Shown here: positions 1 to 64,000 of the stretch, piece by piece
Layout: each line of letters starts with the position of its first letter
Numbering within the stretch: position 1 is the first letter of the stretch
Assembly: GCA_000153385.1 (NCBI GenBank)
Contig: CH672374.1
Coordinates: 880,958-944,957, forward strand
Source: Flavobacteria bacterium BBFL7
GTDB lineage: Bacteria; Bacteroidota; Bacteroidia; Flavobacteriales; Flavobacteriaceae
DNA length: 64,000 nucleotides
Reading direction: 5' to 3'
The notes under the pieces: model-generated
The model's input: the letters and a program-made list of their open reading frames with translations, nothing else
What the model was told of the DNA's origin: nothing
Databases searched by the model: none
Position numbers and translations under genes: made by a program

Positions 1-3000
1 AATAACATTGTTCTACTCACTCCTAAATCTGAACAAAATGTGGGAATATCAAATTGATCATTTGATATGTTATCTTCAACGATTTGAATCGCTTTTTTCA
101 TTAATTGGTCATCTACAGAAGATACACTTACCTCTTCAGGCGTAAATAAATCATTAGAACCAAATTTCTCTTTTAATCGATCTTTGTAGATTAATAGGTT
201 TTTGACACGCAATTGTAGTTCATTAATATCAAATGGTTTGCTTAAATAATCATCTGCGCCACTCTCCAGTCCTTCTAATTTATATATAAGTGATGATCTA
301 GACGTCAATAACACTACTGGTATATGGCTAGTTCTAACATCTTTTTTAATTTTTGAACATAATTCTGTTCCTGCCATTTTAGGCATAACGACGTCACTAA
401 CAATGATATCTGGATTATTATTCACAGCCATTTTAAATGCATCTTCTCCATTATCGGCTTCTATGACGTTATAAAAACGTTTTAATAACTGAGCCATGAA
501 TGATCTTAAAGAATTATTATCCTCTACAATCAAAACGGTAGGCTTATCCTCATCATTAGTAAAATCAAGACTTAATGGTTCGTCGATGTATAATTTACCA
601 TCTAATTGCTCTGTGTACTGGCTTAAATCATCACTAAACTTAAAGTCAGTTATAATTTGCTTATCAGTTAAATGCTCCTTACCTAATTTTAAGCTAACTA
701 GGAATGATGAACCATTATCGGGTACACTTTTCACAGTCACATTACCATGGTGCAATTGCACAATATTTTTTACAATATTCAAACCTATACCAGTTCCTTG
801 ACTATATATACTTGCATTTTCCTTTTGAGACTCTACTTCATAAAAGCGATCAAATACTTTATCCTGTTTCTCATCATCTATCCCTATCCCATTATCTTTA
901 ACCTTAATATATATGTGTTCATCATCCTTAGTGATCTTAATTTTAATTTTACCACCTTTAGGAGTGAACTTAAATGCATTTGAGATGAGGTTAAAGAAAA
1001 CTCTTTCTAATTTCTGACGATCATAATAGACCAAAATTTTATCATCACTAGTTTTAAAATCATAATCGTACTCACCTAGTTTTGCATGTTCTTTAAAGCT
1101 TAAATAGATTTCTTTTAAAAATTTAACGATATTTCCTTCTGCTGCCTGTAGTTCAAATTGATTCTTTTCCAATTTTCTAAAATCCATCAGACGGTTGATT
1201 AACTGTAGTAACTGCTGTGCATTACTTTCAATAATCAACAACTTTTTGTACATCTTATTACTTCCCTTATAATCAGACAACAATTGCTGTAATGGACCTA
1301 AAATTAAGGTTAGAGGAGTCCTGAATTCATGTGAGATATTTGTGAAAAACTGCAGTTTTGCTTCATTAATACCTCTATTGCGTTGTAATTGAATTTGTTC
1401 ATATTTCAGCTCTTCTTGTAATCTAGTTCGAGACTTAAGAATCGTCAACAAAATATATGATCCTGCTATAACCACTAGTGCATATAATAAAAATGCCCAC
1501 CAACTATACCATGGGGCAGGTTTTGCAGTTATATTTAAAGTAGTTATTTCACTCTTTATTCCATCTCCATTGACGCCTCGTACCTCAAAAGTATAGTCTC
1601 CTGCATTTTGAATTGCATACGTAGCCTTATTTTCAACAGTAGTATTCCATTCCTTTTCTATGCCATTTAATTTATATTCATAGGTTTTACTAGTTAAGTT
1701 ATGATAGCTAGGCATCGTGAATTCGATAGTGAAATTACGTTGATTGTGATTAATCTTTAACGCTTTCGCGAAAGCGATATTTTCAACCTCATCATTATCA
1801 TCATTTAGTTGAAGTAACTCATCACCGGTCGACCTAAAATTAGTAATAAGTACGTCTGGCGCATATGTGTCCGTACGAATTTTAGTAGTATTAAAAGATG
1901 AAATTCCGGACACACTTCCAAAAACGAGCTGGTCTTGAGGAAGTTTTAAAACAGCATTATCACTAAACTCATTTCCTACAAGACCGTCTTTTTGCTGGTT
2001 AAGAGATAAAATTTGTTGTGTAGTCTTATTTAATTTTATGATTCCCTGATTACTACTCATCCACAACATACCATTACCGTCCTCTATAATGGAATGTATT
2101 GTAGTAATTTCTTTATTAGCCCATTGAAGTGACACCTTGATAAATTGATCGCCTACTTTTTTAAATAGCCCTTGAGATTTAGTTCCTGCCCAGATGACAT
2201 TTTTACTATCCTCAAATAGATGTAAGACATCAAATCCAGCGTCTTGGTCTTTGTTAAAAAGATAATTGACAATACGGTTATGATCAACTACCTTATTTAA
2301 TCCGTTTTGAGTTCCTACCCAAAGTGCACCTTGATTATCAAATAATAACGATCTCACTAAATCACTAGTAAGACCATCTTTACGGTTTAAAATGGTAACT
2401 TTCCCTGTAGCATCTTGGGAAACCACACCTTTACCAAAAGTTCCATAATAATAATGATTTCCAGATTTTATAATAGAATAAACACCTACATCGTTAAGAG
2501 TGGTACGTAACGGGCCATTTAAGAATTGATTGTTTTCAATATCATATACTTCAACACCATTACTGAAAGTACCTATAACCAAAAGATTTTGATCTAGAAA
2601 TAAGGACTTAATATTATTCTCAACTAAGTCACTATTTACACTAGTCAAATATTTAAAATTTTTATTTTTAATATCTAGGATATTGATTCCTCCTTGCTCA
2701 GTACCTATATAAAGCAAATTGTCCTTGTACTGTAAAGAACTAACTACTGGATAGTTAAGACCTTTTTCAGTTCCGTTTTGTACATAATTTTGAAAATTAC
2801 TATTGGCTTCGTTCCATATATTGGCTCCACCATAATACGTACCTACCCATATAGAACCACTAGCATCTTCATAAAGTGCTTTTACAGAATTTTTTTCAAG
2901 GCTGTATGGATCATTTAAATTATTAGTTAAATGAGTTACTTCACCATTATCATATATATATATACCATTATAACTACCTATCCACAATCGATCATCTTTA

Positions 3001-3800
3001 TCTAATCGTAGTTTTCGGATATCATTAATTTTTAAATCTTCATTAATCTCAAATGATTCTAATTCCTTTGATAGACTATCATACATTAAGACACCAGAGG
3101 ATTTAGTCCCAATGAAATATCTATTTTTTCCAGCTGGCACAATATCAGTAATATCATCATCTTGATAAGAATCAAACCTGGAAACTATATAATCACCATC
3201 ATTTTTATTTTTAATTACAGACCACAATCCTAAATTAGTACCTATCAAATATGATAATGGTGATAGTTCAATAACACTGTATACAACTACCTCTTGCTGG
3301 ACTCCTTCAAATATCTCATTATAATAAGAATCTTTACTAGGATTATAAATAGATAATCCTTTAGAAGTACCTATCCACATATTACCATCACTGGTTGCAT
3401 ACACTTCTTGTACTATATTACTAGCCAAAGAGTTTTTATCGTTGGTTTTCAAAAAACGAGTAAATGTATCAGTCTTAGGATTATATCTATTTAGACCATT
3501 ATATGTCCCTATCCATATCTGACCATTTTGATCCTTTTCCAGCGATAAAATATCACTACTACTTAAAGAATTTACATTTTCACCATTAGATTTAAATACC
3601 GTAATTCTATGACCATCATATACGTTTAAGCCATCACGAGTACCGATCCACATCTGGCCCAGTTCATCTTGCTCAATAGCTATCGCACTACTTTGAGAAA
3701 GACCATGTGCAGTAGAGAGGTGTTGGAACTGAAAACTACTAACTTGTGCGTTTCCAGCAATCGATAATAATAAAAACAGTAAGGCCGAAATTCTATACAT
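1..3800 (-). CDS. Hybrid two-component system sensor/regulator (HTCS), C-terminus cut by window edge
   Basis: One open frame runs from ATG at 3800 to the window start without a stop. Domains in order: signal peptide ([19 protein letters not shown]), about 650 residues of two-component propeller repeats ([14 protein letters not shown]-type), a Y_Y_Y domain near 690-750, a membrane segment ([19 protein letters not shown]), HisKA with the [13 protein letters not shown]-box (His about 824), HATPase ([15 protein letters not shown]), a receiver domain (VSDVVMPK, Asp about 1136), and the start of an AraC-type HTH. In Bacteroidota, HTCS proteins sense glycan fragments in the periplasm and switch on adjacent polysaccharide-utilisation genes. 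It sits divergently beside the uronate operon at 4293, so uronate or oligosaccharide control is likely but inferred. A CGCTTTCGCGAAAGCG palindrome (1761-1776) lies in frame as AFAKA just before the Y_Y_Y domain. Confidence 0.9.
1761..1776. repeat. CGCTTTCGCGAAAGCG palindrome, copy in HTCS gene
   Basis: Exact 16-bp palindrome, coding (IAFAKAL). Other exact copies: 5152, 12175, 14805, 19956, 29599, 34725, 41241, 59950 (16 bp each). Variants: 24341, 44306, 47573, 52213, 58330. Confidence 0.95.
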
Positions 3801-4292
3801 GAATTAAAAAAACTTTTGGGCTTTAAATGTAGTTAATATGATTGATTATAATCGCTTTTTATGCTACTTGTAAAACTCCTGCTTTTATACAAACGGATAG
3901 ATTCCTGTTTTTCAATGAAATCCCAATCACAATTAAGCATAAGCTAATAGCTTAATAAGCTTAACCTAGCTCATAATATTTTATCTAAGCTGCAATATGG
4001 TAATTTTGTTCCTCTTTTAAATATCTTGAAATTTTTCAACTAGAAATGTTTGCGATTAATGAAACTTAAAGGATAATTATCATACAAATAACAATTACAC
4101 ACATTACACAATTGTACCCAATTGTTTACAGCTTAAAGGTCCATTTTATCATTAAGTCATTGCAACGCAGTGATTTGTACACAATTCTCCCTATTCTGAA
4201 TAATTGCCGATATATATTTACAAAGGAATAGAAGATAATTTCTCATATTTGGTCAACCAATTTTGAAAGATTCTAAAAAAACAAACCTAATT
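3801..4292. other. Divergent intergenic region between HTCS and uronate operon
   Basis: 492 bp, AT-rich, no convincing gene. It holds an inverted repeat TAAGCTA-A-TAGCTTA (3940-3954), repeated CAATTGT elements around 4108-4126 (possible regulator half-sites), a weak -7-like TATATTTA (4213-4220) and the GntR-type operator at 4249-4260. Both flanking genes must be transcribed from here. Confidence 0.6.
4249..4260. promoter_or_regulatory. GntR/FadR-type operator upstream of the uronate operon
   Basis: The sequence TTGGTCAACCAA is a perfect inverted repeat (TTGGT-CA-ACCAA). It matches the TGGTnnACCA pattern known for FCD-type GntR regulators such as UxuR/ExuR, and the operator before the local gntR gene (14465-14478). 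It lies 28 nt downstream of a TATATTTA -7-like box and 32 nt before the ATG, a placement that suits repression by roadblock. Confidence 0.7.
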
Positions 4293-5120
4293 ATGGCAAA
4301 AACAATAGTTTTAACAGGAGCCGGCGGTGTTTTGTGCAGTACCATGGCAATAGCTCTTGCCAAACAAGGACATCAAATTGCCGTATTAGATTTAAGGAAA
4401 GAAGCTGCAGATGTTGTCGCTCTAGAAATTAATAATAACGGTGGAACAGCTATAGGTGTTGCCGCAAATGTATTAGAAAAAGATTCTCTCATAATTGCCA
4501 AAAAAGAAATCAATGACCAATTAGGTAAAGTAGATATACTTATCAATGGCGCTGGTGGAAATCATCCTAAAGGGACAACTAGCAATCCATTTTTTCAAAT
4601 GGAAGATTTAGAAAATACATCTGACGGTTTTAAAACTTTTTTTGATTTAGATCCTAAAGGAATTGAGTTCACCTTTAATCTTAACTTTTTAGGAACCTTA
4701 ATTCCTACTCAAGTATTTGCAACAGATATGGTAGGTCGTAACGGTTGTAGTGTAGTCAATATTTCTTCCATGAATGCATTTACTCCATTGACTAAAATAC
4801 CAGCATACAGCGGTGCAAAAGCTGCTGTATCTAATTTCACACAGTGGCTAGCAGTGCATTTTTCAAAAGTAGGTATACGTGTAAATGCTATCGCACCAGG
4901 ATTTTTCCTTACTGACCAGAATCGTGAGCTGTTGACTAATAAAGATGGATCTGCAACGCCGCGTGGCAAGCAAATTATCGATCAGACGCCTATGGGACGT
5001 TACGGCACGCCACACGATTTGGTGAGCACCGTGAACTGGTTATGCGATGATGGCGCTGCATTTATTACGGGAATTGTGGTTCCTATAGATGGTGGATTTA
5101 GCGCTTATAGTGGTGTTTAA
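4293..5120 (+). CDS. SDR-family D-mannonate oxidoreductase (fructuronate reductase, UxuB/YjmF type)
   Basis: A 275-residue short-chain dehydrogenase. It has an N-terminal nucleotide-binding loop (LTGAGGVLCSTMA), an NGAGGNHP variant of the NNAG motif, a catalytic Ser in NISSMNAF and a YSGAK catalytic Tyr/Lys pair. The insert rich in DLENTSDGFKTFFDLDPKG is typical of the Bacillus YjmF-like mannonate oxidoreductases rather than the long-chain UxuB family. The expected reaction is D-fructuronate + NADH to D-mannonate, feeding UxuA next door. I chose ATG 4293; an in-frame TTG at 4263 would place the start 3 bp after the operator and adds a non-conserved extension. It is the first gene of an eight-gene operon. 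Confidence 0.82.
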   Translation: MAKTIVLTGAGGVLCSTMAIALAKQGHQIAVLDLRKEAADVVALEINNNGGTAIGVAANVLEKDSLIIAKKEINDQLGKVDILINGAGGNHPKGTTSNPFFQMEDLENTSDGFKTFFDLDPKGIEFTFNLNFLGTLIPTQVFATDMVGRNGCSVVNISSMNAFTPLTKIPAYSGAKAAVSNFTQWLAVHFSKVGIRVNAIAPGFFLTDQNRELLTNKDGSATPRGKQIIDQTPMGRYGTPHDLVSTVNWLCDDGAAFITGIVVPIDGGFSAYSGV

Positions 5121-5143
5121 ATAAAAATAATGATCACGCTTGC

Positions 5144-5175
5144 TTTTATTTCGCTTTCGCGAAAGCGAAATAAAA
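5144..5175. repeat. 32-bp perfect palindrome containing CGCTTTCGCGAAAGCG
   Basis: The 16-bp core at 5152-5167 is extended by eight more perfectly paired bases on each side (TTTTATTT/AAATAAAA). It lies in the 104-bp gap between the SDR gene and uxuA, the widest gap in the operon. As RNA it would form a long stem followed by A-rich sequence, so it could attenuate, process or stabilise the transcript. Confidence 0.85.
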
Positions 5176-5224
5176 AAAGTTTATACCGCATTTATTGCAG
5201 TACAAAACCAACTAATAACAAAAA

Positions 5225-6409
5225 ATGAGTCTAGAACAAACATGGAGATGGTATGGTCCTAAAGATCCTGTGACGCTTACCGATATCAAACAAGCTGGTG
5301 CTACAGGTGTTGTTAGTGCCTTGCATCATATACCTAATGGTCAAGAATGGTCTGTGGAAGAAATCACTAAACGTAAAGATGAGATAGAAGCCGCTGGATT
5401 AACTTGGTCTGTAGTAGAAAGTGTTCCTATCCATGAGAGTATTAAAACTAAATCTGGAGACTATAAAACCTATATTAATAATTATAAGAATACGCTGACT
5501 AATCTAGGTCAATGCGATATCGACATCGTATGTTACAATTTCATGCCGGTATTAGATTGGACACGCACAAATTTAGATTATGAAGTAGCTGATGGTTCTA
5601 CAGCGTTACGATTTGAAGCAGCAGCATTTGCAGCGTTTGAATTGTTTCTTTTAAAACGACCTGGCGCTGAAAACGATTATACCGAAAAACAAAAAGAAGA
5701 CGCTGCAAACTATTTGAAAAACTCTAGTGTCGAAGAGCAAGAAAAATTAATACGCAATATCATCGCTGGATTACCAGGTGCTGAGGAAGGTTATACACTA
5801 GAAGAGTTTAACCAGATTCTAGCGACATATCAAAACATAGGTCCTGCAGAATTAAAAGCAAATCTATTTTATTTCTTATCTGAAATAATTCCTGCGGCTG
5901 AGAAAGCTGGAGTTTTAATGTGCATACATCCAGACGACCCACCATTTCCAATTCTAGGTTTACCACGTGTGGTCAGTACAGAAAAAGATATTGTAGATTT
6001 ATATACCGCAGTAGACAGTCCTAATAATGGATTGACATTTTGTACTGGGTCATTTGGCGTTAGAGCAGATAATGATCTTGCGGGAATGGTAGAACGATTA
6101 GGTGATCGCATTCACTTTATCCATTTACGTGCTACTAAAAGAGATGAAGCTGGAAACTTCCATGAAGCAGATCATCTCGATGGCGATGTAGATATGTATG
6201 CGGTTATGAAGGCTCTAATTCTGGAACAAGAAAAACGTAAAAAAGCCGGTCGTGCAGATTTGCGCATGCCGTTCCGTCCAGATCATGGACATAAAATGTT
6301 AGACGATTTGAAGAAAAAGACCAATCCTGGTTACTCTGGAATAGGTCGTTTGCGTGGTCTTGCAGAGTTACGCGGACTTGAATTAGGAATTAAAAGATCA
6401 CTGGCTTAA
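5225..6409 (+). CDS. uxuA: Mannonate dehydratase
   Basis: A 394-residue protein of the UxuA family, with the N-terminal [13 protein letters not shown] and the metal/substrate-site segments [19 protein letters not shown] and [11 protein letters not shown]. It dehydrates D-mannonate to 2-keto-3-deoxy-D-gluconate (KDG), the second intracellular step of glucuronate breakdown. Length and motifs are those of complete family members. It follows the SDR gene after a 104-bp gap that contains a long palindrome, and kduI follows after 49 bp. The context, with uxaC and kdgK in the same locus, supports the call strongly. Confidence 0.96.
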
Positions 6410-6458
6410 AAATAAAAACTAACGGCTTGAATTTTTACTCAAGCATAAAACCATTAAC

Positions 6459-7298
6459 ATGTCTACAAAATTTGAAACACGTTATGCTAATAGCCCTGAA
6501 ACGGTAAAAACTTATAACACTACACAACTAAGAGATGAATTTTTAATTGACAAGCCTATGGTTGAAGGAGAAATCAATCTGGTTTATACACATTATGATA
6601 GATATATCGCTGGTGGAGCAGTTCCTACTCAACCTCTAAAACTCGAATCTATAGATCCTTTAAAAGCAGAGAACTTTCTAGATCGTCGTGAGATGGGAAT
6701 TATTAATGTAGGTGGTGCTGGAACAGTAGACGTTGATGGAACTAAATATGAACTAGCTCATAAAGATGCTTTATATATAGGAATGGGTACAAAAGACGTT
6801 GTTTTCCACAGTGCAGATTCTAAAAATCCTGCAAAGTATTATATCAATAGCGCACCAGCACATCAATCCTATCCTACTCAAAAAACTAGTCTTGCTGAGG
6901 CTAATAAAATAGAATTAGGTAGTTTAGAAACGGCAAATCACAGAACAGTTTCTCAAATGATTATAGGTGGTATTATCACTACCTGCCAGTTACAAATGGG
7001 AATGACAGAATTAAAAGTAGGAAGTGTATGGAACACCATGCCTGCTCACGTTCATGATCGTAGAATGGAAGTTTATTTTTACCTTGATGTACCTCAAGAT
7101 CAGGCAGTATGTCACTTTATGGGACAACCACAAGAGACACGTCACATATGGATGCATAATCATCAAGCAGTAATATCACCGCCATGGTCTATTCATTCTG
7201 GATCTGGTACTTCTAACTATACCTTTATATGGGGAATGGCAGGAGAAAATCTAGATTATAATGACATGGACGTGGCAAAAATTACTGACCTTAAATAA
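6459..7298 (+). CDS. kduI: 5-dehydro-4-deoxy-D-glucuronate isomerase (DKI isomerase)
   Basis: A 279-residue KduI-family cupin. Zinc-ligand-type histidines are visible in MPAHVHDRRMEVYFY and near SPPWSIHSGSGTSNYTFIWGMAGEN. It converts 5-keto-4-deoxyuronate (DKI), produced from the unsaturated uronates released by polysaccharide lyases, to DKII for KduD. The kduI-kduD pair (6-bp gap) means the cell handles lyase products (from pectin, ulvan, glycosaminoglycan or similar) as well as free glucuronate. No lyase is visible in this window. Confidence 0.95.
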   Translation: MSTKFETRYANSPETVKTYNTTQLRDEFLIDKPMVEGEINLVYTHYDRYIAGGAVPTQPLKLESIDPLKAENFLDRREMGIINVGGAGTVDVDGTKYELAHKDALYIGMGTKDVVFHSADSKNPAKYYINSAPAHQSYPTQKTSLAEANKIELGSLETANHRTVSQMIIGGIITTCQLQMGMTELKVGSVWNTMPAHVHDRRMEVYFYLDVPQDQAVCHFMGQPQETRHIWMHNHQAVISPPWSIHSGSGTSNYTFIWGMAGENLDYNDMDVAKITDLK

Positions 7299-7304
7299 AT
7301 AACT

Positions 7305-8093
7305 ATGAACCTATTTGACATCAAAGGTAAAGTGGCTCTGGTCACTGGTAGCACTCATGGACTAGGCATGTCTATGGCACATGGGTTAGGGCTTGCCGGT
7401 GCAACGATTGTAGTAAACGGTAATTCTTCTCAGCAAAAAATTGATGATGCTGTTGCTCAATATAAAGAAGCAGGAATACATGCGGTAGGTTACAAATTTG
7501 ATGTCTCAAATGAAGCTGCCGTAGAATCGGCTATTGAAAAAATCGAAAAGGAAGTCGGTCCTATAGACATTCTTATCAATAACGCAGGAATCATAAAAAG
7601 AGTTCCGCTGGTTGATATGGATGTGGAAGAATTTAAACAAGTCGTAAATATCGATTTAGTAAGTCCTTTTATAGTTTCTAAACACGTAGTAAAAGGTATG
7701 ATGCAGCGCAAGGCTGGGAAAATCATTAATATTTGTTCTATGATGAGCCAGTTAGGTAGAAATACAGTTGGTGCTTATGCTGCTGCAAAAGGTGGATTGG
7801 TCATGCTCACTAAAAATATGGCGACCGAATGGGCAAAACATAACATACAGGTAAATGGAATAGGTCCAGGATATTTTGCTACATCACAAACGGCTCCTAT
7901 ACGTGTGGATGGTCATCCATTTAATGATTTTATTGTGAACCGTACTCCAGCAGCAAAATGGGGCGATCCAGATGATCTTGCTGGCGCGGCGATTTTCCTT
8001 TCGTCTAAGGCGAGTGATTTTGTAAATGGTCACATTCTGTATGTAGATGGTGGGATACTAGCCACTATAGGTAAACCATACAATGAAGAATAA
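7305..8093 (+). CDS. kduD: 2-deoxy-D-gluconate/KDG 5-dehydrogenase, SDR family
   Basis: A 262-residue SDR with a Rossmann motif (VTGSTHGLG), NNAG, an active-site Ser in ICSMMSQLG and YAAAKGG. It is placed right after kduI. It reduces DKII (2,5-diketo-3-deoxygluconate) to KDG with NAD(P)H, joining the lyase-product branch to the KDG trunk. The C-terminal GHILYVDGG is typical. It is distinct from the first SDR of the operon, which carries the mannonate-oxidoreductase insert. The next gene starts at the base after its stop codon, indicating co-transcription. Confidence 0.9.
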   Translation: MNLFDIKGKVALVTGSTHGLGMSMAHGLGLAGATIVVNGNSSQQKIDDAVAQYKEAGIHAVGYKFDVSNEAAVESAIEKIEKEVGPIDILINNAGIIKRVPLVDMDVEEFKQVVNIDLVSPFIVSKHVVKGMMQRKAGKIINICSMMSQLGRNTVGAYAAAKGGLVMLTKNMATEWAKHNIQVNGIGPGYFATSQTAPIRVDGHPFNDFIVNRTPAAKWGDPDDLAGAAIFLSSKASDFVNGHILYVDGGILATIGKPYNEE

Positions 8094-9344
8094 ATGAGAC
8101 AACTGAACTTAATATTATTAGCATTTTCTATTCTTATCATCAGTTGTGATGATAAGGATAAAGATGCTTTTTTTATGCTTCATAACGAAATCGATATCGC
8201 CAGAACTGAGGTTGTAGTATTGACTAAAAAGCAAATTCAGGAGAAAATTCCGCAGTTTGATGAAAGTCACATTTTGCTTCTTAAGGATTCTATGGGAATT
8301 GAAATACCATATCAATTAGATGACATAGATCAAGATGGAACTTGGGATGAAGTGGCGTTAGCTATTCCATTTAATGCAAAGCAACTTAAAAAAATATTCA
8401 TTACATCAAATAAAACTAATGTTGGCTTATCTTATGAGTCTAATGAAATGTCTTCATATCATCATTACACAGACGTACATTTTGGAGTTGGAAAAGCCAA
8501 GCCTGACGCTAGCGAAGTTCAATTATATACCAGAAGTTATGACCCGAGAGAAACAGATTCTTTGTTTTTCCAGATGGAAGGACCAGCATGGGAAAATGAC
8601 AAAGTAGGTTTTAGGATGTACTTTGATCCTAGAAATGGAATAGATATTTTCGGCAAAACGACCAGCGAACCGACCTTACACAAACAAGGACTGACCACTA
8701 ACTACCATGAAAAAGCAGATTGGGGAATGGATATCCTTAAAGTAGGAAATTCTCTAGGTGCTGGATCACTCGCTTTTAAACATCAAGATTCTTTGTATAG
8801 ACTTACTGGCTGGAATGGCGCTCGATTTGAGACTATAACTGAAGGTCCTGCGAGAGCCATTTTTAAAATGACCTATCTAGATGAATTTATAGGAGATAAA
8901 TCCTATCATATTGTTCATACCATTACTATTGAAAAAGGCGACTGGTTTTATAATAGTGATGTGGAGATCCATGGAGTAACCGATGAAATAGAACTGTTTA
9001 CGGGAATTGTAGATTTGAAGGATAATAAGAAGAATTTTTATCAAACTAAAGAAGGAAATCAAGTATTGCTATCCTTTGGAAAACAATCTGAAAACGACGA
9101 TCATCTAGGAATGGCAATTATAACAACGGGCCTGAGTCCAAGCATAATAAATAGTGAAGCTCCAAAAGATGGAGATGGAATTACTAATACCCATTTACTT
9201 AATTTAGGTAATAATAAAAATCTTAGCTTTTACTTTCTAAGCGGTTGGGAAGCTAGTGATAATCAGTTTACATCAGAATTAGATTTTAGAGAAGTAGTAG
9301 CTAAAGCTTCTGCTATGATCAACTCACCTATTACAATTCAATAA
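8094..9344 (+). CDS. DUF4861 lipoprotein of uronate/polysaccharide loci
   Basis: A 416-residue protein with a lipoprotein signal (ILLAFSILIISC). I recognise the DUF4861 pattern, for example the FFQMEGPAWENDKVGFRMYFDPRNGIDIFGK region, read here as separate short motifs: EGPAWENDKVGFR, YFDPRN and WGMDILKVG. Proteins of this family accompany pectin/ulvan-type uronate loci in Bacteroidota, and their biochemical role is unknown to me. The lipoprotein signal implies periplasmic or outer-membrane placement, unlike the cytosolic enzymes around it. It may bind or process unsaturated uronate sugars before TRAP uptake, which is inference. Confidence 0.8.
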   Translation: MRQLNLILLAFSILIISCDDKDKDAFFMLHNEIDIARTEVVVLTKKQIQEKIPQFDESHILLLKDSMGIEIPYQLDDIDQDGTWDEVALAIPFNAKQLKKIFITSNKTNVGLSYESNEMSSYHHYTDVHFGVGKAKPDASEVQLYTRSYDPRETDSLFFQMEGPAWENDKVGFRMYFDPRNGIDIFGKTTSEPTLHKQGLTTNYHEKADWGMDILKVGNSLGAGSLAFKHQDSLYRLTGWNGARFETITEGPARAIFKMTYLDEFIGDKSYHIVHTITIEKGDWFYNSDVEIHGVTDEIELFTGIVDLKDNKKNFYQTKEGNQVLLSFGKQSENDDHLGMAIITTGLSPSIINSEAPKDGDGITNTHLLNLGNNKNLSFYFLSGWEASDNQFTSELDFREVVAKASAMINSPITIQ

Positions 9345-9354
9345 ACAATTTTAT

Positions 9355-10329
9355 ATGAAAATTAAACATATCATATTTTTATTTCTACCAGCTATTCTAA
9401 TTAATAGCTGTGCTGAAATACAATCAACAAAAACCCTAAGACTTGCTCATAGTGTAGACACACAACATCCTGTTCATAATGGTATGGTCGTGTTAGGAGA
9501 AAGTCTGGAACGAATATCTGAAGGTAAATTAAAAGTTCAACTTTATCCTAATGGTCAATTAGGTGGAGAACGTGAGAGCATAGAATTACTACAGATAGGA
9601 AGTCTAGATATTGCCAAGGTAAGTGCTGGTGTACTAGAAAATTTTATTCCAGAATACAAAGTATTTAGTATTCCATACCTATTCAGAGATAAAAATCATA
9701 TGCACGATATATATGATGGTAAAGTAGGTAAAGGAATTTTATCCCAAGGTAATAAGTACAATCTAGAAGGACTTACTTTTTATGACGCTGGTAGTCGTAG
9801 TTTTTATACTAAATCGACTCCTATCAACTCACCAGATGATATTAAAGACATGAAAATACGTGTGATGAAAAGCAACATGGCTATTGCTATGATTAATGAC
9901 TTAGGTGGTGCTCCTACTCCTATTTCTTACGGAGAACTTTATACAGCATTACAGCAAGGTGTAGTAAGCGGTGCCGAAAACAATATACCAAGTTACTTTA
10001 CCTCTAAGCACTACGAAGTTTGTAAATTTCTAAGTTTGGATGAACATACTTCTGTACCAGATGTTTTAGTGATAGGAACAGAAACCTTAAAACGATTAAG
10101 TGATGAAGAAAAAAAATGGTTGAATCAGGCTGTTGAAGAATCTAAAATTGCACAACGTAAATTATGGGAAGAATCAGAAAAGGAATGTCTTGAAAAAGCA
10201 GTAGAAAGTGGCGTTCAAGTATTTTATCCCGATAAAAAACCTTTCCAAGAAGCTACAGTAGAACTGGTAAATGAGTTTAAAAAAGATCCTTTACTAGGCA
10301 CATTAATTCAATCGATTCAAAACAATTAA
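9355..10329 (+). CDS. TRAP transporter substrate-binding lipoprotein (DctP)
   Basis: A 324-residue extracytoplasmic solute receptor with a lipobox (ILINSC). It has the DctP hallmarks LRLAHSVDTQHPVHNG, YPNGQLGGERESIELLQIG, the IRVMKSN arginine that grips a substrate carboxylate, and GAENNIPSY. It is followed by the small and large membrane subunits. In a uronate operon the ligand is probably an acidic sugar such as glucuronate or an unsaturated uronate. A lipid anchor rather than a free periplasmic protein is common in Bacteroidota. Confidence 0.93.
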   Translation: MKIKHIIFLFLPAILINSCAEIQSTKTLRLAHSVDTQHPVHNGMVVLGESLERISEGKLKVQLYPNGQLGGERESIELLQIGSLDIAKVSAGVLENFIPEYKVFSIPYLFRDKNHMHDIYDGKVGKGILSQGNKYNLEGLTFYDAGSRSFYTKSTPINSPDDIKDMKIRVMKSNMAIAMINDLGGAPTPISYGELYTALQQGVVSGAENNIPSYFTSKHYEVCKFLSLDEHTSVPDVLVIGTETLKRLSDEEKKWLNQAVEESKIAQRKLWEESEKECLEKAVESGVQVFYPDKKPFQEATVELVNEFKKDPLLGTLIQSIQNN

Positions 10330-10331
10330 TC

Positions 10332-10802
10332 ATGAGAAAAACGATAGATTCAATTTTAGGCAAATTATGCCTTTTACTGCTCACTATAATGTTATTTGCC
10401 GTAGTGTGGCAGGTAATTGCTAGATTCATATTGCAATCACCTAGTACCATTACTGATGAAATTTCTAGTTACTCACTTATTTGGGTAGGTTTATTAGGTG
10501 CAGCTTATGCTACAGGACAACATTTACATCTAGCCATAGACCTGATTCCTGAAAAACTAGTAGAAAATAATGTAAGAATTTTTGATGGTTTTGTGCATTT
10601 ATGTGTTTTCTCTTTTGGCTTTTTTGTAATGATTATTGGTGGCTGGAGATTATGCCAACTTAGCTTTCAATTCGAGCAAAAGTCTGCTTCACTAGGAATT
10701 CCTCTAGGTTTTGTTTATCTGGTCGTGCCCTTGGCTGGTATGTTGATTTGCTATTTCAGCATCGATACATTTTTCAAAAAAGTAATCTCTTCTAAAGCTT
10801 AA
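10332..10802 (+). CDS. TRAP transporter small membrane subunit (DctQ)
   Basis: A 156-residue protein with four predicted membrane helices and the DctQ pattern SPSTITDEISSYSLIWVGLLGAAYA, read as TDEISSYSLIW followed by GAAYATGQHLHLAIDL. It begins 2 bp after dctP and ends 3 bp before dctM, so the three are co-translated. It forms the inner-membrane TRAP complex with DctM and takes substrate from DctP. Confidence 0.92.
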   Translation: MRKTIDSILGKLCLLLLTIMLFAVVWQVIARFILQSPSTITDEISSYSLIWVGLLGAAYATGQHLHLAIDLIPEKLVENNVRIFDGFVHLCVFSFGFFVMIIGGWRLCQLSFQFEQKSASLGIPLGFVYLVVPLAGMLICYFSIDTFFKKVISSKA

Positions 10803-10805
10803 GTT

Positions 10806-12107
10806 ATGAATTATATAGAAATATTAATATTAGTATTGAGCTTTTTAGTGTTTTTGTCCTTGCGTGTACCTATTGCCTATGCTATAGGTCTTGCTGGTTT
10901 TATAACACTGGTTTATTCCATGCCATTTCTCCCATCAGTGACCACTATGGCGCAACGTATGGCGACATCATTAGACAGTTTTACCTTAAGTGCTATACCA
11001 TTCTTTATCCTCGCAGGCCAGATCATGAATCGCGGTGGTATTGCTGTGCGGTTGATCAACTTTGCCAAAGCCATCGTAGGACCATTACCTGGCGGACTGG
11101 CCTTTGTAAATATTATTTCTTGTATGCTTTTTGGAGCAATCTCAGGAAGCGCCGTTGCAGCAGCTAGTGCCATTGGTGGATTTATGAATCCTATGATGGA
11201 AAAAGATGGCTATAGTAAGCCTTTTAGCGCCGCAGTAAATATTACTAGCGCAACTACTGGATTGATTATTCCACCTAGTAATGTGTTGATTGTTTATTCT
11301 CTTGCTAGTGGTGGAGTTTCAATTGCTGCACTATTTATAGCAGGTTATGTGCCTGGATTATTATTAGGACTTGCCTTAATGATTGTAGCGGCTGTGTATT
11401 CTATTATCAAAAAATATCCAACTGATAAGCTAGTAAGTGTAAAGGTGTTTATTAAAAGATTTTTTGATGCACTACCTAGTTTAATGTTACTTGTAGTGGT
11501 GATAGGTGGAATCGTAGGCGGAATATTCACTGCGACTGAAGCAAGTGGAGTTGCCGTGATTTATACTCTTGTGCTAGGTTTTGTATATAAAGAGATTAGA
11601 TTAAAGGACTTATCACCTATTCTACTAGAAACCATAAAAACCAGCTCGATTGTATTGTTATTAATTGCGACTTCTATAGCGATGAGTTGGGTCATGTCTT
11701 ATGAAAATATCCCACAAGAAATTAGTGATGCACTTTTAGGAATCAGTGATAATCCTATCATTATCTTGATCTTGATCAATCTTATTTTATTATTTGTAGG
11801 GATTTTTATGGACATGACGCCTGCAGTCCTCATCTTCACTCCTATTTTCTTACCTATCGTAACAGCAATGGGAATGGATCCTATTCACTTTGGAGTTATA
11901 ATGATTATGAACCTGTGTATAGGATTATGTACGCCACCAGTAGGATCTGTACTCTTTGTAGGATGTAGTGTTGCAGATCTCAAAATACAGAAAGTCATAC
12001 GTCCTATGCTACCATTATTTGTAGCCATGATAGCTGTTCTTGTAATGGTGACTTATTTTGAAGATATTACCTTATGGTTACCTAGAGCATTCGATTTAAT
12101 GGACTAA
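10806..12107 (+). CDS. TRAP transporter large permease subunit (DctM)
   Basis: A 433-residue, strongly hydrophobic permease with about 12 helices. Typical motifs are VPIAYAIGLAG, LSAIPFFILAGQIMNRGGIA, GAISGSAVAAASAIGG, IPPSNVLIVYS and GIFMDMTPAVLIFTPIFLP. It is the ion-coupled channel of the TRAP system. It is the last gene of the operon; a strong bidirectional terminator follows 24 bp after the stop. Confidence 0.95.
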   Translation: MNYIEILILVLSFLVFLSLRVPIAYAIGLAGFITLVYSMPFLPSVTTMAQRMATSLDSFTLSAIPFFILAGQIMNRGGIAVRLINFAKAIVGPLPGGLAFVNIISCMLFGAISGSAVAAASAIGGFMNPMMEKDGYSKPFSAAVNITSATTGLIIPPSNVLIVYSLASGGVSIAALFIAGYVPGLLLGLALMIVAAVYSIIKKYPTDKLVSVKVFIKRFFDALPSLMLLVVVIGGIVGGIFTATEASGVAVIYTLVLGFVYKEIRLKDLSPILLETIKTSSIVLLLIATSIAMSWVMSYENIPQEISDALLGISDNPIIILILINLILLFVGIFMDMTPAVLIFTPIFLPIVTAMGMDPIHFGVIMIMNLCIGLCTPPVGSVLFVGCSVADLKIQKVIRPMLPLFVAMIAVLVMVTYFEDITLWLPRAFDLMD

Positions 12108-12130
12108 TCAATCATCTTCAAAGGGATTAT

Positions 12131-12165
12131 AAAAAAAGCTGCTATTGTTTTATAGCAGCTTTTTT
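12131..12165. terminator. Bidirectional intrinsic terminator between dctM and uxaC
   Basis: The stem AAAAAGCTGCTAT / ATAGCAGCTTTTT has a 6-nt loop with A/T runs on both sides. It can end the (+) uronate operon and the (-) uxaC transcript. Confidence 0.88.
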
Positions 12166-12174
12166 ATGATGTTA

Positions 12175-12190
12175 CGCTTTCGCGAAAGCG
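12175..12190. repeat. CGCTTTCGCGAAAGCG palindrome, intergenic copy before the uxaC stop
   Basis: Exact copy, flanked by A/T to an 18-bp palindrome (12174-12191), between the terminator and the uxaC stop codon. Confidence 0.95.
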
Positions 12191-12192
12191 TA

Positions 12193-13599
12193 TTATTTAT
12201 CAAACTCAAAATAATTCACGGCATTGTGATAACAAATATCACTAACAATTTTACCTAGCCACTGCTCGTCTGCGGGAAGTTCTCCATTGACAACATCATT
12301 GCCTAGCAGGTTACAAAGAATACGACGGAAATACTCATGACGTGGAAAGCTTAAGAAGCTACGTGAGTCTGTCAACATACCGACAAATGTGCTTAAAACA
12401 CCGAGACTAGAAAGTGTATTCAATTGTTTTTCCATGCCATCTTTTTGATCTAAAAACCACCATGCTGCACCATATTGCACTTTACCTCTTATTGTACCAT
12501 CATTAAAATTACCGACCATGGTAGCAATCATTTCATTATCTGCAGGATTGAGATTGTAGATTATGGTTTTAGCTAGTTGATCAGTACTGTCCAGTTCATT
12601 CAAATAACCACTTATTGCCACTGCATGAGAAAAATCACCTATGGAATCAAATCCAGTGTCAGGACCTAATTGTGATAACAATCTTTTATTATTGTTTCTT
12701 ATCGCACCAACGTGAAACTGTTGTGTCCAGCCACGTTTATGGTACATTTTACTTAATTCTAACATCACCTTACCTACAAAGTATTGTACTTGTGCAACTG
12801 ATAATTGCTTGCCGTTTCTTACTTCTTGAAACAAAGTATCCAGATTGAAATCTGTCGTTGTGCTGTGGTAGATTTGCTCTAGGCCATAATCTGCAAGACG
12901 GCAACCATTCTGGTGGAAATAGTCAACTCTATTTTCTAGTGCGACTAATAGTGCATCGTAATCATTAATACTGTTACCAGTTACTTCTTCTAGTTGATTT
13001 AGGTAGGCATTATAACTCACGGCATCTCCTACTCCAAAGGATTTATCTGGCCTAAATGTAGGCAGGACTTTAGGTGATAATGCTTGAGATTTAATACTGT
13101 TGTGATATTCTAGACTATCGATAGGATCATCAGTAGTACATAATAACTCTACGTTTTGCTGTTGTAATAAGCTTACAGTAGAATGTGATGGTTTGTTTAA
13201 TAGGTCATTTGACATTTCATAAACCGCTGTGGCATTTTTTTCTGTAAGTAAATCAGATATGCCAAAATAGCGCTGCAATTCCAAATGCGTCCAGTGATAT
13301 AGTGGATTCCTAAGCGTGTAAGGAACTGCAGTAGCCCATTTATGGAATTTCTCTTCGTCAGTTGCGTTTCCAGTTATGTACTTTTCATTAATCCCTAGTG
13401 CTCGCATCGCACGCCATTTATAATGATCACCAGCTAGCCACACTTGAGTACAATTTTCAAATTGACGATTAGAGGCAATATCTTCTGGAGACAAATGATT
13501 GTGATAATCTATAATAGATAATTCCTTTGCAAAATTGTGATAAAGACGTTTTGCAAAATCACTCTGCAATAAAAAATCATCATGAATAAAGGCGCTCAT
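12193..13599 (-). CDS. uxaC: Glucuronate/galacturonate isomerase
   Basis: A 468-residue uronate isomerase of the amidohydrolase fold. Visible motifs are the N-terminal HDDFLLQSDFAKRLYH, the metal-site IIDYHNHLSPEDIA, the central QFHVGAIRNNNKRL and the C-terminal LTDSRSFLSFPRHEYFRRILCNLLG. It converts D-glucuronate to D-fructuronate (and galacturonate to tagaturonate), the entry step before the SDR and UxuA. It is convergent with the TRAP operon and downstream of gntR, with a 130-bp gap containing a hairpin. No tagaturonate reductase or altronate dehydratase (uxaB/uxaA) is seen, so glucuronate is the better-supported substrate. Confidence 0.96.
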   Translation of the reverse strand: MSAFIHDDFLLQSDFAKRLYHNFAKELSIIDYHNHLSPEDIASNRQFENCTQVWLAGDHYKWRAMRALGINEKYITGNATDEEKFHKWATAVPYTLRNPLYHWTHLELQRYFGISDLLTEKNATAVYEMSNDLLNKPSHSTVSLLQQQNVELLCTTDDPIDSLEYHNSIKSQALSPKVLPTFRPDKSFGVGDAVSYNAYLNQLEEVTGNSINDYDALLVALENRVDYFHQNGCRLADYGLEQIYHSTTTDFNLDTLFQEVRNGKQLSVAQVQYFVGKVMLELSKMYHKRGWTQQFHVGAIRNNNKRLLSQLGPDTGFDSIGDFSHAVAISGYLNELDSTDQLAKTIIYNLNPADNEMIATMVGNFNDGTIRGKVQYGAAWWFLDQKDGMEKQLNTLSSLGVLSTFVGMLTDSRSFLSFPRHEYFRRILCNLLGNDVVNGELPADEQWLGKIVSDICYHNAVNYFEFDK

Positions 13600-13617
13600 A
13601 TATGTAAATTATAGAAA

Positions 13618-13652
13618 CAAATATGACTTTTATAAATAGCAATTCCAACCTG
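13618..13652 (-). promoter_or_regulatory. Possible uxaC promoter
   Basis: On the minus strand a CATATTTG -7-like box (13618-13625, 7/8 match to TAnnTTTG) lies 20 nt after a TTG inside the hairpin at 13640-13668. That hairpin could therefore also act on initiation. This rests on pattern only. Confidence 0.3.
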
Positions 13653-13668
13653 TAAGAGGTTGGAATTG
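13640..13668. repeat. Perfect 12-bp inverted repeat between gntR and uxaC
   Basis: CAATTCCAACCT-GTAAG-AGGTTGGAATTG, with a 5-nt loop. On the minus strand it is not followed by a T tract, so it is a poor intrinsic terminator. It may be an operator, an RNA-processing hairpin or a weak terminator for gntR. Confidence 0.8.
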
Positions 13669-13729
13669 TCCGTAAAGGTTCTTTAAAAGTTTAGGAAATA
13701 AGCACTATTGATAATAAGTACTGTATCTC

Positions 13730-14446
13730 TTACTTAATGGTGTATTTGCGTAATGCTATAAAGTGAGTATTTAATGCTTCTAGAGCATCATCACTTTTTT
13801 TATTTTTTATGGCTTCAATGATTTCCGTATGTTCACTTATCAATTTAATGGCTTGTGTACGATCACAGATATCTTCTTTATTAAAGTGCCCAATAATGTC
13901 AGGAACTATTATTTTCATTAAACCATATAAAACGGAATTCTCACTGGCCTTTACAATGGCCAAGTGAAATTTCATATCTTCTATTAATGATGGTAATCCG
14001 TTAGTAATGCAGTCCACAAAGTTTTGATGTGCAATTTCTAATTTCTTCAATGATTCTGGAGTACATCGAGATGCAGCTAATTGTACGGCCTTCGATTCTA
14101 TAATAACACGAGTCTCTACTAAAGCATTAAAATCAGGAGTTTCTAGATCGAGAACGTCATTCATCATCGTATTCATGGAAGGTACACCTATACCTGTAAT
14201 AATTGAACCACTTTGTGGAAGTGTCTCAATAATACCATAAAATTCTAATTTTTGAATTCCAGCTCTAATCTGATTACGACTTACACCTAGTTTTTCTGAT
14301 AGTTTTCTTTCAGATGGTAATTTATCACCAGCTTCAAGATTATGTTTTTTAATCAGCGCACGTATTTCACTAACCACATCATTCTCTTGAGTAACGATGT
14401 TTTCAGTATCATCAGTAGTAACTAATTTGAGACCATGCTCTATCAT
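13730..14446 (-). CDS. GntR/FadR-family (FCD domain) repressor of uronate genes
   Basis: A 238-residue regulator. The N-terminal winged helix (about residues 23-90) shows AGDKLPSERKLSEKLGVSRNQIRAGIQKLE, read as KLPSERKLSEKLGVSRNQIR. The C-terminal FCD ligand-binding domain has VETRVIIESKAVQLAA, and His residues in FHLAIVKAS and the EHTEIIEAI segment fit the usual metal site. FCD regulators such as UxuR/ExuR bind uronates or intermediates and release DNA. A perfect ATTGGTTTACCAAT operator lies 19 bp upstream, and a matching one precedes the catabolic operon, so it probably represses itself and that operon. Confidence 0.88.
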   Translation of the reverse strand: MIEHGLKLVTTDDTENIVTQENDVVSEIRALIKKHNLEAGDKLPSERKLSEKLGVSRNQIRAGIQKLEFYGIIETLPQSGSIITGIGVPSMNTMMNDVLDLETPDFNALVETRVIIESKAVQLAASRCTPESLKKLEIAHQNFVDCITNGLPSLIEDMKFHLAIVKASENSVLYGLMKIIVPDIIGHFNKEDICDRTQAIKLISEHTEIIEAIKNKKSDDALEALNTHFIALRKYTIK

Positions 14447-14464
14447 AAAATCGTGCTTATACTA

Positions 14465-14478
14465 ATTGGTTTACCAAT
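14465..14478. promoter_or_regulatory. GntR/FadR-type operator before gntR (autoregulation)
   Basis: ATTGGTTTACCAAT is a perfect inverted repeat (ATTGGT-TT-ACCAAT). A TATCTTTG -7 box on the minus strand (14504-14511) lies 25 nt upstream. The same -7/operator arrangement precedes the operon at 4293. Confidence 0.72.
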
Positions 14479-14596
14479 CTGGAAAACCAAATTAAAGAGA
14501 TATCAAAGATATTTCCAAGAAATACGGCTGTTTAATTTACAAACCCATTGTTTTTCAAGTCAAATAGTGCTTATTAAGCAATCAAGAGATTTGTGT

Positions 14597-15247
14597 TTAA
14601 AGTGCTGATGCAGTCTGAACAGCTATTTTAATATCTTGTTCTAAACCATTAAAATCTCCATTCTTGATTTTAAGTTTATCAAATAATTGACTTCCCATTC
14701 CTACGCAATTAACTCCAGCTTTAAACCATTCACTCAATCCGTCTTTGGTTGGGTTAATTCCACCAGTAGGCATAATGGCTAGTTGCGGTAGGACTGATTT
14801 AACCGCTTTCGCGAAAGCGGAACCTATAACATTTGCAGGAAATATTTTAATCATCTCACAGCCCAAATGCATTGCGGTAGTAGCCTCAGTAATAGTAGCT
14901 ATTCCAGGAATATAAGCGATATTGTTTTGTACACAATAGTTAGCTAGTTCAGGAACTAAACCTGGCGATACAATAAATTGAGCTCCAGCTTCAACAAATT
15001 GAGTCGCTGTTTTTGAGTCATATATGGTTCCTACACCAATTATTAAATCTTCATATTTCTTAAAATGAGGTTTTAAGACCTTAAAAGTTTCAAGACCATT
15101 GTGCCCACGATTGACAAATTCAAATATGCGTACTCCACCTTTATAAGATGCTTCAATGGTATTGATCACTACATTTGCATCCTGATGGAAAAACACCGGA
15201 ACAATTTTGTGCGATTCTGTTTGTTTAATAAATTGAGTAATATCCAT
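14597..15247 (-). CDS. eda: 2-keto-3-deoxy-6-phosphogluconate aldolase
   Basis: A 216-residue class I aldolase. Motifs are VVINTIEASYKGG, IIGVGTIYD, FIVSPG, YIPGIAT, the Schiff-base Lys in MIKIFPAN, and IMPTGGINP. It splits KDPG into pyruvate and glyceraldehyde-3-phosphate, ending the uronate pathway. It abuts kdgK (shared base at 15247) and is translated right after it. An exact CGCTTTCGCGAAAGCG copy (14805-14820) sits in the coding region as AFAKA, just after the FPAN motif on a surface-exposed helix in known folds. Confidence 0.94.
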   Translation of the reverse strand: MDITQFIKQTESHKIVPVFFHQDANVVINTIEASYKGGVRIFEFVNRGHNGLETFKVLKPHFKKYEDLIIGVGTIYDSKTATQFVEAGAQFIVSPGLVPELANYCVQNNIAYIPGIATITEATTAMHLGCEMIKIFPANVIGSAFAKAVKSVLPQLAIMPTGGINPTKDGLSEWFKAGVNCVGMGSQLFDKLKIKNGDFNGLEQDIKIAVQTASAL

Positions 15248-16242
15248 TATCTTAAAAGTCTACCTACGTTATCACCTTTTACCAGTTCTTCTACTTCTTC
15301 CTTACTGCTTAAATTCACATCACCTATAGTACTGTGTTTAAGAACAGATGCAGCGACGCCAAATTCTACTGTATCTTGAGGTTCCAGATTTAAAAAACCA
15401 TAGATTAATCCAGCCATAAAAGCGTCTCCACCGCCTATACGATCGACGATGTTTTTCATGTCATAGTTCTTAGACGTGTACAATGTGCCGTTAGTATATA
15501 ATAAACCTGATAATTCATTACGTGATGCAGTCATGGCATTACGTACGGTTTTTGAGAATGCTTTAATATGAGGATATTTTTGAAGCACTTTATCACAGTT
15601 AGCTTGCCAGTCTTCATCTTGTATTCCTAAACAATTTTCTAGATCTACTCTTCCACCTATAACCACATCAGTTAATTCTACTAATCCTGGCATGATATCT
15701 AAAGGTTGCTTGCCATATTGCCACAAGTTACGTCTGTAGTTGATATCTCCACTTGTGGTTACACCTCTTTTCCTAGCTTCCTTAAGAGCTCTAAGTGTGA
15801 TGTCTGCAGCGTTTTGAGATATGGCTGGCGTGATACCGCTATAATGAAACCATGATGCATCTTTAAAAACTACATCCCAATTAATTTCATCTTCTTTAAG
15901 ATGTACAAAGGTGCTATCAAAACGATCATAAACAATACGCGATGGACGCTGCATAGCGCCTGTTTCTAGATAGTATACACCTAGACGACCTTCTTTGCGC
16001 ACGATACCTTCACCGCTTACACCATTAAGTTTTAAAAACCGCTCTACACGTTCCCCTAAATTATGATCTGGCAAAGCTGTAATGTGAGTACAGTCTAAAC
16101 CAAAGTGAGCTAAGGAAACTCCAACATTTGCTTCAGAACCACCGAAGGTAACATCAAAATTTACTGTTTGAAATAATCTCTTATAATCAGGAACTGTAAG
16201 TCTCATCAAGACTTCTCCTATAGTAACTACCTTTTGCTTCAT
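15247..16242 (-). CDS. kdgK: 2-keto-3-deoxygluconate kinase (PfkB family)
   Basis: A 331-residue ribokinase/PfkB sugar kinase. An N-terminal glycine pair (FGGSEANVGVSLAHFG) and the C-terminal catalytic IVDRIGGGDAFMAGLIYG are present. It phosphorylates KDG to KDPG, the substrate of the adjacent aldolase. It is the first gene of the kdgK-eda pair, and a TAAGTTTG -7 box lies 31 bp upstream of the ATG. Confidence 0.93.
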   Translation of the reverse strand: MKQKVVTIGEVLMRLTVPDYKRLFQTVNFDVTFGGSEANVGVSLAHFGLDCTHITALPDHNLGERVERFLKLNGVSGEGIVRKEGRLGVYYLETGAMQRPSRIVYDRFDSTFVHLKEDEINWDVVFKDASWFHYSGITPAISQNAADITLRALKEARKRGVTTSGDINYRRNLWQYGKQPLDIMPGLVELTDVVIGGRVDLENCLGIQDEDWQANCDKVLQKYPHIKAFSKTVRNAMTASRNELSGLLYTNGTLYTSKNYDMKNIVDRIGGGDAFMAGLIYGFLNLEPQDTVEFGVAASVLKHSTIGDVNLSSKEEVEELVKGDNVGRLLR

Positions 16243-16272
16243 AATGATATCAATGCTAAACTTTAATTAAAA

Positions 16273-16280
16273 CAAACTTA
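16273..16280 (-). promoter_or_regulatory. -7 promoter box of kdgK-eda
   Basis: A minus-strand TAAGTTTG is an exact fit to the Bacteroidota TAnnTTTG box, 31 nt before the kdgK ATG. No TTG is found at -33; TTA occurs at 20 nt spacing. Confidence 0.5.
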
Positions 16281-16343
16281 AGCCTATACTGGTTATAATC
16301 TAAATAATAGAACTATCGTTTACCCTTTTCGGAATGATAATAC

Positions 16344-16359
16344 CACTATAAATATAGTG
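16344..16359. repeat. Inverted repeat in kdgK/16463 divergent region (candidate operator)
   Basis: CACTATA-AA-TATAGTG, with further outer pairing GATAA...TTATC (16336-16364). It lies between two divergent genes in a 220-bp gap. No regulator can be assigned. Confidence 0.55.
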
Positions 16360-16462
16360 TTATCGTGGCTTTTATAAATTTTAAATAGTTTTTAATACTT
16401 ATGATTTATATTAGTAAGGTGAATAGAGAAAATCCTACTTAATCCATAGACATGATTAAACC

Positions 16463-16921
16463 ATGAGCAAGAAAAACAGATTTGAAAATAGTATTACAAA
16501 GTTGTATGAAGCTTTTCACAAAGGCACCTTACATCCAGAGTGTGCTTGTCAATGTGCTGTAGGTAATATTTGCGATAATAAAGATTTCTGGAAACACCTA
16601 TCGGATGATCACGGTTCTGTAAAGCTTAATTATGTAGGCTTAGTCAATGAGAAATTAGGAAAACGTTTTAGTGGTTATTTACCATCAGAGTTATTGCGTA
16701 TTGAACAAGCTTTTTTGCAAGGTTGTGGCTATCAATTACCTTTAAGATATGATCATTTTAAACCTAAGAACCCAAAGAGTCAGACGATACAATTTGAAGG
16801 ATTATGTGCTGCCATTACAATATTATGTAAATTAGAAGGTATCGAAGATGTATCAGATTACTCCAAACTTTTTGAGACTGATAATCATCAACCAGTTTAT
16901 TCACTAGACTTAGTTTTTTAG
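16463..16921 (+). CDS. Conserved flavobacterial protein, cysteine-rich N-terminus, unknown function
   Basis: A 152-residue soluble protein with a Cys cluster, HPECACQCAVGNIC, near residues 24-37 and later single Cys residues. The pattern NSITKLYEAF...AVGNICDN...FWKHLSDDHG is one I recognise from flavobacterial proteins often auto-labelled Na+-translocating NADH-quinone reductase subunit F. It lacks the ferredoxin, FAD and NADH domains and the length (about 400 aa) of real NqrF, so that name should not be used. The Cys cluster may bind metal or an Fe-S centre, which is inference. Confidence 0.75.
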   Translation: MSKKNRFENSITKLYEAFHKGTLHPECACQCAVGNICDNKDFWKHLSDDHGSVKLNYVGLVNEKLGKRFSGYLPSELLRIEQAFLQGCGYQLPLRYDHFKPKNPKSQTIQFEGLCAAITILCKLEGIEDVSDYSKLFETDNHQPVYSLDLVF

Positions 16922-17057
16922 TTATATAAACTATAATCTTAAGAAACTTGTTAAACTCAAAGTCTCCCGACTATTAAATGTCCTCTTCAATATTCTAAAA
17001 TGGTTGTTCTTCTAATTGCATAAACATTAAGAAAGGATTTATTCTCTTCGATAATTA

Positions 17058-18611
17058 TTAGCTATATTTTTCAATGATACGATCCATACAGTTAATACCA
17101 TCTATTGCTGCACTTATAATTCCGCCGGCATAGCCAGCGCCTTCTGCACATGGATATAAACCCTTAATTTCAATATGCTCTAGAGATATATCATCCCTAG
17201 GTATTTTAACTGGTGATGATGTCCTACTTTCAGGAGCGTGTAACACAGCTTCGGTAGTTAAATATCCTTTCATCTTATGACCGAAAGCTACAAAAGCTTT
17301 TCTTAATCTACTCGCCAGCATATCTGGCAAAACTTCATTTAAATCGACAGCGGTTAAACCTGGTTGATAAGATGTTTTAGGAAAATCAGTAGAAACCTTA
17401 CCGGCTATAAAATCGGTCATGCGTTGTGCCGGAACCTTTTGTGTTTTACCAGCAGCGACCCAACAATCATATTCTACTTTCTTTTGAAAGTCCAAACAGA
17501 CAAATGGATCATTCTCTTTGTAATTAGGTAAATCTTTAGGTGATACACTTACTACAATACCACTATTAGAATAAGGGTTATTACGTTTACTAGGACTCCA
17601 TCCATTAGTGACAACCTCTTCCACATCAGTAGCACACGGCGCAATAATTCCACCAGGACACATACAGAAAGAGTACACACCTAACCCATCAACTTGTTCT
17701 ACTAGACTATAACTGGCAGGTGGTAAATATGGATTTTGATCATCGCCATGATATTGAATCTGATCTATTAAGGATTGTGAGTGCTCAATACGCACACCTA
17801 TTGCAAACGGTTTTGCTTCTACTTTAATACCACGATTATGCAATAAGTAAAAAATATCTCTAGCACTATGGCCAGTTGCTAGTATTACATGATTATAATC
17901 ATACCAGACACTATCATTTATCTGTATCGAGGTAATCTGTCCCTTCTCATGTTTTATATCTGTGAGTTTCTCATTAAAACGCACTTCGCCGCCAGCTTCT
18001 ATGATAGCCTCACGCATTGCGGTAATAATTTGAGGCAATTTATTAGTTCCTATATGTGGATGAGCATCAACTAGAATGTCTGGAGTTGCACCAAAATCTA
18101 CAAACCATTCCATCGCTTTCAATACATTACCACGTTTTTTAGATCGGGTATACAACTTACCATCACTGTAGGTTCCTGCGCCACCTTCACCAAAGCAGTA
18201 ATTAGATTCTGGATTAACAATATGCTCTTTATTAATTGCTGCTAGATCTCTACGTCTAGAGCGTACATCTTTACCTCTTTCATAGAGAATAGGCTTTAGT
18301 CCACCTTCTATGGCGCGTAACGCAGCATATATCCCAGCAGGTCCAGCACCTATTATTGCTATACTAGGCTTTTCACTAACATTGGTTATCTGATAAGGCT
18401 TACGTTGCGGCTTTTCTTCTCCATTTAACCACAATTCAATTTGTAAATTATACAACACACGACGTTGTCTAGCATCTATACTACGCTTTCTAATGGACCA
18501 TTGTGAAACGTTATCCATTGAAAAATCAACCTTTTGGAAAACCTTTTCCAGTATGTGATCTTCATCTTCTAAATGATGTGGTAAAACTTGAATCTGAACC
18601 AGTGTACTCAT
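17058..18611 (-). CDS. FAD-dependent NAD(P) oxidoreductase (uncharacterised dehydrogenase family)
   Basis: A 517-residue flavoprotein. Residues 1-85 form a ferredoxin-like fold N-domain. An FAD-binding GAGPAGIYAALRAIEGG follows, then GEGGAGTYSDGKLYTR, ATGHSARDIFYLLH and a C-terminal GAGYAGGIISAAIDGI. This is the family of large FAD-dependent dehydrogenases (COG2509-like) whose substrate is unknown. I start at ATG 18611; an upstream in-frame TTG would add three residues. It is a single gene facing left, with no operon partner. Confidence 0.88.
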   Translation of the reverse strand: MSTLVQIQVLPHHLEDEDHILEKVFQKVDFSMDNVSQWSIRKRSIDARQRRVLYNLQIELWLNGEEKPQRKPYQITNVSEKPSIAIIGAGPAGIYAALRAIEGGLKPILYERGKDVRSRRRDLAAINKEHIVNPESNYCFGEGGAGTYSDGKLYTRSKKRGNVLKAMEWFVDFGATPDILVDAHPHIGTNKLPQIITAMREAIIEAGGEVRFNEKLTDIKHEKGQITSIQINDSVWYDYNHVILATGHSARDIFYLLHNRGIKVEAKPFAIGVRIEHSQSLIDQIQYHGDDQNPYLPPASYSLVEQVDGLGVYSFCMCPGGIIAPCATDVEEVVTNGWSPSKRNNPYSNSGIVVSVSPKDLPNYKENDPFVCLDFQKKVEYDCWVAAGKTQKVPAQRMTDFIAGKVSTDFPKTSYQPGLTAVDLNEVLPDMLASRLRKAFVAFGHKMKGYLTTEAVLHAPESRTSSPVKIPRDDISLEHIEIKGLYPCAEGAGYAGGIISAAIDGINCMDRIIEKYS

Positions 18612-18722
18612 AGGTGGCAAAGGTAATAGGTCTTTGGATAATATGCTTTAGTTATAAGCTCTTGTAGGATGATGTGGTTGACGCTTGTGCAAAAGCGAAA
18701 TTTTAAACTTCCTTATGATGTA

Positions 18723-18756
18723 AAAAGCCTCTTATCAAATATGACAAAAGGCTTTT
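18723..18756 (-). terminator. Probable terminator of the nitronate monooxygenase gene
   Basis: AAAAGCCT / AGGCTTTT arms with an 18-nt loop and a T run on the minus strand, 20 bp after the stop of the 18777-19745 gene. The long loop lowers confidence. Confidence 0.5.
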
Positions 18757-18776
18757 GCAATTCATTTTTATATCAA

Positions 18777-19745
18777 TTAAGAATAACGTTCGAGATTCTT
18801 CTTTTGCATCTCTATCGCATCTTTAAATTCAATCTTCATACGATCAATTAAATCTGCAGCTGGTACAGTATCCTTTATTGTCGCAGATCCTTGTCCAGCG
18901 CTCCATATAGTTTTCCAAGCTTTTGCCTCTGTATCCATTTCTTTACCAAAATCTATTTTTCCAGTAGCTTTAAGCTGCTCTTCAGTAATTCCAGCAGCAT
19001 TTAAACTAGCCCCTAAAAAATTGGCGCTTACACCAGATATTGCAGCAGTATAAACGATGTCACTAGATCCAGCGTCAATAATCATATCACGATACTCATC
19101 AGTGGCTTTAGATTCATCGGTATTGATAAATCGAGTACCCATATAGGCATAGTCTGCTCCCATTTGTAATGCGCTCGCTACATCTTGCCCACTACTCATC
19201 GCTCCAGACAGTAATATCGTTCCATTAAAGAAACTACGTACTTCTCTAATAAACGGCATAGGATTTAAAGTACCTGCATGACCACCAGCACCGGCACAAA
19301 CTAATATTAAACCATCCACACCGGCCTCAGCAGCTTTTTCGGCATGGCGTTTTTTAATTACATCATGAAAGACCAAGCCACCATAAGAATGTACAGCATC
19401 TACTAAATCTTTTACAGCACCTAAAGAGGTAATAATTAACGGCACTTTATGCTTCATGCATACCATTAAGTCTGCTTGCACACGTGGATTACTGCCGTGA
19501 ACTATTAAGTTAACGCCAAAAGGAGCCGCTTTTTTTCCTGTTTCTTTCTCCCATTCTTCTAACTCAGTTTTAATCTGTACTACCCATTCTTCAAAACCTT
19601 CTGTTGTTCGTTGGTTTAAAGCAGGAAACGTCCCTACAATACCATTTTTACAACAAGCGATTACTAATTCTGGTCCAGAAATTAAAAACATGGGTGCCGC
19701 CACTACAGGCAGCTTTATATTTTGAGAAAAGTCAGTGTTATTCAT
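18777..19745 (-). CDS. Nitronate monooxygenase / 2-nitropropane dioxygenase family
   Basis: A 322-residue TIM-barrel flavoprotein: VVAAPMFLISGPELVIACC at the N-terminus, GVNLIVHGSNPR, the catalytic-type VCAGAGGHAGTLNP loop carrying the His, and the FMN-phosphate loop MGADYAYMGTRFI. Members oxidise nitronates with FMN and O2, although many homologues have other substrates. A TAAATTTG -7 box on the minus strand (19761-19768) lies 15 nt before the ATG. Confidence 0.88.
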   Translation of the reverse strand: MNNTDFSQNIKLPVVAAPMFLISGPELVIACCKNGIVGTFPALNQRTTEGFEEWVVQIKTELEEWEKETGKKAAPFGVNLIVHGSNPRVQADLMVCMKHKVPLIITSLGAVKDLVDAVHSYGGLVFHDVIKKRHAEKAAEAGVDGLILVCAGAGGHAGTLNPMPFIREVRSFFNGTILLSGAMSSGQDVASALQMGADYAYMGTRFINTDESKATDEYRDMIIDAGSSDIVYTAAISGVSANFLGASLNAAGITEEQLKATGKIDFGKEMDTEAKAWKTIWSAGQGSATIKDTVPAADLIDRMKIEFKDAIEMQKKNLERYS

Positions 19746-19914
19746 TACTTGTGTTTACTACAAATTTACAATTATAGCGCAAATCACAGCATAAGAAATC
19801 CATTTAATATTGCCGTTAAGATGTCGTTAATTAAAGTCATACCATATCGATTCCTCATAAATTTGTAACAAATCTATCTATTGTCCGTTACTTAGAAAGA
19901 CTAGAATATATCAT

Positions 19915-22281
19915 ATGATTCAAAGATTATTAGTTGCATTAATTCTATTGAATTTCGCTTTCGCGAAAGCGCAATCCGAAAAATATACGTTATCAGGTAC
20001 GATCAGTGAAGTAAGTAATGGCGAGACCATGATAGGAGTGAACATACTCATCCCTGAACTATCTGCAGGGACTTCTAGTAATGAATACGGCTTCTACTCC
20101 ATTACATTACCGGCCGGAACATATCAAGTGGTTTACAGTTTTATAGGATATAAAAATATTGTCAAGGAAATTGTATTAAACAGTGATACACAGATTAATA
20201 TTGAAATGGCAGACTCTGACGAGCAGCTGGACGCCATTGTGATTAAAGCAGATATAGAGCGTTTAAGCACGAAGTCGCCACAAATGAGTACGAATGCACT
20301 TTCTATTGAAACTATTAAAAAAATACCAGTCGTACTGGGCGAGACAGATATTGTAAAGTCATTAGTTCTATTACCTGGTGTGACTAATGCTGGTGAAGGT
20401 GCATCTGGATTTAATGTACGTGGTGGTGCCGCAGATCAAAATTTAGTTTTACTAGATGAGGCAACACTATATGGTAGTGATCACTTGTTTGGCTTCTTTT
20501 CAGTTTTCAACCCAGATGCTATAAAAGACTTAAAATTATATAAAGGTGGTATACCGGCGCGATATGGCGGACGTATATCTAGCGTACTGGACATTTATCA
20601 ACGTGATGGAAATAAAAATAAGCTGAGTGCAACTGGCGGTGTTGGCCTAGTGGCTAGTAGATTACTGCTAGAAGGTCCTATTGAGAAAGGTAAGTCATCA
20701 TTCCTTATAGGTGGACGTAGTAGTTATGCACATCTTTTTTTACCTCTTTTTGATATCGATAACAAAGCATATTTCTATGATTTAAATGCAAAACTAAGTT
20801 TCACACTGAACGACAATAATAGACTTTATGTTTCCTCCTACTTTGGTAGAGATGTGTTTAAGGTTAATAATCTATTCGGTAACACCTTTGGAAACTCTTT
20901 TGTTAACGCCAGATGGAATCACACTTTTAATAACAAGTGGTTTGCAAATGCTTCTTTAATTTATTCAGATTATAATTATGGTCTTGAGTTAGACTTTGTA
21001 GAATTTGAATTCAGTAGCGGAATTACCAATCTTAATGCAAAATATGATTTGACTCATTATGTTAATGATAAAACTAAAATGAGATACGGCATTAATTCTA
21101 TCTATTACGAATTTGATCCAGGACTTATCACACCTACTACTGCTACAAGTCCTATAAATGAGAGACAGCTTACTAAAAAATATGCTTGGGAAAACGGTGT
21201 ATACGTCGATGGAGAATTTGAAATCACTGATAATATCAATATTAATGCAGGATTAAGATTAAGTACCTTTAACCGTCTAGGTCAGGATAAAATTAATATC
21301 TATGAAAACAATCAGCCTATTGTTTTTAATGAAGAATTACAGATTTACGAATCTGTAGACCCTATTGAAACGACCAGCGCGAGTAGAGGCACTACATTAA
21401 AAACCTATGCAAATTTAGAACCTAGGGTTTCTATAGCCTATTCTTTAAATAGTAGTACTAGTTTCAAAGCGAGCTATCAGCGTATTAATCAATACATACA
21501 TCTTATTTCTAATACTAATGCTCCTACTCCATTTGATCTATATGCTCCTAGCGGTACTTTTATTGAGCCTCAAAAAGGGAATCAAATTGCTGCTGGATTC
21601 TTCAAAAATATGGGTGATTATTCTCTAGAAACTGAAATGTTTTATAAAACAGTCGATAATCGACTAGATTATATAGATGGTGCAGATCTGATTGCTAACG
21701 ATGCTGTAGAACAAATTTTATTAAAGGGTGAAGCGAGAGCTTACGGTCTAGAGGTATTGTTTAGAAAAAACAAAGGCAAGTTACAAGGCTGGATTGCCTA
21801 TACTCTATCACGTAGTGAACAACGCACACCAGGCCGCACACCAGAAGAAACTGGAATCAATAATGGTGAATGGTATAATGCCGCGTGGGATAAAACCCAT
21901 GATCTAACGATTACTGGTAATTATGATTGGAGTGAAAAATGGAGTTTCGGCGCAAACTTCACCTTACAATCTGGTCAACCTATTACTTATCCTAATGGAC
22001 AATATGAATTTGATGGACTATTCATACCAACTTATGAAGCTCGCAATAGCAGTCGATTACCAATCGTTCATCGATTAGACTTGAGTGCAACCTATGTCCC
22101 TAAACCAGAGAAAACAAAAGGATGGCAAGGCAGTTGGGTTTTTAGTATTTACAATGCCTATAATAGAAGAAATGCAGCCAGTATTAGTTTTGCACAAAAC
22201 GAAGATACTAATCGTAATGAAGCAACGAGATTATCCATTTTTGGGTTAGTTCCTGCCGTCACTTATAATTTTAAATTTTAA
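19915..22281 (+). CDS. TonB-dependent outer-membrane receptor with carboxypeptidase-regulatory-like domain
   Basis: A 788-residue receptor. A signal peptide (MIQRLLVALILLNFAFAKAQS) is followed by a CarboxypepD_reg-like domain (about 25-110), the plug (ETDIVKSLVLLPGV...GFNVRGGAADQNLVLLDEATLY) and a beta-barrel ending in Phe (VTYNFKF). It imports an unknown ligand. The pairing with a DUF4249 lipoprotein 4 bp downstream is a standard Bacteroidota arrangement distinct from SusC/D. The 16-bp palindrome (19956-19971) encodes the end of the signal peptide, giving FAFAKAQ at the cleavage site. Confidence 0.93.
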   Translation: MIQRLLVALILLNFAFAKAQSEKYTLSGTISEVSNGETMIGVNILIPELSAGTSSNEYGFYSITLPAGTYQVVYSFIGYKNIVKEIVLNSDTQINIEMADSDEQLDAIVIKADIERLSTKSPQMSTNALSIETIKKIPVVLGETDIVKSLVLLPGVTNAGEGASGFNVRGGAADQNLVLLDEATLYGSDHLFGFFSVFNPDAIKDLKLYKGGIPARYGGRISSVLDIYQRDGNKNKLSATGGVGLVASRLLLEGPIEKGKSSFLIGGRSSYAHLFLPLFDIDNKAYFYDLNAKLSFTLNDNNRLYVSSYFGRDVFKVNNLFGNTFGNSFVNARWNHTFNNKWFANASLIYSDYNYGLELDFVEFEFSSGITNLNAKYDLTHYVNDKTKMRYGINSIYYEFDPGLITPTTATSPINERQLTKKYAWENGVYVDGEFEITDNININAGLRLSTFNRLGQDKINIYENNQPIVFNEELQIYESVDPIETTSASRGTTLKTYANLEPRVSIAYSLNSSTSFKASYQRINQYIHLISNTNAPTPFDLYAPSGTFIEPQKGNQIAAGFFKNMGDYSLETEMFYKTVDNRLDYIDGADLIANDAVEQILLKGEARAYGLEVLFRKNKGKLQGWIAYTLSRSEQRTPGRTPEETGINNGEWYNAAWDKTHDLTITGNYDWSEKWSFGANFTLQSGQPITYPNGQYEFDGLFIPTYEARNSSRLPIVHRLDLSATYVPKPEKTKGWQGSWVFSIYNAYNRRNAASISFAQNEDTNRNEATRLSIFGLVPAVTYNFKF

Positions 22282-22285
22282 GAAT

Positions 22286-23095
22286 ATGAAGAAGATATTT
22301 ACCATTCTAATCCTAATAGGAAGTCTTATTTCATGTGAAGATGTTATTGAGTTGGACCTTAATAATACTGAACCTAAATTAGTGATAGACGCAGCTCTGG
22401 AATTGCAAGAAGACGGTTTTACTGACGCTAGCGTTCTACTTACACGTAGTAGTGCTTTTTATCAAGAGGAAATCATATATGTGGATGATGCTAATGTTAT
22501 AGTAACAGATCCATCAGGAATCAACCATAATTTCACACTTACAGATCCAGGATTATATAAAAACGTGACTTTAAATATTCAAGATGGAGAAACCTATATA
22601 CTGACTATTATAGATGGTAATGATGTTTATACAGCGTCGCAAGAGTTTGTTAGTACCGTACCTTATACAAGAGTAGAGCAATCTGAGATTACGGGTTTTG
22701 GTGACTTTACAGAAATATCTGGATATTTTAATGATCCAGCTGGCGAACAAAATTATTACTTATTTGAATACTTAGATGAATACAATACTGAAATAGATAT
22801 TTCAGATGATGAATTCTCTGATGGCAATGAAGCGCTTACAGCTTTTTTTATGGAAGATTTACCCGTAGGAACTGCCATTACATTAACCATTAAAGGAATA
22901 GACCGTAGAGGTTTCACTTTTTATGACACTCTTATTCAACAAACGGCAGATGGCGGTGGTGGCCCATTCGACACGCAACCAGCAACCGTAAGAGGAAATA
23001 TAATCAACACAGTAAATGCCGAAAACTTCCCATATGGATATTTTAGGGTTTCTGAAAAATTTGAAATTGAATATACTGTGGTGGAGAATCCGTAA
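22286..23095 (+). CDS. DUF4249 outer-membrane-associated lipoprotein
   Basis: A 269-residue lipoprotein (ILIGSLISCEDVIELDL). It has the DUF4249 signature: the acidic start EDVIELDLNNTEPKLVIDA, a DASVLLTRSSAF strand region and the central GLYKNVTLNIQDGETYILTI. It is co-transcribed with the TonB receptor, and DUF4249 proteins are thought to be surface partners of such receptors. The ligand is unknown. Confidence 0.88.
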   Translation: MKKIFTILILIGSLISCEDVIELDLNNTEPKLVIDAALELQEDGFTDASVLLTRSSAFYQEEIIYVDDANVIVTDPSGINHNFTLTDPGLYKNVTLNIQDGETYILTIIDGNDVYTASQEFVSTVPYTRVEQSEITGFGDFTEISGYFNDPAGEQNYYLFEYLDEYNTEIDISDDEFSDGNEALTAFFMEDLPVGTAITLTIKGIDRRGFTFYDTLIQQTADGGGGPFDTQPATVRGNIINTVNAENFPYGYFRVSEKFEIEYTVVENP

Positions 23096-23105
23096 GTAGT
23101 TTTAA

Positions 23106-23600
23106 TTAAAGCCCAAAAAGCCTTTCATTATTATCCATAAACTCCCAATAGTATTGTGGATCTGGAAAGCTGTAACGCTCCATTCTATTACGCTCTCGTC
23201 CATTATGATCTAATGCAAGTAATGTTGGAAATTTGCTAACTCTCAACTTTTTTTGCATGTCTTTATTAATTTGCTTTTGCTCTATAGTTATGATATCATC
23301 TCTATATGGTATATCTAACATCACCACAATATAGTCTTCAGAAGCTTCAGCAAATTGAGGTGTATTGAAAAAATCTTTCTTAAGCTTCACACATGGTTTA
23401 CACCAGTCACTACCTGTAAAATAAACTAGCATTGGTTTGCTTTGCTTTTTGGCAGCAGCTTTAGCAGTTTTAAAATCTGTAAACCAATTGATTTCTACCT
23501 CTTCTATCACTTCAACATCTTGAACATTTTCTTCAAAAGATTCTTGAGCATTTACCATTCCACAGAACATAAGAATCAATAAAAGGGAATACATTTTCAT
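23106..23600 (-). CDS. Secreted thioredoxin-like protein (CxxC)
   Basis: A 164-residue protein with a signal peptide (MKMYSLLLILMFCGMVNAQ). Its thioredoxin fold contains FTGSDWCKPCVKLKKDFF with a CKPC redox pair and a cis-Pro region (SKFPTLLALD). It is a periplasmic thiol-disulfide oxidoreductase of the thioredoxin_7 type. It is convergent with the DUF4249 gene and transcribed alone. Confidence 0.88.
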   Translation of the reverse strand: MKMYSLLLILMFCGMVNAQESFEENVQDVEVIEEVEINWFTDFKTAKAAAKKQSKPMLVYFTGSDWCKPCVKLKKDFFNTPQFAEASEDYIVVMLDIPYRDDIITIEQKQINKDMQKKLRVSKFPTLLALDHNGRERNRMERYSFPDPQYYWEFMDNNERLFGL

Positions 23601-23620
23601 AACAACTAGGTTTATATTAT

Positions 23621-23652
23621 CAAAAATAAAAAGATTATTTACACTAGGTCAA
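23621..23652 (-). promoter_or_regulatory. Promoter of the thioredoxin-like gene
   Basis: On the minus strand, TTG (23650-23652), 21 nt, then TATTTTTG (23621-23628), 20 nt before the ATG. This fits the TTG-N17-23-TAnnTTTG Bacteroidota consensus. Confidence 0.6.
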
Positions 23653-23667
23653 CAATCTTGCCATAAT

Positions 23668-24294
23668 CTAAACGTATTGAACCATTTCTTGTTGTGGTCG
23701 TCGTACTTTTTCCATTTTAGAAAACATATCATCCTGCGCACGATGTCCTACTGGTAATAATAAAACAGATTTTAGACCTTGAGAAGTCAAGCCTAGCAGT
23801 TCATCGATTTGCTTAGGTAAAAAGCCTTCCATTGGACATGAATCAATACGCTCTTGCGCGCAAACAGTCATTAAATTACCCAATATGATATAAGCTTGAT
23901 TTTTAGACCATTGCTCCACCTCATCTCTTTTCTTTTCTGAAAAAGATTGTGTGAGTTGGTTTTTAAATGGTGCGATGATCTCGTCTGGAGTGTTACGTAT
24001 TTTCTTTACCAGTTCAAAATACTCATTTACATAATCAACATCTATTGTTTTAGTGCATAAGACTAATACTGCACTAGCATCTGCGACTTGCCTCTGACCA
24101 AAAGCTTTTTCAACCATCGCATTTTTTATTTCTTGATTTTGCACCACTATTAATCTGCATGGTTGTAAACCATAAGAAGTTGCAGTTAAGTTAAAAGCCT
24201 GAGTAAGTGTATCTAACTGATCAGTAGTTAATGATCTATTGTTATCAAACTTCTTTGTGGCATAGCGCCATTGCAAATTATCTATACTTTTCAT
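23668..24294 (-). CDS. NAD(P)H-dependent nitroreductase-family oxidoreductase
   Basis: A 208-residue FMN protein of the NfsB/YdgI group. Motifs are LQWRYATKKFD, LTATSYGLQPCRLIVVQ, DSCPMEGFLPKQIDELLGL and the C-terminal LPVGHRAQDD. It reduces nitro compounds or quinones with NAD(P)H; the physiological substrate is unknown. Confidence 0.9.
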   Translation of the reverse strand: MKSIDNLQWRYATKKFDNNRSLTTDQLDTLTQAFNLTATSYGLQPCRLIVVQNQEIKNAMVEKAFGQRQVADASAVLVLCTKTIDVDYVNEYFELVKKIRNTPDEIIAPFKNQLTQSFSEKKRDEVEQWSKNQAYIILGNLMTVCAQERIDSCPMEGFLPKQIDELLGLTSQGLKSVLLLPVGHRAQDDMFSKMEKVRRPQQEMVQYV

Positions 24295-24438
24295 AGGTAG
24301 GAAACGTTATCTTTGTAAGGTAGTCGAGAACTGATGGATACGCCTTCGCGAAAGCAAAATATCAACAGTCCTTTTTAGACAAAACAAAGGTAAGACCATC
24401 AATCTTTTAGCACGTTAATATTTCAATAAAGGAAATTT

Positions 24439-24825
24439 ATGACAGATATAGAAAATCGTATTAACGATTCTGAAACAAGAATTTTCAAAGCCGTTTTTCC
24501 CAATACTACTAATCATTACGATACTCTTTTTGGTGGGACTGCTTTACATATGATGGATGAAGCCTCATTCATTTGTGCTACAAGGTTTTCACGAAAGAAA
24601 GTGGTCACGATAAGCACAGACCAAATTGATTTTAAAAAACCAATTCCACAAGGCTCAATTGTAGAACTTATTGCTCGTATTAGTCGTGTAGGGAATACTA
24701 GTTGTAATGTCGAAGTGAGTATGTTTATGGAAGACATGTATAGTTATAAAAGGGAAAAAGTCGTAACAGGAAATTTTACCTTTGTGGCAATAGATGATAA
24801 TAAAAATCCAACTCCTATTTACTAA
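24439..24825 (+). CDS. Acyl-CoA thioesterase, hotdog fold
   Basis: A 128-residue single hotdog domain with the BFIT/YciA motif NHYDTLFGGTALHMMDEASF and the strand ISTDQIDFKKPIPQGS. It hydrolyses acyl-CoA thioesters. Its stop codon is directly followed by the ATG of the next gene, so the two are co-translated. Confidence 0.92.
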   Translation: MTDIENRINDSETRIFKAVFPNTTNHYDTLFGGTALHMMDEASFICATRFSRKKVVTISTDQIDFKKPIPQGSIVELIARISRVGNTSCNVEVSMFMEDMYSYKREKVVTGNFTFVAIDDNKNPTPIY

Positions 24826-25491
24826 ATGCGTAAATTTTTAAACTTTACTGTCTTTACCTTATTAGGTCTCGTATTACTTGTCATAATATTGCAATTCCAT
24901 ATTAAAAGATCCAGTCGCGATGTTATTTTTAAAAATGCAAGTGAGTTAGAACCTGCATATGTAGGGCTCGTTCTAGGTGCCAGTGTAAGGCCTGATAAAA
25001 GCCTGTCTCCTATTTTACAAGACCGTGTTGACAAAGCTTATGAATTATATGATAAGGGAATTATCAAAAAGTTTTTACTAAGTGGTGATCATGGTCAGGA
25101 AGATTATGATGAGGTTAATGCGATGCGACGGTATTTAAATGATAAAGGTGTTCCCAACCAGGATATCTTTTTAGATCATGCTGGTTTTGATACCTATGAC
25201 AGTATGTTCAGAGCACGAGAAGTTTTTCAGGTAGAAGAATTAATAGTAATTACACAAGAATTTCATTTACCACGAGCTATATATGTAGGTAAAAAAATGG
25301 GATTAAAGTTACAAGGCTTTATTGCTGACAATAGAGAATATCCAGGAAATGCATATTTTACTCGTAGAGAGTGGCTGGCAAATATCAAAGCCTGGATTGA
25401 ATTAAATATCGAAAAGAGCCCTACTTATAGTGGTAAGCCTATTCCAATAACCGGCAGCAGTCTCCCAAGTCATGATAAAATAATTAACTAA
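24826..25491 (+). CDS. SanA/YdcF-like (DUF218) membrane-anchored protein
   Basis: A 221-residue protein with one N-terminal membrane helix (FTVFTLLGLVLLVIILQF). Its DUF218 domain shows VGLVLGASVRPDKSLSPIL, LLSGDHGQEDYDEVNAM, FLDHAGFDTYDSM and ITQEFHLPRAIYV. SanA-type proteins affect envelope permeability (vancomycin exclusion in E. coli). It is translationally adjacent to the thioesterase. Confidence 0.87.
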   Translation: MRKFLNFTVFTLLGLVLLVIILQFHIKRSSRDVIFKNASELEPAYVGLVLGASVRPDKSLSPILQDRVDKAYELYDKGIIKKFLLSGDHGQEDYDEVNAMRRYLNDKGVPNQDIFLDHAGFDTYDSMFRAREVFQVEELIVITQEFHLPRAIYVGKKMGLKLQGFIADNREYPGNAYFTRREWLANIKAWIELNIEKSPTYSGKPIPITGSSLPSHDKIIN

Positions 25492-25595
25492 TGTTATTAT
25501 TTACTCTTAACTTTTCAATAAAACGAGATCTTAATCGTTAAAGCTTGTTAAGTTCTTTGCTTAAGATTTAGTTAATCTTTATCTTAAAATAAAAA

Positions 25596-25739
25596 ATGGA
25601 AACACCAAAGCCAGAGAAAACAAGTAAAAAAGAGCAAGCCATTAATTTAGAAGAAACACATGGCAAGAAAATTAATCATCAGGTAAAAGATAAAAAAGAA
25701 CATCATCAACCTAGAGATGAGTTAAAAACACAATCTTAA
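25596..25739 (+). CDS. Small, highly charged 47-residue protein, unknown function
   Basis: ATG at 25596, TAA at 25737-25739. The product is almost entirely polar: about a quarter Lys, many Glu/Gln/His, no Cys or Trp, and no hydrophobic core (it begins METPKPEKTSKKEQ and ends RDELKTQS). It is probably intrinsically disordered. A start after an A-rich leader (AAAAAATGG) is typical of strong flavobacterial translation starts. It may be a small stress or nucleic-acid-associated protein; nothing more can be inferred. Confidence 0.55.
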   Translation: METPKPEKTSKKEQAINLEETHGKKINHQVKDKKEHHQPRDELKTQS

Positions 25740-25811
25740 CGCGCTTATAAAATCTACTTAAAAAAAATAGATTTTTTTTGTGTCAAATTTTCATTAAACA
25801 AAGAATAAGTA

Positions 25812-25819
25812 TATATTTG
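25812..25819 (+). promoter_or_regulatory. -7 box of tRNA-Ser
   Basis: TATATTTG is an exact TAnnTTTG match, 36 nt before the mature tRNA. The same box occurs before tRNA-Lys. Confidence 0.6.
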
Positions 25820-25855
25820 CAACCGCTTAAGCAAAAACAAATTTGCTAATCGACC

Positions 25856-25940
25856 GGAGAAGTGGCAGAGTGGTCGAATGCACTGGTCTTGAAAACCAGC
25901 GAGGGTCACACCTCCAGGGGTTCGAATCCCTTCTTCTCCG
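25856..25940 (+). tRNA. tRNA-Ser (anticodon UGA)
   Basis: The cloverleaf is complete: acceptor GGAGAAG / CTTCTCC with G discriminator, anticodon stem CTGGT / ACCAG around loop CTTGAAA (anticodon TGA), a long variable arm and GGTTCGAATCC in the T arm. CCA is not encoded. It reads UCN serine codons. Confidence 0.97.
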
Positions 25941-25942
25941 CA

Positions 25943-25980
25943 AAAACCCTGATAATCTTTTGATTGTCAGGGTTTTATTT
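25943..25980 (+). terminator. Terminator after tRNA-Ser
   Basis: AAAACCCTGATAATC / GATTGTCAGGGTTTT with a TTTT loop, followed by ATTTTTA. It lies 2 bp after the tRNA. Confidence 0.88.
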
Positions 25981-26013
25981 TTACAATTTGTTGAATCCTT
26001 AAATACTTTTTTA

Positions 26014-26658
26014 CTAATCTGTATTAAGAATTAAAATATTTTGACTTTCTAAAGTCCACATTAACATATTACTGTAATCCTTAATTGCTTTCTTTTCACT
26101 ATCCAGCTTATTTACATTTATAGAAGCTCGCCATACAACTTGTCTATCTTTATCAGGACATATACAGTATAAAACACTTTCGGCATGATAAACAACATAA
26201 CTTTCTTCATGCTCCTTTTGATCAAATAAGCCTTGATTAGAGTAATAATCTTCATTGAAGGTTTCAAATGTTTTATTAAAATTTTGATAGGATTTAACGA
26301 GTGTTACTTTATCCTCTGCACCTATTACTTTAGTAACAAGAATAGCATCGTAGCCTTCTTGTAGCAAGAAATTCTCAATAGCCTTTACATCTTCTTCCGT
26401 TTGAGGTCGTTTAGTGAAGCTATCATTAAAAAAAGAATCACTTACAATTGCATTGACTCCTTTATTATTCAGTTGGTTTACCACTCGGTTTTCAAAAAAA
26501 CGTCTGTTTTCAACATCATTTGAGATGGCTAGTACCAGAACCTTTTGTGATTTAAATAAATCAAAATCTGGATTCTTCCAGTTTTCAATTAATTCAGAAT
26601 CTGAACAACTGGCAACCCAAACAAGTGTAATAATTAGAAAATGAAATGATTTTCTCAT
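26014..26658 (-). CDS. Lipoprotein of unknown function
   Basis: A 214-residue protein with a lipobox (LITLVWVASC) and a mature domain starting SDSELIENWKNP. The segment VLVLAISNDVENRRFFENRVVNQLNNKG resembles periplasmic proteins of a DUF4136/YajG-like type, with an alternating beta/alpha pattern and DAILVTKVIG. I cannot assign a function. It sits downstream of the Usp cluster, but no shared promoter element is seen before it. Confidence 0.72.
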   Translation of the reverse strand: MRKSFHFLIITLVWVASCSDSELIENWKNPDFDLFKSQKVLVLAISNDVENRRFFENRVVNQLNNKGVNAIVSDSFFNDSFTKRPQTEEDVKAIENFLLQEGYDAILVTKVIGAEDKVTLVKSYQNFNKTFETFNEDYYSNQGLFDQKEHEESYVVYHAESVLYCICPDKDRQVVWRASINVNKLDSEKKAIKDYSNMLMWTLESQNILILNTD

Positions 26659-26716
26659 GACGGATTTTTAAAGTGATTATGCGGTATTCCTCCTCAAGAG
26701 CCATAGATAGTGTTTA

Positions 26717-27568
26717 TTAATGATTTAAATCGTGTAACACTAATAATGGTACCTTACTAAACATCCCTAATTCTTTCACCATAGGAGTAGAAAATATAGT
26801 ATCTAAAAAAGAATGTTTTCTATTAATAAAAGAAACCATATCACTGCCTCTACTCTCTACAAATCGTTTCACGCTACTGTTCACATCTGTTCCACCTATG
26901 TGATGTAAACTAAAAGATGCTCCTTCTAGACATTCCTCTAAAAACTGTTTATTTTCCTCTTGTTCCATAGACAGCTCTGGATGATCATTAACATGTAATA
27001 CACAAATATTAGCATCCTGTGACTGTGCTATTTCTACTAGATGTACTAGTTCTCTACGTTTGTAATGTGTCTTAAAACTGGTAGGAAAAACAATTTCTTT
27101 GATACGTATCAATCGAGCATCTAAAGGAATTCCTAGTATTGGAGAACTACGTAAGTTCTCCATCACATTTATTGTATTACTACCAAAAAGTTTATTCTCA
27201 TAATTACTAGCACCTTTGGTCCCCATTATGACTAATTCAATATCTTTCTTCTCAATAGCCATTTGAATAGCACTCAAAGGATCATCTTGCACTGATAAAA
27301 CATGGTATTCGTGTTTATCATTTAATCCTCTGAATTCCAACATTTCTTGAATTTTTTCAAGACCGCTAGCCGATTTGTTTTTCTCAGTTTCAAACGAAAG
27401 CATTTCTGCTTTATCCTTCATTAATTTCCCTCTACTATGCATTGTGGCATTATATGCATTAAGTAAGAAGAAACTACATTCTGTGTTCTGAAAAAGATCT
27501 GAGGCATATGTGATCGCATTCCAGGCATTTTTAGAAAAGTCAGTTGGAATTAAAATTTTCTTTTTCAT
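26717..27568 (-). CDS. Universal stress protein, tandem Usp domains (Usp1)
   Basis: A 283-residue protein made of two Usp folds. The first begins MKKKILIPTDFSKNAWNAI and carries a full nucleotide-binding pattern, MGTKGASNYENKLFGS (G-2x-G-9x-G-S). The second repeat lacks it. Tandem ATP-binding Usp proteins act in stress, starvation or low-oxygen survival in other bacteria. It has its own CRP/FNR-like promoter at 27592-27634, whose inverted repeat overlaps the stop codon of the upstream usp gene. Confidence 0.9.
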   Translation of the reverse strand: MKKKILIPTDFSKNAWNAITYASDLFQNTECSFFLLNAYNATMHSRGKLMKDKAEMLSFETEKNKSASGLEKIQEMLEFRGLNDKHEYHVLSVQDDPLSAIQMAIEKKDIELVIMGTKGASNYENKLFGSNTINVMENLRSSPILGIPLDARLIRIKEIVFPTSFKTHYKRRELVHLVEIAQSQDANICVLHVNDHPELSMEQEENKQFLEECLEGASFSLHHIGGTDVNSSVKRFVESRGSDMVSFINRKHSFLDTIFSTPMVKELGMFSKVPLLVLHDLNH

Positions 27569-27591
27569 AGCATTTCATTTAGTTTACACGA

Positions 27592-27634
27592 TAAATTTAA
27601 ATCTATTCATAAATCTTAACTATGATATTTATCA
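27592..27634 (-). promoter_or_regulatory. CRP/FNR-type promoter of usp1
   Basis: Plus-strand TGATATTTATCA (27623-27634), 23 nt, then TAAATTTA on the minus strand (27592-27599). It is one of six promoters in this region with identical spacing. Confidence 0.72.
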
Positions 27635-28480
27635 GCTACCTTCTGGAAAAATAAGTAATGGTAAGTCAGTATGAAAACTTAATTTCTCAACAGTTGATGT
27701 TTTAACTAGACCTTTTAAAAAACTGTATTTATGATACATTAAAGTCACTAAATCAATATGTTGTGTTTCGCAAAATTGCTTAAGATTACTCTCAATAGAA
27801 TCTTCACTTGAAATCCAATGAGTCACAAACTCAACATCATTTAAATGCGATTTCAAGTGACTAAACTGTGATTCAACATCGTTTTGAATATCTGATTGTT
27901 TATGGAAATGTACCAGCTGTAATTTTGAATTGTGTTCTTTGATTATCATTTTTAAAAAAGTAACATTCTGTAATTGATCATCTTTTTTAAAGTCCGTGGC
28001 ATATGCAATACTCTTAGGACTTAAATTATTAGAATCCTTTGGCACTAGGAAAAGTGGTATCGGGCTTATATTTTTAATTACATCTACCGCCTGACTGCCT
28101 ATAAAAACTTCTTTTAATCCTGTTGCTCCTTTAGTACCCATAACAACAAAATGTATATCTAAATTCTCAATTAAATCATTGATGATATCATTAAGTGGTA
28201 GTGCCGCATACATCAATTCTACATTCAATTGTTGTCCAGCACAATCTAATTTAATACGATGAGATTGTTCTTCTAATTTATTATGAACACGTGTTCTTAA
28301 CTGTGCAGTTATACCTTCATTAGCAACAGGATCCATTTTACTAATTGAGTCATTTAAAGTTGCCTCATATGAATGAACTAAATAAATATGGCTTTCCTCA
28401 TTAGGAAACAATTGTGTTGCATAAAATAATGCATTATATGCATTCTCAGAAAAGTCAGTAGGTACTATAATTGATGCCAT
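27632..28480 (-). CDS. Universal stress protein, tandem Usp domains (Usp2)
   Basis: A 282-residue double-Usp protein. The start is placed at ATG 28480 (MASIIVPTDFSENAYNAL), because this matches its paralogues and lies 18 bp from the promoter -7 box; a longer in-frame start at 28522 would run through the promoter. The ATP-binding pattern MGTKGATGLKEVFIGS in domain 1 is intact. It is close in sequence to the next gene (shared GLKEVFIGSQ), which suggests a recent duplication. Confidence 0.9.
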   Translation of the reverse strand: MASIIVPTDFSENAYNALFYATQLFPNEESHIYLVHSYEATLNDSISKMDPVANEGITAQLRTRVHNKLEEQSHRIKLDCAGQQLNVELMYAALPLNDIINDLIENLDIHFVVMGTKGATGLKEVFIGSQAVDVIKNISPIPLFLVPKDSNNLSPKSIAYATDFKKDDQLQNVTFLKMIIKEHNSKLQLVHFHKQSDIQNDVESQFSHLKSHLNDVEFVTHWISSEDSIESNLKQFCETQHIDLVTLMYHKYSFLKGLVKTSTVEKLSFHTDLPLLIFPEGS

Positions 28481-28498
28481 GATTATAAATTTAGAAGT

Positions 28499-28541
28499 TA
28501 AAACTAAAGCATGGGTAAGCAAGCACCTATGATAAAAATCA
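28499..28541 (-). promoter_or_regulatory. CRP/FNR-type promoter of usp2
   Basis: TGATAAAAATCA (28530-28541), 23 nt, then TAGTTTTA on the minus strand (28499-28506), ending 18 nt before the chosen ATG. Confidence 0.72.
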
Positions 28542-28544
28542 GTT

Positions 28545-29387
28545 CTATGCAGGTAATATTAAAAATGGTACACTCGAGCGGTGAACAACTCTCTTTACCA
28601 CCGGTTTAAATAATAGATTTTCAAAAAAGTTATGATGATTATGCACTAGAACGAGCAAATCAATACCATGTCTAGATTGAAAATCTTCCATTGCCTCTAA
28701 CACATCCATGCCTTTGGCTATTTGGGTAAGATGAGCGTCACGTTTAAAGAAGGCATCTAGCGCATTCATATTTTTAACTTGCTGTGGTGTTAGACTATTG
28801 CCTTCATAAGCATTTAAAAATATTAATCTTGAAATATTTGAATTGCAAATCTCTTCAAGCAATTCAATACCAGCATGTTCTTCATTTGTTTTATAGTCTG
28901 TAGTAAATAAAATCTCCTTAGGTTGTTTATAACTATAATTTTGAGGAACACCTATTACAGGAACTTTGGCATTCTTAATAACGTGCATTGTTTGTGAGCC
29001 TATAAAAACCTCTTTAAGACCAGACGCTCCATTAGTTCCCATAACAATGAGATCTATTTCATAATCTTTAACCAATTCATTCACCTCTATACTTAACATA
29101 TTGAAGGTAGAAATCCCTTGGAATGTATGACGTGCATTGTTATATTTTAATTGTACCTCATCAATAACCTTTTTAACATGTTCCTTAGATTTCTTTTTAA
29201 ATAATTCTCCTATTTCTAGGTCTAAACCTGGATCATTACCATAGGTTGTAGATGTATATAGAGCTACTGGCTCATAAGTATTGAGAACATAGAAATGACA
29301 ATCATCGTTTTTAAACAGTTGTACAGCATATTCTATAGCGTTGACAGAAGCAATAGAAAAATCTGTCGGCAAAAGTATTTTTTTCAT
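28545..29387 (-). CDS. Universal stress protein, tandem Usp domains (Usp3)
   Basis: A 280-residue double-Usp protein starting MKKILLPTDFSIASVNAI, with an intact ATP motif MGTNGASGLKEVFIGS. It is 11 bp downstream of usp4 and has no promoter element of its own, so it is probably the second gene of a usp4-usp3 operon. Confidence 0.9.
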   Translation of the reverse strand: MKKILLPTDFSIASVNAIEYAVQLFKNDDCHFYVLNTYEPVALYTSTTYGNDPGLDLEIGELFKKKSKEHVKKVIDEVQLKYNNARHTFQGISTFNMLSIEVNELVKDYEIDLIVMGTNGASGLKEVFIGSQTMHVIKNAKVPVIGVPQNYSYKQPKEILFTTDYKTNEEHAGIELLEEICNSNISRLIFLNAYEGNSLTPQQVKNMNALDAFFKRDAHLTQIAKGMDVLEAMEDFQSRHGIDLLVLVHNHHNFFENLLFKPVVKRVVHRSSVPFLILPA

Positions 29388-29398
29388 AGCATGTGATA

Positions 29399-30196
29399 TT
29401 AACGTTCAATATTTTGAAGAATTAAAAATGGAATTTTTAGATGCAATCCTAATGCGTCAATCGTCGGCGTTTTCAAATAAGACTCTAGAAAAGAGTGCTT
29501 AGAATTAGCTAACACTAGTAAATCAATCGCATGTTTATTTATAAAATTATTAATTACAGTCGTGCCTTCTCCTTTATCGTGACGGGTGTATTGTATTTCG
29601 CTTTCGCGAAAGCGTGATTCCCATAGTCCTTTAACTTCAACCTGTCGTCTTGATAATTGATCAAACTGTGCTATATGTAATAAATGAACTAAAGAACGAT
29701 GCTGTAGCGCAAGCATACTTATTAAGTCTAGTTCCCTTTCTTTAAAAGGAACCTGCAATCCAGATGGGAATAGAATACGCTCAGGACTCTTAAATTCTAA
29801 TTCCAGAGGTATGGCTAGAACGGGACAACTCACATTTTTTATAACTTGTAATGTATTGCTACCAAAACTTCTTCTGCGATCTGCTGTTTTACCTTGTGTC
29901 CCCATCACAATTAGGTCTGCATTCTCCTGATCTACTAATTGATTGAGCTGCGTTATAAATATTCCAGGCTTTACACAAGTCTCAAAACTATGATGTGGAT
30001 TATAAGTAAGGTATTCTACACGTTCTAATAAATGATCTAGTTGGTCATCACATGATTGTTGTCCTTCATGAAGTGACTGATCAGGACTATGGAGAATGAT
30101 AAACCTAGCTTCTTCTACATCAAAATATTGAATAGCACATTGTAAAGCGTTGAAGGCATTCTCTGAAAAATCTGTTGGAACGATAATGACTCTCAT
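29399..30196 (-). CDS. Universal stress protein, tandem Usp domains (Usp4)
   Basis: A 265-residue double-Usp protein starting MRVIIVPTDFSENAFNAL, with an intact motif MGTQGKTADRRRSFGS. An exact CGCTTTCGCGAAAGCG palindrome (29599-29614) lies in the second domain, read in a frame giving RFRES. It is the first gene of the usp4-usp3 unit, driven by the promoter at 30219-30261. Confidence 0.9.
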   Translation of the reverse strand: MRVIIVPTDFSENAFNALQCAIQYFDVEEARFIILHSPDQSLHEGQQSCDDQLDHLLERVEYLTYNPHHSFETCVKPGIFITQLNQLVDQENADLIVMGTQGKTADRRRSFGSNTLQVIKNVSCPVLAIPLELEFKSPERILFPSGLQVPFKERELDLISMLALQHRSLVHLLHIAQFDQLSRRQVEVKGLWESRFRESEIQYTRHDKGEGTTVINNFINKHAIDLLVLANSKHSFLESYLKTPTIDALGLHLKIPFLILQNIER

Positions 30197-30218
30197 AATA
30201 AAATAGTATTGATTATCA

Positions 30219-30261
30219 TAAATCTATGACCTTCAACACATATAAACTATGACATTAATCA
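30219..30261 (-). promoter_or_regulatory. CRP/FNR-type promoter of usp4-usp3
   Basis: TGACATTAATCA (30250-30261), 23 nt, then TAGATTTA on the minus strand (30219-30226). Confidence 0.7.
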
Positions 30262-30269
30262 GCTCAACA

Positions 30270-31076
30270 TTACTCGTGTATGATTAAAAAAGGTAGTTGC
30301 TTACGGTAAGTTAGTGAATTGTCATGCGATGAAGTGAATAGGATATTTTCTAAAAAATTGATGTTCTTTGCAAAAAGAATCACTAATTCCACACGATGTA
30401 TACGTACAAATAACTGCAGCGCATTATCCATCGTTTTATCAATAACAGAGTGAAAACTGCATGAAAAACGATCTAGTGCATTTTTAAGAAAAGATTTGTT
30501 TTCCATCTGGCTATGCGATAATACAGCACTACTAGTCTGTAATTGTAATATATTAAGATGCGTTTGAGAACGATTCATAAACGCCGTTAACGTATTAGTT
30601 GCTTTTGAACGGTGAGTAAAATTAAAGTCTGATAATAAGACAACCTGTTCTAAAGGTTTACACTTAAATTTAAGAGGAACTAGTAGAATAGGGCATTTAA
30701 TACGTGTAATTATAGCTTTAATATGAGTAGCATCAATTTGTCCATCGCAAGTGGATGGGAAAACGTCGGTACACACGATTAAATCAATATCATTTAATTG
30801 AACAGCTTGTTTAACTTGTGTGATAAAACGACCATCTAATGAGAGCTCGACTATTTTTTGATGTGCTGCAATAAGCTGCTCTAGCGCTTTTAATCTAGTC
30901 TTTAAAGAACTTTTACTTGATTCGAGTAAGTCAGGATGTAATTTACTAGCAGTGGGAAAAGTTTTTACCGGTAATAGATAAAAGCACATACCAGGATCAC
31001 GATACATAGATATAGCACACTGAGCAGCGTTCCATGATGGATCTGTATTATCTACTGGTATAAGAATATGCTTCAT
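30270..31076 (-). CDS. Divergent universal stress protein lacking the nucleotide-binding motif (Usp5)
   Basis: A 268-residue protein. It begins MKHILIPVDNTDPSWNAA, and the position of the usual GxxG-9x-GS loop reads VCTDVFPSTCDGQIDATH, so the ATP-binding glycines are gone. Overall length and beta/alpha order match the neighbouring double-Usp proteins (KCPILLVPL ends domain 1). It may be a non-nucleotide-binding, heteromerising or signalling Usp. It has the same promoter type as its neighbours. Confidence 0.82.
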   Translation of the reverse strand: MKHILIPVDNTDPSWNAAQCAISMYRDPGMCFYLLPVKTFPTASKLHPDLLESSKSSLKTRLKALEQLIAAHQKIVELSLDGRFITQVKQAVQLNDIDLIVCTDVFPSTCDGQIDATHIKAIITRIKCPILLVPLKFKCKPLEQVVLLSDFNFTHRSKATNTLTAFMNRSQTHLNILQLQTSSAVLSHSQMENKSFLKNALDRFSCSFHSVIDKTMDNALQLFVRIHRVELVILFAKNINFLENILFTSSHDNSLTYRKQLPFLIIHE

Positions 31077-31096
31077 TGCAAACTACTTTGAGCTCA

Positions 31097-31139
31097 CAAA
31101 AATATCGGCATTGTAATTATCAAATAATGATAAAAGTCA
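31097..31139 (-). promoter_or_regulatory. CRP/FNR-type promoter of usp5
   Basis: TGATAAAAGTCA (31128-31139), 23 nt, then TATTTTTG on the minus strand (31097-31104), an exact -7 match. The right half-site GTCA differs from ATCA at one base. Confidence 0.7.
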
Positions 31140-31151
31140 GTTTTAGAAAAA

Positions 31152-32207
31152 TTATTCTACTTTTTCTAAACCGCTCAAATTAATGATTTTAATACTGCGC
31201 CCTTCTATCTCTATAAGGCCATCTTTTTTAAACCCAGATAAGGTTCTAATTAAGCTTTCAGTTGCGATACCAGCCACACTGGCTAAATCATTACGTGTTA
31301 TGCTTATATCTTCTTGTGCATCTTTATTATAAACACTAGCAAACTGAAGTATGGTTTGAGCCGTTTTTTTACGTACTGAGCTATAAGCCATTTGTAATAA
31401 TTGTGATTTTACATGGGCCACATTATGAGATAATAGTTGCAATAATTCCATTGAGAGGTTATTGTTGTTATCTAATATATCCTTTAGTACAGATTTAGAA
31501 ACACCTACTAATTTTACATCCTCAAGCGCCTCTGCTGACTCCTCATAGGCAACGTTATCTAAAATTGAAGTAAATCCTAAGAACTCATCCTCCTTAAATA
31601 AGGATGTAATGAGCTCCTTTCCACTTTTATCAATTTGATATGTTTTAACGACGCCTCTAGTGATTAAATAAATTCTGAAAGACCGTGAACCTTCTTGATA
31701 AATCACTTCTCCTTTTTTAAAACTTAGCTCTTCACCATTGTCATCAAAGAAGTTTTTTAACTCATTTAGGTTGCGCAATTGATCTTCATCACTAGAAGAT
31801 TGTGGTATGTTATTCAATAAGGTTTTAAAAACCCCTGCTTTGGCTAATCGAGTTTCGATAGCTTTTAAAAGTTCTTCTTCCTCAAACGGTTTAGTTAAAT
31901 AATCATCTGCGCCCAGATCCATACCTTTACGTACCTCTTTATGATCTGTACGAGCAGATAAAAAGATAAAAGGAATTTGGTTTGTACTTGTATCCAACGA
32001 TAATGCTTCTAAAACGCCATAACCATCTACCTCTGGCATCATGATATCACATACCACAACATCAGGTTTATTCTTTTTGGCTAGCTCGATTCCTGCACGA
32101 CCATTAGGTGCGGTGATGACCTCATAATCTGATAGTTCAAGCAACTCTGCCGTGTTTTCTCTTAATGCAGTATCATCTTCTATGATTAAGACTTTTTTCA
32201 TTACCAT
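31152..32207 (-). CDS. Response regulator fused to CRP/FNR-type DNA-binding module
   Basis: A 351-residue protein. A receiver domain (1-122; IIEDDTALRENTA, phospho-acceptor VVVCDIMMP at Asp54, switch Lys in YLTKPF) is joined to a cNMP-binding-like beta-roll (about 150-260; FKKGEVIYQEGSRSFRIYLITRGVV) and a C-terminal Crp-type winged helix (about 275-345). The recognition helix TESLIRTLSGF keeps the Glu317 and Arg321 pair that in FNR/CRP reads the TGA core. No Cys cluster for Fe-S is present. It is encoded 1 bp after its kinase. It is the natural candidate to bind the six TGAY-N4-RTCA sites around it. Confidence 0.92.
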   Translation of the reverse strand: MVMKKVLIIEDDTALRENTAELLELSDYEVITAPNGRAGIELAKKNKPDVVVCDIMMPEVDGYGVLEALSLDTSTNQIPFIFLSARTDHKEVRKGMDLGADDYLTKPFEEEELLKAIETRLAKAGVFKTLLNNIPQSSSDEDQLRNLNELKNFFDDNGEELSFKKGEVIYQEGSRSFRIYLITRGVVKTYQIDKSGKELITSLFKEDEFLGFTSILDNVAYEESAEALEDVKLVGVSKSVLKDILDNNNNLSMELLQLLSHNVAHVKSQLLQMAYSSVRKKTAQTILQFASVYNKDAQEDISITRNDLASVAGIATESLIRTLSGFKKDGLIEIEGRSIKIINLSGLEKVE

Positions 32208-32208
32208 T

Positions 32209-33435
32209 TTATTTACTTGTAGGAATACTTATAATAAATGTAGAACCTTCATTTTCTTTACTCTGAAAGACAATTGAACTACCTAGATTTTTCAAATGAT
32301 TTTGAACAATGTTAAGACCTATTCCTGTACCAGGATTAAGCAATACATTTTCTGCTCTGAAATATCGATCAAAAACAAAACGCTGTTCATGTTCTGGAAT
32401 ACCTATTCCTTGATCTATAATGGATATCTCTATATCATCTTCCTTTCCAATTATTCTTATATCAACCGTCGTTCCTTCTCCAGAATATTTAACGGCATTA
32501 TGTATCAGGTTACTCAAAGATAGTTCTAGAATCTTCTCATCAAACTCTAAAGTAAAATCATCAGCATTGCGAGGATAATTGATTGTTTGACCATCTTTAA
32601 GGTGCACATTTGCATCATAGATCACTTCATTAAGTACTTTACTCAATGGGAATGAGGTAATTTTATAATTCGTCTTACCGGTATCTAATCTCTCAATAGA
32701 TAAAAAGTCATCGATAATCGTATTAAGATACTTCACTTTACTCTTAATGGTGTTAAGGTGTTTAACCCTTTTTTCTTGATGTTCCTCTTTAGTATACTTT
32801 GCCGCTAGTGTAGCAGATGTTAAAATACCACTTATAGGTGTTTTAAACTCATGAGATACTAATGATAAAAATTTAGTCTTCAACTCATTAAGCTCCTTTT
32901 CTTTTTGCAGGGCTTCATTGGCACTTCTTTCTGCCTCTTTTCTTAGGGCGACCTCTTCTTGTAAGGACTTAACCGCTTTATTTAAAGAGTCAGTTCGTTC
33001 TTCAATTTTTTCTTCTAGATGGTAATTTAGTTCCTCTATATGTTGCTCTTGTGCTTTACGCACAGTTATATCTGTCACAAGTGCCATTACGTAATGATGA
33101 TCGTGCAATGAAAAAGGATTCAATCCAGCTTCTACAGGAAATTGAGAGCCATCCTTGCGTACTCCATAAAGCACACGACCTTTTCCCATTTCTCTCTTCT
33201 GACTATGTTTCATAAAGCCATTGAAATGAGAATGATGCTCTTTATGATAAGAAGATGGAATTAATGCATGTAAGTGTTGCCCTTCTAGCTCCTTAGGTTT
33301 ATAACCGAATATTGCTCTGGCCGATGCATTAGTAGCGACAATAAATTGTTCTGAATTAACCACAACAATTCCTTCTGATGCGCCCTCAAATAAAATACGA
33401 AATGCTTCTTCTACACTATCTTCAAAAAAATTCAT
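32209..33435 (-). CDS. PAS-domain sensor histidine kinase, FixL-like PAS
   Basis: A 408-residue cytosolic kinase without membrane helices. The PAS domain (about 10-125) is followed by a coiled coil (130-185), HisKA (SLVSHEFKTP, His195) and HATPase ([29 protein letters not shown]). The PAS segment from IPSSYHKEHHSHF to GKGRVLYGVRKDG aligns without gaps to the FixL heme pocket: His67 falls on the FixL proximal heme His and Arg87 on the distal O2-sensing Arg. That pattern also occurs in PAS domains not shown to bind heme, so oxygen sensing is a hypothesis. It forms an operon with the REC-CRP gene. Confidence 0.9.
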   Translation of the reverse strand: MNFFEDSVEEAFRILFEGASEGIVVVNSEQFIVATNASARAIFGYKPKELEGQHLHALIPSSYHKEHHSHFNGFMKHSQKREMGKGRVLYGVRKDGSQFPVEAGLNPFSLHDHHYVMALVTDITVRKAQEQHIEELNYHLEEKIEERTDSLNKAVKSLQEEVALRKEAERSANEALQKEKELNELKTKFLSLVSHEFKTPISGILTSATLAAKYTKEEHQEKRVKHLNTIKSKVKYLNTIIDDFLSIERLDTGKTNYKITSFPLSKVLNEVIYDANVHLKDGQTINYPRNADDFTLEFDEKILELSLSNLIHNAVKYSGEGTTVDIRIIGKEDDIEISIIDQGIGIPEHEQRFVFDRYFRAENVLLNPGTGIGLNIVQNHLKNLGSSIVFQSKENEGSTFIISIPTSK

Positions 33436-33548
33436 ATCTCAAAAATACAATTAATGTACTGTTATTTGATATCTCATTAATCATTTAGATTAACTATAAA
33501 ATGTAAAGAATACTGCATGATGCAATTAATATATAAACGTATTGGTCA

Positions 33549-33591
33549 TGATAATAATCATAGTTCCCTTTTACACCAGTATTTAAATTTG
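33549..33591 (+). promoter_or_regulatory. CRP/FNR-type promoter of the 33608 gene
   Basis: TGATAATAATCA (33549-33560), 23 nt, then TAAATTTG (33584-33591), an exact -7 box. This is the only member on the plus strand, and it drives the gene divergent to the kinase. Confidence 0.72.
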
Positions 33592-33607
33592 GTTAAAACT
33601 ACAGATT

Positions 33608-34012
33608 ATGATTCCAGATATAAAAACTACACCACTATTTTATCATCATCTAGGAAAACTGTTCTATGCGGTAGCATTTAGTGATAAAAAAATAGCTCCA
33701 GAAGAATTTTTAAAACTACAAGAGTACATTGAAAAGTTCTGGGTGCAGTATGATAGTCTAACTGATATTTTTGAAAGTGATGCCGCGCATCTTATAGAAG
33801 TCGTTTTTGAAGGCGCTCAATTTTTTAAAGAAAGTCCAGATGATATGTTTCAATCATTTATCTCCTATAAACGCAAACATGAAAACCTTTTTAATAGTCA
33901 AGTTAGGCTACTTATACTGGAAACAGCAAGAGCTATCGCGCACTCTTATGCACAGATTAATAAGTCTGAGTTGATAATGCTGAGTACATTGGAAATAGAA
34001 TTCAATAAATGA
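33608..34012 (+). CDS. Small helical protein, possibly TerB-like, in the Usp/CRP regulon
   Basis: A 134-residue all-alpha protein. The segment GKLFYAVAFSDKKIAPEEFLKLQEYI has the look of a TerB-type helix-acidic loop-helix (A-x-SDxxIxxEE), but the match is by eye only. It has no signal peptide or membrane segment. It is transcribed divergently from the sensor kinase operon, with the same TGAT-N4-ATCA promoter as the usp genes, so it is probably a member of that response. Confidence 0.7.
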   Translation: MIPDIKTTPLFYHHLGKLFYAVAFSDKKIAPEEFLKLQEYIEKFWVQYDSLTDIFESDAAHLIEVVFEGAQFFKESPDDMFQSFISYKRKHENLFNSQVRLLILETARAIAHSYAQINKSELIMLSTLEIEFNK

Positions 34013-34068
34013 CATCTAAAAATTGTGACTCTATAAAGTATTAGTTCATCCCATATAATTAAATTTAA

Positions 34069-34536
34069 ATGATAAATTCAAACACAGAACAACTTACCGC
34101 GTTATGGAAAGAATCTCGCACTAGATTAGAGAATCAACTTAGTTCTATAAGCGCATTTGATTTAAGAAAAAAACTAGCTCCTTCTCCTAATAGTTTAGGT
34201 TTTTTATTGCGCCATATTGTTGAAGTTGAGCTACTTTTTGCAAAAAATGTTTTTGGTGCAAAAGACACAAAAATAATTGCAAAAACCATCATTGCTCAAC
34301 ATGACACAGGTGAATGGACTGATCTAGAAAAATTAATGATGATGCTTGATAACTCAAGGGATATATTAATGGATATTATTCAAAAACAAGAGGTTAGTGA
34401 TTGGGATGTAGAAATAACGACCAAAGAATTTGGCATCAAGACTAAAGCACAAGCTCTAGGCCGTATCATCTCACACACAGCCTATCATGCAGGACAGATA
34501 GGTATTATTCTTAAATATGGAACCGTATTTAATTAA
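34069..34536 (+). CDS. DinB-family protein
   Basis: A 155-residue four-helix-bundle protein. The conserved His of RHIVEVELLFAKN and the C-terminal SHTAYHAGQIGIILKYG form the putative metal triad of the DinB/YfiT superfamily. Members include thiol-dependent S-transferases, and the substrate here is unknown. It follows the 33608 gene by 56 bp with no clear promoter. Confidence 0.85.
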   Translation: MINSNTEQLTALWKESRTRLENQLSSISAFDLRKKLAPSPNSLGFLLRHIVEVELLFAKNVFGAKDTKIIAKTIIAQHDTGEWTDLEKLMMMLDNSRDILMDIIQKQEVSDWDVEITTKEFGIKTKAQALGRIISHTAYHAGQIGIILKYGTVFN

Positions 34537-34593
34537 ATGATGAATATTGCAAAATCCTACCATTATTAGCTCATATTAATACATATACTCAAC

Positions 34594-35238
34594 ATGAATT
34601 CCATCAACACTTTTATAGACCATACACAACTTAAAGCCACGTCCACAATAGACGATATTGCCGTATTATGTAAAGAAGCTATAGAGCACCGTTTTTATGC
34701 CGTATGCGTTAATGGCTGTTATACCGCTTTCGCGAAAGCGGAATTGAAAAACACCTCAATAAAAATAGCAACCGTTGTCGGGTTTCCTTTAGGCGCTGTC
34801 AGTACTCAAACTAAAGTTTTTGAAACTAAAGAAGCTATAGCGCACGGTGCTGATGAAATCGACATGGTGCTTCAAATAGGAGCTTTAATAAATAATGATC
34901 TTGAAACAGTGAAAAAAGATATTCTTGCGGTGCGAGAAGCTTCAAAAGGAAAAGTCCTTAAAGTCATTTTTGAGAACTGTTACCTCAATGATAGTCAAAT
35001 TAAAAATGCCTGTGACATATGCCTAGAGGCAAATGTAGATTTTATTAAAACATCAACTGGTTTTGGCACTAGTGGCGCTACCCTTGAAAACATTCGATTA
35101 ATGAAAGAAACAGTAAGAAATCAAATTAAAATTAAAGCTTCTGGAGGCATTAGAGATAAAGAAACGGCTCTAAAATATATAGCGCTAGGTGTGGATAGAA
35201 TAGGAACTTCATCTGGTATTAAAATAGTAGAAGCATAA
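34594..35238 (+). CDS. deoC: Deoxyribose-phosphate aldolase
   Basis: A 214-residue class I aldolase: N-terminal FIDHTQLKATSTIDDI, VVGFPLGAV, HGADEIDMVL, the Schiff-base Lys region VDFIKTSTGFG and KASGGIRDKETAL. It cleaves deoxyribose-5-phosphate to acetaldehyde and glyceraldehyde-3-phosphate. It is directly followed (18 bp) by deoD, forming a nucleoside-salvage pair. An exact palindrome (34725-34740) encodes AFAKA in the surface helix after the CVNGCYT strand. Confidence 0.96.
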   Translation: MNSINTFIDHTQLKATSTIDDIAVLCKEAIEHRFYAVCVNGCYTAFAKAELKNTSIKIATVVGFPLGAVSTQTKVFETKEAIAHGADEIDMVLQIGALINNDLETVKKDILAVREASKGKVLKVIFENCYLNDSQIKNACDICLEANVDFIKTSTGFGTSGATLENIRLMKETVRNQIKIKASGGIRDKETALKYIALGVDRIGTSSGIKIVEA

Positions 35239-35256
35239 TTAAATAAGACCCATATT

Positions 35257-35958
35257 ATGAGTACACATATAGAAGCCAAAAAAGGAGAAATTGCGGACAC
35301 AGTTCTACTTCCTGGAGATCCTATGCGAGCAAAATGGATAGCTGAAACCTTTCTGGATAACGCAATTTGTTATAATGATGTACGAGGCATGTTGGGCTAT
35401 ACGGGAAGCTATAAAGGTAAGCCTGTATCTGTACAAGGAACCGGTATGGGAATACCGTCTGCACTTATCTACTGTCATGAATTAATTAATGATTATGGAG
35501 TAAAGAATTTGATACGTGTAGGATCTGCTGGCTCTTATCAAAAGGATGTAGCGATAAGAGATATTGTGATTGCAATGGCGGCCAGTACGACATCTGGAAT
35601 TAATAATTCAAGATTTAAGAATGCCGACTACTCGCCTACTGCAAATTTTGATTTATTTCTTAAAGCATGCCTTTATGCCAAAGATAAAAATATACCTATA
35701 AAAGCTGGGAATATCCTATCTGCAGATGAGTTCTATGAAGACGATTTTGAGAACTATAAACAATGGGCAGACTATGGTGTATTATGTGTAGAAATGGAAA
35801 CTGCTGGACTATATACTATCGCAGCAAAACACAATGTAAAGGCACTTTCCATACTTACGATATCAGATTCACTAGTTACTGGAGAACACACCACGTCTGA
35901 AGAAAGAGAAACAACATTTCAAAAAATGATTGAGATAGCACTAGCCACGTTAGAGTGA
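35257..35958 (+). CDS. deoD: Purine-nucleoside phosphorylase
   Basis: A 233-residue hexameric-type PNP with [23 protein letters not shown], the GTGMGIPS phosphate loop, [11 protein letters not shown], and the catalytic EMETAG...ILTISDS segment with the Asp. It splits purine (deoxy)nucleosides with phosphate; after phosphopentomutase the deoxyribose-5-phosphate feeds deoC. It is convergent with the TSUP gene, with a 1-bp gap. Confidence 0.96.
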
Positions 35959-35959
35959 T

Positions 35960-36697
35960 TTACATTTTTATGTAATCAGAAAAAACACTGGCGATACCTA
36001 TAATCAATATTAATACGAGTACTAAAGTTCTAAATTGTTCTTGAGAAAAATAAGCTAGTATTCGCTTGCCGATCCATGTACCTAAAATAGCAACTATTAA
36101 TAATAGTCCAACTATATAGAGATGATCATAGTGCATGTAACCATTGTAGTAATAAATAACAGCTCTACTAGCATCTACACCAAAATCAATAGCTGCAGAT
36201 GTCGCAATAAAGGTAGCTTTATCCATTTTAAAAGCAGCCATAGTAATACCTCTTATCGCACCACCAGTGCCTAATAACCCAGCACTTAGACCAGATAAAA
36301 CTCCACCTGTAATAGCATTTTTATTGCTGTCTTTAACCACTAAATTCTTAAAAATTAAAAACATAAGACTAAGTACGATTAGGAATACACCTAATATAAG
36401 TCCCAACATACTAGGATTAATATATTTACTTAAAAAGGCGCCGATAGAAACAAATATAATTGCTGGTATACCTAGATAGAACAACAGCCTTTTATCCAAA
36501 CCTTTTCTGAAGAAGGCGATCTTAGTCACATTACTGGATAAATGAAATAATGCTGTAATTCCTAGTACAGATTGAAAGTCAAAATAGAAATTTGCAACTG
36601 GCACAAAAAATACTGAAGAACCAAAACCACCAACGGTTCCTAAAACTTCTGCCAGTAAAGCTAGTATTAAAAAGACAGGTAGGTATCTACTAAGCAT
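35960..36697 (-). CDS. TSUP-family (TauE/SafE) membrane permease
   Basis: A 245-residue protein with about eight hydrophobic helices and the TSUP repeats GGFGSSVFFVPVANFYFDF and SGLSAGLLGTGGAIRG. These permeases move sulfite, sulfonates or other small anions; the substrate here is unknown. It begins at the base next to the usp6 stop and so probably shares the usp6 promoter. This brings a permease into the Usp regulon. Confidence 0.88.
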   Translation of the reverse strand: MLSRYLPVFLILALLAEVLGTVGGFGSSVFFVPVANFYFDFQSVLGITALFHLSSNVTKIAFFRKGLDKRLLFYLGIPAIIFVSIGAFLSKYINPSMLGLILGVFLIVLSLMFLIFKNLVVKDSNKNAITGGVLSGLSAGLLGTGGAIRGITMAAFKMDKATFIATSAAIDFGVDASRAVIYYYNGYMHYDHLYIVGLLLIVAILGTWIGKRILAYFSQEQFRTLVLVLILIIGIASVFSDYIKM

Positions 36698-37546
36698 CTA
36701 GGAATTACAATCTCTTAATACTAGAAGCGGTAAAGTAGCTGCATTCACTATCTCAGAAATATGTGATTCAGATATCATTCGTTCTAGAAAAGATTGAGAC
36801 TTTACAGATATTGCTTGTAATTGATAATTTCTAGAGCTCAGAGATTTTTTAATAATCTTTAATGGTTCTTGATCTTTATGGAGTTCATAAATCACTGGAC
36901 TAGGCATACAAAAGTTGATAAAGGATTCTCGTTCTTCTCTATAATTTATGGGCTCTAATTGAAATCCATGATTAAAACGTATAACATTAATCGTAGAAGC
37001 AAACTTGGTAACTATTTCCAAAAAAAGTTCCTTTCCGCAAACCTTAAAAACATCATCATAATCTAATACATATTGTACGGCTGTAGGTTTATGAAATTGA
37101 TAGGCTTCTGGAATAGTAAGTATTGGACAATCAGTGTTTCTGATAACTCTTAAAGTATGTGAGCTAAATATATATTCAATGATACCATTTTTACCATCGG
37201 TACCACATATGATAAGATCAATTTGATACTTTTTTACCGCATCATTTACGGCACTGGTAAAAACATCGTAGTCTACCATAGTTTGAAAACTAAATTTTTC
37301 ACCTTTAGACCTTACAACTAATGCTTCTTTAACTTTTTGTAAGTCACTTTTATTATCATTTAATAAAGCACTTGCAATGTCGTCTTTAGGGTTTGCAACC
37401 ATCAAATCATCCATGGTGTACTCCCAAAACTTTTGCACGCTCAAAAGATGAAAATCACATGATTGCCCAGTAAAAAGCTGAAGAGCATAATCAATAGCAT
37501 TTTCAGATTTACTTGTAAAGTCTGTCAGTAATAGAATATTTTTCAT
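36698..37546 (-). CDS. Universal stress protein, tandem Usp domains (Usp6)
   Basis: A 282-residue double-Usp protein starting MKNILLLTDFTSKSENAI. The nucleotide loop CGTDGKNGIIEYIFSSH keeps GxxG but has Ser in place of the last Gly, so ATP binding may be weak. It lies 3.3 kb from the main usp block yet carries the same promoter type at 37567-37609. It is the first gene of a usp6-TSUP unit. Confidence 0.88.
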   Translation of the reverse strand: MKNILLLTDFTSKSENAIDYALQLFTGQSCDFHLLSVQKFWEYTMDDLMVANPKDDIASALLNDNKSDLQKVKEALVVRSKGEKFSFQTMVDYDVFTSAVNDAVKKYQIDLIICGTDGKNGIIEYIFSSHTLRVIRNTDCPILTIPEAYQFHKPTAVQYVLDYDDVFKVCGKELFLEIVTKFASTINVIRFNHGFQLEPINYREERESFINFCMPSPVIYELHKDQEPLKIIKKSLSSRNYQLQAISVKSQSFLERMISESHISEIVNAATLPLLVLRDCNS

Positions 37547-37566
37547 GATAATATCTTTTATCTAAC

Positions 37567-37609
37567 CAAATATAAATGTTAGATCAAGAGAAAACTATGA
37601 TATAAATCA
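37567..37609 (-). promoter_or_regulatory. CRP/FNR-type promoter of usp6-TSUP
   Basis: TGATATAAATCA (37598-37609), 23 nt, then TATATTTG on the minus strand (37567-37574), an exact -7 match. Confidence 0.74.
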
Positions 37610-37721
37610 ACTCAGAAATTGATTCAAACAATTATTCTACATGATTATCTGATTACAAAAATTATAGTCGTTAATAAAGAAATTTATTATTGTATTAATT
37701 TAATAATCCTTAAAATTGAGA

Positions 37722-39191
37722 ATGGAAAATAAAGACTACGACCTTATATGTGTTGGCGCTGGTATCATGACCGCTACTCTAGCCCTTATTACTAAAATAC
37801 TTCAACCAGAAATGCGCATTCTGATTTTAGAACGATTAGATCAAGTTGCTCAAGAAAGTAGTGCTGCATGGAATAATGCTGGAACTGGTCATAGTGCTTT
37901 GTGTGAACTTAATTATTGCCCTCAAAAAAATGATCAGGTTGATATTAGTAAGGCAATAAACATCTGTACACAATTTGAAATGTCTAAACAATTCTGGAGT
38001 TACCTGGTAGCTCAAAATCTAATCAAAGAACCTAACTCTTTTATAAATCCGGTACCTCATAATAGCTGGGTTTATGGAGCAGATAATGTTGATTATCTAG
38101 AGCGACGCTTTCACGCAATGAAAGAACATTTCATGTTTGATTCTATCGAATTCACAAGATCTATAGAGAAAATGAAGGAATGGTTTCCGTTAATCATGGA
38201 AGATCGTGATGAGAGCGATCATATGGCTGGCTCTAGAATCAATCGTGGAGCCGAAATGAACTTCGGGTCTCTAACAGAACAGCTATTTCATATCCTAGAA
38301 TCAGAATATAACGTCACCGTTTCATTTAATGAAGAGGTTCAAGATGTAGATCCAGATAAGGATATAGAATGGGACGTCATTACAAAAAATAAGATCAGTG
38401 GTGATACTAGAACTTTAAGTGCACACCATGTCTTTATAGGTGCTGGAGGCGGTAGTTTGTTACTGTTACAAAAAGTAGAAATAGACGAAAAAGAAGGCTA
38501 TGGCGGATTTCCTGTAAGTGGCGCGTGGCTGGTTTGTAAAAACCAAGAGATCATTGACCAGCATTACGGCAAGGTTTATTCTAAAGCTGGACCTAATGAT
38601 CCACCTATGAGCACGCCACATCTAGATACGAGATTTATTAATGGAAAACGCGAATTACTATTTGGTCCTTTTGCCAATTTTAGCCCTAAGTTTTTAAAAG
38701 AAGGTTCTTACCTCGATCTTTTTAAATCCATAAAGAGCGATAATATCAAACCTATGCTGGAGACCTTTTGGGATAATCTACCACTAACTCAATACTTAGT
38801 AAACCAAGTCACCATGTCCTTTGATGACCGCATGAATGACTTGCGCAAGTTCTATAAAAATGCAAAGAATGAAGACTGGGAATACCTAGTTGCTGGACAA
38901 CGCGTTCAAATCATTAAAAAAGATGAGTTTGAAGGCGGACAACTGCAGTTTGGCACTGAAGTCATTGCCAGTAAAGATGGTAGCATTACATGCTTACTAG
39001 GCGCTTCTCCTGGAGCATCTACCGCTGTAAAAATAATGCTAGACGTGATTGAAAAAGCTTTTCCAGAACTGGTCGAAAATTCTGAAACCTTAAACAAACT
39101 ACAAAAAATGATTCCTTTTTATAAAACTGAGGTTACTAAAGAATTGTTTGAAAAGGAATTGAAGAAATCTAAGGAGTTGCTGGAGTTGTAG
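37722..39191 (+). CDS. mqo: Malate:quinone oxidoreductase
   Basis: A 489-residue membrane-associated FAD enzyme: FAD loop DLICVGAGIMTATLA, SSAAWNNAGTGHSALCELNY, the Mqo-typical FVGAGG-like VFIGAGGGSLLLLQ, GYGGFPVSGAW and LLGASPGASTAVKIMLD. It oxidises malate to oxaloacetate and passes electrons to menaquinone, replacing or complementing malate dehydrogenase. ATG 37722 is preferred; a TTG six bases upstream is also in frame. Confidence 0.96.
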   Translation: MENKDYDLICVGAGIMTATLALITKILQPEMRILILERLDQVAQESSAAWNNAGTGHSALCELNYCPQKNDQVDISKAINICTQFEMSKQFWSYLVAQNLIKEPNSFINPVPHNSWVYGADNVDYLERRFHAMKEHFMFDSIEFTRSIEKMKEWFPLIMEDRDESDHMAGSRINRGAEMNFGSLTEQLFHILESEYNVTVSFNEEVQDVDPDKDIEWDVITKNKISGDTRTLSAHHVFIGAGGGSLLLLQKVEIDEKEGYGGFPVSGAWLVCKNQEIIDQHYGKVYSKAGPNDPPMSTPHLDTRFINGKRELLFGPFANFSPKFLKEGSYLDLFKSIKSDNIKPMLETFWDNLPLTQYLVNQVTMSFDDRMNDLRKFYKNAKNEDWEYLVAGQRVQIIKKDEFEGGQLQFGTEVIASKDGSITCLLGASPGASTAVKIMLDVIEKAFPELVENSETLNKLQKMIPFYKTEVTKELFEKELKKSKELLEL

Positions 39192-39214
39192 TATTATGAA
39201 TAAAAATCTCTTAT

Positions 39215-39252
39215 TGAATGTCGCGCACGTTTGCAGCGCGAGCGACGTGGTT
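39215..39252. repeat. Short GC-rich imperfect hairpin region
   Basis: A GC-rich island between mqo and the 39271 gene with GTCGC...GCGAC arms (39220-39224 / 39242-39246) and nested CACGT/ACGTG. It contrasts with the AT-rich surroundings. It may be a terminator or a dispersed repeat; only one copy is seen here. Confidence 0.35.
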
Positions 39253-39270
39253 AGTAATTTACTTACGTTA

Positions 39271-39645
39271 TCAAATATTTCCTCTCCAAATCTCCAACAC
39301 TTCTGAAGTATTCTTGTTCAATACTACATTGTAAGTTTTACAACGCGCGCGTTTTTCGTTTTTATTACACGTTGAAAGTTGAACTAACCAAACTCGATCC
39401 TCGTTTAGAGATTTTATTGTGAAATTCTCAAATTCAGACAAATCATATTTATAACGAATCTCCCAAATTAATAAGGCCATTTTTTTAGCACTTTCTTCAG
39501 TCGGGAGAATATCAGTATTATACCTAGTAATTATCTCAACTTTTTCGTCAAATCGGTTTCTATGATGCAAAAAATTTTGAGAACTACAAGCAACAAAAAT
39601 GTAACAAATTGAACATACGATAATCACAAATCTTAATCTCAACAC
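39271..39645 (-). CDS. Small lipoprotein of unknown function
   Basis: A 124-residue protein with a lipoprotein signal (FVIIVCSICYIFVACSSQ). The mature part includes EESAKKMALLIWEIRYKYDL and WLVQLSTCNKNEKRARC, resembling small NTF2-like or YbbC/DUF-type exported proteins where a residue set is evaluated per gene (SAKKMALLIWEIRYG-like). It is followed or preceded by a small membrane protein in the same orientation. No function is assigned. Confidence 0.65.
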   Translation of the reverse strand: MLRLRFVIIVCSICYIFVACSSQNFLHHRNRFDEKVEIITRYNTDILPTEESAKKMALLIWEIRYKYDLSEFENFTIKSLNEDRVWLVQLSTCNKNEKRARCKTYNVVLNKNTSEVLEIWRGNI

Positions 39646-39656
39646 TTTTGACTGTT

Positions 39657-39923
39657 TTATTGTTTTTGAATTTTAAAAAAAGTTAACACCACTATAGCAA
39701 AAACACTAACCAATATAAAATCAAACACTTGTAAATATAGAATTAAGAACAAACCAGATATAATAAACATGATAATGTAATTATCAATTACTAATTTATG
39801 GGTAGAATTCAAATTAATGAAAGTTATTCTATCGTCAAAAAAAGTTGAATATTTCATAATTCTGTACATCAGTAATATGATAAAAAAGATTCCTACACCA
39901 TAATATAAAAACGACTCATTCAT
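39657..39923 (-). CDS. Small integral membrane protein, unknown
   Basis: An 88-residue protein from ATG 39923 (MNESFLYYGVGIFFIILLM). It has three hydrophobic stretches (8-20, 55-70, 72-85 approx.). It lies between the 39941 gene and a small lipoprotein gene, all on the minus strand and closely spaced. I recognise no family. Confidence 0.55.
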   Translation of the reverse strand: MNESFLYYGVGIFFIILLMYRIMKYSTFFDDRITFINLNSTHKLVIDNYIIMFIISGLFLILYLQVFDFILVSVFAIVVLTFFKIQKQ

Positions 39924-39940
39924 ACAAAGTAATCCTTTAA

Positions 39941-41209
39941 TCAAGTCTTCTGCTTCTTCTTTCTAGCTGCTGGGAATAATACGTTGTTTAATATCAAACG
40001 ATATCCTGGCGAGTTAGGATGCAGGCTCAACTCTGTAGGTGGATCTCCTACTCTATGCTGGTAATCTTCTGGATCGTGACCACCGTAAAAGGTAAAGAAT
40101 CCTTTACCTCGTATACCATGAATGTATTTTGCTTCTTTGTTAGATCTATTTTCTCCTAGAACGAGAACATTTTTCTTCACCTCATCACGATCGTAACTAG
40201 TCGTTTGTCCCATAAATCCTTTTACGAGACTGGTGTGATTTTGATTCAACATCGTTGGGATAGGATCCCATTTTGCGCTGAAATCCATTAAAGAAAAGTA
40301 ATCCAATTCTTTTTTAATACCGCGCTTTTGCGTCATGTCTATAGAGCTGAATTCATACACATTAGGTGAACGTTCTAAGGTAAAATCTGTAAAAGCAAAG
40401 GTCTTTGTGTAATCAATTTTAGTTTGATATGCCGCTTCACTAGCATCACCGTCAAACATAGGCTCAGCGATATCAACACCTTCGGCGGCAAGTGCAATAT
40501 CAAAGCTGTCTGTAGCACTACACATCGCAAACATAAAGCCACCACCGACTACATAATCACGTATTTTAAGTGCTACGTCACGTTTTGCCTCACTTACTTT
40601 ATCGTATCCCAGTTTTGCAGCGCGCTCTTCGGCTTCCTTTTTTTCTTGAATGTACCAGGCTGCTGTTTTAAAGCTTCTGTAAAATTTACCATATTGACCT
40701 GTAAAATCTTCATGGTGCAAGTGCAGCCAGTCGTAAAGTAATAGCTCGTCTGCCAGGACTTCTTCATCATAGACCTTTGTATAAGGAATCTCTGCATAGG
40801 TAAGTACCATCGTTACCGCATCATCCCATGGCAACTTTCCGGTAGGTGTATACACGGCTATTTTAGGTGCTTTTTCTAGCAATACTTCTTGCATGTTTTG
40901 AGATGGACTAGCAATAAGAGCAAGTATATCGCTCACTTCACTTTCTGTCATTTCTTCATAACTCACGCCGCGTACGATTAATTCTTTCTTTATTTCATCA
41001 ACATTGGGCATTAAAAAAGAGCCACCACGATAGTTCAATAACCATTTTACTTTGGTCCCTCGACTGAGTACCCAATAGGAAACTCCATAGGCTTTTAAGT
41101 GATCGTTTTGCGTGTCTGCATCCATAGGAACAAATAAATATTGTCCCATTGCCATTGGTGCCCATAGTGCTAGAAAAGCGTATAATAGAAATTTCTTAAA
41201 CATAAACAT
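39941..41209 (-). CDS. Secreted flavobacterial protein often labelled asparagine synthetase B-like
   Basis: A 422-residue protein from ATG 41209 with a signal peptide (MFMFKKFLLYAFLALWAPMAMGQ). The mature part has YLFVPMDADTQNDHLKAYGV, KIAVYTPTGKLPWDDAV, GGGFMFAMCSATDSFDIALA and GKGFFTFYGGHDPEDYQHRVGDPP. The last resembles a glutamine-amidotransferase-like or ThuA-like fold with possible Cys/His residues. Databases commonly call this family asparagine synthetase B, but it has no ATP-pyrophosphatase domain, and export rules against that role. The longer in-frame start at 41290 runs through a palindrome (41241-41256) and is rejected. Confidence 0.75.
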   Translation of the reverse strand: MFMFKKFLLYAFLALWAPMAMGQYLFVPMDADTQNDHLKAYGVSYWVLSRGTKVKWLLNYRGGSFLMPNVDEIKKELIVRGVSYEEMTESEVSDILALIASPSQNMQEVLLEKAPKIAVYTPTGKLPWDDAVTMVLTYAEIPYTKVYDEEVLADELLLYDWLHLHHEDFTGQYGKFYRSFKTAAWYIQEKKEAEERAAKLGYDKVSEAKRDVALKIRDYVVGGGFMFAMCSATDSFDIALAAEGVDIAEPMFDGDASEAAYQTKIDYTKTFAFTDFTLERSPNVYEFSSIDMTQKRGIKKELDYFSLMDFSAKWDPIPTMLNQNHTSLVKGFMGQTTSYDRDEVKKNVLVLGENRSNKEAKYIHGIRGKGFFTFYGGHDPEDYQHRVGDPPTELSLHPNSPGYRLILNNVLFPAARKKKQKT

Positions 41210-41240
41210 GTGTTCTTTTGAGCTGTGAGATGGTTCATTA

Positions 41241-41256
41241 CGCTTTCGCGAAAGCG
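41241..41256. repeat. CGCTTTCGCGAAAGCG palindrome upstream of the 41209 start
   Basis: Exact copy in the short leader of the secreted-protein gene, 32 bp before its ATG at 41209. A longer reading of that gene would translate it as TLSRKRN, unlike the signal peptide. Confidence 0.9.
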
Positions 41257-41363
41257 TAAACCCAATCATCAACATCATAAAAAATGCCATACTATGGCTC
41301 GATGGCTAAGATAGCAAAGAACGCAGTAGTTATAGAAAAAAGTATATGCTTTTTAAAGATGAC

Positions 41364-42914
41364 CTAGAAAGGCACCTCATCATCTGGACTCGCAGGAAAA
41401 TCACCAAAGGCGTCTTGAGCACTAGGTAAACTTCTAGGATCAAGTCCATCTGGTCTGTTAGTATCATCGTTTGCCGCATTCATCTTAGAACCAAATTCAT
41501 ATGGCGTCGAGAAATCATCAAGATTATCAAACTTACCAAACTGCCCAAGAAATTTAAGACGTATCGCATCTGTCGCACCATTACGGTGTTTTGCAACGAT
41601 AAATTCGGCTTGATTTGCGGTTGGGCTGCGATCATCATCATCCCATTCTTCAAGGTTATAATACTCTGGTCTATAGATAAAGGATACAATATCTGCATCT
41701 TGCTCGATTGCTCCAGATTCACGCAGGTCAGACAGTAAAGGTCTTTTACTACCACCACGAGTCTCTACCGCACGCGATAGCTGTGATAGTGCAATTACAG
41801 GAACACTCAGTTCTTTTGCCAGTGCTTTAAGATTACGAGAAATGGTGGATATTTCCTGTTCACGGTTACCACCTTTTGCACCTGTCTGTGCAGTCATTAA
41901 CTGTAAGTAATCAATCATGATTAACTTAATACCATGCTGTGAAGCCAGACGTCTACACTTTGCACGCAAGTCAAAAATGGATAATGATGGTGTATCATCT
42001 ATGAAAATAGGTGCTCGCTCTAGATCTTTTACTTTAACGTTAAGCTGTTCCCATTCAAAGGGCTCAAGCTTACCGGTTCTTAACTTTTCACTACTCAATC
42101 CGGTTTCTGAAGATATCAAACGAGTGATCAATTGTACAGAACTCATCTCTAGTGAGAAGAATGCTACTGGTATATTAGATCCTACAGCCACGTTACGTGC
42201 CATAGAAAGTGTAAAAGCCGTTTTTCCCATACCAGGACGTGCAGCGATAATAATTAAATCACTAGGCTGCCATCCAGATGTTAAACGATCAAGATCTGTA
42301 AATCCAGTAGGGATACCACTTAATCCATCACGGTTTGCGATATCTTCAATACGCTGCTTTGCCTGTTTTACCAGATCCATTGCAGACTCTGTACTCTTTC
42401 TAATATTTCCTTGAGTTACCTCATACAGTTTAGATTCTGCCTTATCTAGTAGGTCAAAAACGTCTGTCGACTCTTCATAGGAATCTGAAATAATCTCTGT
42501 GGATAGTTTAATCAAACTACGCTGAATAAACTTTTGCTGTATAATTCTAGCGTGAAATTCTATGTGTGCCGTTGAACTTACTAGCTGTGACAATTGGACA
42601 AGATAATGGTCACCACCAGCGGCTTCACTTTTCTCATCTTTACGCAATTGAGCACTAACGGTTAATAAGTCGACTGGACTACCGCTTTTAAACAGTTTAT
42701 CAATAGCATCAAAGATGTATTGATGGGATTTTTGATAGAAAACCTCAGGTGTTAACAGGTCAATAACCTCATCTACACCTTTACCATCAATCATCAACGC
42801 TCCTAGAACAACTTTCTCTAAATCAATAGCTTGTGGCGGTATCTTTCCTCTCTCAAGAGGAACGACCATGCTATTGTCTGTTTTAGATGCGGCTAATGAC
42901 TGAATTTTTTCCAT
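41364..42914 (-). CDS. dnaB: Replicative DNA helicase
   Basis: A 516-residue hexameric helicase. An N-terminal DnaG-interacting domain (PPQAIDLEKVVLGALMID) precedes the RecA-like motor with Walker A IIAARPGMGKTAFTLS, Walker B IKLIMIDYLQLM and IALSQLSRAVETR, and the C-terminal FIVAKHRNG. It unwinds DNA at the replication fork. On the minus strand a TACTTTTG -7-like box (42920-42927) sits just 5 bp before the ATG. Confidence 0.97.
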   Translation of the reverse strand: MEKIQSLAASKTDNSMVVPLERGKIPPQAIDLEKVVLGALMIDGKGVDEVIDLLTPEVFYQKSHQYIFDAIDKLFKSGSPVDLLTVSAQLRKDEKSEAAGGDHYLVQLSQLVSSTAHIEFHARIIQQKFIQRSLIKLSTEIISDSYEESTDVFDLLDKAESKLYEVTQGNIRKSTESAMDLVKQAKQRIEDIANRDGLSGIPTGFTDLDRLTSGWQPSDLIIIAARPGMGKTAFTLSMARNVAVGSNIPVAFFSLEMSSVQLITRLISSETGLSSEKLRTGKLEPFEWEQLNVKVKDLERAPIFIDDTPSLSIFDLRAKCRRLASQHGIKLIMIDYLQLMTAQTGAKGGNREQEISTISRNLKALAKELSVPVIALSQLSRAVETRGGSKRPLLSDLRESGAIEQDADIVSFIYRPEYYNLEEWDDDDRSPTANQAEFIVAKHRNGATDAIRLKFLGQFGKFDNLDDFSTPYEFGSKMNAANDDTNRPDGLDPRSLPSAQDAFGDFPASPDDEVPF

Positions 42915-43254
42915 AGGTTCAAAAGTAGTGCTTTAAAGGTGTTTATTACGTATAGGGATGTCACACGGTAGTTAACAAATTAACTATTTGTTATGATGAC
43001 AACATGTTGATAACTGTGATTTTTTTTTGATTGTATTGTAAATCAATAGGCGACAAAAATCGCGCCTAAATTTGAAACAAAAATAAGGTCGTTGATAAGT
43101 TTTACCTCGCGATTTCCCCTACTTTTTCAAAGAAATTTCTTTGTTGCCTGAGGATAAACTAGATGTAAAAAAAATTAGTTAAAAGCACTAACAAGCAATA
43201 AAAAATCCCTAGACCTATTGGTTTAGGGATTTTAAATATATAATGTTAATAGGC
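42915..43254. other. Intergenic region between accA and dnaB
   Basis: 340 bp without a gene. It contains the accA terminator (43202-43234), a 16-bp perfect palindrome CAAAGAAATTTCTTTG (43128-43143), a small AGGCG...CGCCT hairpin (43049-43070) and the presumed dnaB promoter next to its ATG. A small RNA is possible but not demonstrable. Confidence 0.6.
43202..43234 (-). terminator. Terminator of accA
   Basis: AAAATCCCTA...TAGGGATTTT stem with inner GACC/GGTT pairing and a TATT loop. The minus strand continues into T-rich sequence. It lies 21 bp after the accA stop. Confidence 0.82.
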
Positions 43255-44208
43255 TTACTCTTTGTAAACACCCATATTACAATATTTATCCATACGTTGT
43301 TCTACAAGCTCAGGAGCTTCTAAAACTTTTAATTCTTCATAATGACGCAATATACATGCACTTACTGCTTTAAAAGTATCAGGTCTATTGGTATGCGCGC
43401 CACCTACTGGTTCTTTGAGGATCTCATCAACCAGTTTCATTTTCTTCATATCAGTTGCAGTAAGCTTTAACGCATCTGCAGCTTGTTCTTTAAATTCCCA
43501 GCTGCGCCACAAAATAGAAGAACAAGATTCTGGTGAAATCACAGAGTACCAAGTGTTTTCAAGCATAATTACTCGATCACCTACACCTATACCTAGTGCT
43601 CCACCACTTGCTCCTTCACCTATGATCATTACAATGATAGGCACTTTTAAACGAGTCATTTCTAGAATATTACGAGCAATAGCTTCACCTTGTCCACGTT
43701 CTTCAGCTTCTAGTCCTGGATATGCACCTGGTGTGTCAATAAGACATACTACAGGAACACCAAATTTCTCGGCACTTTTCATAAGACGTAAAGCCTTACG
43801 ATATCCCTCAGGATTTGCCATACCAAAATTGCGATACTGACGTGTCTTTGTATTAAATCCTTTTTGCTGACCGATGAACATAAAGCTCTGGTCGCCTATT
43901 TTACCTAGTCCACCTATCATCGCTTTATCATCCTTTACTCCACGATCACCGTGCAGCTCTAGCCATGTGTCACCACAAATTGCTTTGATATAATCTAATG
44001 TATAAGGACGAGCAGGATGACGTGACATTTGCACACGTTGCCATGGCGTTAAATTGCCATAAATCTCTTTGCGAGTCGCTTTTAATTTTTTCTCTATTTG
44101 TTTACAGGTTGCGGTAACGTCTACTTCGCTATCACTTCCTATAGCCAGCGTTTGCTGGTATTTTTCTTCAAGTTCCTTGATAGGTAATTCAAAATCAAGA
44201 TATTCCAT
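43255..44208 (-). CDS. accA: Acetyl-CoA carboxylase carboxyltransferase subunit alpha
   Basis: A 317-residue protein from ATG 44208 ([17 protein letters not shown]), the family start; an upstream in-frame start adds 20 non-conserved residues. Motifs are [73 protein letters not shown] and [11 protein letters not shown]. Together with AccD it moves CO2 from carboxybiotin to acetyl-CoA for fatty-acid synthesis. Confidence 0.96.
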
Positions 44209-44375
44209 AAACTTAGGGTTGTTCTTGTTAGGAAGACAAATATAATAGATTCTTTTAAGCGATAGCACCTCAATAGTATAAGATATTAAGAGGTTTTATT
44301 TTATTCCCTTTCGCGAAAGCGAGATGAAACAGCTCTTTAACTTTTAAAATAATTATTGAGCTATTAATGCTTCTA

Positions 44376-45275
44376 CTATTTGCGCTGTAAACGTGTCTTT
44401 ATAAAGCCATTAAGTACTATAACCACTAGAATAACAACAGCACCTATGTAGAACTGTGGCGTCATTTGTTCTGCATCACCCAATATGAAAAACGCTAATA
44501 ATATTCCATATACAGGTTCTAGATTTGTGGTAAGCATGACGGTATAGGCACTTAAGTACTTCATCACTTTTACACTAGCGATAAAAGCATAAGCAGTACA
44601 TACAGATGCTAATATTCCCATCCACAACCAGTCATCACCAGTCAATTGTTGTGGTCCAACAAAGTCAAATTGTGGGAGCGCAAAAAATAAGGATAGTAAT
44701 ACTACACCACTTAATAATTCATAAAACGATATCATTGATGGTGGATGCTCTTTTGCAAAAGTGACATTCATGATCGAGAATGTAGCGCTCAAAAAAGCAC
44801 TGATTAATCCTAGCACCATTCCCATAATATATTCTGTCTCTACTTGAAAAATATAATACAAGGCACCTATAATCACCATACCAAATACGAGTTCATACCA
44901 CACCAATTTTTTAGGCGTGAACAGCGGTTCTAGTAAGGCTGTGAAGAAAGCTCCTGTACTCATCATCGCAAGAGTAACAGACACATTAGACGCTTTTATC
45001 GCTCCAAAAAATGTAATCCAGTGCAAGGCGATAACCATACCTGCAAGACAAATGGATAATACACGCTTGCGCGGTAACTTATGAACTCCCGTAAATTGAA
45101 ACGGAATCTTTTTCACCTTCATGTAGATCACAATCATAATGACAGCTAGCACCATGCGCCACCAAACTAGCGGCACAGATTCTATCGAAATGAGTGCACC
45201 TAATACAGCGGTAAAACCCCAAATGAAAACTATAAAATGAAGATGGAGATAATTAAATAATCTATCGTCGCGCAT
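44376..45275 (-). CDS. EamA/DMT-family membrane transporter
   Basis: A 299-residue protein with about ten hydrophobic helices and the duplicated EamA pattern (VFIWGFTAVLGALISIESVPLVWWR in the first half, ISFYELLSGVVLLSLFF and a terminal EPVYGILLAFFILGD in the second). It exports metabolites of unknown identity. Its start overlaps the end of the lptF/G-type gene by 14 bp, so it belongs to the tgt operon. Confidence 0.9.
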   Translation of the reverse strand: MRDDRLFNYLHLHFIVFIWGFTAVLGALISIESVPLVWWRMVLAVIMIVIYMKVKKIPFQFTGVHKLPRKRVLSICLAGMVIALHWITFFGAIKASNVSVTLAMMSTGAFFTALLEPLFTPKKLVWYELVFGMVIIGALYYIFQVETEYIMGMVLGLISAFLSATFSIMNVTFAKEHPPSMISFYELLSGVVLLSLFFALPQFDFVGPQQLTGDDWLWMGILASVCTAYAFIASVKVMKYLSAYTVMLTTNLEPVYGILLAFFILGDAEQMTPQFYIGAVVILVVIVLNGFIKTRLQRK

Positions 45276-46335
45276 TTCTAATCAGTAATAAAGCTACTAT
45301 TCCAAAGAAAATGTTAGGTGCCCAAACGGCAATCCATGGTTCAAAAGAGGTACTCTTCTCTGCAATTGTCCCAAATACTTTATCTAAGAACATATAACTC
45401 ATGGCGATTCCTAATCCTATGGCAAGATTCACACCCATTCCACCACGCTTTTTAACAGACGATACTGCAACGGCTATAATGGTAAATATCAAAGCACTTA
45501 CTGGTATGGAAGTTCGTTTGTGCTTTTCTACGTAATAAACATTCATATTACCATTTCCACGACTTTCTTCTGTCTCAATAAAATCAAGAAGCTTTTGATA
45601 GGATAAGGTTTCTGCCACATAGGATGAAGGTGTTAATTCATCAATGTCAAAATTAAGAATGGTATCTAATTTTGCCTTAGTAGTTAAGATCTCTCCATTT
45701 TCTTGTAATACACGTTTTTTATAACGACTCAATGTATATACACTGTCCTTAAAAGCAATACGTTCTGCATATATTTTATACTCAAGTTCATTTCCATTAA
45801 AATGCTCTAAGGTAAAATCATATCCTGTTTTCCTTCCAGAATTGTAGTTACTCACATAAACATAATCGTCATCTGATATACGCCGGAAAACATTATTGGT
45901 TTGCCGTTCTTTTTCTGACTTAAAGTATTTAAACTGAAACTCATTAAATCCTGCGGCGGCATCTGGCACAAATACTGTACTAAATACTAAAGCAGTAACG
46001 CACACTAATACTGCTCCTATAATATATGGTCGTAAGAATCTATTATAAGATACTCCAGAGCTCAGGAAGGCAACAATCTCTGTATTATTTGCCAGTTTTG
46101 ATGTAAAAAACATGGTAGAAATAAAGAGAAAAATAGGAAAAAGGAAATTTGAAAAATAGATAGTAAAGTCCAGTAGATACATCATCACCTCAGTAAAAGG
46201 GATGTCCTTACTTAAAATCTTTCCTATTTTTTCAGCTATATGAACCGTAATCATAATTGGTATGAAAAGGCACAAAAGCAATAAAAAAGCTCCTAAGTAC
46301 TGTCTTAATATGTATCGATCTAAAATTTTAAGCAC
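45262..46335 (-). CDS. LptF/LptG-family lipopolysaccharide export permease
   Basis: A 357-residue YjgP/YjgQ permease. N-terminal LDRYILRQYLGAFLLLLCLF, three helices (ITVHIAEKIGKILSKDIPF between), a large periplasmic beta-jellyroll domain (about 100-265) and a C-terminal helix set (YYVEKHKRTSIPVSALIFTIIAVAVSS). It extracts LPS from the inner membrane with LptB. It overlaps tgt by one base. Confidence 0.93.
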   Translation of the reverse strand: MLKILDRYILRQYLGAFLLLLCLFIPIMITVHIAEKIGKILSKDIPFTEVMMYLLDFTIYFSNFLFPIFLFISTMFFTSKLANNTEIVAFLSSGVSYNRFLRPYIIGAVLVCVTALVFSTVFVPDAAAGFNEFQFKYFKSEKERQTNNVFRRISDDDYVYVSNYNSGRKTGYDFTLEHFNGNELEYKIYAERIAFKDSVYTLSRYKKRVLQENGEILTTKAKLDTILNFDIDELTPSSYVAETLSYQKLLDFIETEESRGNGNMNVYYVEKHKRTSIPVSALIFTIIAVAVSSVKKRGGMGVNLAIGLGIAMSYMFLDKVFGTIAEKSTSFEPWIAVWAPNIFFGIVALLLIRNARR

Positions 46336-47465
46336 TAAAGTCTATTATCCATTTGTTTAACCATTTTATCCTTCCATGTTCTAAAGTCACCTGCTAGAAT
46401 GTGCTTGCGAGCTTCTCTCATTAACCATAAATAGAAAGATAAATTGTGTATCGTACAAATTTGTCTACCCAACATTTCATTTACAGTAAATAGATGCCTT
46501 ACATAAGCTTTAGAATATGCAGTATCTACCCAAGCATAATCTGCTGGATCTAATGGTGAAAAATCTGTTTCCCATTTCTTATTCTTCATATTCATGGTAC
46601 CGTGAGCTGTAAATATCATCCCATTACGCCCATTACGTGTAGGCATTACACAGTCAAACATATCAACACCCAATGCTACATTTTCTAATAAATTAATAGG
46701 TGTTCCCACACCCATAAGATATCGCGGTTTATCTTTAGGCAATACAGCAGTAACCACATCTGTCATTGCATACATTTCCTCAGCTGGCTCACCAACTGAT
46801 AGTCCACCTATCGCATTTGCAGGCATATCACAATTTGCAATAAACTCTGCACTTTGCTCTCTTAAATCTTTATAAGTACTACCTTGAATAATCGGAAATA
46901 AAGTTTGATTAAAACCATATTTATTAGGAGTATTATTAAAGTGTTCAATACACCTCTTCAACCATCGGTGAGTCATGTGCATACTGCGACGTGCATAATT
47001 ATATTCACATGGGTATGGAGTACACTCATCAAATGCCATAATAATATCTGCACCTATACTGCGCTGGATATCCATAGCACGTTCTGGAGTAAAAAAGTGA
47101 TAAGAACCATCTATATGTGATTTAAATTTCACACCTTCTTCTTTAATCTTACGATTTGCACTTAGAGAATACACTTGATATCCACCTGAGTCAGTAAGAA
47201 TAGGACGATCCCAATTCATAAATTTATGTAATCCGCCAGCTTTTTCCAGCACATCTATACCTGGTCGCAGGTAAAGGTGGTAAGTATTTGCCAGAATAAT
47301 ATCAGGATTAACTTCCTCTTCTAGCTCTCGCTGGTGAACACCTTTAACAGTACCTACAGTACCTACAGGCATAAATATAGGAGTCTCTATAGCTCCGTGG
47401 TCCGTGTGCACAACGCCTGCTCTCGCCTGGCTCTGTGAATCAGTTTGTAATAAATCAAATTTCAT
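46335..47465 (-). CDS. tgt: tRNA-guanine transglycosylase (queuine tRNA-ribosyltransferase)
   Basis: A 376-residue TIM-barrel enzyme from ATG 47465 (MKFDLLQTDSQSQARAG), the usual family start. It has the nucleophile-containing PILTDSGGYQVYSL, MAFDECTPYP, GLSVGEP, the second Asp in GVDMFDCVMPTRNGRNG, and the zinc-site pattern near CTIHNLSFYLWLMREAR. It exchanges guanine-34 for preQ1 in GUN-anticodon tRNAs. It is the first gene of the tgt-lptF/G-EamA unit. Confidence 0.96.
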   Translation of the reverse strand: MKFDLLQTDSQSQARAGVVHTDHGAIETPIFMPVGTVGTVKGVHQRELEEEVNPDIILANTYHLYLRPGIDVLEKAGGLHKFMNWDRPILTDSGGYQVYSLSANRKIKEEGVKFKSHIDGSYHFFTPERAMDIQRSIGADIIMAFDECTPYPCEYNYARRSMHMTHRWLKRCIEHFNNTPNKYGFNQTLFPIIQGSTYKDLREQSAEFIANCDMPANAIGGLSVGEPAEEMYAMTDVVTAVLPKDKPRYLMGVGTPINLLENVALGVDMFDCVMPTRNGRNGMIFTAHGTMNMKNKKWETDFSPLDPADYAWVDTAYSKAYVRHLFTVNEMLGRQICTIHNLSFYLWLMREARKHILAGDFRTWKDKMVKQMDNRL

Positions 47466-47717
47466 GAGCCGCAAAGATACTTTATGTACTTGAATTAACA
47501 CTTCAAATTGAATTCTCAAAAACGATTAACTACACAATTCAGTATTATTGATAGGAGTGGTTTTTTATATTTTGCTTTCGCGAAAACGTAATTATGACAA
47601 CTCTAACGGCACTTATAAATAAACTAGTTCTCCACTATTTTTTAATTTGTTTACAAAACATGGTTTTTAGTTAATAAGTGGTTGGTATTTCACTCTTTAA
47701 AAAAATGAGAATCGTTC

Positions 47718-47725
47718 TAACTTTG
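47718..47725 (+). promoter_or_regulatory. -7 box of the split transketolase genes
   Basis: TAACTTTG is an exact TAnnTTTG match, 23 nt before the ATG at 47749. No TTG lies at normal spacing. Confidence 0.45.
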
Positions 47726-47748
47726 AACCATCATCAAAAAAAACCAAA

Positions 47749-48594
47749 ATGGCTGATACACAGCACTTAAAAGATTTAGTAACGCAAGTACGTCGCGATA
47801 TAGTTAGACAAGTACATGCGGTAAGTAGCGGACATCCTGGAGGCTCTCTAGGTTGTACAGAATTTCTTGTTACCTTATATAATGAAGTAATGGATCATGA
47901 TCCTAGCTTTAACATGGATGGAATAAATGAAGATTTATTCTTTCTATCTAATGGTCACATCTCACCTGTTTTTTATAGTGTCCTTGCTCGTGCTGGATAT
48001 TTCCCAGTATCTGAGTTAAGTACTTTTAGAAAACTAAACACAAGACTACAAGGTCACCCAACAACTCATGAAGGCTTACCAGGAGTGCGCATTGCAAGTG
48101 GTTCATTAGGACAAGGAATGAGTGTTGCCATAGGTGCAGCACAAGTCAAAAAGTTAAACGGAGATGATAAAACGGTTTTCACTCTTCATGGAGATGGTGA
48201 ATTACAAGAAGGACAGATCTGGGAAGCTGCCATGTATGCGTCTGCAAATAAGGTTGATAATTTAATATCAACGATTGATGTGAATGGGCAACAGATTGAC
48301 GGTAGTACAGAACAGGTACTTGCATTAGGTGATTTGCGCAATAAATTTGAAGCTTTTGGCTGGGATGTTATCACGGTTGAGAAAGGAAATGATGTGGACG
48401 CAATTATCACTGGTATGAAAGAAGCAATGAATCTTACTAGAAAAGGTAAGCCAGTTTGTATCCTGCTTCATACTGAAATGGGTAATGGTATCGACTTTAT
48501 GATGGGATCTCATGCATGGCATGGTATTGCTCCTAATGATGAGCAACTTGCTGAGGCATTAAGACAGAATCCAGAAACCTTAGGTGATTATTAA
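47749..48594 (+). CDS. Transketolase, N-terminal (ThDP-binding) subunit
   Basis: A 281-residue protein equal to the first half of a normal transketolase. It has SSGHPGGSLGCTEFLVTLY, LSNGHISPVFYSVLARAG, the ThDP-binding GDGELQEGQIWEAAMYA...DVNGQQIDG and LHTEMGNGIDFMMGSHAWHG. With the next gene it forms a heteromeric transketolase, moving two-carbon units in the pentose-phosphate pathway. A 31-bp gap separates the halves. Confidence 0.93.
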   Translation: MADTQHLKDLVTQVRRDIVRQVHAVSSGHPGGSLGCTEFLVTLYNEVMDHDPSFNMDGINEDLFFLSNGHISPVFYSVLARAGYFPVSELSTFRKLNTRLQGHPTTHEGLPGVRIASGSLGQGMSVAIGAAQVKKLNGDDKTVFTLHGDGELQEGQIWEAAMYASANKVDNLISTIDVNGQQIDGSTEQVLALGDLRNKFEAFGWDVITVEKGNDVDAIITGMKEAMNLTRKGKPVCILLHTEMGNGIDFMMGSHAWHGIAPNDEQLAEALRQNPETLGDY

Positions 48595-48625
48595 TTAAAA
48601 CACGCTGTATCAACAGCATGAGTAT

Positions 48626-49579
48626 ATGAAAATTTACGAAAATACAGGAAGTAAGGACACAAGATCAGGTTTTGGTGACGGACTTACAGAACTAGGAAAA
48701 AAGAATGAGAATGTTGTCGCACTATGTGCTGACTTAACAGGCTCTCTAAAAATGAATGCATTTGCAGACAATCATCCAGAGCGTTTCTTTCAAGTAGGAA
48801 TTGCTGAGGCTAACATGATGGGAATTGCGGCAGGTATGACTGTAGGTGGAAAAATTCCTTTTACAGGAACGTTTGCCAACTTTTCTACAGGTCGTGTTTA
48901 TGACCAGATCAGACAAAGTATCGCATACTCTGACAAGAATGTGAAAATCTGCGCATCGCATTCAGGCCTTACTCTAGGTGAAGATGGTGCTACACACCAG
49001 ATTCTAGAAGACATAGGATTAATGAAAATGTTACCAGGTATGACTGTAATCAACACGTGTGACTACAATCAAACTAAAGCAGCTACACTAGCTATAGCTG
49101 ATCATCACGGACCTGTTTATTTAAGATTCGGTCGTCCTAAAGTAGCTAACTTCACTCCTGAAAATGGAGCGTTCGAAATAGGAAAAGCAGTGATGTTACA
49201 AGAAGGTACTGATGTTACTATCATAGCTACTGGTCATTTAGTTTGGGAAGCTTTAGAAGCGGCTAAAACTCTTAATGAAAAAGGAATCAGCGCAGAGGTC
49301 ATTAATATTCATACAATTAAACCACTTGATGAAGCTGCTATCATCGCATCAGCTAAAAAAACTGGTTGTGTTGTTACTGCCGAAGAACACAATTATTTAG
49401 GCGGTTTAGGAGAAAGTGTTGCTCGTACATTAGCGATGCACCACCCAACGGCACAAGAATTTGTTGCTACACAAGATACCTTTGGTGAAAGTGGAACACC
49501 AGCGCAGTTATTAGAAAAATATGGCTTAAACGCAGAGAATATTGCATTAAAAGCCGAAAAAGTAATAAGCAGAAAGTAA
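48626..49579 (+). CDS. Transketolase, C-terminal (pyrimidine and C-domain) subunit
   Basis: A 317-residue second half. It has DTRSGFGDGLTELGKKN, the pyrimidine-domain glutamate in FFQVGIAEANMMGIAAG, ICASHSGLTLGEDGATHQILEDIGLM and the C-domain VINIHTIKPLDEAAI...GGLGESVA. It completes the transketolase with the upstream gene. Splitting into two genes is seen in several bacterial groups. A strong terminator follows. Confidence 0.93.
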   Translation: MKIYENTGSKDTRSGFGDGLTELGKKNENVVALCADLTGSLKMNAFADNHPERFFQVGIAEANMMGIAAGMTVGGKIPFTGTFANFSTGRVYDQIRQSIAYSDKNVKICASHSGLTLGEDGATHQILEDIGLMKMLPGMTVINTCDYNQTKAATLAIADHHGPVYLRFGRPKVANFTPENGAFEIGKAVMLQEGTDVTIIATGHLVWEALEAAKTLNEKGISAEVINIHTIKPLDEAAIIASAKKTGCVVTAEEHNYLGGLGESVARTLAMHHPTAQEFVATQDTFGESGTPAQLLEKYGLNAENIALKAEKVISRK

Positions 49580-49600
49580 TCTTTCAACTTATTCAAATTA

Positions 49601-49637
49601 AAAAATCCTTTAAGCTGAGCTTAAAGGATTTTTTTTT
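49601..49637 (+). terminator. Terminator after transketolase genes
   Basis: AAATCCTTTAAGC / GCTTAAAGGATTT stem with a TGA loop and a run of eight or more T. Confidence 0.92.
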
Positions 49638-49660
49638 GTTTTCTATTTGCCGTCAACTAC

Positions 49661-50296
49661 TTAAAAGCGATAAGCTATCTTAGGAAGTATGGAAAAAGAG
49701 TTCAAATCTTTAGTCGCGCCTCGCTCCATTTTGAATGGTGTATACTGCATGTCAAATGAAATTTGAATAATTGATTTATCTTTAAAACTAAAGGTATATG
49801 ATAATCCTGGCGCTACTAGAAAAGAGTTTATGTTATCATAATCTAAAACAGCATCTCCAGCCCTAGTTACCGGATCAAGAAATATTGACGAAATACCTAA
49901 TCCGAAAGTTAGTTCTAAGCGATTTCTATCTTTTTCCCAAATGTATTTATTAAGCTTTAAATAAGCATTTAATATTGTAGTCGCCTCAATTTGATAATCC
50001 TCATTATTATCTCTTAATAGAAAGAAATTTTCTTGTTGAGGAATAACAAGTTGAACTCCTAACTCAAAACTCCTACTATAAGAATCATCTGGTATTACAA
50101 TTCCTAATTCAAAAAAAGGTGCGTTATTTAAAAAATGCGATAGTTTGCTGGTAGGAATCCAATAACCTGCACCTATTTTCACATAAGGTATATTTTGATT
50201 AATATCTATTTCTGCAGATGATGTAGCCCCATTACTTTGTGCTACACAATTTAGTGATAAGATTAAAGTGATGATAAAAATTACAATTGTTTTCAT
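49661..50296 (-). CDS. Outer-membrane beta-barrel protein, unknown
   Basis: A 211-residue protein with a signal peptide (MKTIVIFIITLILSLNCVAQ), alternating hydrophobic strands (YVKIGAGYWIPTS, FELGVQLVIPQ, LELTFGLGISSIF, GLSYTFSF) and a C-terminal Phe (ILPKIAYRF). It is a small eight- to ten-strand barrel whose role cannot be told from the sequence. Confidence 0.8.
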   Translation of the reverse strand: MKTIVIFIITLILSLNCVAQSNGATSSAEIDINQNIPYVKIGAGYWIPTSKLSHFLNNAPFFELGIVIPDDSYSRSFELGVQLVIPQQENFFLLRDNNEDYQIEATTILNAYLKLNKYIWEKDRNRLELTFGLGISSIFLDPVTRAGDAVLDYDNINSFLVAPGLSYTFSFKDKSIIQISFDMQYTPFKMERGATKDLNSFSILPKIAYRF

Positions 50297-50402
50297 GATC
50301 TTGTTTTTAAATTCAAGACAATATTATTGTGTTAATCACTATTAAACTTGCATTATTAATCAATCGATAGTTTTATAATTGTGATAATCGCAAAGAGATG
50401 CT

Positions 50403-50436
50403 AATAATAAAAGCCTCGATTGAGGCTCTTATTATC
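50403..50436. terminator. Bidirectional terminator downstream of the FKBP gene
   Basis: AATAATAA-A-AGCCTC-GATT-GAGGCT-C-TTATTATT: perfect arms except for one unpaired pair, with A/T flanks on both sides. It lies 22 bp after the FKBP gene stop. Confidence 0.8.
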
Positions 50437-50457
50437 AGCAATATATGGGTAAATATC

Positions 50458-51423
50458 CTAAGTTGTTACTGCAATAGCCGTATCAGCATCTAAGTAATCT
50501 GGAATACCATCGCCATCTGTATCTAAGGCATCACTTGGATCTCCATCTCCATTAGGATCTGCATTTTCATCTATTGTGTCAACACCATCATTATCATCAT
50601 CTGCATCTATATAGTTAAACGCACCTATGGTATCTTCATCTGTATTATCAACATCATCAGATGATCTTAAATTGCGATCTCCATCTAAATCTTCAAATTT
50701 CGAAAAAATACCATCTCCATCATGATCCGTAATTTTAACCGCTCTAAGCTGAAAAGTAAATACTAATGGTGAATAAGCCGGAATGCTAGAAACCGAACTA
50801 GAGAAATAACCTAGCCCTGACGGCATAAAAACAGCGCCAATTCCACCATTTTCATATAACAATGTTCCGTCAGGCTGTGGAGTTATAGATGTAGCTTCAT
50901 TAAACTGAGTAACACCTTCCATAAAACCACTTACTACTTGCGGTAAATCAAACCAAATTGCATTTGTTGAAGAATCAAAAACAATTTGTTGATAAGAACC
51001 ATCATCATTCATTTCTTTATTTAATTGATAACCTTTATAACTCACCAAAGTACTATCTGCAAATGATGGAGACTTTGCACCACCACCTTGTCTAACATTC
51101 AGTGTGTAGACCGTGTAATCTATATCTTCTCTTCTCAAAGTAGAAGTTGTTACTTGTTGAGATAACGGAATTTTATTTGCATTAACACCAACCAAAGAAT
51201 CAAATTTAATTTCAAAATCGCTACCCGTAGGATTATTAGCGTAATCTTCATAATTCCAGAAATGAGTATCTAGATAATCTTGTAATTCTAATTGATCTTC
51301 AAGATCAACTTCTTGACGATCTCTAACTGCAACTGTAGTTGAATCATCATCTGGATTACATGCAATTACTATAAATATAAACAGACAACTGGTTACAATG
51401 TATTTAAGGTTTTTCATCTTCAT
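50458..51423 (-). CDS. FKBP-type peptidyl-prolyl isomerase lipoprotein with acidic Ca-repeat tail
   Basis: A 321-residue lipoprotein (SCLFIFIVIACNPDD). An FKBP-like domain (about 110-230) has DSTLVSYKGYQLN, VSGFMEGVTQFNEA and GGIGAVFMPSGLGYFSSS. The last 85 residues are thrombospondin type 3-like Asp repeats (DHDGDGIFSKFEDLDGD, DADDDNDGVDT, DTDGDGIPDYLDAD) that should bind calcium. It probably folds periplasmic or surface proteins in calcium-rich seawater; flavobacterial GldI-type isomerases are distant relatives. The start may be either of two adjacent ATGs. Confidence 0.88.
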   Translation of the reverse strand: MKMKNLKYIVTSCLFIFIVIACNPDDDSTTVAVRDRQEVDLEDQLELQDYLDTHFWNYEDYANNPTGSDFEIKFDSLVGVNANKIPLSQQVTTSTLRREDIDYTVYTLNVRQGGGAKSPSFADSTLVSYKGYQLNKEMNDDGSYQQIVFDSSTNAIWFDLPQVVSGFMEGVTQFNEATSITPQPDGTLLYENGGIGAVFMPSGLGYFSSSVSSIPAYSPLVFTFQLRAVKITDHDGDGIFSKFEDLDGDRNLRSSDDVDNTDEDTIGAFNYIDADDDNDGVDTIDENADPNGDGDPSDALDTDGDGIPDYLDADTAIAVTT

Positions 51424-51493
51424 TTTTTTAAGCGCTCAAAGATAGTATTTTCTAGTACTTTTGTAGAGAGAACGCTTAATTAAAGGATCTCTT

Positions 51494-51871
51494 ATGCGAG
51501 TTGACAAATATTTATGGGCTACTAGATACTTCAAAACCAGAAGCAAAGCTACAGATGCCGCAAAAAAAGGACGAATTAGAATAGGTGATTCGATAGTAAA
51601 ACCATCTAGAGACGTGTATCCTGGAGATATAATTAACGTTAGAAAAGATCAAATCGATTATATTATAGAAGTACTTGATTTACCAGAGAGTCGAGTAGGA
51701 AATAAACTAGTCAATTTATATAGGTTAGATCGTACTCCACAGGAAAATTTTGAAGCTCGTAAAATGATTGAATTAAATCAAGACTATTATAGACGAAAAG
51801 GTGAAGGACGCCCAACAAAAAAAGACCGTAGAGACTTGAGCGATTTATTAGGGCAGCAAGAAGAAGAATGA
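51494..51871 (+). CDS. S4-domain RNA-binding protein (Hsp15/HslR-like)
   Basis: A 125-residue protein. An N-terminal S4 domain (MRVDKYLWATRYFKTRSKAT...GRIRIGD) is followed by a basic, disordered tail (RRKGEGRPTKKDRRDLSDLL). Hsp15 binds stalled 50S subunits carrying a nascent chain. Its stop codon overlaps the next start (ATGATG), so translation is coupled. Confidence 0.9.
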   Translation: MRVDKYLWATRYFKTRSKATDAAKKGRIRIGDSIVKPSRDVYPGDIINVRKDQIDYIIEVLDLPESRVGNKLVNLYRLDRTPQENFEARKMIELNQDYYRRKGEGRPTKKDRRDLSDLLGQQEEE

Positions 51872-52452
51872 TGCCATTAAATAAACAATACTGGGAAGAT
51901 AGGTATAAAAATAACTCTACAGGATGGGATCTTGGCATTATCTCAACACCAATAAAAGAATACGTTAATCAACTCGAAAATAAAAATTCTAAAATTTTGA
52001 TTCCTGGAGCAGGAAATGCTCATGAAGCCACTTACCTAGTAAAAAATGGTTTCAAGAATATTTTTATATTAGATATTGCGCTATCACCATTAAAATTTGC
52101 TAAACAAAGAAGTAAATTACCAGAAGAACACTTAATTCAACAAGATTTTTTTGATCACAAAGGTTCCTACGATTTAATCATTGAACAAACTTTTTTTTGT
52201 GCTCTAGAACCACGCTTTCGCGAAAGCTATGTCAAGAAAATTCATATGCTTTTAAGAGACCAAGGATGTTTGATTGGTGTATTGTTTAATTTTGAAAACA
52301 ATTTAAGCAGTCCACCATTTGGTGGTTCCATAAACGAATACCTTAATCTTTTCGAACCCTATTTTGAAATTGTTACTATGGAACCTTGCAACAATTCGGT
52401 AATTGAAAGACAAGGCAAAGAAATATTTATTAAATTAAAGAAAAAGAAATAA
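51868..52452 (+). CDS. SAM-dependent methyltransferase (thiopurine methyltransferase-like)
   Basis: A 194-residue Rossmann methyltransferase with KQYWEDRYKNNSTGWDLGIIS, the SAM loop ILIPGAGNAHEATYLVKNG, IDLILEQTFFCAL-like IIEQTFFCALEPR, and GGVLF-type strands. The TPMT/TMT family methylates thiols, selenium or thiocyanate. A near-perfect palindrome copy (52213-52228) encodes RFRES. Its end overlaps the next gene by one base. Confidence 0.9.
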   Translation: MMPLNKQYWEDRYKNNSTGWDLGIISTPIKEYVNQLENKNSKILIPGAGNAHEATYLVKNGFKNIFILDIALSPLKFAKQRSKLPEEHLIQQDFFDHKGSYDLIIEQTFFCALEPRFRESYVKKIHMLLRDQGCLIGVLFNFENNLSSPPFGGSINEYLNLFEPYFEIVTMEPCNNSVIERQGKEIFIKLKKKK

Positions 52453-52946
52453 TGGAAACTAGAATTTTGGACCATGATCAAGTTAAAAATAAAATTAGAC
52501 GTATCGCTTATCAAATCGCTGAAGTATACCTGAACCATGATGAGATAATTTTAGCTGGCATCAGCGACGGTGGTTATATATTTGCAAAAAAACTCAAATC
52601 CTCTTTATCCAAAATAGTTTCGAGCAAAATAGTACTTTGCAAAGTTGAAATAGATAAAAAAAAACCTCTAAATCCTATTAAAACATCCATTAAATCGGAA
52701 GATTATCAAAACAAAGGTGTTATACTATGTGATGATGTGTTAAATAGTGGCACAACACTTATCTATGGAGTAAAGCACTTTTTAAATGTACCATTGGACC
52801 GGTTTAAGACAGCCGTTCTAGTTAATCGAAATCATAAAAAATATCCTGTTAAAGCAGATTTTAAAGGGATTTCTTTATCCACTACCATGCAAGAGCATAT
52901 TGAAGTTCATATCAATGCCGAACCATATAGCGTTTTATTAAAATAA
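52452..52946 (+). CDS. Phosphoribosyltransferase-family protein
   Basis: A 164-residue PRT type I fold. A conserved PRPP loop VILCDDVLNSGTTLIYGVKH and an upstream ILAGISDGGYIFAKKL are present. The base substrate cannot be assigned; it is pyrR/hypoxanthine-PRT-like in size. Its 3' end overlaps the convergent aroK gene by 9 bp. Confidence 0.87.
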   Translation: METRILDHDQVKNKIRRIAYQIAEVYLNHDEIILAGISDGGYIFAKKLKSSLSKIVSSKIVLCKVEIDKKKPLNPIKTSIKSEDYQNKGVILCDDVLNSGTTLIYGVKHFLNVPLDRFKTAVLVNRNHKKYPVKADFKGISLSTTMQEHIEVHINAEPYSVLLK

Positions 52947-53456
52947 GGTACTTATTACTTCTTTTGAAATTTCAATCGGGCATTTATCGTCCACATTGAT
53001 AATATGGTGTGAACGTTGATAAAATGGTCTTCGTTCAAAAAGATGCTTCCCAATAAATTCAAGTAACTCATCTTCTTCTTGAATTCCAGCAATTAATGGT
53101 CGATTTACTTTTTCATTCCACAACCGTTGAGCTAAGGTTTTTATACCTGCATTTAAATAAAAACTATTTATAAAACTCTTAGCTAACAATAATTCCATGT
53201 TATCATAATAACAAGGAGTACCACCTCCGAGACTCAAAATAACATCTCGATCTTCTCTAATTAGCTCTCTTAAATAGTAGTTTTCAGTTTTCCTAAAATA
53301 AACAGCACCCTTTTTTTGAAAAATTTCAGAAATTCTTAATCCCTCCTGCTGCTCTATATAATTGTCTAAATCTATAAATTCAAAATCAATAATTTCACTA
53401 ACCACCTGTCCTACAACAGTTTTACCACTCCCCATATATCCTAAAAAAACAATCAT
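52938..53456 (-). CDS. aroK: Shikimate kinase
   Basis: A 172-residue P-loop kinase: Walker A FLGYMGSGKTVVGQV, the shikimate-binding FIDLDNYIEQQEGLRISEIF and RKTENYYLREL, VILSLGGGTPCY and RPLIAG with the lid ERRPFYQ. It phosphorylates shikimate for aromatic amino acid synthesis. Confidence 0.95.
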   Translation of the reverse strand: MIVFLGYMGSGKTVVGQVVSEIIDFEFIDLDNYIEQQEGLRISEIFQKKGAVYFRKTENYYLRELIREDRDVILSLGGGTPCYYDNMELLLAKSFINSFYLNAGIKTLAQRLWNEKVNRPLIAGIQEEDELLEFIGKHLFERRPFYQRSHHIINVDDKCPIEISKEVISTLF

Positions 53457-53523
53457 ATAAATATAAATTTATGTCTGTAAAATGACACAATTAAAAAAAA
53501 CAAAATTAATTCAAAAAAACTTG

Positions 53524-53552
53524 TTGAGATTTAAAAAGAGGTTATATATTTG
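53524..53552 (+). promoter_or_regulatory. Promoter of tRNA-Lys
   Basis: TTG (53524-53526), 18 nt, then TATATTTG (53545-53552). It fits the TTG-N17-23-TAnnTTTG consensus and lies 21 nt before the mature tRNA. Confidence 0.72.
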
Positions 53553-53573
53553 CACCCGCAATTAAGCAATACC

Positions 53574-53646
53574 GATCTGGTAGCTCAGTTGGCAGAGCAT
53601 CTCCCTTTTAAGGAGAGGGTCCTGGGTTCGAGCCCCAGCCAGATCA
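53574..53646 (+). tRNA. tRNA-Lys (anticodon UUU)
   Basis: A complete cloverleaf: acceptor GATCTGG / CCAGATC with A discriminator, anticodon stem TCTCC / GGAGA with loop CTTTTAA (anticodon TTT), and T arm GGTTCGAGCCC. CCA is not encoded. Confidence 0.97.
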
Positions 53647-53665
53647 CAAGATTATTTTAATCTCT

Positions 53666-53695
53666 AAAAGTCCTTAAGTTTTAAGGACTTTTTTT
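53666..53695 (+). terminator. Terminator between tRNA-Lys and tRNA-Leu
   Basis: AAAGTCCTTAA / TTAAGGACTTT with a 3-nt loop and a T7 run. It implies that tRNA-Leu, only a few bases on, is read through or has a promoter overlapping the hairpin. Confidence 0.8.
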
Positions 53696-53697
53696 AT

Positions 53698-53780
53698 ACC
53701 CGAGTGCTGGAATTGGTAGACAGGCACGGTTGAGGGCCGTGTGTGCTAGTCACGTGTGGGTTCAAGTCCCATCTCGGGTA
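53698..53780 (+). tRNA. tRNA-Leu (anticodon GAG)
   Basis: Acceptor ACCCGAG / CTCGGGT with A discriminator, anticodon stem CACGG / CCGTG with loop TTGAGGG (anticodon GAG), a long variable arm and T arm GGTTCAAGTCC. CCA is not encoded. Confidence 0.96.
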
Positions 53781-53784
53781 CTTT

Positions 53785-53813
53785 AAAAATCAGGTTTAAC
53801 CTGATTTTTTTTT
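53785..53813 (+). terminator. Terminator after tRNA-Leu
   Basis: AAAATCAGG-TTTAA-CCTGATTTT with nine T, 5 bp after the tRNA. Confidence 0.9.
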
Positions 53814-53911
53814 ATTTCTACAAATAACTATCTCCCATTAGCGCATCATTTGTTAAATAAAATGCAAATTGTAGAAGTTTTTCACTAAATGCTCAAACAC
53901 TTTCCGATTTT

Positions 53912-53940
53912 GTTTAACTTTACTTCTGTAAAAGTAAAAC
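53912..53940. promoter_or_regulatory. Imperfect inverted repeat before the carotenoid operon (candidate MerR/CarH operator)
   Basis: GTTTaACTTtAC-ttct-GTaAAAGTaAAAC. It contains a TAACTTTA -7-like box (53915-53922) and ends 9 bp before the merR start. The position is right for autoregulation of the operon by its first gene. Confidence 0.5.
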
Positions 53941-53949
53941 AAAAATATT

Positions 53950-54861
53950 TTGATTAAAAGCAAGTTTAGTATAAAGGACCTAGAAAACCTTAGCGGTATA
54001 AAGGCACATACCATTAGAATTTGGGAAAAAAGGTATGGCTTACTCACACCGGATCGAACTGACACTAACATTAGAACCTATGATTTAGAAGCTCTCCAGA
54101 AAATATTAAACATATCTTACTTAAAAAATGCTGGAATTAAAATTTCAGCAATTGCTGAACTAAGCTCTGAAGATATAGAAGTTCAAGTCAGAAATTTTGC
54201 TGAAAGAAATAATAAGAATGATCATGCTATTCAAGAATTAAAACTCGCGATGGTTAACTTCGACCAGCAAATGTTTCAAAGAGTCTATCAAAGTTCCTTA
54301 GATGAGTTTGGTTTTTCTGGCGTCTTTTACAATTTATTCGTACCATTTCTTGAGGAGTTAGGCTACTTATGGCAATCTAAAACTATCAATTTAGCACATG
54401 AACACTTTATCAGCCATTTAATAAAACAAAAGGTGCTGATCAATTTAGAAAAGCTTCAATATGAACAACCTCAAAATCAAGAACAAGTCTATATTTTATT
54501 CCTACCCGAGAATGAAATGCACGAATTAGGATTGCTCTTTCTGAATTACGAATTGTTAAAGCGAGGATGTAATACAATTTACCTTGGGGCTAGTATGATG
54601 TTAGAATCACTTCCCTTTTTTAAGAATAAAGAAGCTATTCCCACATTTATAACGTATGTGACCGTTCAACCAACAGAAAAGCAACTTCCCGCCTTTTTGA
54701 AACAATTTGACAAAAAAGTTGCTAATGGAGACGATATAGAACTTTGGGTTTTAGGTCAATTAGCTCAAAAGATTAAGGAGAAAGACCTTAAACCTAACCA
54801 ACTTGTATTTAAAGGTATATCTGATGTGATAGGTCAAATTCCAGATTTAGTAAAATCATGA
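53950..54861 (+). CDS. MerR-family regulator with B12-binding-type C-domain (CarH/LitR-like)
   Basis: A 303-residue regulator. The MerR HTH (7-75; [25 protein letters not shown]) is followed by a helical bundle with the W-x9-EH motif (Trp141, Glu151, His152) that caps adenosylcobalamin in CarH, and a Rossmann domain with ExHxxG (Glu189, His191, Gly194), equivalent to the cobalamin-ligand motif DxHxxG. In CarH/LitR, light breaks the B12-bound tetramer and derepresses carotenoid genes. The start is TTG: the family begins a few residues before [11 protein letters not shown] and no ATG is available. It overlaps crtI by 4 bp. Confidence 0.88.
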
Positions 54862-56318
54862 GTAAAAAAATAGCAATTATCGGTTCAGGCTTTGCGTCTC
54901 TTTCCGCAGCCAGTTATTTAGCTCAAGCAGGTAATGATGTTACCATCTTTGAAAAAAATGAAACCGTTGGTGGTAGAGCAAGAAGGTTAAATAAAAAGGG
55001 ATTTAGCTTTGACATAGGCCCATCTTGGTATTGGATGCCAGATATATTTGAACGTTTCTTCGCTGATTTTGATAAAAAGCCTTCAGATTATTATCAACTT
55101 GATAAATTGAGTCCAGCTTATACAGTAGTATTTAAAGATGAATCTATTGAGATTGGTGATAATATTGAATCCATAAAAAATACATTTGAAAAAATTGAAA
55201 AAGGAAGTTCAAAACCTTTACAAGATTTTATTGATAATGCTAAAGAAAACTATAACATCGCAATTAAGAAACTAGTTTATAGACCAGGAGAATCGGCTCT
55301 AGAACTTGTTACTCCGCAAACGGTCAAAAAGCTTGGGGCTTTTATTAGTAATGTTTCTAGAGATGTCCGTAAGAAGTTTTCTAATCATAAACTGGTTTCT
55401 ATATTAGAATTCCCAGTCTTGTTCTTAGGAGCCACACCAGGGAATACTCCTAGCTTTTATAACTTCATGAATTATGCAGATTTTGGTTTAGGGACATGGC
55501 ACCCTAAAGGAGGTATGTATGAAGTTATTTTAGCAATGGAAAAATTAGCTAAAGAACAAGGTGCTCAAATAAAAACTAGATCACCCGTCAAAGAAATTCT
55601 AGTAAATAATAAAAACCAAGCGTACGGTATTAGCGTAAATGATGAGAAACTGATGTTCGACACAATTCTTTCCGGTGCAGATTATCATCACTCAGAAACG
55701 CTTTTACCAAAAAAGTATAGGCAATATTCTGAAGCCTATTGGGAGAAAAAAACCTTTGCTCCTAGTTCATTAATTTTCTATGTCGGTTTTGATAAGAAAT
55801 TAAAAAACATTGAACATCATAATTTGTTCTTTGACACAGATTTTGAAAAACATGCTCATGAAATTTATGAAAAACCACAATGGCCTGAAGATCCGCTATT
55901 CTATGCAAATTTCACCTCTGTAACAGATAAAAGTACAGCTCCGGAAGGTTGCGAAAATGGTTTTTTCCTAATTCCTCTTGCTCCAGGTTTAGATGACACG
56001 CCTGAACTTCGGGAAAAATATTTCAATATTATTATAAAACGTTTTGAAGAGAGAACTCAGCAAAACATTACGAATCACATTATATTTAAAGAATCATTTT
56101 GCGTTAATGATTTTAAATCAGAATATAATAGTTATAAAGGAAACGCTTATGGCATGGCTAACACCTTATTACAAACAGCTTTTTTACGACCTAATTTAAA
56201 AAGTAAGAAAGTAAAAAATTTATATTTCACTGGTCAACTTACTGTTCCTGGACCTGGTGTACCACCATCACTCATCTCTGGAAAACTAGCGGCAGACCTT
56301 ATTAAAAAATATTCATAA
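54858..56318 (+). CDS. crtI: Phytoene desaturase
   Basis: A 486-residue FAD enzyme: dinucleotide fold [38 protein letters not shown] (read in parts: [16 protein letters not shown] and [11 protein letters not shown]), substrate-pocket [11 protein letters not shown], and C-terminal [24 protein letters not shown]. It desaturates phytoene to lycopene. It is the second gene of the carotenoid operon and overlaps merR. Confidence 0.94.
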
Positions 56319-56320
56319 TT

Positions 56321-57160
56321 ATGAAAAGCTTATTCGATAAAGTATCCCGTCAGTGCAGTAAGGCTGTTACTAATAATTATAGCACCTCTTTCTCTTTAGC
56401 CAGTAAAATGTTAGGCCCCACGATTAGACAAGACATTCATAATATATATGGATTTGTAAGATTTGCAGATGAAATAGTCGACTCTTTTCATGATTATGAT
56501 AAAAGAACCTTATTAGATCGATTTGAATTAGATCTTAAATATGCCATTGAAGAAAAAATAAGTTTAAACCCTATTTTAAATTCATTTCAAGAAACCGTAA
56601 ATAAATACAATATCACTCCTGACATGTATGGCGCATTTATAAATAGTATGCGATTAGATCTTGATAAATCTGTTTACTTAACTGACGAAGAGTATAAAAA
56701 CTACATATATGGAAGTGCAGACGTTGTAGGTTTAATGTCTTTAAAAGTATTTGTAAAGGGCGATCAAGAAAAATATAATGAATTGAAAGATGATGCAATG
56801 AGATTAGGAAGTGCTTTTCAAAAAGTAAACTTCCTACGTGATTTAAAAGCTGATCTCGATGTCCTAGAAAGAAGTTATTTTCCCAATACAGATTTACAAG
56901 ATCTATCAGAAAGTGACAAAGCAAGGCTTATACAAGAAATTAAAGAGGATTTTGATGCTGGGCTTAAAGGTATCCAGCGATTGCCAGTAGAAGCTAAATT
57001 AGGTGTATATACAGCCTATGTCTATTATCGCAGACTACTTACTCGATTAGAGCGTACTCCATCTAAAGAAATCAGAAATGCTCGTATTCGTGTTCCTAAT
57101 TATGAAAAAATAGGTTTATTAGCAAAAGGTTACGTAAGCTATCGTTTAAATTTGATCTAA
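56321..57160 (+). CDS. crtB: Phytoene synthase
   Basis: A 279-residue trans-isoprenyl head-to-head synthase. Metal-binding Asp motifs are seen in RFADEIVDSFHDY and FLRDLKADLDVLERSYFP; YGSADVVGLMSL and NYSTSFSLAS are typical. It joins two geranylgeranyl diphosphates into phytoene. It starts 2 bp after crtI and overlaps crtZ by one base. Confidence 0.95.
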   Translation: MKSLFDKVSRQCSKAVTNNYSTSFSLASKMLGPTIRQDIHNIYGFVRFADEIVDSFHDYDKRTLLDRFELDLKYAIEEKISLNPILNSFQETVNKYNITPDMYGAFINSMRLDLDKSVYLTDEEYKNYIYGSADVVGLMSLKVFVKGDQEKYNELKDDAMRLGSAFQKVNFLRDLKADLDVLERSYFPNTDLQDLSESDKARLIQEIKEDFDAGLKGIQRLPVEAKLGVYTAYVYYRRLLTRLERTPSKEIRNARIRVPNYEKIGLLAKGYVSYRLNLI

Positions 57161-57606
57161 TGGAAATACTTTTTTGGACGACTATCTTTCTCGCAACTTT
57201 TTGCATTATGGAATTTAATGCCTGGTGGATGCACAAATACGTGATGCATGGATTTTTATGGAATTTACATGAAGATCACCATCACAAAAAACATGATAGC
57301 TGGTTTGAAAAAAACGACTTCTTTTTTGTCTTTTATGCCGCCATTAGTATAGGTCTTAAAGTAGCACATAGTGAATTTGATTTATGGTGGGCATTACCTA
57401 TGAGCGCAGGAATATTTGCTTATGGAGTAGCTTACTTTATTGTTCATGATATTTTTATTCACCAACGATTCAAATGGTTACGTAAAGCAAATAATGTCTA
57501 TGCACGAGGTGTAAGAAGGGCTCATAAAATCCATCATAAACATATTGGTAAGGAAAAAGGTGAAAACTTTGGAATGCTTATCGTACCTCTTAAATATTTT
57601 AAATAA
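57160..57606 (+). CDS. crtZ: Beta-carotene 3-hydroxylase
   Basis: A 148-residue membrane-bound di-iron hydroxylase. The histidine clusters WWMHKYVMHGFLWNLHEDHHHKKH, HDIFIHQR and RAHKIHHKH match the fatty-acid-hydroxylase superfamily ligands. It adds 3-hydroxyl groups to the beta-ionone ring, giving zeaxanthin-type ends (3-hydroxy group of saproxanthin/myxol). It overlaps crtB by 1 bp and abuts crtD. Confidence 0.94.
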   Translation: MEILFWTTIFLATFCIMEFNAWWMHKYVMHGFLWNLHEDHHHKKHDSWFEKNDFFFVFYAAISIGLKVAHSEFDLWWALPMSAGIFAYGVAYFIVHDIFIHQRFKWLRKANNVYARGVRRAHKIHHKHIGKEKGENFGMLIVPLKYFK

Positions 57607-59668
<2,062 letters not shown>

Positions 59669-59690
<22 letters not shown>

Positions 59691-60805
59691 CAATTATAGG
59701 TTTAGGATGTGCTGGTAGCCATGTAGCTATAGAACTGATAAAACAGCGTCCAGACATTAAAATAGTAGTAATTGATAATGCTGCTGCTATCTTGCATAAG
59801 AAATGGTCTTTTTGGGAAAAAGGCGTTGGTAAATGGGACCATATAATTTTAAAAGAATGGAGTCGCGGTCTTTTTAAAACAGATCTGGACAGTATAAATC
59901 TAGACATGAATCCTTATGTCTATAAATCTATCAATAGTGTTGATTTTATCGCTTTCGCGAAAGCGAAATTAAAAGAGAGTAATCATTCTACATTCATCAA
60001 TTCTACAGTAATAGACATCGATGAAACAGATAGTGAATTACACGCCATTAATCATTCAGACGGAACTGTACATGCTAAACTTGTACTAGACAGTCGGATC
60101 GATCATCAATTCTTTAAAGACCAAAAGGCGATCACTATACAACAACACTTTAAAGGTTGGACTATTGAAACGACTAAGGACACTTTCAATCCAGAGTGTT
60201 TCACTATGATGGATTACAGCTTGAAAGATCAAGGTACTACTAGCTTTACTTACATTTTACCATATAGTTCTCGAAAAGCGCTCATCGAATTCACATATTT
60301 CTCACCTGATCTAGTTGAGGATACAGTCTATGATACATTTTTAAAGCGCTATATAACTGAGCAATTAAATATTACAGATTATAAAATTGTTGAAGTAGAG
60401 AAAGGTATTATCCCTATGACAACCTATGATTTCAATCAGCACCATTCACATAATCGTTATAAGATAGGTACTGCTGGTGGCTGGGTAAAACCGTCGACTG
60501 GTTACTCTTTTAAAATGACAGAGAAAAAAGCGGCCATTTTGGTACGTAATTACGTTAATGGATTACCACTACTAACTGATTTATTTACAAAACGATTTAG
60601 TATTTACGATAGCAGTATGTTGTCTGTCCTTCGTGATTTTAATAAGGATGGCCCAATGTTTTTTCATCGATTATATAAAAATAATGCCATCCATAACTTG
60701 TTTAAATTCTTAGATGAGGAAACAACTCTTTCTGAAGAAATTTCGATAATGAAAAGCATGACGTCGCTGCGCATGATAAAGGCTTTTTTTAAAAGCCTAT
60801 TTTAA
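59669..60805 (+). CDS. crtY: Lycopene cyclase
   Basis: A 378-residue FAD-fold cyclase of the CrtY type: DIAIIGLGCAGSHVAIEL, KWSFWEKG, LDSRIDHQ, MMDYSLKDQGTTSFTYILPYS and GTAGGWVKPSTGYSFKM. It forms beta rings on lycopene. An exact palindrome (59950-59965) encodes AFAKA. It is the last gene of the operon and overlaps the convergent crtA-like gene by 9 bp. Confidence 0.93.
60780..60798. terminator. Shared hairpin at convergent crtY/crtA-like ends
   Basis: AGGCTTTT-TTT-AAAAGCCT, within the last codons of crtY and across the crtA-like stop. It is followed by ATTTTA on the plus strand, so it could end both transcripts. Confidence 0.42.
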
Positions 60806-61504
60806 GCTTATTGGGATTTTAAAATCAAGCCACGAACCGGTTATCCGATAAGGTTGAAATCTAGTAAACATTTCTTCTTTATACCACTGTAATGCTTGAG
60901 TTTGTTGCACAGCATGTCTATGATTTTGACTACGATAAGCAAACTTTTTTAAAGCTCGAGCATCATTCCAAAGACTGAAAGTGGCCATTTGTGTTACTGG
61001 TCGTTCTCCTACTCCAGCAGTAAATAATAGATTAGGATTATCGACTAAATCTATTTGGGAAGTAGGTACATAGTCCCAAAATTTCTTAAGCATTGTAAGT
61101 TTAATAGTTGCTCTTGTTATTACTGAAATAAAAGCGTTATTCTCATCCAAAGAATCACTAGGTTCAAATGGATTTTTCTTAGACCACTGTCCGTGAGCTT
61201 TAAGGCACTTCATGTAGAAAGTAAGCTGTCGCTCGCTGCGATTCTTATAACGATTATATAATACAGAGTGCTCAAAAAAATTCTTTGCTGCCTCTTCATG
61301 ATCCCAAACTTGCAATAATCCATAAACACTCCAGTCTGGTTTAGGGTCAAAATTCTCTTTTCCAGAACCTAACAATTTATAAAACCGCAAGCCATTTACT
61401 TTTTTCATGGGTTGATGCGCAAATTGCATCATCCCAAAAGCCCAAAGCTTTTCTTTTACAGTAGCATATTTAAAAAAAGTAAGTGTAGTGATTTGTTGTG
61501 ACAT
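60797..61504 (-). CDS. CrtA-like carotenoid monooxygenase (spheroidene monooxygenase family)
   Basis: A 235-residue protein with the CrtA-type C-terminal half GVGERPVTQMATFSLWNDARALKKFAYRSQNHRHAVQ and WYKEEMFTRFQPY. In phototrophs CrtA adds a 2-keto group to acyclic carotenoid ends. Here it may oxidise the C2 position of the saproxanthin/myxol series, which is inference from the adjacent pathway genes. It has its own promoter (TATCTTTG at 61511-61518, minus strand) and so is regulated apart from the operon. Confidence 0.85.
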   Translation of the reverse strand: MSQQITTLTFFKYATVKEKLWAFGMMQFAHQPMKKVNGLRFYKLLGSGKENFDPKPDWSVYGLLQVWDHEEAAKNFFEHSVLYNRYKNRSERQLTFYMKCLKAHGQWSKKNPFEPSDSLDENNAFISVITRATIKLTMLKKFWDYVPTSQIDLVDNPNLLFTAGVGERPVTQMATFSLWNDARALKKFAYRSQNHRHAVQQTQALQWYKEEMFTRFQPYRITGSWLDFKIPISLK

Positions 61505-61604
61505 GTTTTACAAAGATAGATGCTACTCAATTTTAAAAATCATAAAATAATAACATATCCTTTAAGTACTTGTTTAATGAATAAATTTAATAATAGAATA
61601 TATA

Positions 61605-61636
61605 AAAATGCCTCTTGGAATCCCAAGAGGCATTTT
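61605..61636. terminator. Bidirectional terminator between crtA-like gene and aconitase
   Basis: AAAATGCCTCTTGG-AATC-CCAAGAGGCATTTT, a perfect 14-bp stem. It lies 27 bp past the aconitase stop and ends that (-) transcript. Confidence 0.92.
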
Positions 61637-61662
61637 AAATATAATTCAAAAAACGCATTTAA

Positions 61663-63930
61663 TTATGCTGCGTTATCTTCTTTAATTTTGTTCAAAGCAC
61701 TTCCTTTATGGAACCACTCAATTTGAGCAGCGTTATAAGTGTGATTTGCCTTAATGGTATCCTTGGAACCATCTGCATGAGTGATCTCAATAGTTAATGG
61801 CACATCTGGAGTAAAGTTAGCAAGATCAACAAAGTTGAACGTATCATCTTCTTGTATTAAATCATAGTCTGCTTCATTTGCAAATGTAAGACCCAACATC
61901 CCTTGTTTCTTAAGGTTAGTTTCATGTATACGTGCAAATGACTTTACAATTACCGCGACAACACCTAAATGACGTGGTTCCATTGCTGCATGTTCACGTG
62001 AAGAACCTTCACCATAGTTATGATCTCCTACTACTACTGACGGTACACCTGCTGCTTTATAGGCTCTAGCTGTTGCTGGAACAGCTCCATACTCACCATC
62101 TAACTGATTTTTAACAAGATTGGTTTGCTTATTATAGGCATTAACCGCTCCTATTAAACAGTTATTTGAGATGTTATCTAAGTGACCTCTATAACGTAAC
62201 CATGGTCCAGCCATAGAAATATGATCTGTTGTACATTTACCAAAAGCCTTTATTAATAATTTTGCATTATTCACATTAGTACCTATAGGAGTAAAAGGTT
62301 CTAGCAATTGCAATCTTTCAGAGTCTTCTGCAACATTTACAACAACACCGCTTCCATCTTCTTGTGGAGCTAAATAACCATCATCTTTTACTTCAAAACC
62401 TTTAGGTGGTAATTCCCATCCTGTAGGCTCATCTAACATCACTTCTTCTCCATCTTCATTAATTAACTTATCAGTGATAGGATTAAAGTCTAGTCTACCG
62501 GCGATAGCTATAGCAGCCACCATCTCTGGAGAAGCTACAAAGGCATGAGTGTTAGGGTTCCCATCGGCACGTTTTGCAAAGTTTCTATTAAATGAATGGA
62601 TAATAGAGTTCTTAGGTGCATTTTTAGGATCTTCATAACGTGCCCATTGACCTATACATGGTCCACAAGCATTGGTAAAGATTTTTGCATCTAATTCTTC
62701 AAATATTCCTAGTATTCCGTCACGCTCTGTAGTATAACGTACTTTTTCAGATCCAGGATTGATTCCGAATTCTGCTTTAGTTTTTAATTTTTTATCAATA
62801 GCCTGCTGCGCAATAGAACTTGCACGAGAAAGATCTTCATAAGAAGAGTTAGTACAAGAACCTATAAGTCCCCATTCTACTTTAAGAGGCCAATCGTTCT
62901 CAGTAGCCTTTGCATTCATTGAACCTACTTCAGTAGCTAAATCTGGAGTAAATGGTCCATTTAAGTGAGGCATTAAAGTATCAAGATTAATTTCAATAAC
63001 TTGATCAAAATATTGTTCTGGATTAGCATATACTTCATCATCACCAGTAAGGTATTCTTTCACATCATTTGCAGCATCTGCAATATCTGAACGATCTGTC
63101 GCACGAAGATAACGTTCCATAGAGGCGTCATATCCAAAAGTAGATGTCGTTGCACCTATTTCTGCTCCCATGTTACAGATAGTTCCCTTTCCAGTACAAG
63201 AAAGGTTAGCAGCACCATCACCAAAATATTCTACAATTGCTCCGGTTCCACCTTTAACAGTTAGAATTTCAGCAACTTTAAGAATTACATCCTTAGGAGC
63301 TGTCCAACCAGATAACTTACCTGTTAATTTAACACCAATAAGCTTAGGGAATTTCAATTCCCAAGCCATACCAGCCATCACATCTACAGCATCTGCTCCA
63401 CCTACACCTATAGCAACCATTCCTAATCCACCTGCATTAACAGTATGGGAATCAGTTCCTATCATCATTCCTCCAGGGAATGCATAGTTTTCAAGAACTA
63501 CTTGGTGAATAATACCAGCACCAGGTTTCCAAAACCCAATACCATATTTATCAGATACTGATTCTAAGAAATTGAAAACTTCGTTAGAAGTATTTAATGC
63601 ATTTTGAAGGTCAGAACTAGCTCCATTTTTTGCTTGAATCAAGTGATCACAATGAACTGTTGTAGGAACTGCTACTTCAGTCTTACCAGCTTGCATAAAT
63701 TGAAGTAAAGCCATTTGAGCCGTAGCATCTTGACATGCGATACGATCTGGTGCAAAGTCTACATAGTCTTTACCTCTAGTAAAAGGTTTACCAGGTGTTC
63801 CATCCCAAAGGTGAGAATATAAAATTTTCTCAGCTAGTGTAAGAGGTTTACCAGTAATCTCACGCGCTTTATTTACGCGAGCTGGCATCTCAGCATACAC
63901 CTTTTTAATCATATCAATATCAAAAGCCAT
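61663..63930 (-). CDS. Aconitate hydratase (aconitase)
   Basis: A 755-residue enzyme of the mitochondrial-type aconitase group. Visible features are [36 protein letters not shown], the 4Fe-4S ligands in [13 protein letters not shown] and [28 protein letters not shown] and the swivel-domain [20 protein letters not shown]. It interconverts citrate and isocitrate in the TCA cycle. It is close to full family length. Confidence 0.96.
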
Positions 63931-64000
63931 ATATCTTTTTTTAATTATCGTTTTTAAGGATTGCGAAGTTACAAAAATGAGGCGTGAAATGAAAGCCTAA

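Follow-up and report, generated by a model that had tools for sequence, protein, structure and literature searches.

A predicted two-component counterpart of the FNR/FixK low-oxygen switch in Flavobacteriaceae

In Alphaproteobacteria, the FixL-FixJ-FixK and hFixL-FxkR-FixKf systems combine a FixL-like PAS kinase, a response regulator, and a final regulator of the CRP/FNR type that lacks the Fe-S cysteines and uses FNR-type sites. The cbb3 oxidase and hemN are targets in FixL-FixJ-FixK systems, and these low-oxygen genes are also standard targets of FNR. In Pseudomonas aeruginosa, ANR also controls Usp genes. In mycobacteria, DosRS/DosT puts many Usp genes under haem-based two-component control at low oxygen; DosR is a regulator of the LuxR/NarL type, and the haem is in GAF domains. 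For the Caulobacterales, it was proposed that FixK replaced FnrN on pre-existing FnrN sites (accessible portion of PMC4999443).

Here we describe a locus from a 64,000-nucleotide stretch of DNA (“the window”) of Flavobacteria bacterium BBFL7. It encodes a response regulator with a CRP-type output domain (REC-cNMP-HTH_Crp, or REC-CRP), a PAS-HisKA-HATPase kinase, six Usp proteins, and a TSUP (TauE/SafE) permease whose gene is with usp6 (Table 1). A preliminary description had assigned all of these identities, and Pfam bore them out. We put the probability at roughly two in three (0.68) that this locus encodes a low-oxygen switch of the FNR/FixK kind in two-component form, whose regulator would read FNR sites and would replace FNR in genomes that lack it. 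We found no paper on the REC-CRP regulator in the open-access literature (subscription papers were outside our scope), and the main text of PMC4558063, which surveys the domain architectures of two-component proteins, does not mention CRP or cyclic nucleotides. A CRP/FNR homologue from Flavobacteriales was compared with MalR in the accessible text of PMC8510549.

The promoter element and its targets in this genome

The preliminary description listed six promoters in which the dyad TGAY-N4-RTCA is followed, after exactly 23 nt, by TAnnTTTR. All six are present exactly, with five on the (-) strand and one on the (+) strand. Dinucleotide shuffles of the window give 0.01 expected matches to the full element, versus 6 found. 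For the bare dyad, 18 were found and 5.3 were expected; the remaining 12 dyads do not have the spaced -7 box. In Flavobacterium psychrophilum, TAnnTTTG is the consensus of the sigma-A -7 box at mapped start sites (accessible text of PMC9723704).

Table 1. Genes and promoter elements of the locus (window positions)
Feature	Position	Strand	Remark	Basis
usp1	26717..27568	(-)	Usp gene	Pfam Usp 1.4e-17
Element upstream of usp1	27592-27634	(-)	TGATAAATATCA-N23-TAAATTTA	pattern scan
usp2	27632..28480	(-)	Usp gene; ATG at 28480, downstream of its own element	Pfam Usp 2.4e-20
Element upstream of usp2	28499-28541	(-)	TGATTTTTATCA-N23-TAGTTTTA	pattern scan
usp3	28545..29387	(-)	Usp gene; second gene after the 30219-30261 element	Pfam Usp 3.4e-28
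usp4	29399..30196	(-)	Usp gene	Pfam Usp 4.2e-23
Element upstream of usp4-usp3	30219-30261	(-)	TGATTAATGTCA-N23-TAGATTTA	pattern scan
usp5	30270..31076	(-)	Usp gene	Pfam Usp 7.7e-9
Element upstream of usp5	31097-31139	(-)	TGACTTTTATCA-N23-TATTTTTG; directly behind the regulator gene	pattern scan, related loci
REC-CRP	31152..32207	(-)	Response regulator, REC-cNMP-HTH_Crp	Pfam, alignment
Kinase	32209..33435	(-)	PAS-HisKA-HATPase	Pfam, PDB match, alignment
Element upstream of the 33608 gene	33549-33591	(+)	TGATAATAATCA-N23-TAAATTTG	pattern scan
33608 gene	33608..34012	(+)	Small protein encoded divergently from the kinase; a conserved member of the locus	related loci, model
TSUP/TauE-SafE permease	35960..36697	(-)	Operon with usp6	Pfam TauE 3.4e-33
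usp6	36698..37546	(-)	Usp gene	Pfam Usp 8.4e-20
Element upstream of usp6-TSUP	37567-37609	(-)	TGATTTATATCA-N23-TATATTTG	pattern scan

We also considered related loci from the best 80 of 362 relatives. (Relatives were retrieved with the fused protein, so all 80 have the receiver-CRP fusion by selection.) Among 1,110 strand-oriented dyads from these 80 loci, TAnnTTTG starts exactly 23 nt from the dyad 208 times and 24 nt from it 22 times, and it is found at most 14 times at each other distance from 0 to 59 nt. None of 136 reversed control dyads has the box at 23 nt. Together, the shuffles, the reversed-pattern controls, and the spacing histogram rule out a chance origin of the elements. The shared 23-nt spacing also supports the earlier suggestion of class II elements of the CRP/FNR type, with fixed spacing, in predicted promoters. 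As had been proposed as a check, we asked if the element is kept upstream of related usp genes: in the best 80 of 362 relatives, it precedes 199 of 333, versus 1 of 333 for the control pattern.

The arrangement of the locus is conserved as well. Among the best 80 of 362 relatives, the kinase gene adjoins the regulator gene in 79 of 80 loci, and both are on the same strand in all 79 loci where the kinase was found. In 75 of 77 loci, an element comes directly after the regulator gene. The 33608-type gene is divergent in 69 of 74 loci, and an element accompanies it in 67 of 74. The 33608 protein has no match in Pfam or NCBIfam at E ≤ 0.001. Its predicted model is all helical, and the top match from Foldseek is weak (2h5n, E = 0.48, TM about 0.5); it is perhaps TerB-like.

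Across the 3.10-Mb genome, there are 10 matches to the element and none to the reversed control pattern. The four elements outside the window are upstream of hemN, of the cbb3-oxidase operon, of another usp gene, and of a small-protein gene that is divergent from cydA. (We rejected cydA itself as a target: the element at C2:1182730 faces the small-protein gene, which encodes 122 amino acids with a CDGKC motif.) Of the proposed Usp regulon, the enrichment in Usp genes stands, but the regulon is not specific to them, as its members also include hemN and the cbb3 operon, among others. A Usp-only regulon is ruled against by the mixed targets in this genome and in related genomes. The ten sites are a predicted FNR/FixK-type low-oxygen regulon that is enriched in Usp genes.

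The regulator and the kinase

REC-CRP has the features of a two-component response regulator: the receiver's D54 and K106 are kept in 81 of 81 aligned rows (best 80 of 362 relatives), and the adjacent kinase has a phospho-accepting histidine. Its output domain is HTH_Crp_2 (PF13545). The recognition stretch IATESLIR is kept in the 81 rows, with one exception each at T and S, and the Glu/Arg pair of the recognition helix, which the preliminary description had pointed out, is E317 and R321 in 81 of 81 rows (best 80 of 362 relatives). The CRP-type HTH, the Glu/Arg helix, and the TGA-N6-TCA site mark REC-CRP as a putative regulator of the FNR/FixK DNA-binding type.

The genome encodes a second regulator of this DNA-binding type, an FNR-like protein (C1:236049-236738) beside cbb3-oxidase genes. 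The recognition helices of the two proteins share ATES-IR--S-FKK. We aligned this FNR with proteins from 20 genomes that have an orthologue. It has four cysteines, as do all 21 of the aligned FNRs (itself included), which rules out that it is degenerate. REC-CRP has S, D, L, and V at these four columns. The cAMP pocket of CRP includes an Arg-Ser pair (R82-S83); at this place, judged by eye and unaligned to CRP, REC-CRP has YEESAEAL, and the arginine seems to be missing.

For the kinase's PAS domain, the top matches in the PDB are FixL (1.6e-14) and DosP. We aligned 77 kinases from among the best 80 of 362 relatives, leaving out three with other gaps. H67, at the place of FixL's haem ligand, and the phospho-accepting H195 are each found in 77 of 77 rows, and R87 is found in 74 of 77. 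Given the roles of the FixL residues, we take H67 and R87 to be the haem-ligand histidine and the distal arginine, so the PAS domain would have both of these residues of FixL. Where FixL has a hydrophobic distal residue, it has a polar one (E, Q, or K). By eye, we saw no membrane segment in the kinase. Both of the long orthologues that we checked with Pfam have a second PAS domain. A model of the whole kinase has a pLDDT of 74.8 and a pTM of 0.42; its fold matches are mostly to the catalytic half and say little about the PAS domain.

We propose that the FixL-like kinase senses low oxygen, probably via haem, and would phosphorylate D54 of REC-CRP. The output half would be a CRP protein of the FNR/FixK type without the iron-sulfur cysteines. 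As judged from comparative genomics, it would bind cTGAY-N4-RTCAt, centred at about -41 of sigma-A promoters and 23 nt from TAnnTTTG, and would activate the Usp genes, the 33608-type gene, hemN, the cbb3-oxidase operon, and others.

Which regulator reads the element

We surveyed 149 Flavobacteriaceae genomes from 148 genera. We required E < 1e-75 for REC-CRP and E < 1e-36 for FNR; these cut-offs were chosen after seeing a gap in the E-values, and thirteen genomes have FNR E-values between 1e-48 and 1e-28. The REC-CRP-positive class takes in four genomes (G001, G025, G119, and G146) whose closest copy reaches just 41-44% identity. Overall, there were 1,151 matches to the element and 21 to the control pattern. 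Genomes with both regulators average 13.7 exact elements (n = 36), those with only REC-CRP average 8.9 (n = 30), those with only FNR average 6.5 (n = 55), and those with neither average 1.2 (n = 28). The element is absent from 15 of the genomes with neither regulator, and from none of those with just one. Element counts are higher with REC-CRP only than with neither regulator (P = 6e-9, ignoring kinship, as do all of our cross-genome statistics). Co-occurrence of the element with REC-cNMP-HTH fusions, which the preliminary description had suggested scanning for, was seen. Its inference that REC-CRP activates the regulon gains, as far as reading of the element goes, from the 30 genomes that have REC-CRP but no FNR orthologue and keep the element, but FNR-only genomes have this element too, which therefore does not belong to the two-component system alone. 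Usp matches have a median of 4.1 per Mb in REC-CRP genomes versus 1.8 in FNR-only genomes (P = 5e-14, ignoring kinship).

Some genomes do not fit these classes well. Four genomes with neither regulator have 3 to 9 elements, and we kept them in that class: G048 (9 elements, 82% complete), G147 (7, 73%), G138 (5, 99%), and G051 (3, 88%). Because G138 is nearly complete, a third reader of the element is possible. In the other sampled genome from the window's genus, neither regulator passes these cut-offs; this genome has a single element and 2 Usp matches, and HemN gives no match at E ≤ 1e-60. For G101, searching with FNR yields one match (E = 9.8e-23), which is the strength given by REC-CRPs in other genomes; the 9 elements of G101 precede targets that include four usp genes, hemN, and a cytochrome c.

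We queried hemN in all 30 REC-CRP-only genomes, in 16 of 55 FNR-only genomes, and in 16 of 28 genomes with neither regulator, and found it in 23, 13, and 2 of these, respectively. In 20 of the 23 REC-CRP-only genomes with hemN, a strict element is upstream of it. Site positions were listed for four of the 30 REC-CRP-only genomes and for eight of the 55 FNR-only genomes; we read the targets in all four of the former and in five of the latter (G033, G058, and G072 were left out), taking all sites except in G082 (6 of 13); 1 of the 78 sites has no ORF. A ribosome hibernation factor is among the targets in 2 of the 4 REC-CRP-only genomes (one of the two was checked with Pfam). We also counted usp promoters in 4 REC-CRP-only and 5 FNR-only genomes, with up to 30 loci each and with one of the own usp genes dropped as it had no upstream DNA. 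The element precedes 12 of 29 usp genes in the former and 6 of 24 in the latter (P = 0.25, Fisher test), so usp genes with the element are not clearly fewer in FNR-only genomes.

We considered C before TGA as a clean fingerprint to separate REC-CRP sites from FNR sites, and it held only partly. It is more frequent in REC-CRP-only genomes, at 100 of 266 sites versus 65 of 358. On the HemN tree, the base could be compared in three close pairs with two sites: it differs as predicted in one pair and is shared in the other two, so ancestry may account for the difference.

REC-CRP would thus read the same element as the family's iron-sulfur FNR, and would have taken over the element in genomes without FNR. 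Where both occur, sites would be shared, perhaps in this genome too, whose FNR could read all ten sites. A reading with somewhat less than an even chance is that FNR and REC-CRP occupy common sites and that each promoter integrates the two, with different signals (intracellular oxygen versus the kinase's signal); this overlaps our preferred explanation, of which it is the form that applies where a genome has both regulators. The nearly identical recognition helices fit it, and element numbers peak where both regulators occur, but these higher numbers may merely reflect larger genomes and regulons. FnrN and FixK coexist in some alphaproteobacteria, according to the accessible portion of PMC4999443.

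It is rather unlikely that the kinase responds to a signal different from oxygen (redox state, a metabolite, or starvation) and that the regulon is a general programme for energy stress or dormancy, as first suggested. The Usp genes and the hibernation factor would suit such a programme, the second PAS domain of some orthologues and a distal pocket unlike FixL's leave room for another signal, and haem in the kinase is a prediction, but the PAS domain is nearest to FixL and DosP. Because hemN, the cbb3 operon, and others are in the regulon, low oxygen is a better guess than general dormancy; the Usp enrichment stands. In F. psychrophilum, cbb3 and enzymes of haem synthesis are induced when oxygen is limiting (accessible text of PMC9723704).

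That all ten are ordinary promoters of the iron-sulfur FNR, with other targets for the two-component system, is improbable: this would suit the intact FNR with its nearly identical helix, the elements in 55 of 55 FNR-only genomes (and on some of their usp genes), and the standard targets hemN and cbb3, but not the elements in the 30 genomes without an FNR orthologue, the one directly behind the REC-CRP gene, or the doubling of Usp matches per Mb with REC-CRP.

Comparison with known systems

More broadly, and tentatively, Flavobacteriaceae may have a one-protein FixJ-FixK that, with a FixL-like haem kinase, takes over FNR sites, with later, repeated loss of FNR in genera that retain the fused regulator, unchanged promoters, and a tie to a Usp-rich dormancy module. 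This would be a testable case of exchange of a global regulator with the promoters kept, with one-component iron-sulfur sensing or two-component sensing, by genus, at the same element. The rule of dyad, 23 nt, and TAnnTTTG gives a way to list candidate low-oxygen promoters across a large family in which control by oxygen has been little studied, and connects both the Usp clusters and the conserved small protein of the 33608 type with the low-oxygen response.

DosR is of the LuxR/NarL type, and REC-CRP's HTH_Crp_2 output sets it apart. NmpRSTU of Myxococcus xanthus is a haem-dependent kinase pathway whose oxygen-utilisation regulon includes cbb3 and hemN, and usp genes are often named, in the accessible text of PMC11841059; it differs in having an NtrC-like regulator, a protoglobin sensor, and four proteins (PMC11841059). 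The one-component regulators FNR, FnrL, and ANR resemble REC-CRP in recognition helix, element, class II position, and the targets hemN and cbb3, but REC-CRP lacks all four cysteines and has a receiver with D54 and K106. The present system would work in the manner of the FixL-FixJ-FixK systems, but with FixJ and FixK merged in a single protein. In the window, the receiver and the CRP output form a single chain instead of a separate NarL-type FixJ that transcribes fixK, so there is no FixJ-to-fixK transcription step. Also unlike those systems, this one is from Flavobacteriaceae, its haem is predicted, and its core targets include Usp and 33608-type genes.

The element and its genes in the window

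A pattern scan of the window recovered all six elements exactly, with the spacing and strands that the preliminary description claimed. Each element is a TGAY-N4-RTCA dyad, then exactly 23 nt, and then a TAnnTTTR -7 box. In the window (34.7% GC), 6 were observed versus 0.01 expected, and the whole 3.10-Mb genome has 10, versus 0 for the reversed pattern, our control. Pfam agreed with the gene content as described: six Usp, a TSUP permease, the REC-cNMP-HTH_Crp regulator (REC-CRP), and the PAS-HisKA-HATPase kinase. So the observation is confirmed. The product of the small gene at 33608 (window's copy) had no match in Pfam or NCBIfam. The nearest REC-CRP relatives among the matches listed are from Nonlabens ulvanivorans, also of the Flavobacteriaceae (90%).

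Features of the window and of related loci
Feature	Location	Strand
Window, contig C2 of its own genome (G000)	G000:C2:880958-944957	
REC-CRP	31152..32207	-
Kinase	32209..33435	-
33608 gene, small protein	33608..34012	+
Small membrane-type protein with C-(D/N)-GKC motif behind element	L010:1128-1496	-
usp with own element, CRP-family gene, TauE/SafE permease, metallo-beta-lactamase/rhodanese fusion	L030:2470-6920	

We then considered the loci around the best 80 of 362 REC-CRP relatives. Across 1,110 dyads in these loci, the -7 box starts exactly 23 nt from the dyad in 208 cases, at 24 nt in 22 cases, and at any other distance in at most 14 cases; no control dyad had a -7 box at 23 nt. Adding the 6 nt half-dyad, the 23 nt, and the position of the -7 box would place the dyad's centre near -41, the class II place. 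In F. psychrophilum, TAnnTTTG is the consensus of the sigma-A box (PMC9723704).

In 79 of these 80 loci, the kinase and REC-CRP are adjacent on one strand (the gap is -60 to 100 nt in 76 and just beyond in three); the search of the remaining locus found no match to the kinase. Behind the REC-CRP gene, 75 of 77 loci have an element no more than 300 nt away, and 75 of 77 have a usp that starts no more than 400 nt away. In 69 of 74 loci, a gene of the 33608 type runs divergently from the kinase, and in 67 of 74 it has its own element. The strict element is indeed conserved before related usp genes at these loci (199 of 333, versus 1 of 333 for the control), and many usp genes without their own element probably sit inside operons.

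The 33608-type family (23 aligned sequences; identity to the window's copy, 35-68%) is fixed beside the kinase. Its best structural hint, a weak match, is 2h5n (PG1108 of Porphyromonas).

REC-CRP or FNR as the reader of the element

FNR, instead of REC-CRP, might read the genome's own elements, which was out of sight for the preliminary description. The genome has four HTH_Crp_2 matches, three of them above the cut-off, and one of these proteins is FNR-like, with its gene adjoining ccoI. It has a C-x2-C motif and two further cysteines; these four are invariant in 21/21 FNRs aligned, and REC-CRP has 0/4 of them. The FNR-like protein is present and the recognition helices are nearly alike (ATESLIRTLSGFKK in REC-CRP and ATESCIRLLSDFKK in FNR), so FNR is a serious rival.

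We sorted a single draw of 149 Flavobacteriaceae genomes, from 148 genera, by which regulator was present. Elements per genome were 13.7 with both regulators (n=36), 8.9 with REC-CRP only (n=30), 6.5 with FNR only (n=55), and 1.2 with neither (n=28; zero in 15 and 3 to 9 in four). In total there were 1,151 elements versus 21 matches to the control. Elements per Mb differed between REC-CRP-only genomes and those with neither (p = 6e-9), or just the eleven of those with at least 2.5 Mb (p = 2e-6). The element is associated with REC-CRP, as proposed, but FNR-only genomes have it too. Median Usp matches per Mb were 4.1 with REC-CRP versus 1.8 with FNR only (p = 5e-14). Genome-wide, the contrast for usp elements is weaker than at the loci: 12 of 29 usp genes have one in four REC-CRP-only genomes versus 6 of 24 in five FNR-only genomes (p = 0.25).

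The orthologous promoter of hemN carries the strict element in 20/23 REC-CRP-only genomes, 9/13 FNR-only genomes, and 0/2 with neither. On a HemN tree of 44 sequences, which may deviate from the species tree, the REC-CRP-only label needs 8 changes, at least 4 of them forced by well-supported branches; the REC-CRP-only and FNR-only states thus probably switched several times. The draw's sole other genome of the window's genus has neither regulator by our cut-offs, one element, and two Usp matches; a search of it for HemN found no match. Two or more copies of REC-CRP occur in G007, G031, G037, G061, G110, G111, G121, G133, and other genomes, and one copy type in these is just 41-44% identical to the window's.

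The base before TGA is C at 100/266 sites in REC-CRP-only genomes, 65/358 in FNR-only genomes (p = 8e-8), and 121/493 in genomes with both. At hemN, the counts are 15/20 for REC-CRP only versus 2/9 for FNR only (p = 0.014), or 2/14 for the latter with five more promoters added (p = 0.001). In the window's genome, 4/7 TAnnTTTG sites have C (p = 0.02 versus the FNR-only rate). Because close pairs on the HemN tree switch inconsistently, this would be only a hint of a REC-CRP fingerprint.

Targets and the kinase as a putative sensor

The genome has four sites outside the window. They lie before hemN, before ccoS in the cbb3-oxidase operon, before one more usp (the seventh), and before a gene whose 122-aa product contains a CDGKC motif; this last gene has cydA divergent and a TonB-dependent receptor gene (Plug domain) next downstream. 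Among nine Usp ORFs, six have the element directly upstream, one is second in an operon, and two lack it. In four REC-CRP-only relatives (38 sites), hemN (4/4) and ccoS (3/4) are among the targets. Besides nadA, usp, and the 33608-type gene, the others include genes for a cytochrome c, for MlaE, and for a ribosome hibernation factor. (Pfam was run on one example each for ccoS, nadA, cytochrome c, MlaE, and S30AE; comparison with the own genome's genes identified hemN, usp, and the 33608 type.) Among 40 sites from five FNR-only relatives, hemN and ccoS recur as targets in 5/5; the others include a PFL-like enzyme, nirK-like and norC-like proteins (both assigned by eye; Pfam gave no match for the nirK-like piece), and one usp as first gene. 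The element's regulon is of the FNR type. The main claim of the preliminary description is supported, and its scope, Usp genes, is corrected to include hemN, ccoS, and others. What the genomes demonstrate is an association; we infer that REC-CRP would bind the element upon phosphorylation.

Small membrane-type proteins with the C-(D/N)-GKC motif recur behind the element, in L010 and in loci of G143, G130, and G107; the two searched had no Pfam family. The L030 region is a second Usp plus sulfur-type locus. The element is also upstream of an S30AE-like ribosome hibernation factor gene in three genomes (L134 and L144, REC-CRP only; L165, FNR only; Pfam was run on the L134 protein), and a link of this promoter type to ribosome dormancy is possible.

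The PAS domain is at the very start of the kinase, and inspection by eye showed no membrane segment. In the PDB, this PAS domain best matches rhizobial FixL (1.6e-14) and DosP. H67 is invariant in 77/77 aligned kinases from the best 80 of 362 loci, and R87 is present in 74 of these. H67 falls at the haem-ligand position of FixL; unlike FixL, the kinase has a polar residue in the distal place. Given the similarity to FixL and DosP and the invariant H67, haem in the kinase is plausible, at slightly under even odds, and a role in oxygen sensing is putative. Some kinase orthologues (L063, L086, and other loci) are about 500 aa, or about 100 residues longer, and both of those checked have a second PAS before HisKA.

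Comparison with known systems

In F. psychrophilum, the cbb3 oxidase and haem-synthesis enzymes are up under oxygen limitation; the study's main text leaves FNR unmentioned (PMC9723704). In titles and abstract openings of the open-access literature, we found no description of a receiver-FNR fusion in such a role. For Caulobacterales, FixK was proposed as a substitute for FnrN at existing sites (PMC4999443). In Myxococcus, a haem-dependent two-component pathway governs cbb3 and hemN through an unrelated regulator (PMC11841059).
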